Shown here piece after piece: positions 1 to 33,926 of a DNA stretch of 33,926 nt (its first letter is position 1; each line of letters starts with the position of its first letter). Position numbers and translations under genes: made by a program. Origin of the DNA: Spirochaetaceae bacterium (lineage in GTDB: Bacteria; Spirochaetota; Spirochaetia; Treponematales; Breznakiellaceae); contig JAISIL010000082.1 in assembly GCA_031262035.1 (NCBI GenBank), positions 1-33,926 on the forward strand, written 5' to 3'. Under the pieces are notes generated by a model. That model was given only the letters and a program-made list of their open reading frames with translations, did not search any database and had not been told where the DNA came from.

Positions 1-2
1 AG

Positions 3-119
3 ATGGCACAACTTGCTTATGCCGAAAAACGCGGTAAAAAACATCGTGACATGGAAATTCTTAATCTTATCAATAGTGGCATCTCTATAGATGAACTCCG
101 TAAAAAACTCTCAGATTAA
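3..119 (+). CDS. C-terminal tail of an Rpn-like nuclease/transposase-family protein (partial)
   Basis: The window opens inside a reading frame that encodes about 38 residues, beginning MAQLAYAEKRGKKHRDMEI and ending in IDELRKKLSD before TAA. The charged helix followed by a short xxELRKKL tail resembles the C-terminus of Rpn family (PD-(D/E)XK recombination-promoting nuclease/putative transposase) proteins, which usually end with a Lys/Glu-rich helix and a small helical motif. The nuclease core would lie upstream of the window, so the family call is inference from the tail only. The last 27 bases are repeated identically in inverted orientation at 22206-22232, where only a gene scrap remains. 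Confidence 0.4.
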   Translation: MAQLAYAEKRGKKHRDMEILNLINSGISIDELRKKLSD

Positions 120-140
120 CTACCCGCGAACCACGCGAAC
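93..140 (+). repeat. Gene-end plus GCGAACCACGCGAAC repeat, inverted copy at 22185-22232
   Basis: Bases 93-119 (the end of the Rpn-like frame) match the reverse complement of 22206-22232 over 27 bases. Bases 124-140 match the reverse complement of 22185-22201 over 17 bases. The order and approximate spacing are the same in both places, so the gene end and the flanking GCGAACCACGCGAAC motif were copied as one block. Related motifs lie at 22422-22451 and near 23303-23345. Confidence 0.75.
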
Positions 141-180
141 TTGTTGCCTGCTATCTTCGCTCAGTTTTCATAGCTTACAA

Positions 181-663
181 TCACCTTATCTTTTCCAATG
201 GTGAATAATCCCAGAGCGAATATGCCTGAAATTGTTGTTTTATCTTATTTGTTAATAACCTATTATCAAAAAGGTGAACAATACGTGACCTTGTCTGAGG
301 ATAGTCACCTTTTTCGGTTAATATTTGTCTATTGGAAAAGCCAATATACACAAAGGGTAGTGAACGCTCTAATTTATCAACCAATGCACCGTCACGCATA
401 AATATATACATATTTTTATGATATTCGTGACCTATTGGATAAAGATGGGCATCCCAATCTGTTGGATGATGCAATTCAATTTCATATCCATCTTTTGTGA
501 ACCTGTCATCGTAGATAATGTCATCACATAATTTTCCTGGCGAATAGAAATCCAGAAAAGTATTATCGCTCACACAGTGCGAGGCTTTCATTATAGCCCA
601 CCCCTTAATACCGAAATCACTCTTACGGTATTCTTGTCCAATAATTAATTTTTGCATCTTCAT
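181..663 (-). CDS. Hypothetical protein, partner of the upstream MBL-fold gene
   Basis: This gene encodes 160 residues starting MKMQKLIIGQEYRKSDFG. I place the start at 663 because ATGGAGGATAATG supplies a GGAGG ribosome binding site just upstream, while the longer frame to 708 has none. The N-terminal GQEYRKSDFG and the later LPFVYIGF faintly recall the PUA/SRA-like modules of some modification-dependent restriction proteins (GQ-Y-R-DL start, F-YIG end). That resemblance is weak and no catalytic motif is visible. The protein has no signal peptide or membrane segment. It lies 61 bases downstream of the MBL-fold gene on the same strand, probably in one operon. The base composition is AT-rich compared with the core genes at 8-14 kb. 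Confidence 0.7.
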   Translation of the reverse strand: MKMQKLIIGQEYRKSDFGIKGWAIMKASHCVSDNTFLDFYSPGKLCDDIIYDDRFTKDGYEIELHHPTDWDAHLYPIGHEYHKNMYIFMRDGALVDKLERSLPFVYIGFSNRQILTEKGDYPQTRSRIVHLFDNRLLTNKIKQQFQAYSLWDYSPLEKIR

Positions 664-724
664 TATCCTCCATAAAGTGTTTTTCGCGTTTATACTTCGC
701 AACCTCAAGATACCTATTAAATAC

Positions 725-1795
725 TTAAAAAACTGCTATATCAATTTTTTCTTTAAAAATATATTCTGGATCATCTGATACTGCTATTGGATAATTATGA
801 TGTGATTTCATTTCTTTAACAACATCTACCGATGGATGACCAAATTTATTTTTCCCATATGACATCGGACATAAATATTTTTTTGCGCCAGTGATAGGTT
901 TAATAGAAAATGAATACTCACTTCCATGATGCGGAATTTGAATAGTTCTAACATAATCCCAATATTTATGATAAATTTTTTTCACATCAATAATGTTCCA
1001 ATTAGAATCACCGGAATATAAACATCCTGCTGAATTATATCGTTTACAATGTTTACTATAAGTTGGAAGACAATGTGAATGAATCGGTTCCAAGTAAGTA
1101 TTTATCTTGTTTATTGGACCGGAGTATAACAACATAGAATTTTTATTAATATCTTTATCAACTTTTTCATAAATTTTCTGTATTTTTTTGTATTTTGAAG
1201 CAATGAAGTCTAAATCACAATAAAGATTATTAACATCTATTCCTTCCTTCTCAAATAATAATAACAACTTTTTGTGTTTTTCAGAAAACTCATAATTAAA
1301 TGGAATAAAACACCATAAATGAGATCTTATATCTAGCCTTGTTAGACTTCGAATTGTGTCACCGGAATAATTTTCAAGACTAATAGATTCAGATGTCTCT
1401 TGTCCACCATTACCAGACATTACCTTTATTATTTTTGTATTATTTCCAAAATATCGTTGTGGATTACTAATTAAGTTTATCAAATCAGAATATCCCATTG
1501 TTCGATAGATACTAATTAAGATGGCTTCCTCAACTCTATCTAAGAGAGGTAAAACGACCCTCTTTATATGGTATCTATCCTTAAGAATATCTATCAGATT
1601 TACATGGTCGGCATCAAAATGTGATATAAAAAGAACGTCTATTATACTGCCTTTGGGGAAGGCAGTACTAACAACCTTTCTCGACTGTATTGTTCTATAC
1701 AAATTACCACAATCATAAACCATTATGAACCTATCATCATGTTCTTCAGAGTAAAACGCACCTTGCCCAATTGGGTGAAAAGATCTTGTGATCAT
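725..1795 (-). CDS. ComEC-like MBL-fold metallohydrolase
   Basis: The 356-residue soluble protein carries the metallo-beta-lactamase fold signatures in order: HFDADH at 59-64 (metal ligands), SGDSN at 261-265, PHHGSE at 288-293 and a late SYGKNKFGHPS at about 312-322. The GHPS ending is typical of the hydrolase domain of ComEC/Rec2 and its free-standing relatives, which act on nucleic acids or nucleotides. No membrane segments are present, so this is not a DNA-uptake channel. The start ATG at 1795 follows AAGGAG seven bases upstream. The unknown gene at 181-663 follows in the same direction. The two-gene AT-rich unit may be acquired accessory DNA, possibly a defence-type pair, but that role is a guess. 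Confidence 0.85.
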   Translation of the reverse strand: MITRSFHPIGQGAFYSEEHDDRFIMVYDCGNLYRTIQSRKVVSTAFPKGSIIDVLFISHFDADHVNLIDILKDRYHIKRVVLPLLDRVEEAILISIYRTMGYSDLINLISNPQRYFGNNTKIIKVMSGNGGQETSESISLENYSGDTIRSLTRLDIRSHLWCFIPFNYEFSEKHKKLLLLFEKEGIDVNNLYCDLDFIASKYKKIQKIYEKVDKDINKNSMLLYSGPINKINTYLEPIHSHCLPTYSKHCKRYNSAGCLYSGDSNWNIIDVKKIYHKYWDYVRTIQIPHHGSEYSFSIKPITGAKKYLCPMSYGKNKFGHPSVDVVKEMKSHHNYPIAVSDDPEYIFKEKIDIAVF

Positions 1796-1857
1796 GTTCT
1801 ATTTCTCCTTATGTGTTTTAATTCCTTTATCGAATTATTATTTCTTTAATAATCCCC

Positions 1858-4800
1858 TTAATCCACCCACAGCCCCGTATACAGCGGACTCCCGGCATTA
1901 TAGTCATAACTCATATCCATATCCTCCGTAATATGGTTATTCTTGTAATGACTACCATCTATATATATAGCCGCACCATCGCTTGACTGGTTCTTCTTCG
2001 GCGTCCCAGAAGCGTCATTTCCAGACTCACTGGAACCATAGATGACACCACCTGTCTTGCTGAACACAGCAGCAACACCAGACTCAATATATACACCACC
2101 CCCATATCCAGCTATGCTAGAACTTGAACCATAAACCGTTTTATTGCCTGATACAATAGCCATATCAGCCATATTGAATGTTCCACCTGCAAGATATATA
2201 GCACCACCACCGATATTTGACGACAATGAAGATGACCTATATACAGTATTTCCTGAAACAGCTGCATTGTCATTCATATTGAATGTGCCAGACTCAACAT
2301 ATACACCACCTCCATAGATAGAGTAGAGGGAGGATGCAATATTCCCAGAAACAACCGCATTATCATTCATGCTAAATGTGCCACTTGCAACATACACACC
2401 ACCTCCGTAGGAATAGGAGGAGGATAAGGCTGTATTCCCTGAAACAATCGCATTATCATTCATGCTGAATGTGCCAGATGCAACATATACCCCAGCTCCA
2501 TAGGAGTAAGAGGTGTAGTCGTCGTCGTCGGAGGAATCGGAGGAAGCCGTATTTCCTGAAACAACTGCGTTATCATTCATGGTGAGAGATCCTCCGTCAA
2601 CATAAATACCACCTCCATACGTCGTTGATCTCCCAATAATAATAATACCCCCAGAATAATTATTCTCAGAATAAATATTCCCAGCAATCTTTACAGAACC
2701 ATTCAATTCTAATTGTCCTGTTGCATTTACCTTCACTAAAGAGGCATTATTGCTCGATACCCCCTTAAGTAGCATTTTCCCATTCAAGATTACAGAAACT
2801 GAATTTCCACTAGCTACACCGATAGTAAGCAATGAACCAGTTCCGCTTAACTGAACAGTAGGCCAGTTAGCCTCAATGCTTCCTTCTCCCATACCGGTAA
2901 AGGTAATACTAACATTATTTGCATTATTCAAATTATCTAAATTTTTTGCAGTAACATTATCAGAATCAAAAAGTTTTATTAGATAGGTTGAATTACTTGT
3001 GGCGTTGTTCTTTATCCATGGCAATATATTGTTAAGGTTGGAAACCACACCTAAACCTAAATATGCTGGTGTAGTACTATCATTTACATAGAGGCGGGCA
3101 GTTATTGGGTCCGTCTGCGGGAAAATCACTGTCACATTACCGGAATTAGCGTTATTACTTACACTTGAACCTGTATAAGTAAAATAGTTAGCAGGTATTC
3201 CAACAAAAGTATATCCGTTTTTTACTGTAAACGACAGCATCGCACTATAGGTCTTACTTCCCCTAAAGAATGCCTTGCTCAAACTTCCGCCACCTTCTTT
3301 CCAACTTACAGTACCTGTATACTGTGTAGTATTGATAGGCGTTGTTACCGGTATCTCTCCAACCACAGGCGCCATTATGAGCCCATCTAAATCTGCTGAA
3401 ACTATCTTTGGAAATGTGATAGTTATTACATTACTTCCTGCATTATTGCTTACCGACATTGCATTGGTGTTGATAAAAGAATTGGCGGCAACAGTGTTAA
3501 ATGTATAGTTCTCAGTAGGTGTCAGCGTAACTATCGCTTTGTAGGTGGTATTGGCAATAAAGCTACCTGATACCATCAAATCATTCCCATCCAACCATGA
3601 GACATTTCCACTAAACTCACTGGAAATTTGTGATAAGGCACTTGAAGGTGATTGCCCGATTGCCGGTCGTGTTATAAAATTCGTCAAGTCAAATTGAGTA
3701 ATATTATTCTTGGTAGTAACCGGAAACACAATCATCACCGTTCCGCTATTGGCAGAGTTTGTTACTGAAGTTGCACCGGTATAACTAAAGGCATTAGCCG
3801 AAACTCCGGTAAAGGTGTAGCCGATATGTGGTGTTAATGTGAGCATGGCTTTATAAACAGTATTGGCTTCAAACGATGAATTATACCAATAGTTTTCATC
3901 ATTGCGAGACCAATTTACAAAGCCGGTATATTGCTCCGTAGAGATAGATGCTGTATTAGGGCTGGCTCCCTTTACCGGAGCAATTATCAAACTACTTAGG
4001 TCAAGTGTAGTAACAACTACCGGGTCTACAGTAGCAGGAAATACTATAGTGACTGTCCCACTATTGGCGGAATTACTTACAGATGTTGCGCCAGTATAGG
4101 TAAATGAATTTGCTTCCACCCCATTAAAGGTGTAGCCGGTAGCGGCGCTCAGTGTAACAACCGCCCGGTATATTGTCCCTGCATCAAAATAGGAAGAGAA
4201 AGATGAGCCACCGCTGGTTCTCCAACTTACCGAACCGGTATATTGTCCGGTTGATATTGAAATGTTACTGGCCAGCTCGCCCTTTACAGGTGGTGTTACC
4301 AAACTGGTTAAATCCAGAGCAGTTACTTTTATGGGTTCAAGGGAATTGAATATAATTGTTACAGTTCCCCTGTTTTCTTCATTACTTACCGACACCGCTT
4401 CGCTATGAGTAAAGGTATTGGTTCCTATTCCTTCAAAGGTGTATCCGGCTTTGGGGGATAGTTCAACAATGGCCTTGTATGAGATATAAAGTTGGAAAGC
4501 TGTGGTGGGTGAAAAAACTAGACCGTCCTGCCTGCTCCACATGATAGTGCTGGAATATTCTGTTGTATCAATAGTATTAACCAGTTGGCTCGGACTAAGA
4601 CCTGCTCTTGGCACAGGCACTAAATCTGTTAAATCAAGATTGGTAACCAGTTGTAGGTTCCGGGTAACACTTATCGTAGGATTACTCATAATTGTTCCCT
4701 CATAGCCCTCACGGCTTACCCGTACCTTTATTGTCTTTCCAATATCCCCTTCTACCGGGACATAGCTGCTGGCACCAGTACCGATTAGCGATGATTCACC

Positions 4801-5787
4801 TTGTATCCACTGGCAGGTAATGGTTCCAGTGCCGCTCAATTGACTTGTATCGGCAGTTAAAGTGCTTCCAACTATCGGATTCCCCGAAATGCTGACACTA
4901 CCGCTTAGAATTTTTGTGGCTGAAAGCACGACTGCAGTCGGACTACTTTCAATAGTTCCCTCATAGCCCTCACAGCTTACCCGAACCTTTATTGACTTCC
5001 CAATATCCCCTTCTACCGGGACATAGCTGCTGGTACCAGTACCGATTAGCGATGATTCACCTTGTATCCACTGGTAGGTAATGGTTCCAGTGCCGCTCAA
5101 TTGACTTGTATCAGCAGTTAAAGTGCTTCCAACTATAGGATTCCCCGAAATGATCACACTACCGCTTAGAATTTTTGTAGCTGCAAGAACGGCTGTAGTC
5201 GGACTACTTTCAACTGTTCCATCGTAGTCTACACGACTCACCTGCACCTTTATTGTCTTCCCTATATCTCCTTCTACCGGAACATAGGTGTTACCACCGG
5301 TGCCGACTGTCGTATCTTCGCCTTGCATCCACTGATAAGTAATAGTTCCAGTACCACTCAATTGACTTGTATCGGCAGTTAAAGTGCTTCCAACTATCGG
5401 ATTCCCCAAAATACTGACACTGCCGCTTAGAACTCTTGCAAGCACGACTGTAGTCGGACTACTTTCAACAGTTCCATCGTAGCCTACACGACTTACCTGC
5501 ACTTTTATTGTTTGCCCTATATCACCTTTTAACGGGACATAGGTGCTTCCGCCAGAGCCTACTTTCGTATCTTCCCCTTGAATCCACTGGTAGGCCAGTA
5601 ATCCTTCGCCTTCAAGTTCGGTTGTATCGGCAGTCAGAGTTTCGCCAACTTTTGGTGTGCCTGTAATAGTGACCTCTCCTGTAAGGGTTGCAATTTTAGG
5701 GGAAGGCATTTCACAACTAGCCGACATAATAGCTAAAACGAGAACTGTGCCGATAAAGAATCCTTTACTCTTAAATAAATCTGCCAT
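1858..5787 (-). CDS. Giant repeat lipoprotein: Ig-like repeats plus beta-helix region
   Basis: This gene encodes 1309 residues starting MADLFKSKGFFIG. The start at 5787 follows AGGAGG by seven bases; the longer frame to 5874 would run through the promoter. A hydrophobic signal ends at Cys25 (MSASC), a loose spirochaetal lipobox, so the protein is probably a surface lipoprotein. Four Ig-like repeats of about 83-87 residues follow (GNPIVGSTLTADTSQL...ITYQW type), then five repeats of about 100 residues (DLTSLVTPPVKG...YTFxGVxANxFTYTG). The C-terminal third is rich in GGGVYVxSGTFxMNDNAxVSGN units that should form a right-handed beta-helix, as in polymorphic adhesins. The XRE gene at 5919 is divergent, and promoter overlap suggests control by it. 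Ligand unknown; adhesion or host-surface binding is likely. Confidence 0.85.
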   Translation of the reverse strand: MADLFKSKGFFIGTVLVLAIMSASCEMPSPKIATLTGEVTITGTPKVGETLTADTTELEGEGLLAYQWIQGEDTKVGSGGSTYVPLKGDIGQTIKVQVSRVGYDGTVESSPTTVVLARVLSGSVSILGNPIVGSTLTADTSQLSGTGTITYQWMQGEDTTVGTGGNTYVPVEGDIGKTIKVQVSRVDYDGTVESSPTTAVLAATKILSGSVIISGNPIVGSTLTADTSQLSGTGTITYQWIQGESSLIGTGTSSYVPVEGDIGKSIKVRVSCEGYEGTIESSPTAVVLSATKILSGSVSISGNPIVGSTLTADTSQLSGTGTITCQWIQGESSLIGTGASSYVPVEGDIGKTIKVRVSREGYEGTIMSNPTISVTRNLQLVTNLDLTDLVPVPRAGLSPSQLVNTIDTTEYSSTIMWSRQDGLVFSPTTAFQLYISYKAIVELSPKAGYTFEGIGTNTFTHSEAVSVSNEENRGTVTIIFNSLEPIKVTALDLTSLVTPPVKGELASNISISTGQYTGSVSWRTSGGSSFSSYFDAGTIYRAVVTLSAATGYTFNGVEANSFTYTGATSVSNSANSGTVTIVFPATVDPVVVTTLDLSSLIIAPVKGASPNTASISTEQYTGFVNWSRNDENYWYNSSFEANTVYKAMLTLTPHIGYTFTGVSANAFSYTGATSVTNSANSGTVMIVFPVTTKNNITQFDLTNFITRPAIGQSPSSALSQISSEFSGNVSWLDGNDLMVSGSFIANTTYKAIVTLTPTENYTFNTVAANSFINTNAMSVSNNAGSNVITITFPKIVSADLDGLIMAPVVGEIPVTTPINTTQYTGTVSWKEGGGSLSKAFFRGSKTYSAMLSFTVKNGYTFVGIPANYFTYTGSSVSNNANSGNVTVIFPQTDPITARLYVNDSTTPAYLGLGVVSNLNNILPWIKNNATSNSTYLIKLFDSDNVTAKNLDNLNNANNVSITFTGMGEGSIEANWPTVQLSGTGSLLTIGVASGNSVSVILNGKMLLKGVSSNNASLVKVNATGQLELNGSVKIAGNIYSENNYSGGIIIIGRSTTYGGGIYVDGGSLTMNDNAVVSGNTASSDSSDDDDYTSYSYGAGVYVASGTFSMNDNAIVSGNTALSSSYSYGGGVYVASGTFSMNDNAVVSGNIASSLYSIYGGGVYVESGTFNMNDNAAVSGNTVYRSSSLSSNIGGGAIYLAGGTFNMADMAIVSGNKTVYGSSSSIAGYGGGVYIESGVAAVFSKTGGVIYGSSESGNDASGTPKKNQSSDGAAIYIDGSHYKNNHITEDMDMSYDYNAGSPLYTGLWVD
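4700..5460 (-). repeat. Intragenic tandem repeats with 261 bp period
   Basis: Inside the giant lipoprotein gene, the DNA coding for the second to fourth Ig-like repeats recurs at 261-base steps. For example, the same segment appears near 4831, 5092 and 5352. The copies around 4740-4960 and 5000-5220 are nearly identical at the DNA level, so recent duplication or gene conversion is likely and copy number may vary by recombination. Confidence 0.85.
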
Positions 5788-5844
5788 AATAAACCTCCTA
5801 AGTCCCAACTTTGAATTAATCTTACTATGAGAATATTCTATTAT

Positions 5845-5874
5845 ATTATACCATACTCTTAGTAAAATTGTCAA
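5845..5874 (-). promoter_or_regulatory. Promoter of the giant lipoprotein gene with operator-like inverted repeat
   Basis: Read on the minus strand this is TTGACA, an 18-base spacer, then TATAAT. The spacer contains TACT-aag-AGTA centred on spacer positions 9-11 (plus-strand 5854-5864). The -35 box overlaps the opposing -35 box of the XRE gene. The XRE product is a plausible binder of the inverted repeat (inference). Confidence 0.75.
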
Positions 5875-5896
5875 CTATCCTTTTGTAAAATATAAT
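5868..5896 (+). promoter_or_regulatory. Promoter of the first XRE regulator gene
   Basis: TTGTCA at 5868-5873, a 17-base spacer and TATAAT at 5891-5896 precede the gene at 5919. The -35 box shares five bases with the opposing lipoprotein -35 box, so the two promoters are back to back. Confidence 0.7.
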
Positions 5897-5918
5897 AAAA
5901 ATAATTTAAAAGGCTTTT

Positions 5919-6263
5919 ATGACAGATATAAAAGATGTTTTTGCATCTAATTTAAAAAAAATACGACATGCAAAAGGGCTCAATCAGGCAGAATTAGCGG
6001 GAAAAGCAGAAGTTTCCAAGAATTATATCGGTTTTCTCGAAACCGCCCGTAAGTTTCCCTCGTCCGAGATGGTTCAAAAGCTCGCTCAGGCCCTGGATAT
6101 TGACCCAACCGAACTTTTCGCCAAAGAAATTGATGTCCAAAAGGTGATACTGGCCACTCAAAAGGCCGTCTACAAAGAAATCGGCACCCTGATTGACAGG
6201 ACGGTGTCGGAGATTATCAACACAAAGGTGGCGGAATTGGAAGAATTGGAGCCGGTTGCTTGA
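5919..6263 (+). CDS. XRE-family helix-turn-helix regulator
   Basis: The 114-residue protein has an XRE (Cro/C1-type) DNA-binding domain at about 5-65, with the helix-turn-helix around QAELAGKAEVSKNYIGFLE. A short helical tail of about 45 residues follows (QKAVYKEIGTLIDRTVSEII) and could mediate oligomerisation. It is a paralogue of the regulator at 15735-16079; both have a KFPSxEM motif after the recognition helix. It is divergent from the giant lipoprotein and probably represses that gene and itself (inference from promoter overlap). Its stop codon overlaps the -35 box of the next gene's promoter. A 32-base piece of its coding end (6187-6218) recurs at 6965-6996. Confidence 0.88.
   Translation: MTDIKDVFASNLKKIRHAKGLNQAELAGKAEVSKNYIGFLETARKFPSSEMVQKLAQALDIDPTELFAKEIDVQKVILATQKAVYKEIGTLIDRTVSEIINTKVAELEELEPVA
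6187..6218 (+). repeat. 32 bp direct repeat, left copy (inside the XRE gene)
   Basis: This segment, coding for the LIDRTVSEII part of the XRE protein, is identical to 6965-6996. The two copies are 778 bases apart and bracket the AbrB/PIN TA module. Confidence 0.85.
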
Positions 6264-6288
6264 CTATTTTCGGGAAATATGTTATAAT
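6260..6288 (+). promoter_or_regulatory. Promoter of the AbrB/PIN TA module, leaderless type
   Basis: TTGACT at 6260-6265, a 17-base spacer and TATAAT at 6283-6288. Only six bases separate the -10 box from ATG at 6295, so the transcript would start at or next to the start codon. No ribosome binding site is visible. Confidence 0.75.
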
Positions 6289-6294
6289 AAAAGT

Positions 6295-6564
6295 ATGGTA
6301 CAAACAGCGACTATACAAACTGGTTGGCAAGTAGCCTTGCCCGAGGAACTCTGCCATTCTTTATCTCTTTTTGTGGGTGAAAAGCTGGATATTTATCCGG
6401 AAGGGGATACAATAATATTAAAACCTGATAATACCCCTGTAGAATTGTTCATGACACAAGCACATCAATTGCAAAAGATGGCCGCAGAGGCTGGGCTTAC
6501 GGAAGATGATATTACATCTGCCATCAAAGAAGCAAGAGCAGAAATACGATGCAAATTATCATAG
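6295..6564 (+). CDS. AbrB/MazE-like antitoxin
   Basis: The 89-residue protein begins MVQTATIQTGWQVALPEEL. It has a swapped-hairpin AbrB-type DNA-binding fold (residues about 4-45: IQTGWQVALPxEL, VGEKLDIYPEGDTIILKP) and a helical C-terminus that would wrap the toxin. It should neutralise the PIN ribonuclease encoded next and repress its own operon. The start at 6295 is preferred over the TTG frame from 6193 because a strong promoter lies immediately before it. The last 16 bases overlap the toxin gene, typical of translational coupling in TA pairs. Confidence 0.85.
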   Translation: MVQTATIQTGWQVALPEELCHSLSLFVGEKLDIYPEGDTIILKPDNTPVELFMTQAHQLQKMAAEAGLTEDDITSAIKEARAEIRCKLS

Positions 6565-6956
6565 ACACTAATGTACTCATGTCGGCTTTATTTTTCGATG
6601 GTTTGCCATTAAAACTTGTCCGACTAATCTTTGGTGAATCTTGTAAGGCTGTTGTATCACCTGATATTGTGCTTGAGTATAATGAAACTTTTCAAAAAAT
6701 GCTTCTCAAACTCCCTAATCCAATATATCATTTTTCTTTGGAATTGTTTATAAAACAAACCAAGCAAATAAAACCTGTATCAGATATTCATATTTGTAGA
6801 GACCCAGATGATGACAAGTTCCTCGCCTCTGCGGTAGACAGTCATTGTAATTACATTGTGTCAGGCGACACCGATTTACTCGTTCTAAAGGAATTCCAAG
6901 GCATCCCAATTATTACTACCCGTCAATTTCTTGATATTTTAAGCTCGCTACCCTAA
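6549..6956 (+). CDS. PIN-domain toxin (ribonuclease)
   Basis: The 135-residue single-domain protein starts MQIIIDTNVL. PIN acidic residues are visible: Asp6, Glu43 in VLEYNE, the DPDDD cluster at 85-89 and SGDTDLL with Asp107/Asp109. This matches the COG1569-type putative toxin component of PIN family TA systems, Mg-dependent RNases that act on tRNA, rRNA or mRNA. It overlaps the antitoxin gene by 16 bases. All catalytic acids are intact, so it is probably active when freed. The RNA target cannot be told from sequence. Confidence 0.88.
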   Translation: MQIIIDTNVLMSALFFDGLPLKLVRLIFGESCKAVVSPDIVLEYNETFQKMLLKLPNPIYHFSLELFIKQTKQIKPVSDIHICRDPDDDKFLASAVDSHCNYIVSGDTDLLVLKEFQGIPIITTRQFLDILSSLP

Positions 6957-7002
6957 AATCGCCTCCCTGATTGACAGGACGGTGTCGGAGATTATCGCTG
7001 GT
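6953..7002 (+). pseudogene. Remnant of an XRE-gene 3' end
   Basis: The reading frame here gives IASLIDRTVSEIIAGSIL, which matches the C-terminus of the XRE protein encoded at 5919 (IGTLIDRTVSEII). Bases 6965-6996 are identical to 6187-6218. No HTH part is present, so this is a duplicated scrap lying between the PIN gene and the YafQ-type gene. It may mark a duplication or insertion event that brought the TA module in. Confidence 0.7.
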
Positions 7003-7296
7003 TCAATCCTCTTGATGCCAATGGGTAAAAAGTTCGGAATGGGAACCGGTGCGATGAAAAACAACCGTTTTTTTCATTTTATTAATCTTGTATATAAGCA
7101 GCCAATCATCCTCAATATGGCATTCAGTGTATCCTGCCCATTCTTCGTGTAAAAGATGCTCTTTAAAAGCCTCAGGAAGCGGTTCTTCATGTGTGATAAA
7201 ATGAACAACTTCCTTGAATTGTTCCATGTTGTAACCTTCCCGCTTTTTTGTTTCTAGTTCCCGGTTAAAACGAGGCGTAAAAGTTCGTCTAAGCAT
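7003..7296 (-). CDS. YafQ-type (RelE/ParE superfamily) toxin
   Basis: The 97-residue protein has the YafQ pattern HLLHEEWAGYTECHIEDDWLLIYKI followed by RTGSHSELF. YafQ toxins are ribosome-dependent mRNA endonucleases of the RelE fold; the conserved histidines in CHIxDDW and the C-terminal HSELF are present. It starts two bases after the antitoxin stop on the same strand, so the pair is co-transcribed antitoxin first. The last few residues (THWHQED) extend beyond the usual LF ending, next to the XRE-gene remnant. Confidence 0.88.
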   Translation of the reverse strand: MLRRTFTPRFNRELETKKREGYNMEQFKEVVHFITHEEPLPEAFKEHLLHEEWAGYTECHIEDDWLLIYKINKMKKTVVFHRTGSHSELFTHWHQED

Positions 7297-7298
7297 AA

Positions 7299-7577
7299 TT
7301 ATATTCCCAAAGCTTCAAACATATCTTCATCGGTTTCATACCAATGCGTTGGAATTTCCCCTCGCTCCATCGCTTCGCCTTCTTTAAAGGACGCAATGGT
7401 TTGCTCATTAGGATAATTGTAGTATCTGCAAAGCGGGCAATCATTGTCTGCTTCCAGAGTATCTTCTTTCACTTCAATATGATTCGCCTTTTCCAGAGCT
7501 ATGAGGCGTTGGTTCATTACAAGTAATACCTTTAAAAGATATTCATTCGTAACTTTTCTTTGTATTTGTGCCGCCAT
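7299..7577 (-). CDS. Antitoxin of the YafQ-type pair, with a CxxC motif
   Basis: The 92-residue protein starts MAAQIQRKVTNEYLLKVLL. The start at 7577 follows AAGGAG by eight bases; the longer frame to 7658 overlaps the next gene and has no site. Position and size fit a RelB/DinJ-like antitoxin, and the end (GEIPTHWYETDEDMFEALGI) resembles RelB tails that bind RelE-fold toxins. The middle is unusual: NDCPLCRYYNYPNEQT has a CxxC pair not typical of RelB. One CxxC is not enough for a zinc ribbon in a monomer, but a dimer could share a metal. AGTATACT (7596-7603) upstream is a perfect palindrome and a candidate operator. Confidence 0.7.
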   Translation of the reverse strand: MAAQIQRKVTNEYLLKVLLVMNQRLIALEKANHIEVKEDTLEADNDCPLCRYYNYPNEQTIASFKEGEAMERGEIPTHWYETDEDMFEALGI

Positions 7578-7620
7578 AATCTTCTCCTTACTATAAGTAT
7601 ACTCTAAACTACTAATTATT

Positions 7621-8502
7621 TCAATAGGGTTCCCCTTCCGCCACAAACACACGGCCATTGGGGAGTTCTAGTTTCCAGGCGTGGAGGTAGTAGCCTGTGG
7701 GGGATTTGCCGCCGCCGTATTTTATGTCGCCTTTTAAAGGGTGCCCGTGCAAGGCGCATTGGGCACGAATTTGGTGGGTGCGGCCTGTTTCTATGGATAC
7801 TTCCAAAAGTGTATTGCCATCAATATACTTCAGTGGTTTTACCTTGGTAATAGCCTGTTTACTTTGACTGTGCTTATTTCCCTCGACCGCTATGGTCTTG
7901 CGCCTTGCAGTGTTGCGCACAAGGCTGTCTTCCCAGGCCTCCTCGTTCTGCACTATTCCCAGGGCCAATGCACGATAGTTTTTTTTGATTAAGCCCTTTT
8001 GCAAAAGGCCCGAGAACCACCTTGCACCTTCCAGGCTTGTTCCAAAGGCCACCAAACCGGAAGCCCCTTGGTCCAGCCGATGAAGCGGCCCCGGTTTAAA
8101 GGACAGTGATGGCGGCAACTTCGGAGCAAGATATTCCCTCACTTGTGTTTCAAGACTATCATCCCCATGCACGGGAATGCCTTTCGGTTTGTTGACTATC
8201 AGGATACCATCGCCTTCATAGATGATCTGAAGATTCTCACGCGGAGGCGCGGAGACGCAGAGATTGGCATTTTCCACCCCCGCGCCCCCGCGGGAAAATT
8301 GTAGGGGCGAATAATTATTCGCCCCTACAATTTCTATATTGTTACCACTCGCAACCCGAAAGTCCCCGCTCCGCTTGACGCCATCAACACTCACCTTCCC
8401 CTGACGCAAGAGCCGGGAAATCAATCCCAGCGACAATTCCGGCAGTGCCTTCCTAAGCACCCTATCCAGACGCCTACCCTCATCATCCTTACCCGCAACC
8501 AC
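7621..8502 (-). CDS. RluA-family 23S rRNA pseudouridine synthase with repeat-derived insert
   Basis: The 293-residue enzyme isomerises uridine to pseudouridine in rRNA. An S4 RNA-binding domain lies at about 8-55 and the catalytic domain at 92-293. The HRLDQGASGLV motif at 141-151 holds the catalytic Asp144, and GRTHQIRAQ is intact. RluC is the closest guess, but the exact uridine target is unknown. The start is GTG at 8502, preceded by AAGGAG. Residues about 59-90, between the two domains, are encoded by repeat DNA (8236-8333) that includes a 38-base perfect palindrome. The insert stays in frame and sits in a linker, so the enzyme should still work. It follows ribonuclease Z by 21 bases. Confidence 0.92.
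   Translation of the reverse strand: MVAGKDDEGRRLDRVLRKALPELSLGLISRLLRQGKVSVDGVKRSGDFRVASGNNIEIVGANNYSPLQFSRGGAGVENANLCVSAPPRENLQIIYEGDGILIVNKPKGIPVHGDDSLETQVREYLAPKLPPSLSFKPGPLHRLDQGASGLVAFGTSLEGARWFSGLLQKGLIKKNYRALALGIVQNEEAWEDSLVRNTARRKTIAVEGNKHSQSKQAITKVKPLKYIDGNTLLEVSIETGRTHQIRAQCALHGHPLKGDIKYGGGKSPTGYYLHAWKLELPNGRVFVAEGEPY
8236..8262 (+). repeat. CTCACGC-GGAGGCGC repeat inside the RluA-type gene
   Basis: This G/C-rich motif is related to the CTCACGCAAAGGCGCAAAG copies in copA at 29385-29411 and 29559-29581 (inverted). Here it encodes part of LCVSAPPREN in the inter-domain linker. Confidence 0.7.
8296..8333. repeat. 38 bp perfect palindrome (GTAGGGGCGAAT family) inside a CDS
   Basis: The segment centred between 8314 and 8315 is its own reverse complement over 38 bases, with the core GTAGGGGCGAATAATTATTC. 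It belongs to the same family as 13937-13964 and 30689-30715. On the minus strand it encodes about twelve residues (IVGANNYSPLQF) of the pseudouridine synthase linker without breaking the frame. Confidence 0.92.
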
Positions 8503-8523
8503 TTGCTACTTGCTCCTTGCTAC

Positions 8524-9450
8524 TTAATCAACATATTCCATCGGGAAAACCATGCGGTCTTTTGTCAACACGGTGTTGGGGAAGACGGCGCGAGCTTCGC
8601 GGAGAAGGTTTTTCAGGTCGTAGTCGGTGTAACGGGGGCTGTAGTGTATAAGGCCCAGTTTGCCGGCCCCGGCCATTTTGGCAAGGTGGCCTGCCTGTTC
8701 TGCAGTCATGTGCCGCTTTTCAATGGCGCTTTCCATTAAGGCCTGTTCGAACATACCTTCGCAGATAAACAAGTCCGAGCCTTTTGCTTCGTTTGCAATT
8801 GCAGGGAATGCAAGGGTGTCCGTGACAAAAGTGAATTTACGGCCGCTCCGTTTTGGCCCCAGCACATCTTCCGGCTGAACAATTGTGCCTTCGCTGTTTT
8901 CCACTGCCTGCCCGGCCTGGAGCTTTGCCCATAAAGGCCCCATTGGCACCTGTAATTCCTTCGCCTTTTCCGGGTGGAACTCACCGGGGCGGTCTGTTTC
9001 CTCCAGTGTATAGCCATAACAGGGTTTCGTATGCCGCAGAGGGAAGGCCCGTATGTAAAAATCCTCGCCGCCATACACGACGCCAGGTTCGGTAACTTCC
9101 TTGACAATAATCTCATAATTGATATACATATCCAGCACACGGCGGCTTTCTTCGATATATTCAGCAATTTTAGGCGGGCCAAAAATATAAAGCGGGTCGT
9201 CCCGTTCCACCTGACTGGAAAGCATCAAAAGGCCGGGCAGCCCCGTTACATGGTCTGCATGGGTGTGGCTGATAAAAATGGCCGTTATCTTTTTCCAGCG
9301 CAGGTTCAAGCGCCGAAGGCTCACCTGGGTCCCCTCGCCACAATCAAAAAGAAAGAGTTCCCCTTCCCGCCTGAGTAATACCGATGTTAAATGCCGGTTG
9401 GGAAGCGGCGCCATTCCCCCGCAACCCAAAACAAATGCTTCAAGATTCAT
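8524..9450 (-). CDS. rnz: Ribonuclease Z
   Basis: The 308-residue protein is the tRNA 3'-processing endonuclease of the MBL fold. The metal-binding HTHADH motif is at 62-67 (ISHTHADHVTG), the N-terminal GCGGMAPLPNR and DCGEGTQ motifs are typical of RNase Z, and FVTDT plus the late GLIHYSPRYTD supply the remaining ligands. The length is normal for the short form. It should remove 3' trailers from tRNA precursors in the cytoplasm. The gene leads an operon with the pseudouridine synthase 21 bases downstream. The ATG at 9450 lies eight bases after a TATACT box and has no ribosome binding site. Confidence 0.95.
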   Translation of the reverse strand: MNLEAFVLGCGGMAPLPNRHLTSVLLRREGELFLFDCGEGTQVSLRRLNLRWKKITAIFISHTHADHVTGLPGLLMLSSQVERDDPLYIFGPPKIAEYIEESRRVLDMYINYEIIVKEVTEPGVVYGGEDFYIRAFPLRHTKPCYGYTLEETDRPGEFHPEKAKELQVPMGPLWAKLQAGQAVENSEGTIVQPEDVLGPKRSGRKFTFVTDTLAFPAIANEAKGSDLFICEGMFEQALMESAIEKRHMTAEQAGHLAKMAGAGKLGLIHYSPRYTDYDLKNLLREARAVFPNTVLTKDRMVFPMEYVD

Positions 9451-9458
9451 ATATAATC

Positions 9459-9487
9459 AGTATAGTGTTTTAAAAGATTAATGTCTA
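9459..9487 (-). promoter_or_regulatory. Promoter of rnz
   Basis: On the minus strand: TAGACA, a 17-base spacer and TATACT, then eight bases to the ATG. No ribosome binding site is visible, so the mRNA is probably leaderless or nearly so. Confidence 0.55.
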
Positions 9488-9498
9488 GGGATACCAGC

Positions 9499-9527
9499 TT
9501 GTATTTTTATGCAAAATCGTTTATACT
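9499..9527 (+). promoter_or_regulatory. Promoter of the metallophosphoesterase/ParB-like operon
   Basis: TTGTAT at 9499-9504, a 17-base spacer and TATACT at 9522-9527. ATG at 9540 is 12 bases past the -10 box, leaving a leader of only a few bases with no AGGAG. It is divergent from the rnz promoter. Confidence 0.6.
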
Positions 9528-9539
9528 ATAAGTGGATAT

Positions 9540-10250
9540 ATGAAAATCCTCTGTGTTGCCGACATGATTGACCCATTGGTTTACTCTGACCAGATAAAAA
9601 CACGCTATGCCGATGTTGGCTTGGCACTTTCGGCAGGGGATTTACCAATGGACTACCTGGAATTTATTGTGTCATCGCTCAATGTGCCCTTGCATTTTGT
9701 CTTTGGGAATCATAACCTTGATGAATATGATTACTATATTTCAGGGCGTGCAGGCAGTTCCAATGATATGATGGAAAGGCAGCGGGGGGAGCATAACTTT
9801 AGTTCCGGGCTGATACATGCAGGGAATCACCTCCGGCGCGAAGGGCAGTTACTGATTATGGGCCTTGGCGGTTCAATGCGTTATAATAAGAGTGAAAATC
9901 AATATACAGAATTCCAGATGTATTGGCGGATTATCAAATTGCTGCCCCATCTTTTTTGGAACAAATTAATTCACAAGCGTTATGTAGATATACTACTCAC
10001 CCATGCAGCGCCTGCAGGTATTGGCGATTTGTCCGATCCCTGCCACAAGGGCTTTAAAGCATTTCTGTGGTTCATGGAAAAATTTAAACCAAAGTATCTT
10101 TTACATGGCCACATTCACTTGTATGATATGTCGGCGCCGCGTGTGCACAAATACTGCGAAACAACAATTATCAATGTGTATAGTCACTACATAGTAGACA
10201 CAGATACTACTATAACAGTAAATATAGAGGAGAATAAAAACAATGTCTGA
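9540..10250 (+). CDS. Calcineurin-like metallophosphoesterase
   Basis: The 236-residue protein shows the metallophosphoesterase motifs SAGDLP (about 31-36), FGNHN (55-59), LLTHAAP and a late HGHIHLY. These give the two-metal centre used to cleave phosphate esters. The first motif is ADMID rather than the usual D-x-H, so one metal ligand differs from the textbook pattern. The substrate is not deducible. The gene ends eight bases inside the next gene, so the two are translationally coupled. Confidence 0.85.
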   Translation: MKILCVADMIDPLVYSDQIKTRYADVGLALSAGDLPMDYLEFIVSSLNVPLHFVFGNHNLDEYDYYISGRAGSSNDMMERQRGEHNFSSGLIHAGNHLRREGQLLIMGLGGSMRYNKSENQYTEFQMYWRIIKLLPHLFWNKLIHKRYVDILLTHAAPAGIGDLSDPCHKGFKAFLWFMEKFKPKYLLHGHIHLYDMSAPRVHKYCETTIINVYSHYIVDTDTTITVNIEENKNNV

Positions 10251-11163
10251 TGATATGAACATAAAATTAGCGCGATCAGAAGCAGAAAATGATTTTGGCA
10301 GAGCACGGGGTAAAGCGCTGCTCTCGCAGTTGATACACCTTTTGGAACCTGATCAAAATGATTTACTCTCGCTGAGCGATGTAACAAAAATTCTAAAACC
10401 AACAGGCGAAACCTATAAGGGTATGCAAGAGGTGCCCATCAAACAGATAATGGGGAGCGAGGGACGCTATCGGGATTTTACCCGCTACTTTCTGCCCCGC
10501 AGTGAACATCTGAAAAACCGCTGGATGAGTGTTGATGAAGCCCGTCTTACCGATGTTATTCTTCCCCCCATTCAATTATACGAAATCGGCAGCGTCTATT
10601 TTGTGCGCGATGGGAATCATCGTGTTTCTGTCGCAAAGTCGCAGGGAATGGATTATATTGATGCAGAGGTAACCAGCCTGACCAGTCAAATAAAAGTTGA
10701 GCCCGACATGGATCTTGATGAAATCAAGAAGGCAGTTATCACATATGAAAAAGATATCTTCTACACAAGAACTCACTACCTTGAAGTAACCGGCGACAAG
10801 CATCTTGATTTCTCGATACCCGGTCAGTATGATGTCATTTACAATCATATTCTGGGACATAAATACTATTTGAACCAGGGAGTTGACGAGGAACTTCCTT
10901 TTGCAACAGCCCTGCGTTCCTGGTTTGTCAGCGTCTACGAGCCTTTGATACAGATTATACATGACGAAAAACTATGCAGCCACTTTCCCGGCCGCACTCC
11001 CAGCGACCTGTATGTATGGATGGTAAAACACTGGGATAATCTTAAGCAAAAATACGGCAGCAGTCTTTCTATGGAAGAAGCCGCAGAGGATTTTACCGAA
11101 AAACACGGTAAACACAGAAATATCTTCAGCCAGCTTTTCAATTTTTTTGGGAGAAGAAAATAA
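10243..11163 (+). CDS. ParB/Srx-fold (DUF4032-like) protein
   Basis: The 306-residue soluble protein has the core LPPIQLYEIGSVYFVRDGNH at about 108-127, continuing RVSVAKSQG. This is the nucleotide-binding motif of the ParB/sulfiredoxin fold as found in DUF4032-type proteins. No ParB-type HTH domain is evident, so it is unlikely to be a partition protein. The ribosome binding site AGAGGAG is inside the preceding phosphoesterase gene and the genes overlap by eight bases. A joint role in nucleotide or signalling metabolism is possible but unproven. Confidence 0.75.
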   Translation: MSDDMNIKLARSEAENDFGRARGKALLSQLIHLLEPDQNDLLSLSDVTKILKPTGETYKGMQEVPIKQIMGSEGRYRDFTRYFLPRSEHLKNRWMSVDEARLTDVILPPIQLYEIGSVYFVRDGNHRVSVAKSQGMDYIDAEVTSLTSQIKVEPDMDLDEIKKAVITYEKDIFYTRTHYLEVTGDKHLDFSIPGQYDVIYNHILGHKYYLNQGVDEELPFATALRSWFVSVYEPLIQIIHDEKLCSHFPGRTPSDLYVWMVKHWDNLKQKYGSSLSMEEAAEDFTEKHGKHRNIFSQLFNFFGRRK

Positions 11164-11176
11164 GAAAAAAACCCTA

Positions 11177-11205
11177 TTGCATAAAATCAGGATTTTTTAT
11201 ATAAT
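11177..11205 (+). promoter_or_regulatory. ppdK promoter
   Basis: TTGCAT at 11177-11182, a 17-base spacer and TATAAT at 11200-11205. A leader of roughly 38 bases with GAGGAG precedes the ATG at 11250. Confidence 0.75.
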
Positions 11206-11249
11206 AGCAGTGTTACGACAAAATATTGAATATGAGGAGATTCATTTTA

Positions 11250-13907
11250 ATGAGTAAACATGTTTATTTCTTCGGCGAAGGAAAAGCCGAAGGCGACGCA
11301 AAGATGCGTGATGAACTCGGCGGCAAGGGAGCGAATCTTGCCGAGATGACTAATCTGGGAATTCCTGTTCCTCCGGGCTTCACGATTTCTACAGAGGTCT
11401 GTGCGGCTTACTACGAGAACAAGAACAAGTATCCCGCCGGGCTTGAGGACGAGGTGGCAAAACATCTGACCCATCTTGAAAGTGTGATGGGAAAGAAGCT
11501 CGGCGATGGTGACGACCCGCTGCTTGTTTCCGTTCGTTCCGGTGCTCCGGTTTCTATGCCGGGGATGATGGACACCATTTTAAACCTCGGTATGAATGAC
11601 AAGGCAGTAAAAGGCCTTGCCGCAAAAACCGGCAATCCCCGTTTTGCCTGGGATGCCTACCGCCGTTTTATTCAGATGTATGGCGATGTTGTCATGGGCG
11701 TTCCCCACGATAATTTTGAAGCGGCAATTGCTGCAATCAAAAAGGCCAAGAAGGTGCAACTTGATACCGATTTAGACGCAGCCGATTTGGAAAAGCTTGT
11801 TGCTGAGTACAAGAAAATTGTCAAGAAGGCCTGCAAAAAAGACTTTCCCCAAAAGCCTCTCGACCAGTTATGGGGAGCAATTAATGCGGTTTTCGGTTCC
11901 TGGATGAACGAACGGGCAATTAAATACCGTGAACTCAATGAAATCCGCGGCATTAAAGGCACAGCGGTAAATGTGCAGTCAATGGTCTTCGGCAACTGGG
12001 GCGACGATTCAGGCACCGGCGTGTGCTTTAGCCGCGACCCGAGCACCGGTGAGAATAAATTCTACGGTGAATACCTGATGAATGCGCAGGGCGAAGATGT
12101 TGTTGCCGGTATTCGCACACCGGAAAAACTCAGCAGCCTCGAAAAGAAAAACCCCGAAGTCTACAAGCAATTGGTTGGGGTAAAAAACACCCTTGAACAG
12201 CACTTCCATGATATGCAGGATATGGAATTTACTATTCAGCAGGGCAAATTGTTCCTTCTGCAAACCCGTAACGGCAAACGGGCCGGGGCGGCAGCAGTAA
12301 AATGCGCCATCGACATGGTAAAAGAAGGGCTTATCACCAAGGAACAGGCAATTTTGCGTGTAGAACCGGGCCATCTCGACCAGCTTCTACACCCGGCCCT
12401 CGACCCCAAGTCCATTAAGGGCAAAAAGGCTATTACCAAGGGCCTTAATGCCAGCCCCGGAGCGGCAACAGGACGCATCGTCTTTACTGCAGCCGAGGCA
12501 GAGGCGTGGCATGCCCGTGGCGAAAAGGTTCTGCTCGTTCGCAAAGACACCAGCCCCGAAGACATTGGCGGCATGGTTGCCTCTCAGGGCATTTTAACCA
12601 GCACCGGCGGTATGACCAGCCATGCGGCAGTTGTTGCACGCGGTATGGGAACCCCCTGTGTTGCAGGCGCCAAGGGCGTTTCGGTGCAGGGCAAAAAGGC
12701 CGTCATTGCAGGTAAGGCCTACAAGGAAGGCGACTGGATTTCCATCGACGGTTCCACCGGGGAAGTATATGAAGGCAAGCTCGCCCTGATTCATCCGAAA
12801 ATCGGCAAGGACATGGCAACATTCCTCGGCTGGTGCGACAAGGCCCGTAGCGATTCACACCGTGGCGACATTAAGGGCTTTAAAATCCGGACCAATGCAG
12901 ACCAGCCAGATGATGCACAGCGCGCTTTCGAGTTTGGCGCTGACGGCGTCGGGCTCTGCCGCACTGAGCACATGTTCTTCGATAAAGAAAAACTGATTCA
13001 CTTCCAGGCGATGATTCTTTCCGATACGGTAGAAGAACGAAAGGCTGCATTGAAGAAGATTCTTCCCTTGCAGAAAAAAGATTTTGCAGGTATCTTTAAG
13101 GCAATGAATGGCAAGCCGGTGACCATAAGGCTCCTCGACCCGCCGCTTCACGAATTTGTGCCGCACACAAAGGCCGACACAGAAGAACTTGCCAAGGCCC
13201 TTGGGGTAACAGCCAAGAGCTTACAGCCGAAGATTGATAAACTCCATGAAGCAAACCCGATGCTCGGCCACCGCGGATGCCGCCTTGCCATTACCTACCC
13301 AGAAATTTATGACATGCAGGTAGAAGCAATTGCACTGGCAGCCGCTGAATGTAAGGCAAAGGGCATTGATGTGCATCCTGAAATAATGATTCCTATCGTC
13401 ATCAGCCACCGCGAAGTTGCATTGCTCCGCAAAAATGCTGAGACCGTTATGAAAAATGTCTTCGATAAAAAGAAGGTATCTTTCAATATCCGCATCGGCA
13501 CAATGATTGAAGTACCCCGTGCGGCATTACGGTCGAAGAAGATGGCAGGCGATGCCGACTTCTACAGCTTTGGCACAAACGACCTTACCCAGATGACCTT
13601 CGCATTCAGCCGCGACGATGTGGCATCCTTCCTGCCGTCCTATCTGGAACAACATTTGTTGGATGTAGACCCCTTCAAGAGCATAGACGAAGACGGTGTG
13701 GGAAGGCTCATGCAGATTGCCATCACCGAAGGCCGTGAAACCAATCCGGCATTAAAGTGCGGCATCTGCGGCGAACATGGTGGAGACCCTGCGACAATAG
13801 ATTTCTGTTACCGCATTGGCCTTAACTATGTCTCCTGTTCCCCCTTCCGTGTCCCCATTGCCCGCCTTGCCGGCGCACAGGCCGCAATACGAAACGGTAA
13901 TTGGTAG
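11250..13907 (+). CDS. ppdK: Pyruvate, phosphate dikinase
   Basis: The 885-residue enzyme interconverts pyruvate, ATP and phosphate with PEP, AMP and PPi. It is a key glycolytic or gluconeogenic step in many anaerobes and links to PPi-based energy saving. The N-terminal ATP-grasp region starts with GGKGANLAEM. The swivelling domain has the phosphorylated histidine at about 458 in GGMTSHAAVVARGMGTPC. The C-terminal barrel carries GTNDLTQMTFAFSRDD and CGICGEHGGDP. The length is that of a complete enzyme. The start MSKHVYFFGEG at 11250 is preferred over TTG at 11226 because GAGGAG lies about ten bases before it. The GC content is higher than in the flanking accessory genes. Confidence 0.97.
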   Translation: MSKHVYFFGEGKAEGDAKMRDELGGKGANLAEMTNLGIPVPPGFTISTEVCAAYYENKNKYPAGLEDEVAKHLTHLESVMGKKLGDGDDPLLVSVRSGAPVSMPGMMDTILNLGMNDKAVKGLAAKTGNPRFAWDAYRRFIQMYGDVVMGVPHDNFEAAIAAIKKAKKVQLDTDLDAADLEKLVAEYKKIVKKACKKDFPQKPLDQLWGAINAVFGSWMNERAIKYRELNEIRGIKGTAVNVQSMVFGNWGDDSGTGVCFSRDPSTGENKFYGEYLMNAQGEDVVAGIRTPEKLSSLEKKNPEVYKQLVGVKNTLEQHFHDMQDMEFTIQQGKLFLLQTRNGKRAGAAAVKCAIDMVKEGLITKEQAILRVEPGHLDQLLHPALDPKSIKGKKAITKGLNASPGAATGRIVFTAAEAEAWHARGEKVLLVRKDTSPEDIGGMVASQGILTSTGGMTSHAAVVARGMGTPCVAGAKGVSVQGKKAVIAGKAYKEGDWISIDGSTGEVYEGKLALIHPKIGKDMATFLGWCDKARSDSHRGDIKGFKIRTNADQPDDAQRAFEFGADGVGLCRTEHMFFDKEKLIHFQAMILSDTVEERKAALKKILPLQKKDFAGIFKAMNGKPVTIRLLDPPLHEFVPHTKADTEELAKALGVTAKSLQPKIDKLHEANPMLGHRGCRLAITYPEIYDMQVEAIALAAAECKAKGIDVHPEIMIPIVISHREVALLRKNAETVMKNVFDKKKVSFNIRIGTMIEVPRAALRSKKMAGDADFYSFGTNDLTQMTFAFSRDDVASFLPSYLEQHLLDVDPFKSIDEDGVGRLMQIAITEGRETNPALKCGICGEHGGDPATIDFCYRIGLNYVSCSPFRVPIARLAGAQAAIRNGNW

Positions 13908-13914
13908 GTAGATG

Positions 13915-13966
13915 TAGGGCACGCCCTACACCTACCGTAGGGGCGGATGATTATCCGCCCCTACAC
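13915..13966. repeat. Two palindromic repeats after ppdK
   Basis: TGTAGGGCACGCCCTACA (about 13915-13932) is a palindrome, directly followed by GTAGGGGCGGAT-GATT-ATCCGCCCCTAC at 13937-13964. The second belongs to the family found at 8296-8333 and 30689-30715. The hairpin could protect or end the ppdK mRNA, but no T-run follows, so I do not call it a terminator. Confidence 0.85.
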
Positions 13967-14010
13967 ACCATCTATTTGCCCAGGATAAATTTCCAATTCT
14001 CATACGGCCT

Positions 14011-14038
14011 TTGCATATATTCCTTCTTATGCTATAAT
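14011..14038 (+). promoter_or_regulatory. Promoter of the DUF1703-type gene, leaderless type
   Basis: TTGCAT at 14011-14016, a 16-base spacer and TATAAT at 14033-14038. ATG at 14046 follows after seven bases, with no ribosome binding site. Confidence 0.7.
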
Positions 14039-14045
14039 ACAGAGT

Positions 14046-15731
14046 ATGAACAAGCACAAAATGCTCCCTATCGGGATAGAAAATTTTGAAGAAATGGTTA
14101 CCAAAAACTTTTGGTATGCCGACAAGACTCTCATGATTAAGGACCTGCTCGATGGTGATGTTAAAGTCCAGCTCATCACCCGGCCCCGGCGTTTCGGGAA
14201 AACCCTTAATATGAGTATGTTGCAGCATTTTTTCGACTGCACCATGGACAGCCGGGCGCTTTTCAAAGACCTCGCAATCGGCAAAGCTGGCGATGAATAC
14301 CTGGCGCACATGAATCAGTATCCGGTGATTTTTCTGACATTCAAGAGGGCAAAAAAATTAACTTTTGAAGAAGCAATCGAGGTTTTGCTGGATGAATTGG
14401 GTAGGGAGTTCAGAAGACATCAATATCTTGCAAATTCCGATAAAGTTGACAGCTATTTTCGTAAAGTGATGGCTTCCTATTTCAGCCCGACGGCTAAAAA
14501 ATTAAAACCTGAAGCATCGCTCCATCTTCTGTGCGAAGCCCTTCACAAGCACTGGGGAAAGAAAGCCATCATTTTGCTCGATGAATACGATGTGCCCCTT
14601 GAAAGTTCATACTCCGCTAATGAACCGTATTATAACAAGATGATTAGTTTTTTCAGAAGAATGATGGGCGACGCGCTCAAAGGGAATTCTTCTCTTGAGT
14701 TTGGAGTTGTCACAGGCTGCCTGCGCATCAGCAAAGAAAGCATCTTTACCGGTCTTAATAATCTTGAAGTGAACACCATACTTGACAATGGTTTTTCCAG
14801 GTATTTTGGCATAACCGAAGACGAAATGGCAGAGGCTATAGAAGAATTTGGGCTTGAGCAATACCGTGAAGGCATTCAAAAATGGTATAACGGTTATATA
14901 TTTGGCCAGACCAATGTCTATAATCCATGGAGTGTTATCAATTATATTAAGAGTTCAGTTTATGATAATCAGCCGGACTTTGTTTCTTTCTGGGCAAACA
15001 CCAGCGGAAACGATATTGTAAAAAAACTTTGGGTCCAAGCAGGGAATATTGAAAGGGACCAGATTGAAACACTGTTACAAGGCGGAGTAATAACAAAGAA
15101 AATTCACACCGAAGTTACTTTTCAGGAACTATACAATACGGTGGAAAACATTTGGAACCTCCTCTTTTTTACCGGCTACCTGAAAAAAGCCGATACGGCT
15201 CCGGTTCAAGCAGATGGAATAACACATCTTATTATTCCCAATGAAGAAGTGAAGTATATTTACCTCAATACCATTACATCATGGTTTGACAATAACTTAA
15301 AGGAAAGCAAGCACAGCGCTTTTATAAAGGCTTTACTGGAAAGTGATACCAAAATGATGGCTATTGAAATAAACAGGGTTCTTTTAAAAACTATTAGTTT
15401 TATGGACAAGGCTGAAAACTTTTACCATGGCTTCCTTACCGGTCTGCTCGCCTCAATGGGCGATGACTACTCTGTTAAATCCAATAGGGAAACAGGCAAT
15501 GGCAGGAGCGACATTATGGTCTATAGCACCCTGGACAAGAGTTTTGCGGCAATTCTGGAACTAAAAACCGCCCCCGACCTGCTGCATCTCAGTGCCGCCT
15601 GTGATGCAGCCCTGACCCAGATAAGTGAAAAAAACTATGCAGCAGAACTACACAACCTTCTCTTTACCGATATACACAAATTCGGCATTGCCTTTTGCGG
15701 CAAAGAATGCGCCGTAAAGATGGCTGAGTAA
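14046..15731 (+). CDS. AAA-ATPase-like / PD-(D/E)XK nuclease family protein (DUF1703 type)
   Basis: The 561-residue protein starts MNKHKMLPIGIENFEEM. The N-terminal part is the AAA-ATPase-like domain: FWYADKTLMI and the modified Walker A ITRPRRFGKTLNMSML at about 44-59, with LLDEYDVPL as the Walker B region. The C-terminus has a PDDEXK_9-type nuclease core with GRSDIMV (Asp489) and AILELKTA (Glu505, Lys507). Such proteins are often expanded in anaerobes of the gut and in Treponema. Their function is not established; a role in mobile-element biology or defence is often suggested. All core motifs look intact. It is convergent with the XRE gene, three bases from its stop. Confidence 0.9.
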   Translation: MNKHKMLPIGIENFEEMVTKNFWYADKTLMIKDLLDGDVKVQLITRPRRFGKTLNMSMLQHFFDCTMDSRALFKDLAIGKAGDEYLAHMNQYPVIFLTFKRAKKLTFEEAIEVLLDELGREFRRHQYLANSDKVDSYFRKVMASYFSPTAKKLKPEASLHLLCEALHKHWGKKAIILLDEYDVPLESSYSANEPYYNKMISFFRRMMGDALKGNSSLEFGVVTGCLRISKESIFTGLNNLEVNTILDNGFSRYFGITEDEMAEAIEEFGLEQYREGIQKWYNGYIFGQTNVYNPWSVINYIKSSVYDNQPDFVSFWANTSGNDIVKKLWVQAGNIERDQIETLLQGGVITKKIHTEVTFQELYNTVENIWNLLFFTGYLKKADTAPVQADGITHLIIPNEEVKYIYLNTITSWFDNNLKESKHSAFIKALLESDTKMMAIEINRVLLKTISFMDKAENFYHGFLTGLLASMGDDYSVKSNRETGNGRSDIMVYSTLDKSFAAILELKTAPDLLHLSAACDAALTQISEKNYAAELHNLLFTDIHKFGIAFCGKECAVKMAE

Positions 15732-15734
15732 GAG

Positions 15735-16079
15735 CTAGATAGAGGCCTGATACTCGTCCAGGACTTTTTGGATGGTTGATTCGAGGGCTTTTGTGGTGGA
15801 TTCTGTTATGGCAGGCTTTAAGTCGCCGAGAATCTTCTTTTGCATTATTTGGATAGAACGGGTGAGGGATGGCGCTTGGGAAAAAAGTTCACTTACATCA
15901 ATTCCAAGGGCTTCTGCAATCCTGTCAAGCATCTCCGGGCTGGGAAACTTAAGGCAAAGCTCAATCATAGCAAGAAAATTAGTAGACATTCCTACCTTTC
16001 GAGCTAAAGAAGCCTGAGATAAGTTCATCTCATGCCTCCTGTCCTTTATATTATTGGCAAGGAGTTCCCTTACATTCAT
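15735..16079 (-). CDS. XRE-family helix-turn-helix regulator (second copy)
   Basis: This protein of about 114 residues has an N-terminal HTH at about 5-65, with LSQASLARKVGMSTNFLAMIE as the HTH region and LKFPSPEM after it, plus a helical tail. It is a paralogue of the regulator at 5919-6263. Two adjacent ATGs exist (16082 and 16079). I choose 16079 because it lies six bases after TATAAT, the spacing seen at other genes here. No ribosome binding site is visible. It is divergent from the tandem lipoprotein genes and likely controls them and itself. Confidence 0.87.
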   Translation of the reverse strand: MNVRELLANNIKDRRHEMNLSQASLARKVGMSTNFLAMIELCLKFPSPEMLDRIAEALGIDVSELFSQAPSLTRSIQIMQKKILGDLKPAITESTTKALESTIQKVLDEYQASI

Positions 16080-16085
16080 CATTGT

Positions 16086-16115
16086 ATTATATTTTTTTCA
16101 TAAGGCACTTGACAA
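16086..16115 (-). promoter_or_regulatory. Promoter of the second XRE gene
   Basis: On the minus strand: TTGTCA, an 18-base spacer and TATAAT, then three bases to the first ATG and six to the second. The -35 box overlaps that of the opposing lipoprotein promoter. Confidence 0.7.
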
Positions 16116-16137
16116 TTTATCTGTTAGATATTATAAT
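16109..16137 (+). promoter_or_regulatory. Consensus promoter of the lipoprotein pair with operator-like inverted repeat
   Basis: TTGACA at 16109-16114, a 17-base spacer and TATAAT at 16132-16137: a perfect consensus. The spacer contains TATCT-gtt-AGATA (16118-16130), centred on spacer positions 9-11, the same place as the inverted repeat at the first XRE/lipoprotein locus. The CTnnnAG core is shared. A 7-base-pair hairpin (16154-16160 with 16171-16177) lies in the leader. Confidence 0.78.
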
Positions 16138-16218
16138 ATATTGTCATAATTTCCTTATTGATAATCTTAACAATAAGAAGAGTATCATTCGATAAAGTTC
16201 ATTAAATGGAGGAGTCTT

Positions 16219-17325
16219 ATGGAAAAGATTAGTTTTGTGCGCAAGATCGCCCTGTTTTGCGCTATTGTAGCGGCTTTTGCCTTTGTTGGCTGTGATTTAT
16301 TCAATCCAAAACAGACGAAGAACGATGAAGGCCCTGTTGATTGGATTAATTACAAGACATCGGGTAATTATTCACTCATCATCACCAACGAGACGAACTA
16401 TGATATTGTTGTCTTCAAGGACAGCATCAGTTTGTCCAGGCTGCTCGGCGGGGTTCCCAAGGGGGAATCGAACCACGGGCTTCCTGCCAATGCGACACTG
16501 TTTGGCAATCAAACCGGAGACTGTGCTCTGATAATCATCACCAAAGCACAGTTTGAAGACAATGAAGATGACCTTGGCAACACGGCGCTTTCTCAGTCTC
16601 CATTCACCAGGATTTATGCAGCCTACAATGCCTCAGGTGATAATAGCATCCCCTGGGTGGTAGATGGAAAACTCGGCGGCACAAACACGATGGTGCTGCA
16701 GAATATGACTGAATACAACATGGAGATTAGAAGGGACAGCCCCCGCGGACAGGCAGTTGCCTATGCGCCCTATCAATCTTTTAACACAAACATCTATCTT
16801 GCCGACGGAAACTATAATATTTTCCCGGTCTTCAAGAAATACAATCCTGTAAGCGATGTAATTATCACTATGTATCCGAAGCGGGATGACGGGACGCCCA
16901 AGCGGAACAGCTTTTCTTTTGAAGGGGGCAGCGAAACAGAGATTAATGCCAATGACTATCTAAGCGGCATAACCTTTACCTCAGGCTATGCCTATTTAAT
17001 GATTGTAAACAACAGCAACAATGGTGTGCAGGTGATGAAGGGCAACACTGTTCAGAAGACGGCGACAGGAATTGAAATAATTAATCCGACAAGCAACCGT
17101 ATGTTCCCTGTAGAAATGCCCAGTATTCAATTAGGTGAAGAACCGATATATGCAGAAACGATGAGCTTCAGCGGCTGGACAGTGGGAGAAGTGGGAAGCC
17201 CGATTAGCATTGCCACAACAGAGTTCAAGGTTGACTATATGTATACCGTTACAGTAAGCGGAGACGCCAATGTCGGGGCGCTTACGGTAAGCGCTCCTGT
17301 TGAAGGCAATAAAATTAGTTTTTAA
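16219..17325 (+). CDS. Lipoprotein, paralogue of the N-terminal domain of the next gene
   Basis: The 368-residue protein starts MEKISFVRKIALF after GGAGGA. A signal peptide ends at the lipobox FVGC (Cys25), so it is a membrane-anchored lipoprotein. The rest aligns along its length with residues 22-380 of the protein encoded at 17342: VDWINYKTSGNYSL, NHGLPANATLFG, YNMEIRRDSPRG and SGYAYLMIVNNS all recur. The fold is probably all-beta; I do not recognise a named family. The second gene starts 16 bases later with its own GGAGGA, so they form an operon that likely arose by tandem duplication. An envelope or surface role is inferred. Confidence 0.85.
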   Translation: MEKISFVRKIALFCAIVAAFAFVGCDLFNPKQTKNDEGPVDWINYKTSGNYSLIITNETNYDIVVFKDSISLSRLLGGVPKGESNHGLPANATLFGNQTGDCALIIITKAQFEDNEDDLGNTALSQSPFTRIYAAYNASGDNSIPWVVDGKLGGTNTMVLQNMTEYNMEIRRDSPRGQAVAYAPYQSFNTNIYLADGNYNIFPVFKKYNPVSDVIITMYPKRDDGTPKRNSFSFEGGSETEINANDYLSGITFTSGYAYLMIVNNSNNGVQVMKGNTVQKTATGIEIINPTSNRMFPVEMPSIQLGEEPIYAETMSFSGWTVGEVGSPISIATTEFKVDYMYTVTVSGDANVGALTVSAPVEGNKISF

Positions 17326-17341
17326 TGAGCGGAGGATTCCA

Positions 17342-20300
17342 ATGAAAAAGTTGCTGTTTGTATGTTTATCTCTTTGTATCTTTAGTTTATTGTCAGTGTC
17401 TTGTAATTTGATTGTCCCTGAAAAAAAATCTTCGGACAATGGTGCTGCCATTGATTGGACCGATTACACAGGAAGCGGCGCCTATTCAATACGGATTACA
17501 AATAAAACATCGGTAGACCTGGTGGTTTTTAAAAACAGCCTTAGTTCTGCCAATCTGATTGGCGGTGTGAAGGCTAATGTGGCGAATCACGGGCTACCTG
17601 CAAACAGCAGCCTTTTTGGTAGTTCTTCATCTGATTTTACTTTAGTGTTTCTATCAAACACTGAGTATGAACAGAACAAGAATAATCTTTCCAGCCTGGA
17701 GCAACATCCATTTACCCGCATCTATGCTATGTATAATGCATCGAGCGATAACTCTGTGCCCTTTATTGTAGACAGCAGTCTTGGCGGAAACAATTCACTG
17801 GTGCTGAGCAATGATACCAATTATAATATGGAAATATGCCGTGACAGCCCCCGCGGCCCTGCAATAGGCTATGCGGCGGCAGGTTCATCAAACGTAACGA
17901 TAAACCTTGCAAACGGCGACTATGTATTTTTTCCTGTGTTCAAAACCTACGATGCAGGCCGGGATATTGTGCGGACGGTGTATCCGAAGCGTCCCGATTC
18001 CACTCCTGCCCGCAGAGGCGCTTCTTTTGAAGGGGGCACCAGATTAAGCATGAATGCAGAAGATTTTACAGCGAACGCCAATTTCAGTTCGGGCTATGCC
18101 TATCTGGTAATCAGGAACGAGAGTGCAGACGGTGTTCAATTGATGCACAATACTGTCGTGCAGACAACGGCAAGCGGAATGCGCTTTGTCAATCCTAATA
18201 ACACAAAAACATTTCTTATAGAAATGCCTGTAAGCGGCACAGGCAGTAATACTACCTATGCGGCAAAAACACTATTCTCCGACTGGACACTGGGGGAACT
18301 GGGTTCGCCTCAGGCAATTCCGCTAAACGAAGCGCTCTTTGACGATACGGTTACGGGCGGAGAGGCTGCGACAGTATTCCAGAGCGACCATACCTACACG
18401 ATTACTGTTACCGGTAATGCCAACACTACAGGGCTGGTGATTGGCATGCCTACCGAGCGGCTTTCAAAGCCGCTGGGATTAAGTGCAGTAACAGCAGGCG
18501 ACAGCAGTGTGCAGCTTTCATGGAGTGCAAGCACCGATGCAAACTACTATGAAGTACACATGACAAACGAAGATGCCAATGCAGAATATACCTACAAAAC
18601 CAACACGACAGCCCTTGCTTATACGGTGAACGATCTGGAAGGCGGCACGGTGTATTGGTTTAAGGTCCGCGGCGTGTATGGTTCACCCGGTAATTCGGAT
18701 AATGAATATTCAAATTTTTCTGACTTTGCAAGTGCACAAACCAATTGCAGCGCTCCTACGGAAGTGGAAGCAAGCGGAAAAAGTGATAATTCGGTTGAAA
18801 TTTCATGGAATGCATCAAAATCGGCTGTAAAATATACTGTTTACCAGGCTCTGAGCGCCTCGGGCGATTACACAAAGATTGATGAAACTGAAGATACCAG
18901 TTATATTCATACCGGCCTTGCCTACAACGATACTTACTATTATAAGATTAGTGCAACAGGGGATGACGGCATTGAAAGCGGGAAATCCCTTTATGCTTCG
19001 GCAAGCCCTTCTGTAATATCGGTTACGGGCATTAGCGGCCTGCCTTCCGGCATGACAATAGGCACGGCATTAAGTTTAAACGGCACGGTAGAACCTGAAA
19101 ACGCTACCAACAAAACAATTGTATGGAGCATAAAGACCGCAGGCGGCACCGGTACGGTGCTAAACGGCAGCAGCCTTAGTGCAAGTTCACAGGGCACGGT
19201 AACACTTCTTGCCACGATAACAGACGGCAGCGGCCTTGGTTCGAACTTCGTAAAAGAATTTACGGTAACAGCAACACCACAGTTTCATGCGGTAACTAAC
19301 ATCACCGGTGTGCCGGCAAGCGGCACAACCGGCAGCACGGTTACTTTAAGCGGAACGGTAGAACCGGCTGATGCAACAAACAAAACAATAGCATGGTCAA
19401 TAACAAGTGCAGGCACAACAAATGCAGAAATTACACAGACAAACAGATTAAATGCAAGAGCAGAAGGAACAGTCACCGTCCGTGCAACAATAACCAACGG
19501 CCTTGCAGCAGGCACAGATTACACAAAGGACTTTACCATAAGCATCACCCTGCCACCCCTTACCGGCACAGTAGCGATAAACGGCAATGCAATTGTAGGC
19601 CAGACCCTTACGGCAAACACAACGGCATTGGGTGGCAGCGGGGTTATCACCTACCAGTGGTTGCGGAATGGGACTACAGTGATTGGAACAAATACCAATA
19701 GCTATACGCTTGTAGATGCGGATATTGGTTCTACTATAGTAGTCCGTGTAACAAGGGATGGGTATGCAGGGATGGTGGAGAGCGCGGCGACTGCCACTGT
19801 TCAACTACCAGCATTAACCGGCAGTGTATCTATTATTGGCAATCCAATCGTGGGACAGACACTGACGGCAGATGTTTCCAGCCTTGGAGGAACAGGTACA
19901 ATCAGTTATCAGTGGTTACGAGGCGGTAGTAGTATATATACAGAAATAACAGGCGCTACGAACAGCACCTACACATTGATTGCTGATGATGAAGGCAAGA
20001 CGATAAAGGTGCGGGTTTCCAGGGCTGGATATGCAGGTGCGGTGGAGAGTGCCGGAATAGAAATCATAGCTCCACCCGTTGTGGTTGCAATATCTGTCGG
20101 ATATCAACATAGTTTGTTGTTGAAATCAGACGGCAGTGTTTGGGCTACCGGGGAAAATTCTTACGGTGCGTTAGGTAAGGCAAGTTCCACAATATGGATA
20201 AAGGTAGTTGATTCAGATGTGATTTCAATATCTGCAGGCAACCAAAGAAGTTTTATCATAAAAAAAGATGGAAGTCTTTGGGCTACAGGCCGGCACCCTC

Positions 20301-21067
20301 TAGGAAATGGCTCTGGGCATTCTAGCTTTACGAAAATTATTGATCATGGTGTAAAAGATGTATCTACTAGTAAAGAATCACACAAAACTATTATCTTAAA
20401 AGACGATGGCAGTGTTTGGGGAATTGGTACATGGAGTGCTACTTATACAGGAAAATTTGATATGTTAGACAGCACTACATTTAAGAAAGTATTTAACTCA
20501 GGTGCAATACATATTTCAAATGGTTCTGGATATGATATTTTTATCATAAAAGAAGATAAAAGTCTCTGGGCTGCCGGCCTTAATAGCAGCGGATCCCTTG
20601 GTACTGGCGATGAAGTAGTTAGAAATAGTTTTGTGAAGGTAATTAACAATGGTGTTCGATATGTAACAAACGCCTTGAGTAAAACCTATGTTATAAAAGA
20701 AGATGGTAGTTTGTTGTATGCTGGACATGCACCTGATGGAAGTAGCATAGTGAATTTTACACCTAGTCCAGTAATGCATGTAACGGATGTCACATTCTAT
20801 ACTAGCATCTTTTATTTAAAAGACGATGGCAGTGTATGGGCAAAAGGTGATAATAATCTTGGCCAACTAGGAGTAGGTGACAACTTAAACAGAAATGATT
20901 TAGTAAAAGTACTCGACAAAAATATTAGTACTATAACCACATATAACCATTCCAGTTTTGCACTAACAGCAGATGGATCACTGCTTGCTACAGGCAACAA
21001 TGATTGCGGTCAACTTGGAACAGGTGATACTGTGAACTTAAATACATGGACACAGGTTATGCCATGA
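17342..21067 (+). CDS. Large multidomain lipoprotein ending in RCC1-like repeats
   Basis: This gene encodes 1241 residues starting MKKLLFVCLSLCIF, after GGAGGA. A signal peptide leads to Cys21 (LSVSC). Rough order: a paralogue domain of the preceding lipoprotein (22-380); two fibronectin type III domains (about 382-562, with VQLSWSASTDANYYEV and VEISWNASKSAVKYTV); two BIG2/Ig-like domains (about 563-735, VTGISGLPSG); two Ig-like repeats of the GNxIVGQTLTA...ITYQW type (about 736-905), as in the giant lipoprotein; then seven RCC1-like units (about 910-1241, SDGSVWATGENSYGALG). Seven units would close one beta-propeller. Probably a surface adhesin or binding protein. A small zinc-ribbon gene follows. 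Confidence 0.87.
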   Translation: MKKLLFVCLSLCIFSLLSVSCNLIVPEKKSSDNGAAIDWTDYTGSGAYSIRITNKTSVDLVVFKNSLSSANLIGGVKANVANHGLPANSSLFGSSSSDFTLVFLSNTEYEQNKNNLSSLEQHPFTRIYAMYNASSDNSVPFIVDSSLGGNNSLVLSNDTNYNMEICRDSPRGPAIGYAAAGSSNVTINLANGDYVFFPVFKTYDAGRDIVRTVYPKRPDSTPARRGASFEGGTRLSMNAEDFTANANFSSGYAYLVIRNESADGVQLMHNTVVQTTASGMRFVNPNNTKTFLIEMPVSGTGSNTTYAAKTLFSDWTLGELGSPQAIPLNEALFDDTVTGGEAATVFQSDHTYTITVTGNANTTGLVIGMPTERLSKPLGLSAVTAGDSSVQLSWSASTDANYYEVHMTNEDANAEYTYKTNTTALAYTVNDLEGGTVYWFKVRGVYGSPGNSDNEYSNFSDFASAQTNCSAPTEVEASGKSDNSVEISWNASKSAVKYTVYQALSASGDYTKIDETEDTSYIHTGLAYNDTYYYKISATGDDGIESGKSLYASASPSVISVTGISGLPSGMTIGTALSLNGTVEPENATNKTIVWSIKTAGGTGTVLNGSSLSASSQGTVTLLATITDGSGLGSNFVKEFTVTATPQFHAVTNITGVPASGTTGSTVTLSGTVEPADATNKTIAWSITSAGTTNAEITQTNRLNARAEGTVTVRATITNGLAAGTDYTKDFTISITLPPLTGTVAINGNAIVGQTLTANTTALGGSGVITYQWLRNGTTVIGTNTNSYTLVDADIGSTIVVRVTRDGYAGMVESAATATVQLPALTGSVSIIGNPIVGQTLTADVSSLGGTGTISYQWLRGGSSIYTEITGATNSTYTLIADDEGKTIKVRVSRAGYAGAVESAGIEIIAPPVVVAISVGYQHSLLLKSDGSVWATGENSYGALGKASSTIWIKVVDSDVISISAGNQRSFIIKKDGSLWATGRHPLGNGSGHSSFTKIIDHGVKDVSTSKESHKTIILKDDGSVWGIGTWSATYTGKFDMLDSTTFKKVFNSGAIHISNGSGYDIFIIKEDKSLWAAGLNSSGSLGTGDEVVRNSFVKVINNGVRYVTNALSKTYVIKEDGSLLYAGHAPDGSSIVNFTPSPVMHVTDVTFYTSIFYLKDDGSVWAKGDNNLGQLGVGDNLNRNDLVKVLDKNISTITTYNHSSFALTADGSLLATGNNDCGQLGTGDTVNLNTWTQVMP

Positions 21068-21083
21068 AGGTGAAGGAGGAGAA

Positions 21084-21263
21084 ATGATGACAGAATTAAA
21101 ACTACTGGAAGGTCCGAAAGAAGGAAAAGGTATTGCCCCGTGCGAAGCTTGTGGAACGCCAATTGATTATGCTAATGATATAAAGTGTAGTCATTGTGGT
21201 GCTCTTACCACAATGGGAAAATGTATGGAGGAGATTGCGAAAGATGAATTTGAGTTGGATTAG
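21084..21263 (+). CDS. Small zinc-ribbon protein
   Basis: A 59-residue frame starts MMTELKLLEGPKEGKG and follows a strong AAGGAGGAG site. It has two CxxC pairs, PCEACG (Cys20/Cys23) and KCSHCG (Cys35/Cys38), spaced as in a zinc ribbon. An acidic tail (EEIAKDEFELD) follows. It lies 16 bases after the large lipoprotein stop, in the same direction, so it is probably in that operon. The function is unknown; zinc ribbons of this size often bind protein or nucleic acid. The ATG three bases later is an alternative start. Confidence 0.75.
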   Translation: MMTELKLLEGPKEGKGIAPCEACGTPIDYANDIKCSHCGALTTMGKCMEEIAKDEFELD

Positions 21264-21291
21264 GGAGGTGTGAGATGTAGAATAGTTTACA

Positions 21292-21350
21292 AAGCATTAT
21301 TTTAGCCGGAATCTTGAGGTGGTCAAGTGGAAACACAAAATATGATATTA
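21292..21350 (+). repeat. Intergenic repeat, first copy (second at 21668-21727)
   Basis: This stretch includes ATTATTTTAGCCGGAATCTT and CAAGTGGAAACAC. A diverged copy with the same order lies at about 21668-21727. Each copy stands before a small unknown gene. Both contain CTTG-N7-CAAG, a possible short stem. It may be a duplicated 3' gene remnant: one frame gives RNLEV-KWKH in both copies. Confidence 0.7.
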
Positions 21351-21365
21351 TGAGGAGAAATAAGA

Positions 21366-21656
21366 ATGGAGAGTTTTAGAAAATGTCTAAAGAGTATAGA
21401 TATATTAATTGAATACAACAAAAAGTTGTTGGATTCTGCACCAAGTGCTGATTTGAATTTCGAAATAGGAAATCTGTATCTATTCAGAGCTATTTTAGTG
21501 AAAAATCATACAGACAGGTTTGATACAAGTATTGAATATAGCTACAAAGACGCTATACCATTTTTAGAAGAAGCAATCAAAATGAATCAACATATTGACA
21601 GTATTGGATCCCTTGATGTGGCTATAAAAGGTGCAAATACATTTGAACTAGAGTAG
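21366..21656 (+). CDS. Small hypothetical protein, helical
   Basis: The 96-residue protein starts MESFRKCLKSIDILIEYN, after GAGGAG with good spacing. It appears mainly helical, with features of one or two TPR-like helix pairs (LNFEIGNLYLFRAILVKN; DAIPFLEEAIKMNQ). It has no signal peptide, no membrane segment and no catalytic motif. I do not recognise the family. It sits between two copies of an intergenic repeat, downstream of the lipoprotein operon, in AT-rich DNA. Confidence 0.65.
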   Translation: MESFRKCLKSIDILIEYNKKLLDSAPSADLNFEIGNLYLFRAILVKNHTDRFDTSIEYSYKDAIPFLEEAIKMNQHIDSIGSLDVAIKGANTFELE

Positions 21657-21667
21657 AGGTGATTTTA

Positions 21668-21727
21668 CTAATTATTTTAGCGCCGGAATCTTGAAGTGAA
21701 CAAGTGGAAACACGAAAATATGTTATT
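21668..21727 (+). repeat. Intergenic repeat, second copy
   Basis: This is the diverged second copy of the repeat at 21292-21350, with GCGCCGGAATCTTGAAGTG followed by CAAGTGGAAACACG. It precedes the gene at 21757. Confidence 0.7.
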
Positions 21728-21756
21728 TGAGCAAATTCTATTTGGAGGAAATTATT

Positions 21757-22104
21757 ATGGGAAGATTAGACAACAATGATCTGAGAAGGATGATACGCGA
21801 AGTGGATGGAATTATAGTCCGTCCAACAAACAATGGGAGTACGATTCCTGGCCTTTGGGGGCACCCGGATTATTATGGAAATATTCATGTCCATGGTACT
21901 AAAATAGTGGTCGAGCGGAATGTACGGCCAAATGGCACGAAGGGGAAAACAAATCCTAACCCAAAAACATGGACTCTTGAACAATATGTTAACGAGGTTA
22001 CCCGGCTAGATGGATACCCAACAATGTATTTAGAGATACCGCGAACAAAGCCAAGAGGCTCATGGGTTATTCCTATTGATGAATTCAGAAAATATATTCT
22101 GTAG
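21757..22104 (+). CDS. Small hypothetical protein
   Basis: The 115-residue protein starts MGRLDNNDLRRMIREVDGII. The start at 21757 follows GGAGG by about eight bases; the frame's earlier start at 21727 has no such site. Notable segments are GLWGHPDYYGNIHVHGTKIV and KTWTLEQYVNEVTRLDGYPT. The histidines in the first could bind metal, but no known motif is matched. There is no signal or membrane segment. The position after a repeat and among small unknown genes fits an exchangeable cassette, for example toxin or immunity type. This is speculative. Confidence 0.65.
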   Translation: MGRLDNNDLRRMIREVDGIIVRPTNNGSTIPGLWGHPDYYGNIHVHGTKIVVERNVRPNGTKGKTNPNPKTWTLEQYVNEVTRLDGYPTMYLEIPRTKPRGSWVIPIDEFRKYIL

Positions 22105-22205
22105 AATAAGAATAGGATTTAGCCCGTTACCACGAAAACATGTGGTCTCGACAGGATCGACCACCGGGAGGCTTCTCAAAGCCCGTTCGCGTGGTTCGCG
22201 GTTAA

Positions 22206-22240
22206 TTAATCTGAGAGTTTTTTACGGAGTTCTATTATTT
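22206..22240 (-). pseudogene. Scrap of an Rpn-like gene end
   Basis: On the minus strand this reads IIELRKKLSD then TAA. The 27 bases 22206-22232 are identical to the end of the partial gene at 3-119. No further upstream coding sequence is recognisable, so only the 3' tip of a former copy remains. Confidence 0.7.
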
Positions 22241-22247
22241 TTCATAC

Positions 22248-22351
22248 AACCACGAATGACACGAATCGGCTACGCCGACACAAATAATCCACGATAAGTA
22301 ATCGAAAATTCGTGTGATTTGCCGTAGGCAATATTCATGTTATTCGTGGTT
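22248..22351. mobile_element. MITE-like element with terminal inverted repeats (diverged copy)
   Basis: The ends AACCACGAATGACACGAAT and ATTCATGTTATTCGTGGTT are inverted copies with two mismatches. The inside (CGGCTACGCCG, TTCGTGTGATTTGCCGTAGG) matches the copy at 33518-33626. It encodes no protein, so it would have to move with help in trans if it is mobile. Confidence 0.8.
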
Positions 22352-22358
22352 ATTTTTT

Positions 22359-22406
22359 GTGGTCTCGACAAGCTCGACCACCCCCGAGGGTCACGACCAT
22401 CGGGGG
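22359..22406. repeat. GTGGTCTCGACAAGCTCGAC repeat and adjoining hairpin
   Basis: The repeat (22359-22381) is an imperfect palindrome found also at 22142, 23217 and 24334. It runs into CCCCCGA (22381-22387) and TCGGGGG (22400-22406), a perfect 7-base-pair stem. Confidence 0.75.
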
Positions 22407-22492
22407 AATTAATCAAAGCCCGTTCGCGTGGTTGGCGTGGTTCGCGGTTAATCAATACCTGAGCCGTAGGCATATCATTCGTGGCAAAAAAA

Positions 22493-22927
22493 CTAAATAG
22501 CAGACAATGAGGGAAAACCATGCTCTTCCCAATATTGTTTCGGTGTTACTATTCTGGTATGCTGAAATCTTGCAAAGTTAAAGTGATTAGTATTTCCTGT
22601 AATGATATAATCTGCATTTGAAGAGTCAGCTATTTCAAGAAGTCTGTTATCCGCCTCATCGGCTATTAATTGAATTGCCTTATCAGACTGATATTTTACA
22701 GCTCTCGATTCGATAGATGATAATAGAGATTCTGCTTTTATATAAAAGTCATGAAATTTCTGAAATTTTGGGCGTTGCAAGACATCATAGTATTCTGCAA
22801 TCAGTTCGTCTGAAACACATAATTCAAATTCACCATTAATAAAATGGTGGTAGATAATCAGGTAGGGAAAAGATTTTTGAATTAGTGCCGAAACAAGGAC
22901 ATTTGTATCAACAATATTACGAAGCAT
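22493..22927 (-). CDS. PIN-domain toxin (second PIN module)
   Basis: The 144-residue protein starts MLRNIVDTNVLVSALIQ; the start at 22927 follows AGGAG by six bases. PIN residues Asp7, Glu45 (IAEYYDVL) and Asp93 (DEADNRLLEIA) are present. The fourth acidic position is GNTNHF, where a GDTD-type motif is usual, so activity may depend on three acids. This pattern is common in COG1569-type PIN toxins. The antitoxin gene lies just upstream with an 11-base overlap. The likely role is an RNase toxin of a type II TA pair. Confidence 0.86.
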   Translation of the reverse strand: MLRNIVDTNVLVSALIQKSFPYLIIYHHFINGEFELCVSDELIAEYYDVLQRPKFQKFHDFYIKAESLLSSIESRAVKYQSDKAIQLIADEADNRLLEIADSSNADYIITGNTNHFNFARFQHTRIVTPKQYWEEHGFPSLSAI

Positions 22928-23150
22928 TACCGCTCCTGTTTGCACGTGTCGCTTCTATCTCATTATTAATATCTTCCAGGGTCATCTCTGAAAGGCCATA
23001 TTTTTCTGCCAGACGAACGCATGAATTTAGATTCTGTCTCATTAATTCTCTGCTTATAATATCAACAAAATCCGTAAAATTAAAAGATTTCGTCTTCATA
23101 CCAAACATCGAATATTCCACATCTGAAATAGAAACCGTTAAAGTTTGCAT
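22917..23150 (-). CDS. Antitoxin partner of the second PIN toxin
   Basis: The 77-residue protein starts MQTLTVSISDVEYSMFGMKT. The short N-terminal strand followed by helices (FNFTDFVDIISRELMRQNL, MTLEDINNEIEATRAN) fits a small ribbon-helix-helix-like or related antitoxin. It has the usual antitoxin-first order with an 11-base overlap to the PIN gene. The ribosome binding site AGGAGAAA lies before ATG. The family is assigned mainly from context. Confidence 0.75.
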   Translation of the reverse strand: MQTLTVSISDVEYSMFGMKTKSFNFTDFVDIISRELMRQNLNSCVRLAEKYGLSEMTLEDINNEIEATRANRSGNAS

Positions 23151-23510
23151 ATTTTTCTCCTATTTATAGTATAAGCCATTCCCCAGAGTTCGTCAAGTAG
23201 GGAATAGCCCGTTCATGTGGTTTCGACCCTTCGACAAGCTCAGGGACCGCAAGCTCGACCACCGGGAGAACACGACCATCGGAGGGGGGATTTGTCACAC
23301 CCCGTTCGCGTGGTCAACGCATGCATGCGTCAGTGGTTCGCGGTTAAGCCTAATAAAAAGGACAGGAAAACAGGGAAGAGCACGGAGAAGGGCTCCCCTG
23401 TTTTCCGTAGCTAACTATTAGGATTAACCGCAAATTACGCAACACTCGCTGAGAAAGTCTGATACATCAAATTCGTGGTAGAATAATGGAGATGCAAGTG
23501 CTCGGCATTG
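23151..23510. repeat. 360 bp gene-free region with repeats and a long hairpin element
   Basis: I see no gene here. It holds a GTGGTTTCGACCCTTCGACA...TCGACCAC repeat (23217-23263), a GTTCGCGTGG...GTGGTTCGCGG motif split by ACGCATGCATGCGT (23317-23330, a 14-base palindrome), and a long imperfect hairpin at about 23340-23431. The short frames seen in it run through repeat DNA and have no ribosome binding site. Confidence 0.78.
23340..23431. repeat. Long imperfect hairpin element
   Basis: The outer arms are GCGGTTAAGCCTAATA and the near-complement TATTAGGATTAACCGC. The inner arms are GGAAAACAGGG (23365-23375) and CCCTGTTTTCC (23396-23406), perfectly paired around a loop of about 20 bases. The whole could form a cruciform or a stable RNA stem. 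No T-run follows. Confidence 0.8.
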
Positions 23511-23900
23511 TCATATAATGGCCATCGTTTTTTTATTTTTATGCGTTGTTTGCCTTTTCTGTGGAATCTGTAGAGTTTCATTTGTTGTGTTTGAAAAAGC
23601 CGGATGAAGGCGGATGCCTAATTGATTTAGCACCCGCAACAAAGTAAAAAAGCTGGGATTTCCCTGAGAAGAAAGTGCTTTATATAAAGAAGCACGGTCA
23701 AGATTAAGCTTTTTTGCGAGTTCTACCATGCCTTTTGAACGTGCAATATCACCGACAACATCAAAGAGCAGTCCAGGGTCATTATCTTCAATTGCGCCTT
23801 GTATTGCTTCGTCAAGATACAATAAAACGTCTTCCGCAGTGTCAAGTAATTCTGCACCGTCCCATTCAGCCCACTCAATCTTAGTTTTAGTTTTAGCCAT
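23511..23900 (-). CDS. HigA-type antitoxin
   Basis: The 129-residue protein starts MAKTKTKIEWAEWDGAELLD. The core TAEDVLLYLDEAIQGAIEDN, LAKKLNLDRASLYKALSSQG and LLRVLNQLGIRLHP matches the addiction-module antidote family (TIGR02684-type, HigA-like HTH). The start at 23900 is preceded by AGGAGG about 11 bases away. The C-terminus (after about residue 105, NETLQIPQKRQTTHKNKK) is an unstructured basic tail not typical of the family, perhaps an extension from a lost stop codon. It lies five bases after the toxin gene, toxin first, as in HigBA systems. Confidence 0.83.
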   Translation of the reverse strand: MAKTKTKIEWAEWDGAELLDTAEDVLLYLDEAIQGAIEDNDPGLLFDVVGDIARSKGMVELAKKLNLDRASLYKALSSQGNPSFFTLLRVLNQLGIRLHPAFSNTTNETLQIPQKRQTTHKNKKTMAII

Positions 23901-23905
23901 TTTTT

Positions 23906-24229
23906 TTATTCCTCCTTGTCTTCTTCCCAAGTGTAAGTACTAGGGTCGTTGGCTATTTTTTTTTCTTCCTTAATGTCAGCAGGTTGAGTTGATTTATCAC
24001 CACCACAAAGTAACAATATTATTTCCTTTTCAGTCTCCGTATAATAGAGTCTATAACCCGGACCATAATTTTCACGCATTTCGGAAATACCTTCTCCTAC
24101 CGGTTTCACATCACCCGGATTACCTCTTTTAAGCCTCCTGATACGGACAGCCAATCTTTGCTTCGCTCGCAGGTCTCTGAGTCTACTAAGCCATTTTATC
24201 ACAATATTACTTCTGAATACTCGTTTCAT
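23906..24229 (-). CDS. HigB/RelE-type toxin (addiction module killer protein)
   Basis: The 107-residue basic protein has the pattern of TIGR02683-type killer proteins: WLSRLRDLRAKQRLAVRIRR, GNPGDVKPVGEGISEMRENY, GPGYRLYYT and LLCGGDKSTQPADI. These are RelE-fold mRNA interferases acting at the ribosome. The start at 24229 lies six bases after a TACATT box and has no ribosome binding site, so the message is probably leaderless. The acidic C-terminal tail (TYTWEEDKEE) is slightly longer than usual. Confidence 0.87.
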   Translation of the reverse strand: MKRVFRSNIVIKWLSRLRDLRAKQRLAVRIRRLKRGNPGDVKPVGEGISEMRENYGPGYRLYYTETEKEIILLLCGGDKSTQPADIKEEKKIANDPSTYTWEEDKEE

Positions 24230-24235
24230 AATCTA

Positions 24236-24264
24236 AATGTAGCATTTATGCAACATTTTGTCAA
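24236..24264 (-). promoter_or_regulatory. Promoter of the HigBA-type module, leaderless type
   Basis: On the minus strand: TTGACA, a 17-base spacer, TACATT, then six bases to ATG. Confidence 0.68.
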
Positions 24265-24333
24265 GTGGTTTTGAAAAAAGTTGAGGAGATAATTTTAAAA
24301 GACGACCACGAACAGCACCAACAACACGAACTT

Positions 24334-24380
24334 GTGGTCTCGACCCTTCGACAAGCTCAGGGACCGCAGGCTCGACCACC
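24334..24380. repeat. GTGGTCTCGACCCTTCGACA repeat upstream of the Fic gene
   Basis: This is the long form of the repeat, with CTTCGACAAGCTCAGGGACC inside the outer GTGGT...ACCAC arms, as at 23217-23263. It is followed by a run of seven G (24381-24387). The CTTCGACAAGCTCAGG core is widespread in bacterial genomes. Confidence 0.75.
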
Positions 24381-24398
24381 GGGGGGGTCACCAAAGCC

Positions 24399-24427
24399 TA
24401 TACACAGAGGCGACTTTGTGCTATACT
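24399..24427 (+). promoter_or_regulatory. Promoter of the Fic gene, leaderless type
   Basis: TATACA, a 17-base spacer and TATACT (24422-24427), then six bases to ATG at 24434. The -35 match is only moderate. A G7 run lies 12 bases upstream of it. Confidence 0.5.
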
Positions 24428-24433
24428 GTGGGT

Positions 24434-25114
24434 ATGGACGATAGGTTTAAGCTGAGTCGGGAAGAAAATGTTTTTCTTGCGAAAAAGGCTTGGGATGTAA
24501 GTATCTATTGCGGTATGAAGATGGAAAACCGTAATGTGACTTTCCCTGAAACAGTGACTATTTTACAGGGGGTTAATGTTCCCAATGTGTCTCTTGATGA
24601 TATTCAAGCTATATTGAATATGCGGGATGCCTGGCGCAAATTGCTCAATACTATTGATGCCACACTTGATATAGACTATCTTTGTATGCTGAACAATGAG
24701 GTTTCACGGAATGAGTCCCTGGAATGGGGCGTTTTGCGAAGCGGCACGGTGGGTATTAGCGGCAGCGATTATAAACCACCGGTGCCGGTAAAAGAAGTAT
24801 GCATCAGAGAATTGCAAGGCATACTAGATGCAGATGCAAGTAATACCGAGAAGGCTTTGAACATCTTTTTATGGGGCTGTAGAACACAGTTGTTCTGGGA
24901 CGGCAATAAAAGGACAAGTCTCTTGGCTGCGAACAAGTTACTTATCAAAAAAGGCTGCGGTATTTTGACTATTGCAGAACAGGATATTGAAGAGTTTAAT
25001 ATTTTATTAAGCGATTTCTATAATAATATGGGGAAAAATACAGCACAGGAAAAGCTATTAAAAAATTTCCTTTATGAAAAAGCTATTCAGGGGATAGAAT
25101 ACAATGAACAATAA
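24434..25114 (+). CDS. Fic/DOC-family protein lacking the catalytic histidine
   Basis: The 226-residue protein starts MDDRFKLSREENVFLAKKAW. A Fic core is visible: a flap-like segment LRSGTVGISGSDYKPPVPV at about 101-119, then TQLFWDGNKRTSLLAANKLL at about 151-170. This matches the Fic motif HxFxxGN(G/K)R except that the catalytic His is Gln152. Fic enzymes transfer AMP or a related group to proteins, so this one may be inactive or act by binding only. The frame upstream to 24332 runs through repeat DNA, and the promoter right before 24434 supports this start. It overlaps the next gene by 11 bases. Confidence 0.82.
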   Translation: MDDRFKLSREENVFLAKKAWDVSIYCGMKMENRNVTFPETVTILQGVNVPNVSLDDIQAILNMRDAWRKLLNTIDATLDIDYLCMLNNEVSRNESLEWGVLRSGTVGISGSDYKPPVPVKEVCIRELQGILDADASNTEKALNIFLWGCRTQLFWDGNKRTSLLAANKLLIKKGCGILTIAEQDIEEFNILLSDFYNNMGKNTAQEKLLKNFLYEKAIQGIEYNEQ

Positions 25115-25529
25115 ACACACAAAACACACAGAGACCGAACAGCAGCGGGAATACCGGGAGATGATTCGCGGGCAGTATGGCGAGGAGATTAATCGGCTGA
25201 GTTTAGGGCGTTATGTATCCGGGTGGCAGGATTGGAAGGAGCCTTTGTGGGGGCTTTTTTTCGAAACAGACAGGGGATTGCGCTTTCATTATATGCCCGG
25301 CGAAAGTTGGGTTGATGTAATCTTTACTTTTGGGAAAGAACGAAAGAAGCCTAAGGAAAAAATGCTTTTTATTCCTCACGAGAATATTATTGAAAGGCAG
25401 TTTATAAAAGAAAAGAACTTTTTCAAAAAGCTCTTTGGGAGCAGGCCTCCGTATTCGATTATAAGCTATACAGACGATGCAGGCAACAAGGCGCAGCTTG
25501 TCATTGAAGTAGATAATCAGTATACTTAA
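25104..25529 (+). CDS. Hypothetical protein coupled to the Fic gene
   Basis: The 141-residue protein starts MNNKHTKHTETEQQREYREM. It is polar at the N-terminus, then has a mixed alpha/beta body (LWGLFFETDRGLRFHYMPG, ESWVDVIFTF, KMLFIPHENIIER, YSIISYTDDAGNKAQLVIEV) that could be a small PH-like or beta-sandwich domain. It has no signal peptide or membrane segment. The start lies within the Fic gene with an 11-base overlap, so expression is probably coupled. I do not recognise the family; an accessory or regulator of the Fic protein is possible. Confidence 0.7.
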   Translation: MNNKHTKHTETEQQREYREMIRGQYGEEINRLSLGRYVSGWQDWKEPLWGLFFETDRGLRFHYMPGESWVDVIFTFGKERKKPKEKMLFIPHENIIERQFIKEKNFFKKLFGSRPPYSIISYTDDAGNKAQLVIEVDNQYT

Positions 25530-25551
25530 ACTACATCAAAGGAGACTTGCA

Positions 25552-26469
25552 TTGAATAAAAAGACACTGCGCGCAGACGGCCTGCTTTTATTGGCAGCCT
25601 TTATCTGGGGGCTTGCATTTGTTGCACAAAGGGTCGGCATGGATTACATGGGGCCTTTTACCTATAATGGTATTCGTTACCTCCTCGGCCTTCTAACTAT
25701 TCTGCCGCTTATTATATTCCGGCATGGCAAGGCAAAAAAGCTTAATCCCGATTATGCAAAAGAATTTTCCTGGAAGAAACTTATCAAGTGTTCCTTGGCG
25801 CTGGGGACTGTGCTTACCGTTGCGGTTAGTATGCAGCAGATTGCTATTATGTATACAACGGCAGGAAACACGGGCTTTCTTACCAGTCTTTATGTGGCAT
25901 TTACCCCCATTGCAGGTATTTTTCTGGGCCGCAAAACGGGTATACCCACCTGGATTGGCGCCTGCCTTTCTGTAGCGGGAACATTCTGCCTGAGCATTGC
26001 ACCATCAGTTTTTTCGGGCGGGGCTATTGCTATTAATCCCGGTGATATAATTACTTTTATAAGCGCCTTTGTATGGACTGCCCATGTGCTTATGATTGAT
26101 TCTTTTGTGCACAAGGTTGACCCTATTCAATTATCTGCAGGCCAATTTATTATCTGTGGTGTAGTGTCTCTGATAATCGGTTTAATTCGGGAAACAATAA
26201 CGCTCGAGGCCCTTATTGCAGGTGCTATTCCCCTGCTTTATGGGGGCATCGGTTCTGTGGGTATTGCCTATACACTACAAGTGGTTGGGCAGAAAGATTC
26301 ACCTCCTGCCCATGCAACAATACTACTCTCTATGGAAGGCGTCTTTTCGGCAGTCGGCGGCACATTGATTCTACACGAAACACTGAGCAGCTACACACTG
26401 GGCGGCTTTATACTGATATTCATCGGTATTATGGCAACCCAGTGGGATGTTATCCGGGGAAAGCATTAA
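25552..26469 (+). CDS. EamA/DMT-family transporter
   Basis: The 305-residue inner-membrane protein has about ten hydrophobic segments and two EamA repeats, the drug/metabolite transporter layout. The first helix has LLLLAAFIWGLAFVAQRVGM and the second repeat has IITFISAFVWTAHVLMID. Such carriers export small metabolites or amino acids; the substrate is not deducible. The start is TTG at 25552, supported by AAAGGAG at normal distance. The stop overlaps the stop of the convergent SPOR gene (shared TTAA). Confidence 0.9.
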   Translation: MNKKTLRADGLLLLAAFIWGLAFVAQRVGMDYMGPFTYNGIRYLLGLLTILPLIIFRHGKAKKLNPDYAKEFSWKKLIKCSLALGTVLTVAVSMQQIAIMYTTAGNTGFLTSLYVAFTPIAGIFLGRKTGIPTWIGACLSVAGTFCLSIAPSVFSGGAIAINPGDIITFISAFVWTAHVLMIDSFVHKVDPIQLSAGQFIICGVVSLIIGLIRETITLEALIAGAIPLLYGGIGSVGIAYTLQVVGQKDSPPAHATILLSMEGVFSAVGGTLILHETLSSYTLGGFILIFIGIMATQWDVIRGKH

Positions 26470-27572
26470 GGCTTGCGGATGAATACATCGCTGTAGCCTT
26501 TTCCACGGAATTCCTGGAAGAGGGCGCCGGCTTCGCCTTCGGATACTGGGCCGAGAAGCACTTTGTAAAGGCGGCTATCCGAACTTCCACCGAGTTCTAC
26601 TACAAGGGGATAATTTTTACCGATGCGGTCGAGCTCAGGTTCTATTGAAGCAGGATATTTGAAGGCCCCTACCTGTAAGTAGTATTTTCCTTTTTCCAGA
26701 TTAGTTATTGTAGGCACTGAGAAGCCTGTCGACCCTGATGCAGCAGAAGCAGGGGACGGCGACGCTTGCGAAGCCGGCCTGGCGGATTGGGCGGGCGCCG
26801 GACTGATTGGCGCTACCAGTGGAACCCCCAAATCAGGTATAGTATTCCCATTCTCCGGAGGCTTTGCAGGAGCCGGCACTAAACTTGCTCTTCCCGGTGT
26901 CGAGGGATTAAAGGGCACAAGAGGGCTTGCAGGACTAGCAGGGCTTACAGGAGCAGAAGAACTTGGAGGAGTATAAGAACTCGGAGGGCTTGCAGGAATA
27001 AGAGAGCTTGCAGAAGGAGAAGGGCTTGCAGGAGGAAGCGGAGCCTGGGGTGCAGGAGCGGGCAATGTCTGGTTCGAGGGAAGGGTTAAAGGCGCTTGTG
27101 TTCCTGTTGCAGGCTGTGTTGCGGGAGCCTGAGAAAGAGGAATCAGAGGCAGCGCGGGCACCGTTTCGGGCGGAGGGCTCAGGCTAGGAGAGGAAGCAGG
27201 AGAGGTTTGGACAAAAGGCACCACGCCTGAATTTGTTCCCAGGAAAGGAGAAAATGCTTCGGTATCGGGGAGGACATCGACACGAATGCGTCCTGTTCCT
27301 ATGATGCCGAGGGCAGTCGCCGATTCTTTCGATAAAACGGCAAGAAGGCCGCCGGTATCGAGGCTTGAGGATACATTGACCCTGATAGATACTCCTGTTT
27401 CCAGGTTTGTCACATTGGCAAGGGTGTTCTTTTGCAAGCCCTTTGCAGACATATAGTAACCTTCAGGAAAATCGCCATCCTTTCCCACGCTGGCCGTGCC
27501 TTCAAAGACATTGGCGGCAAAAATATTTTGCAAAAGACAAAGCGTAATCAATGCAAAAGCATACTTCTTCAT
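26466..27572 (-). CDS. SPOR-domain envelope protein with degenerate RlpA-like domain
   Basis: The 368-residue protein starts MKKYAFALITLCLLQNIFAA, a cleavable signal peptide, after AGGAG. Residues about 22-105 (FEGTASVGKDGDF, LANVTNLETGVSIRV, SKESATALGIIGTGRIRVDV) resemble the double-psi barrel of RlpA. The catalytic NDRGPF segment of RlpA lytic transglycosylases is replaced by NVSSSLDTGG, so enzymatic activity is doubtful. A Pro/Ser/Ala-rich linker of about 165 residues follows. The C-terminus (about 293-368, YYLQVGAFKYPASIEPELDR) is a SPOR domain that binds denuded septal peptidoglycan. The likely role is at the cell wall during division. Confidence 0.85.
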   Translation of the reverse strand: MKKYAFALITLCLLQNIFAANVFEGTASVGKDGDFPEGYYMSAKGLQKNTLANVTNLETGVSIRVNVSSSLDTGGLLAVLSKESATALGIIGTGRIRVDVLPDTEAFSPFLGTNSGVVPFVQTSPASSPSLSPPPETVPALPLIPLSQAPATQPATGTQAPLTLPSNQTLPAPAPQAPLPPASPSPSASSLIPASPPSSYTPPSSSAPVSPASPASPLVPFNPSTPGRASLVPAPAKPPENGNTIPDLGVPLVAPISPAPAQSARPASQASPSPASAASGSTGFSVPTITNLEKGKYYLQVGAFKYPASIEPELDRIGKNYPLVVELGGSSDSRLYKVLLGPVSEGEAGALFQEFRGKGYSDVFIRKP

Positions 27573-27643
27573 ATATTTCTCCTACTGTAAAATGTAAAAT
27601 TCCCTACTATACATATCGGCACAAATGCTATAAACTATTAGCG

Positions 27644-28162
27644 ATGAAATATTATACCGTGCAGGTAAAGGCCCGGGGCGAAAATCGTTATATCAAATTA
27701 TTCAAAGCAATGCATAAAGATTCCCCGGTAAAGATACATTTTCCTGTTCGAAACCTTAAAATAAGGCGCCAGGGGCAGATGTTTGAGGATATTCGAGGTA
27801 TTTTTCCCGGTTATATCTTTCTGGAACTTGATGATACTGCCAATATTGCTGATTATAGCTGGGATTTCCGCAGAACAGAGGGTTTTTTTCGTTTTTTGCG
27901 CTCCAACCAGGACATTCAAGCCCTTCAGGGGAAGGATTTAGAGGTTGTTCTGCATTTTATTAAGCAGCTTGGGGGAATTTCAGGGGTTTCCAAGGTCCAG
28001 TTTGATGAAAATGATAGAATTGTCGTTGCAGAAGGCCCCCTTATGGGCATGGAAGGGAAAATTATCAAGGTAGACCGCCGAAAAGGCCGGGCAAAAATAA
28101 AACTCGACCTTTATGACGATTCTTTTGCCATCGACCTGGCTTTCGAGATGATTAAAGGCTAG
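27644..28162 (+). CDS. NusG-family (LoaP-like) antitermination factor
   Basis: The 172-residue protein starts MKYYTVQVKARGENRYIKLF. It has an NGN domain (about 1-110, with GIFPGYIFLELDD) and a C-terminal KOW segment (about 125-155, VVAEGPLMGMEGKIIKVDRR). The overall shape fits specialised NusG paralogues such as LoaP, which load on RNA polymerase at particular operons and let it pass terminators. The target operon is not evident; most neighbours are on the other strand. The start at 27644 lies nine bases after TATAAA and has no ribosome binding site. The stop overlaps that of the convergent membrane protein gene (CTAG). Confidence 0.82.
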   Translation: MKYYTVQVKARGENRYIKLFKAMHKDSPVKIHFPVRNLKIRRQGQMFEDIRGIFPGYIFLELDDTANIADYSWDFRRTEGFFRFLRSNQDIQALQGKDLEVVLHFIKQLGGISGVSKVQFDENDRIVVAEGPLMGMEGKIIKVDRRKGRAKIKLDLYDDSFAIDLAFEMIKG

Positions 28163-28587
28163 AACGCCATAGCAATACCGGCAATCAATGCAAAAACGAA
28201 AATGACCAGCACAAAGGCAAGCATCACAATAGTTAATATGCCTGAAAATTTTACCAAGCGCTTCAGATTTTTTGCAGCAAGCTCAAGGCTTTCCTCACTT
28301 TCGTCGGCCTTGAAGCCCTTCATGCCCTTGGCACACTTGAGCATATACACTGTCGGAATAATCGTGATGCCACCACCTATTACATAGCCTATACCCATAG
28401 CAAACTGTGGAAGGCCTGTATCAACATCATAAAGAAAATCACCAAAGGGAGATATAGTAGCGGTTCCGCTAATTATCAGCACCAGGCCGGAAATAATCAT
28501 AAAAATTGCAGCTATCAGCGAAATAACAGCCAGGAATTTTACCCAGGGAGACGATTCTTTTACATAGACTTTTGTAGCTTCTGTCAT
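28159..28587 (-). CDS. Small membrane protein (DUF5362-like)
   Basis: The 142-residue protein starts MTEATKVYVKESSPWVKFLAV. About four hydrophobic segments are visible: FLAVISLIAAIFMIISGLVL, FAMGIGYVIGGGITIIPTVY, and a C-terminal stretch SGILTIVMLAFVLVIFVFAL followed by IAGIAMAF. A charged loop (KGFKADESEESLELAAKNLK) lies before the last part. It resembles DUF5362-type proteins of unknown function. A ribosome binding site (AGGAG) lies before the ATG. Confidence 0.78.
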   Translation of the reverse strand: MTEATKVYVKESSPWVKFLAVISLIAAIFMIISGLVLIISGTATISPFGDFLYDVDTGLPQFAMGIGYVIGGGITIIPTVYMLKCAKGMKGFKADESEESLELAAKNLKRLVKFSGILTIVMLAFVLVIFVFALIAGIAMAF

Positions 28588-28606
28588 ATTTTACTCCTAT
28601 GCATAT

Positions 28607-28635
28607 AGTATAGTATAAATCGGCTGAATTTGCAA
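28607..28635 (-). promoter_or_regulatory. Promoter of the small membrane protein gene
   Basis: On the minus strand: TTGCAA, a 17-base spacer and TATACT, then a leader of about 15 bases with AGGAG. Confidence 0.55.
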
Positions 28636-28655
28636 TAGGCGCTAATCATAAAAAA

Positions 28656-28708
28656 CAACCACGAATAACACGAATCGGCTTCGCCGACACGAATAATCTA
28701 TCGTGGTT
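28656..28708. mobile_element. Short deletion form of the terminal-inverted-repeat element
   Basis: It begins CAACCACGAATAACACGAAT-CGGCTTCGCCG as in the full copy at 33518-33626 and ends in CGTGGTT, but the middle is missing. Its right end supplies the stop codon of the copper ATPase frame (TAA at 28709-28707, minus). Confidence 0.8.
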
Positions 28709-30632
28709 ATATACATCGCAGCTTCAGTCTTAGGGCATTTGCCAGGACGGAGACTGAAGAAAAGCTCATGCAGGCGGCGGCTATCATTGGGTTGAGGAGT
28801 GGGCCGCCGAATATGTGCAGAAGTCCTGCGGCAATGGGAATGGACAGGGTGTTGTAGCAAAAAGCCCAGAAAAGGTTCTGTTTTATTGTCCTCATGGTGA
28901 GACGGCTTAGGTGAATAGCCTTGGGTAAATCGCCTAAATCGCTATGCATTAATACCATGTCCGCTGTTTCCATTGCCACATCGGCGCCTGCCCCAATGGC
29001 AATGCCCACATCCGCTGCAGCCAGGGAAGGGGCATCATTGATGCCATCTCCAACCATGGCAACAAGGGTAGCAGCCTTTTCGTTTGCCTGTTTCAGTTTC
29101 TGCACCTCGGCTGCCTTGCCTTCCGGTAAAACTTCTGCGATAAAGCTGTCTACACCGGCCTCCTTGGCAATAGAGGCAGCGGTTTTTGCAGTATCCCCGG
29201 TCAGCATCAGCGTTTTAATGCCCAGGGCATGCAGGCTGGCAATAGCGGCAGGGGAAGAAGGCTTTACCGTGTCGGCAATGTCAATGCAGCCTGCGTATTG
29301 GCCGTTAATGGCGATATAGATGGCGGCCTCGTCGCTTATTGGAATAGCGTTTTCTTCTAGCAATTTGCGGTTTCCAATAAGAATCTCACGCAAAGGCGCA
29401 AAGGCGCGGAGTCCTTGCCCTGGTATTGCGGTGAAATCAGTAATCGTTTCTAAAGTCAAGTTTCGGTTTTTGGATTCTTCAACTATTGCTCTAGCTAAGG
29501 GATGTTCGCTATGCTTCTCGACAGCCGCTGCTATTTGTAATAATTCATCCTCTTCTTCGCGCCTTTGCGCCTTTGCGTGAGCTACTTTTATAGAGGTAAT
29601 TACCGGCCGCCCTGTTGTGATAGTCCCTGTCTTGTCCAGCGCTACTACCCCGACTTTGCAGACTTTTTCCAGAGCCTCGCCATTTTTGATGAGGATTCCC
29701 TGTTCGGCGCCTTTGCCGGTGCCTACCATGATGGCTACCGGGGTTGCAAGGCCGAGTGCACAGGGGCAGGCGATTACCAGCACGGAGATAAATATTTGCA
29801 GGCTGAATGCAAAGTCCTTTTCGGCAATGAACCAGGCAAGGGAAGCAAGCAGGGCAATGAGCACCACAATGGGCACAAAGATGCCGGCCACCTTATCGGC
29901 AAGGCGGGCAATCGGGGCCTTTGAACCCTGTGCCTCCTCCACCAGGCTGACAATGCGGGCCAATGCGGTATCGGCGCCAACCTTTTCCGCCTTAAAAGTG
30001 AAGGTTCCCGTTGTGTTTATGGTAGCGGCATAAACCTTTGAGCCCTCGGTTTTTTCTACGGGAAGGCTCTCGCCGGTTAAAAGGCTTTCGTTGATACTTG
30101 AGTTGCCGCTCAGAACAATGCCGTCTACGGGAAGCTTCTCGCCGGGACGCACACGAATTATATCACCGGGGAGGAGTGCATCTACAGGAATTTCCTGTTC
30201 TGTTTCTTCCCCTTCTGCATTGGTTTTTACTAGTAGGGCAGTCTTTGGGGCAAGGGACATTAGTTTTTTGATTGCATCACCGCTTTTTCCCTTGCTCCAG
30301 GCCTCAAGGGTTTTACCTAAAAGGATAAGGGCAATGATGACACCGGCACTCTCATAATACAAGTGGTGCATAGTATGCACTGTATCCATTGCCTGTGATG
30401 CAGCTAATGCAAGAAGCACTGTCTGGTAGGCACTGTAGATAAAGGCTGCCATTGTGCCGATAGCAATAAGGCTGTCCATGTTTGGTGCAAAGGCAAACAG
30501 GGCCTTAAAGCCGCCGGTATAAAAGCGCTTGCCTATAATCATCAGCCCAATAGCCAGGGCTGCCTGAACCAGGGCAATAGGCAGAGTCGCTTCCATGAAG
30601 AACATGGCAATGATAAAAAGAGGGATTGCCAA
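28707..30632 (-). CDS. copA: Copper-type P1B ATPase, main part (split gene)
   Basis: This frame codes for the membrane and catalytic parts of a Cu(+)-exporting ATPase: the CPC metal motif in [15 protein letters not shown] (actuator), [11 protein letters not shown] (phosphorylated Asp), SEHPLA in the nucleotide domain, TGDTAKTA and GDGINDAP. It begins inside the first membrane helix ([11 protein letters not shown]) with a TTG and no ribosome binding site. The frame stays open upstream to 30683, reading [16 protein letters not shown], which completes that helix and meets the HMA frame at a run of ten A. It is therefore the second part of one gene, reached by a -1 shift. Two inverted copies of the CTCACGCAAAGGCGC repeat lie inside the coding region, and the stop lies in another repeat. 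Confidence 0.92.
29385..29411 (+). repeat. CTCACGCAAAGGCGC repeat inside copA
   Basis: It codes on the minus strand for LRAFAPLRE within the nucleotide-binding domain, where relatives have an equally long but different sequence. An inverted copy lies at 29559-29581, and a related motif is in the pseudouridine synthase gene at 8236-8262. Confidence 0.75.
29559..29581 (-). repeat. CTCACGCAAAGGCGC repeat inside copA, inverted copy
   Basis: It codes for AHAKAQRR just after the phosphorylation-domain strand ITSIKV, a variable loop in this family. It adds a few residues and keeps the frame. Confidence 0.78.
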
Positions 30633-30664
30633 ACAAAAGGCTGCTATACAAGAGCGCTTTTGGT

Positions 30665-30943
30665 TTAGGAATTCATTTTTTTTTTAGCAGGGGCGGAATC
30701 ATTATCCGCCCCTACAGACTGGCCCATTGCATCGAGTTCAAAGGCTTCGTAGCCTGCATCATCGACTGCAGCTTGCATTGCGGCAAAGTCCAATTTGGCC
30801 TCGTCATAGCGCACGGTGGCTTTTTCTGTTGCAAGGTTGACAAAGGCATTGTCTACACCGTCCAGTTTCGATAATGCCTTTTCAACATGCCGCACACAGG
30901 CCGCACAGCTCATGCCGCCAATTCCCAGGGTTATGGTTTTCAT
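30665..30943 (-). CDS. copA: HMA copper-binding domain: CopZ-like product or N-terminus of CopA
   Basis: The 92-residue frame starts [20 protein letters not shown], with the heavy-metal-associated GMxCxxC motif. The ferredoxin-like HMA domain spans about 1-68 and ends [15 protein letters not shown] linker ([14 protein letters not shown]) follows, partly coded by a palindromic repeat. The zero frame stops at TAA (30667-30665) after MNS. A -1 shift in the A10 run joins the ATPase frame to give a normal CopA of about 745 residues. Alone, the product would be a small copper chaperone like CopZ. The ATG lies one base after the nitroreductase stop, so translation is probably coupled; a TTG at 30952 is an alternative. 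Confidence 0.85.
30676..30685 (-). other. A10 slippery run joining the HMA and ATPase frames
   Basis: On the coding strand the sequence is GCT-AAA-AAA-AAA-ATG. Re-reading one A after the third AAA codon gives AAT-GAA-TTC and enters the ATPase frame. The two frames overlap only between 30665 and 30683, so any shift must occur in or next to this run. A palindromic hairpin (30689-30713) ends three bases upstream of it. Confidence 0.85.
30689..30715. repeat. GTAGGGGCGGAT palindromic repeat inside the HMA frame
   Basis: AGGGGCGGA (30689-30697) and TCCGCCCCT (30705-30713) are perfect inverted arms around seven bases. It belongs to the same family as 8296-8333 and 13937-13964. It codes for VGADNDSAP in the linker. 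Confidence 0.88.
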
Positions 30944-30944
30944 G

Positions 30945-31466
30945 CTATTCAATCCAGTCTACAAGCCCATCCTTTATGGGATGTGCTTCTTTTGTTGAGG
31001 CCGGTTTCCCAATGGCAATCGCTACACAGAAGGTATAACCGGCAGGGAATTTAAGCCTTTCGGCAAAGCCTGCACCCTTTGGGCCTAAAAAAGCCGTTTC
31101 GGGCATTCCCAAAATAACTGTTCCCAGACCAATTGAATGGGCGGCAAGGCAGATATTCTCGACACAGATGCCGACATCATGCCTGCCCCAACGGGTGCCG
31201 GGATTACAGGAAATGAAGAAGGCAAGCGGTGCATTATAGAAGATTTTTGTCTTCCCGCCCCAGACACGCCGGACCTCATCGTCTATTTCTTCTATAAGCC
31301 CCTTGTTTGTGCACACGGCAAAATGCCAGGGCTGGTCATTCTTCGCACTGGGCGCTTCCATACCGGCTTTTAACAGCGTCTCAATCTCCGCCTTTGTAGG
31401 CACATAATCAGTGTAATGCCTGATAGAGCGACGTTCGGAAATCGCTTTTAATACTTCGTTGTTCAT
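30945..31466 (-). CDS. Nitroreductase-family flavoprotein
   Basis: The 173-residue protein starts MNNEVLKAISERRSIRHYTD, the typical FMN-binding start of nitroreductases, with APSAKNDQPWHFAVC and a late GLGTVILGMPE. These enzymes reduce nitro-aromatics, quinones or flavins with NAD(P)H; the substrate is unknown. The start at 31466 follows AAGGAG by six bases. The longer frame to 31688 runs through a repeat and is rejected. The gene precedes the HMA frame by one base, so it is in the same operon as copA. Confidence 0.9.
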   Translation of the reverse strand: MNNEVLKAISERRSIRHYTDYVPTKAEIETLLKAGMEAPSAKNDQPWHFAVCTNKGLIEEIDDEVRRVWGGKTKIFYNAPLAFFISCNPGTRWGRHDVGICVENICLAAHSIGLGTVILGMPETAFLGPKGAGFAERLKFPAGYTFCVAIAIGKPASTKEAHPIKDGLVDWIE

Positions 31467-31498
31467 ATTCATCTCCTTATATATATTAAATAAATTTA

Positions 31499-31595
31499 CT
31501 CCTCCCCCCTCGCGGGGGAGGTTGGGTGGGGGGTGAATTGTAAAAACCTCATTCGTCCCCCTCCCCCAACCCCTCCCGCAAGGGGAGGGGGGCAA
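31499..31595. repeat. Inverted pair of C/G-rich repeats
   Basis: Two copies of a C-rich repeat of about 33 bases (CCTCCCC-TCGCGGG-GGAGG-TTGGG type) face each other at about 31499-31535 and 31557-31594, with about 20 bases between them. Each has its own short stem, and together they could form a long one. The longer nitroreductase frame translates this as PPSPCGRGWGRG and PPPNLPREGGGV, a known sign of repeat DNA in a false N-terminus. Confidence 0.8.
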
Positions 31596-31602
31596 AATTT
31601 CC

Positions 31603-32931
31603 CTACGACAATGCCGCCACGGCCGCACCGAATAGGCTGGCCTGTTCCACGGGTTGCATGACATAGCTTCTTGGGCCGTTTTTTGCAAGCAGGTGATGGA
31701 GGCTGGCGTCTAGGGCGCGGCGCATGCCTTTGTATATCATGTAGGTGGTGCCTTCTACGGCAATGCGAACGGGGGCAAAGGGGTCGGTGGTTTTACCGGG
31801 GCTCTGCCTTTCTATGCGCTCTACCATTGCGGCAACCACAGCGGCTGAAAAGATTGCAGCCCTTTCCGTTACCAGCGAGGTCAAATAGGCTATGGTTTGT
31901 CCTGCGGCGATTTCGTCTTTGCCAAGCAGGTTAAGGATGACATTGTTTGATTCAGCTTCACCACGCATCCATTCATTTAGCTGCCTTGTTTCCAGGGTCT
32001 TCATTGCCAAGAGTTCATCTTTTTTGGCAAATTCCAAAAGGCCGTCTTCTGCTGCATGCTTAAACACATGAAGGCAGAGGCCTCCCAGGTAGGCCCCCGA
32101 AGTGGATTTTTCCAGACGATACACGCCGGGCTCCTTGGTGCCGGCATCAAACTCATCATCAATATAACCAAGATAGCGGGGCTTCACATTACCTGTTTCG
32201 CAGACCACAATCTGCGGATTACTCGAATTTGCAAAGCCTATCTTTTTAATCTCTGTTTCCGGGTAGGCGGTGTTAAAGCCTGTTCCCAGAATGAAACCGA
32301 TGCAGGGGCCCTTTCCCGGAATTTCCGCCACACCGGAAAGCAGAGTCGCTGCGGTATCATTTAAGAGAGTGATTTTCGGCGGGGCCTTTATGCCGCGAGC
32401 CTTCAGGGCATCAATCACACCGGCCCCAATGGCCTTACCGATAAGCCCCGGTGCATTTATCTCCTTGCTTAATCCCAGAAGAATGCCGTCGGAATCTTTT
32501 GTAATTTCCATCGGATAGGAAAAAGTGAACCCGATACCGGCAGCTGCAGGGCAGGCTTCAAGGAGCGGAGCGATAAGACCGGCAATCTCGTTAAAGAAGG
32601 CGTCAGGCTCGACAATCCCCTTCCCTTTCGCACCGGGCATAGGCACCTTTGTTTCATTTTGGGTGAGCGCCTCGCCTTCTGCATTAAACTGCACAATGGC
32701 AGCCCGAAGGTTTGTTCCCCCGGCGTCAAGGGCTACAACAGGCTTCCCTGCCGGAAGGCCGGACAGAGGCTTGATATACGCAGGAATCATCGCCAGTGTA
32801 GAATCCTCGGCCTTTAGGCCGCGATCCATTTCGTTCAGAATATCCTGCACCAGAACTTCGCCATGGACTAAATCATAGTGAAAGCCATAGCTGCGGGCAA
32901 ATTCATTTAATATATTTACATCAAATTTCAT
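31603..32931 (-). CDS. Hexokinase (eukaryotic-type family)
   Basis: The 442-residue enzyme phosphorylates glucose or other hexoses with ATP to feed glycolysis. Motifs are VVALDAGGTNLRA (about 65-77, phosphate binding), FTFSYPME (136-142), TLLNDTAATLLSG with catalytic Asp192, FILGTGFNTAY and EKSTSGAYLGGL. This is the hexokinase family with the larger eukaryote-like fold, known also from Treponema. The length is normal. It starts one base after the NUDIX stop with no clear ribosome binding site, so translational coupling is likely. With PPDK it supports sugar fermentation. Confidence 0.92.
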   Translation of the reverse strand: MKFDVNILNEFARSYGFHYDLVHGEVLVQDILNEMDRGLKAEDSTLAMIPAYIKPLSGLPAGKPVVALDAGGTNLRAAIVQFNAEGEALTQNETKVPMPGAKGKGIVEPDAFFNEIAGLIAPLLEACPAAAGIGFTFSYPMEITKDSDGILLGLSKEINAPGLIGKAIGAGVIDALKARGIKAPPKITLLNDTAATLLSGVAEIPGKGPCIGFILGTGFNTAYPETEIKKIGFANSSNPQIVVCETGNVKPRYLGYIDDEFDAGTKEPGVYRLEKSTSGAYLGGLCLHVFKHAAEDGLLEFAKKDELLAMKTLETRQLNEWMRGEAESNNVILNLLGKDEIAAGQTIAYLTSLVTERAAIFSAAVVAAMVERIERQSPGKTTDPFAPVRIAVEGTTYMIYKGMRRALDASLHHLLAKNGPRSYVMQPVEQASLFGAAVAALS

Positions 32932-32932
32932 A

Positions 32933-33499
32933 TTACTTACTATAATACTTTTTTAGAAAATATTCAAGGGCATAGACATTATTGCTAAAGATGCCTCCCC
33001 GGGCAATTTCTTCGGGCAGCTTATCAGGCTTGATAAACAGAACTTCGGCTACTTCGTCTGTCTGAAAGTGTAAATCCTCTGCACACAAATCGAGCGCCTT
33101 TATATAGAAGACATCATCAGAGGAATAATAGAGAATATCTTTATAAAGATAGGAATTCCCGTAACTGGTAAGAAAATTGAGCTCTGCGCCGCCTGTAGTG
33201 CCGGGCAAATCGGCAAGGTCAATCCCGATTTCTTCAAGACATTCCCGCCTGGCCCCTTCCAAAGTGCCCTCCCCCATATCCACAAAGCCACCAGGCAAAT
33301 CAAGCCTCCCCTTCTCCGGCTCCTTCACCCGCCGCTCAAAAAGAACCCCCGCCTTTGTTTCTATGATGATGGCAGTAGAGGCCGCAACATTCTGGAAAAA
33401 GGTAAAATCGCAGGCCGAACAATGGAGGCACTTGTCATCGATAATTTCAAGCTCTTCAGCGCCACAGCGGGGACAATACCGGAAATCTTTGTAATCCAA
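32933..33499 (-). CDS. NUDIX hydrolase with N-terminal zinc ribbon
   Basis: The 188-residue protein has a zinc ribbon (YCPRCG, Cys9/Cys12; LHCSAC, Cys27/Cys30) followed by a NUDIX fold. The NUDIX box at about 71-93 has the expected residues: GFVDMGEGTLEGARRECLEE ending in IGI. It hydrolyses a nucleoside diphosphate linked to another group; NAD-type or ADP-sugar substrates are common for ribbon-bearing members. The start is TTG at 33499, supported by AAAGGAG six bases away. It leads directly into hexokinase. Confidence 0.92.
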   Translation of the reverse strand: MDYKDFRYCPRCGAEELEIIDDKCLHCSACDFTFFQNVAASTAIIIETKAGVLFERRVKEPEKGRLDLPGGFVDMGEGTLEGARRECLEEIGIDLADLPGTTGGAELNFLTSYGNSYLYKDILYYSSDDVFYIKALDLCAEDLHFQTDEVAEVLFIKPDKLPEEIARGGIFSNNVYALEYFLKKYYSK

Positions 33500-33517
33500 A
33501 TCTTACTCCTTTTTTTA

Positions 33518-33626
33518 CAACCACGAATAACACGAATCGGCTTCGCCGACACGAATAATCTACGATAAGTAAGCAAAAATTCGTGTGATTTGCCGTAGGC
33601 AATATCATTCGTGTTATTCGTGGTTG
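33518..33626. mobile_element. MITE-like element with perfect 20 bp terminal inverted repeats
   Basis: CAACCACGAATAACACGAAT at 33518-33537 is the exact inverse of 33607-33626. Nested inverted parts lie inside (CGGCTTCGCCG; ACACGAAT at 33549-33556 against ATTCGTGT at 33579-33586). At 109 bases it encodes nothing. Related copies are at 22248-22351 and, shortened, at 28656-28708. It lies between the CDF gene end and the NUDIX gene. Confidence 0.9.
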
Positions 33627-33635
33627 TTTTTCTTC

Positions 33636-33926
33636 CTACTTACTAACCCCATACTGTTCCCCCGCCCGGTTATCTCCGTAGGGTTCTACATGTACCACAA
33701 TATCGAAGACATCGCTGAGAGCATTACGGATTGCCTTTTCGACATTGACTGCAATGCCGTGGGCTTCTCGCACAGTGATGTCGGGCTGGACCTCAATGTC
33801 GATGTCTATATCCCAGAGGCCGCCGGTTTTGCGCATTCGGGTGCGGTGCGGGTTTTTAACCCCTTCTACTGCCTTTACTGCGGTAAACACCAAGTTATAC
33901 GATTCATCAGTTGCACCGCCGTCCAT
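33636..33926 (-). CDS. Cation diffusion facilitator, C-terminal part (truncated by window edge)
   Basis: The visible 96 residues end the cytoplasmic dimerisation domain (ZT_dimer) of a CDF family metal exporter: VFTAVKAVEGVKNPHRTRMR, LWDIDIDIEVQPDITVREAH and IRNALSDVFDIVVHVEPYGD. The membrane part lies outside the window on the plus-coordinate side, and the first visible Met is probably internal. CDF proteins export Zn, Fe, Mn or similar ions by proton exchange. With copA in the same direction, the region has two metal-handling genes. Confidence 0.88.
   Translation of the reverse strand: MDGGATDESYNLVFTAVKAVEGVKNPHRTRMRKTGGLWDIDIDIEVQPDITVREAHGIAVNVEKAIRNALSDVFDIVVHVEPYGDNRAGEQYGVSK

Follow-up and report, generated by a model that had tools for sequence, protein, structure and literature searches.

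In the lambda CI/OR system, an operator lies inside the spacer of the strong PR promoter, at about -42 from the start of the regulator's own PRM transcript, and the repeated operators are placed about two helical turns apart. The controller (C) proteins of restriction-modification systems are small XRE dimers that use paired operators and control their own level, and repressors of the RstR, HipB and DicA type are short HTH_3 proteins encoded divergently from their target, with private operators. In plasmid pLS20, the XRE-family regulator RcoLS20 acts on overlapping divergent promoters of unequal strength, Pc and Pr, repressing the strong one and tuning its own; the two promoters are believed to have coincident -10 and -35 boxes, looping brings in a second operator located more than 85 bp away, and the system governs conjugation, with a signalling peptide as its inducer (PMC4207663).

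Here we consider a small XRE regulator that is divergent from a lipoprotein gene, with the intervening promoters at 16086-16137 of a 33,926-nucleotide stretch (the window), one contig of the 3.07-Mb genome, in 215 contigs, of a Spirochaetaceae bacterium. We think it likely that this locus, like others of its family, is a self-contained transcription switch for one surface-lipoprotein or secreted-protein unit, repressed by its XRE through a private operator.

Two divergent loci in the window

The locus has the following features (window positions):

15735..16082, minus strand: XRE regulator of 115 aa with an N-terminal HTH_3 domain and a C-terminal helical tail (Pfam HTH_3 4.2e-10, plus the family profile)
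16086..16115, minus strand: predicted XRE promoter TTGTCA-18-TATAAT (TTGTCA 16115-16110, spacer 18 bp, TATAAT 16091-16086), consensus score 11/12
16109..16137, plus strand: predicted lipoprotein promoter TTGACA-17-TATAAT (TTGACA 16109-16114, spacer 17 bp, TATAAT 16132-16137), consensus score 12/12
16118..16130, no strand: putative operator O1, TATCTgttAGATA, within the 17-bp spacer (family-wide dyad and core tests)
16219..17325, plus strand: partner lipoprotein of 368 aa with a signal peptide and lipobox FVGC
17342..21067, plus strand: second lipoprotein, in the same transcription unit as the 16219..17325 gene, with fn3, Big_2, GNPIVGQTLTA Ig-like repeats and RCC1 repeats after the N-terminus

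Both promoters, and TATCTgttAGATA in the spacer, are present exactly as the initial annotation had claimed. TATCTgttAGATA is the sole copy with GTT in the whole genome, and TATCTnnnAGATA occurs at 8 places genome-wide compared with 2 for the reversed pattern. The predicted XRE start coincides with the ATG or is only a few bases away from it, which would leave the message almost or entirely leaderless. The Pfam HTH_3 gathering score of 23 is exceeded by both regulators in the window (39.9 and 46.8 bits); the Pfam matches of the 115-aa XRE are to HTH families only, with no C-terminal self-cleaving oligomerisation domain. The partner lipoprotein at 16219..17325 matched no Pfam or NCBIfam family, and its N-terminal region is 48% identical to that of the tandem lipoprotein downstream (region 16219-18457). 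Structure prediction contributed little: the XRE model (pLDDT 75) had no structural match at E 0.001 or better, the lipoprotein model reached a pLDDT of 47, and our conclusions rest elsewhere.

Two further features of this region are recorded here. An inverted repeat, CTTATTG-N10-CAATAAG, lies at 16154-16177, within what would be the 5' leader of the lipoprotein transcript, and a gene with AAA-ATPase_like and PDDEXK_9 domains (14046-15731) is convergent with the 15735 XRE gene and ends 3 bp from the end of that gene.

A locus at 5845-5896 has the mirror arrangement:

1858..5787, minus strand: partner lipoprotein of 1309 aa from ATG, with lipobox SASC and GNPIVGSTLTA repeats
5845..5874, minus strand: predicted lipoprotein promoter TTGACA-18-TATAAT (TTGACA 5874-5869, TATAAT 5850-5845), 12/12
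5854..5864, no strand: putative operator TACTcttAGTA, in the spacer
5868..5896, plus strand: predicted XRE promoter TTGTCA-17-TATAAT (TTGTCA 5868-5873, TATAAT 5891-5896)
5919..6263, plus strand: XRE regulator of 114 aa

The initial annotation had taken the two regulators for paralogues and the two loci for copies of a duplicated module whose resemblance was not due to chance. Both proteins do belong to the same small-XRE family, and the module recurs far beyond these two loci, but the regulators are not sister paralogues: they are 31% identical, and a phylogenetic tree joins the 5919 XRE to the C60b XRE in a supported clade (100/96) of relatives, with the 15735 XRE outside. That tree rules out a tandem or recent duplication linking the two loci; their partner genes are also unlike and their spacers are not close. 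Because the two operators differ, cross-regulation between the two XREs appears unlikely. Repeats of the GNPIVGxTLTA type, previously reported on both sides, are present at both loci, but at the 16086-16137 locus they lie in the second gene (17342-21067) and not in the promoter-proximal one (16219-17325). Elsewhere in the genome, a truncated near-copy of the C60b XRE (C60:66611-66799; L055, second XRE) lies about 1 kb downstream of C60b, beside another lipoprotein gene.

The regulator family and its partners

A sequence search found 20 further relatives of the window XRE in its own genome, and a 12-sequence profile, applied to the genome stretches that were fetched, gave 24 members of the small-XRE family. 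The initial annotation had proposed beforehand a genome-wide check in which members unlinked to lipoproteins would count against the module. The divergent partner is a lipoprotein gene for 14 of the 24 members and a signal-peptide (secreted) gene for three; the remaining seven have neither, and the outcome thus speaks in part against it. The partners are otherwise dissimilar, being of NHL, fn3, InlB-type, Ig-like or transglutaminase-like kinds, or having no known domain.

The promoters that face these partners are strong by consensus. A score of at least 11/12 was reached by 20 of the 24 members, as against 17 of 187 genes in a 20-contig control sample of the same genome (226,574 bases; p 2e-14), and a score of 12/12 by 12/24 against 4/187 (p 3e-10; p 1e-4 against divergent control genes only). 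At several of these loci the promoter lies 75-105 bp from the XRE start, and a shared -35 element is therefore not applicable there.

Some of the partnerless members are close to NusG-like genes (L061:1730-2320, minus strand; also L054 and L052), possibly specialised antiterminators, and others are not; among these neighbours the C40 gene matches PF02357, and the C27 and C100 genes were judged by sequence only. A distant XRE on contig C81 (L077) is divergent from an ORF that by eye resembles a SigI-type sigma factor.

Of the 200 genomes searched from the taxonomic family, 170 contained profile matches, with a maximum of 23 places per genome; the figures were 105/149 for the order (outside the taxonomic family often as single, weaker matches) and 26/198 for the phylum. 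None of the 59 relatives searched shares the genus of the source genome. The named relatives found in a search with a single family member are mostly Treponema or other spirochaete genomes, the majority of them MAGs, and the regulator-bearing relatives appear to be bacteria of termite or cockroach guts, as judged partly from isolate names.

Linkage to exported proteins holds across these genomes. Among 176 loci with enough upstream DNA, the partner was called a lipoprotein in 74 and a signal-peptide protein in 33, and the partner-facing promoter scored at least 10/12 in 113. When the divergent lipoprotein or signal-peptide ORF had also to possess a ribosome site and to lie no more than 450 bp away, 105 of 170 family loci qualified (76 lipoprotein and 29 signal-peptide), compared with 11 of 171 control genes (1 and 10; p ~1e-29). 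Signal peptides were called by a simple custom rule, identical for family loci and controls.

Overlapping promoters and the spacer dyad

For the tests of promoter geometry we used 42 non-redundant loci, chosen so that XRE identity stayed below 70% and the shared -35 was 20-60 bp away from the start of the XRE. The sequence TTGACA followed by A automatically gives TTGTCA on the opposite strand, and that A also occurs in 15 of 23 control promoters, so the shared -35 described in the initial annotation must rest on the XRE-side -10. Such an element (at least a 5/6 match, 16-18 bp from TTGTCA) is present in 21 of the 42 loci; among 168 shifted positions it turns up 16 times (p 3e-8). The XRE-side -10 is thus a genuine feature.

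Taken singly, neither of the window's spacer dyads departs significantly from chance (p 0.066 and 0.22 on spacer shuffling), and we rejected the reading of either as significant by itself. The view that two loci of this geometry argue against chance draws its strength instead from family-wide tests, which stand far above controls. Across the 42 loci, bases at mirrored positions of the spacer covary around a mid-spacer centre (z 2.9-3.1), most strongly at positions 3 and 4 bases from it, and the mid-spacer dyad is the strongest of about 230 centres in the 137-bp region scanned (z 4.67), with ATCAATGTTACATTGAT and CATTGCTGTTATGGCAAT as examples; because related sequences share ancestry, such z-values are guides and not exact probabilities. 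The 21 spacers of the source genome do not by themselves yield a significant dyad (z 0.5-1.2), and the family signal comes mainly from relatives. A core of the form C-n5-G is carried by 20 of the 42 spacers; shuffling predicts 1.6, and the 23 control promoters of the source genome have none (p 3e-5). The narrower CTnnnAG core, noted earlier in both window spacers, is likewise a genuine family feature (7/42 loci against 0.23 expected).

O1 is placed 8 bp upstream of the XRE -35, which corresponds to a position of about -42 to -43 relative to the start of the XRE transcript. When the likeness of O1 to sequence within its own locus was compared with its likeness to sequence in other loci, a second copy (O2) emerged as a single sharp peak centred 21 bp from O1, at the expected lipoprotein start (z 4.56). 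At both window loci O2 is weak, with 5-6 of 12 positions. A third site near the XRE start, at +33 to +35, is also weak (z 2-3).

Operators resemble one another only modestly more when their regulators do, and helix 3 is not the best predictor of that resemblance, so covariation does not prove direct recognition. We also considered the residues of helix 3 as a specificity code, for which the operator-regulator comparison gave weak support. A G032 dyad, ACTATCTATTAGATAG, was first read as an orthologous operator and was dropped, as it lies 237 bp from that XRE start. At this locus (L104), the sequence 237 bp upstream of the XRE is TTGACT-16-TATAAT, directed toward an epimerase-like gene, with a spacer filled by CTATCTATTAGATAG, the same dyad as the window's.

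A candidate switch and the systems it resembles

The linkage, both promoters, the mid-spacer dyad with its core and the 21-bp second copy are read directly from the sequences, and from them we infer that the XRE binds the dyads, represses its partner, controls itself and answers some signal. In this scenario, the lipoprotein promoter, near-consensus and of sigma-70 type, would be active by default. The divergent -35 elements overlap, so only one of the two promoters would be usable at once and RNA polymerase would have to choose between them. An XRE dimer would bind the O1 dyad in the spacer of the lipoprotein promoter and, at many loci, also O2 on the lipoprotein start 21 bp away, the two sites sandwiching the -10 box. 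Occupancy of O1, together with O2 where it is present, would shut the lipoprotein promoter, and repression of the partner by its XRE is probable on this evidence. Given that O1 is 8 bp upstream of the XRE -35, the same bound dimer would leave the XRE promoter free and may activate it, either directly or by relieving competition; such autoactivation is a tentative guess from the geometry. The level of the regulator may in turn be limited by the weaker third site close to the start of the XRE. As every regulator seemingly has its own operator, each lipoprotein would be controlled privately.

The XRE may instead only repress both genes, in simple negative autoregulation with private operators but with no self-activation and no bistability. 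We regard this as a serious possibility, if a somewhat doubtful one. The XRE -35 (TTGTCA) and many of the -10 elements are good enough to work unaided, and the possible third site over the XRE start would suit negative feedback. Against repression of both genes stands O1 itself, which does not block the XRE promoter and occupies a position, relative to the XRE -35, that is typical of activators touching sigma.

A regulon, in which one or a few XREs cross-regulate many lipoprotein promoters and so give mutually exclusive expression, is unlikely. The half-site core is common to the whole family and two pairs of spacers in the source genome are 75% alike, but mean similarity among its own spacers is only slightly above that of shuffled ones (0.41 vs 0.365) and most pairs differ; every locus retains its own regulator, and the second site resembles the first within a locus and not between loci. 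Least likely of all is that the XREs are antitoxin-like, prophage-derived or housekeeping regulators merely beside lipoprotein genes, the strong promoters and dyads being incidental: the best named families are HipB-, RstR- and DicA-like (all far below cut-off), many phage repressor families match the XRE and the genome contains about 20 further HTH_3 genes at other positions, but in many genera the lipoprotein linkage, the consensus promoters, the dyad and the second operator greatly exceed what controls show, and the surroundings of the two window loci revealed neither a toxin gene nor a phage neighbourhood.

Recombination or phase-variable tracts are the usual explanation for surface variation in spirochaetes, and a lineage-wide set of switches, with one repressor per lipoprotein and an operator for each, would, if true, add a route to surface diversity. 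At its furthest, termite-gut Treponema could carry an array of lambda-like bistable switches, some twenty at most, independent of one another and each private to one surface lipoprotein, and genetically identical cells would then differ in the mix of surface proteins that they display, with no DNA rearrangement; we hold this to be speculative and rather improbable, and likewise consider bistability and private surface switching possible, with a low probability. The module offers a direct test of bistability in a -35-sharing divergent promoter with a spacer operator. The family would also, if the proposed switch is correct, form a natural library of more than 100 repressor-operator pairs in one geometry, informing how small XREs change specificity.

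Among the described systems, the RstR/HipB/DicA-type repressors have in common with the window XREs a short HTH_3 protein, a divergent (here presumed) target and, putatively, private operators, but differ in their setting, given that no phage or toxin genes were seen beside the window loci. The window XREs score 35.2 and 39.0 on the RstR family (NF041951), against a curated cut-off of 80, and 33-34 on the HipB-type antitoxin family (TIGR03070), against 71.65, and the neighbours of our family are mostly lipoproteins. A PDB search gave SinR, C.BclI (PDB 2b5a) and a phage immunity repressor as relatives with solved structure. Like the C proteins, the XRE is small and would act as a dimer on paired operators and control its own level, and it has C.BclI as a sequence relative; unlike theirs, its presumed target is a divergent lipoprotein, and no restriction or methylase gene was seen beside the window loci.

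With RcoLS20 the locus shares, at the sequence level, an XRE-family regulator and overlapping divergent promoters of unequal strength (12/12 vs 11/12 in the window), but here the overlap is confined to the -35 elements, 21 bp separate the putative operators, and many copies of the module stand next to lipoproteins. The likeness to lambda CI/OR is at the level of the family, with a spacer operator at about -42 of the regulator promoter and a second site two turns away, the latter weak in the two window loci. It differs from lambda CI in having no C-terminal cleavage domain (115 aa), in its overlapping -35 elements and in its predicted targets, which are host genes instead of phage genes. Literature searches, incomplete in coverage, found no published description of a one-regulator-per-lipoprotein switch system, in agreement with the initial annotation, which knew of none. 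What appears to be new, and was not found in the literature searched, is a lineage-wide, many-copy design with one regulator per lipoprotein and an operator in the shared consensus promoter; its single pieces have what we regard as precedents in lambda OR, RcoLS20 and the C proteins.
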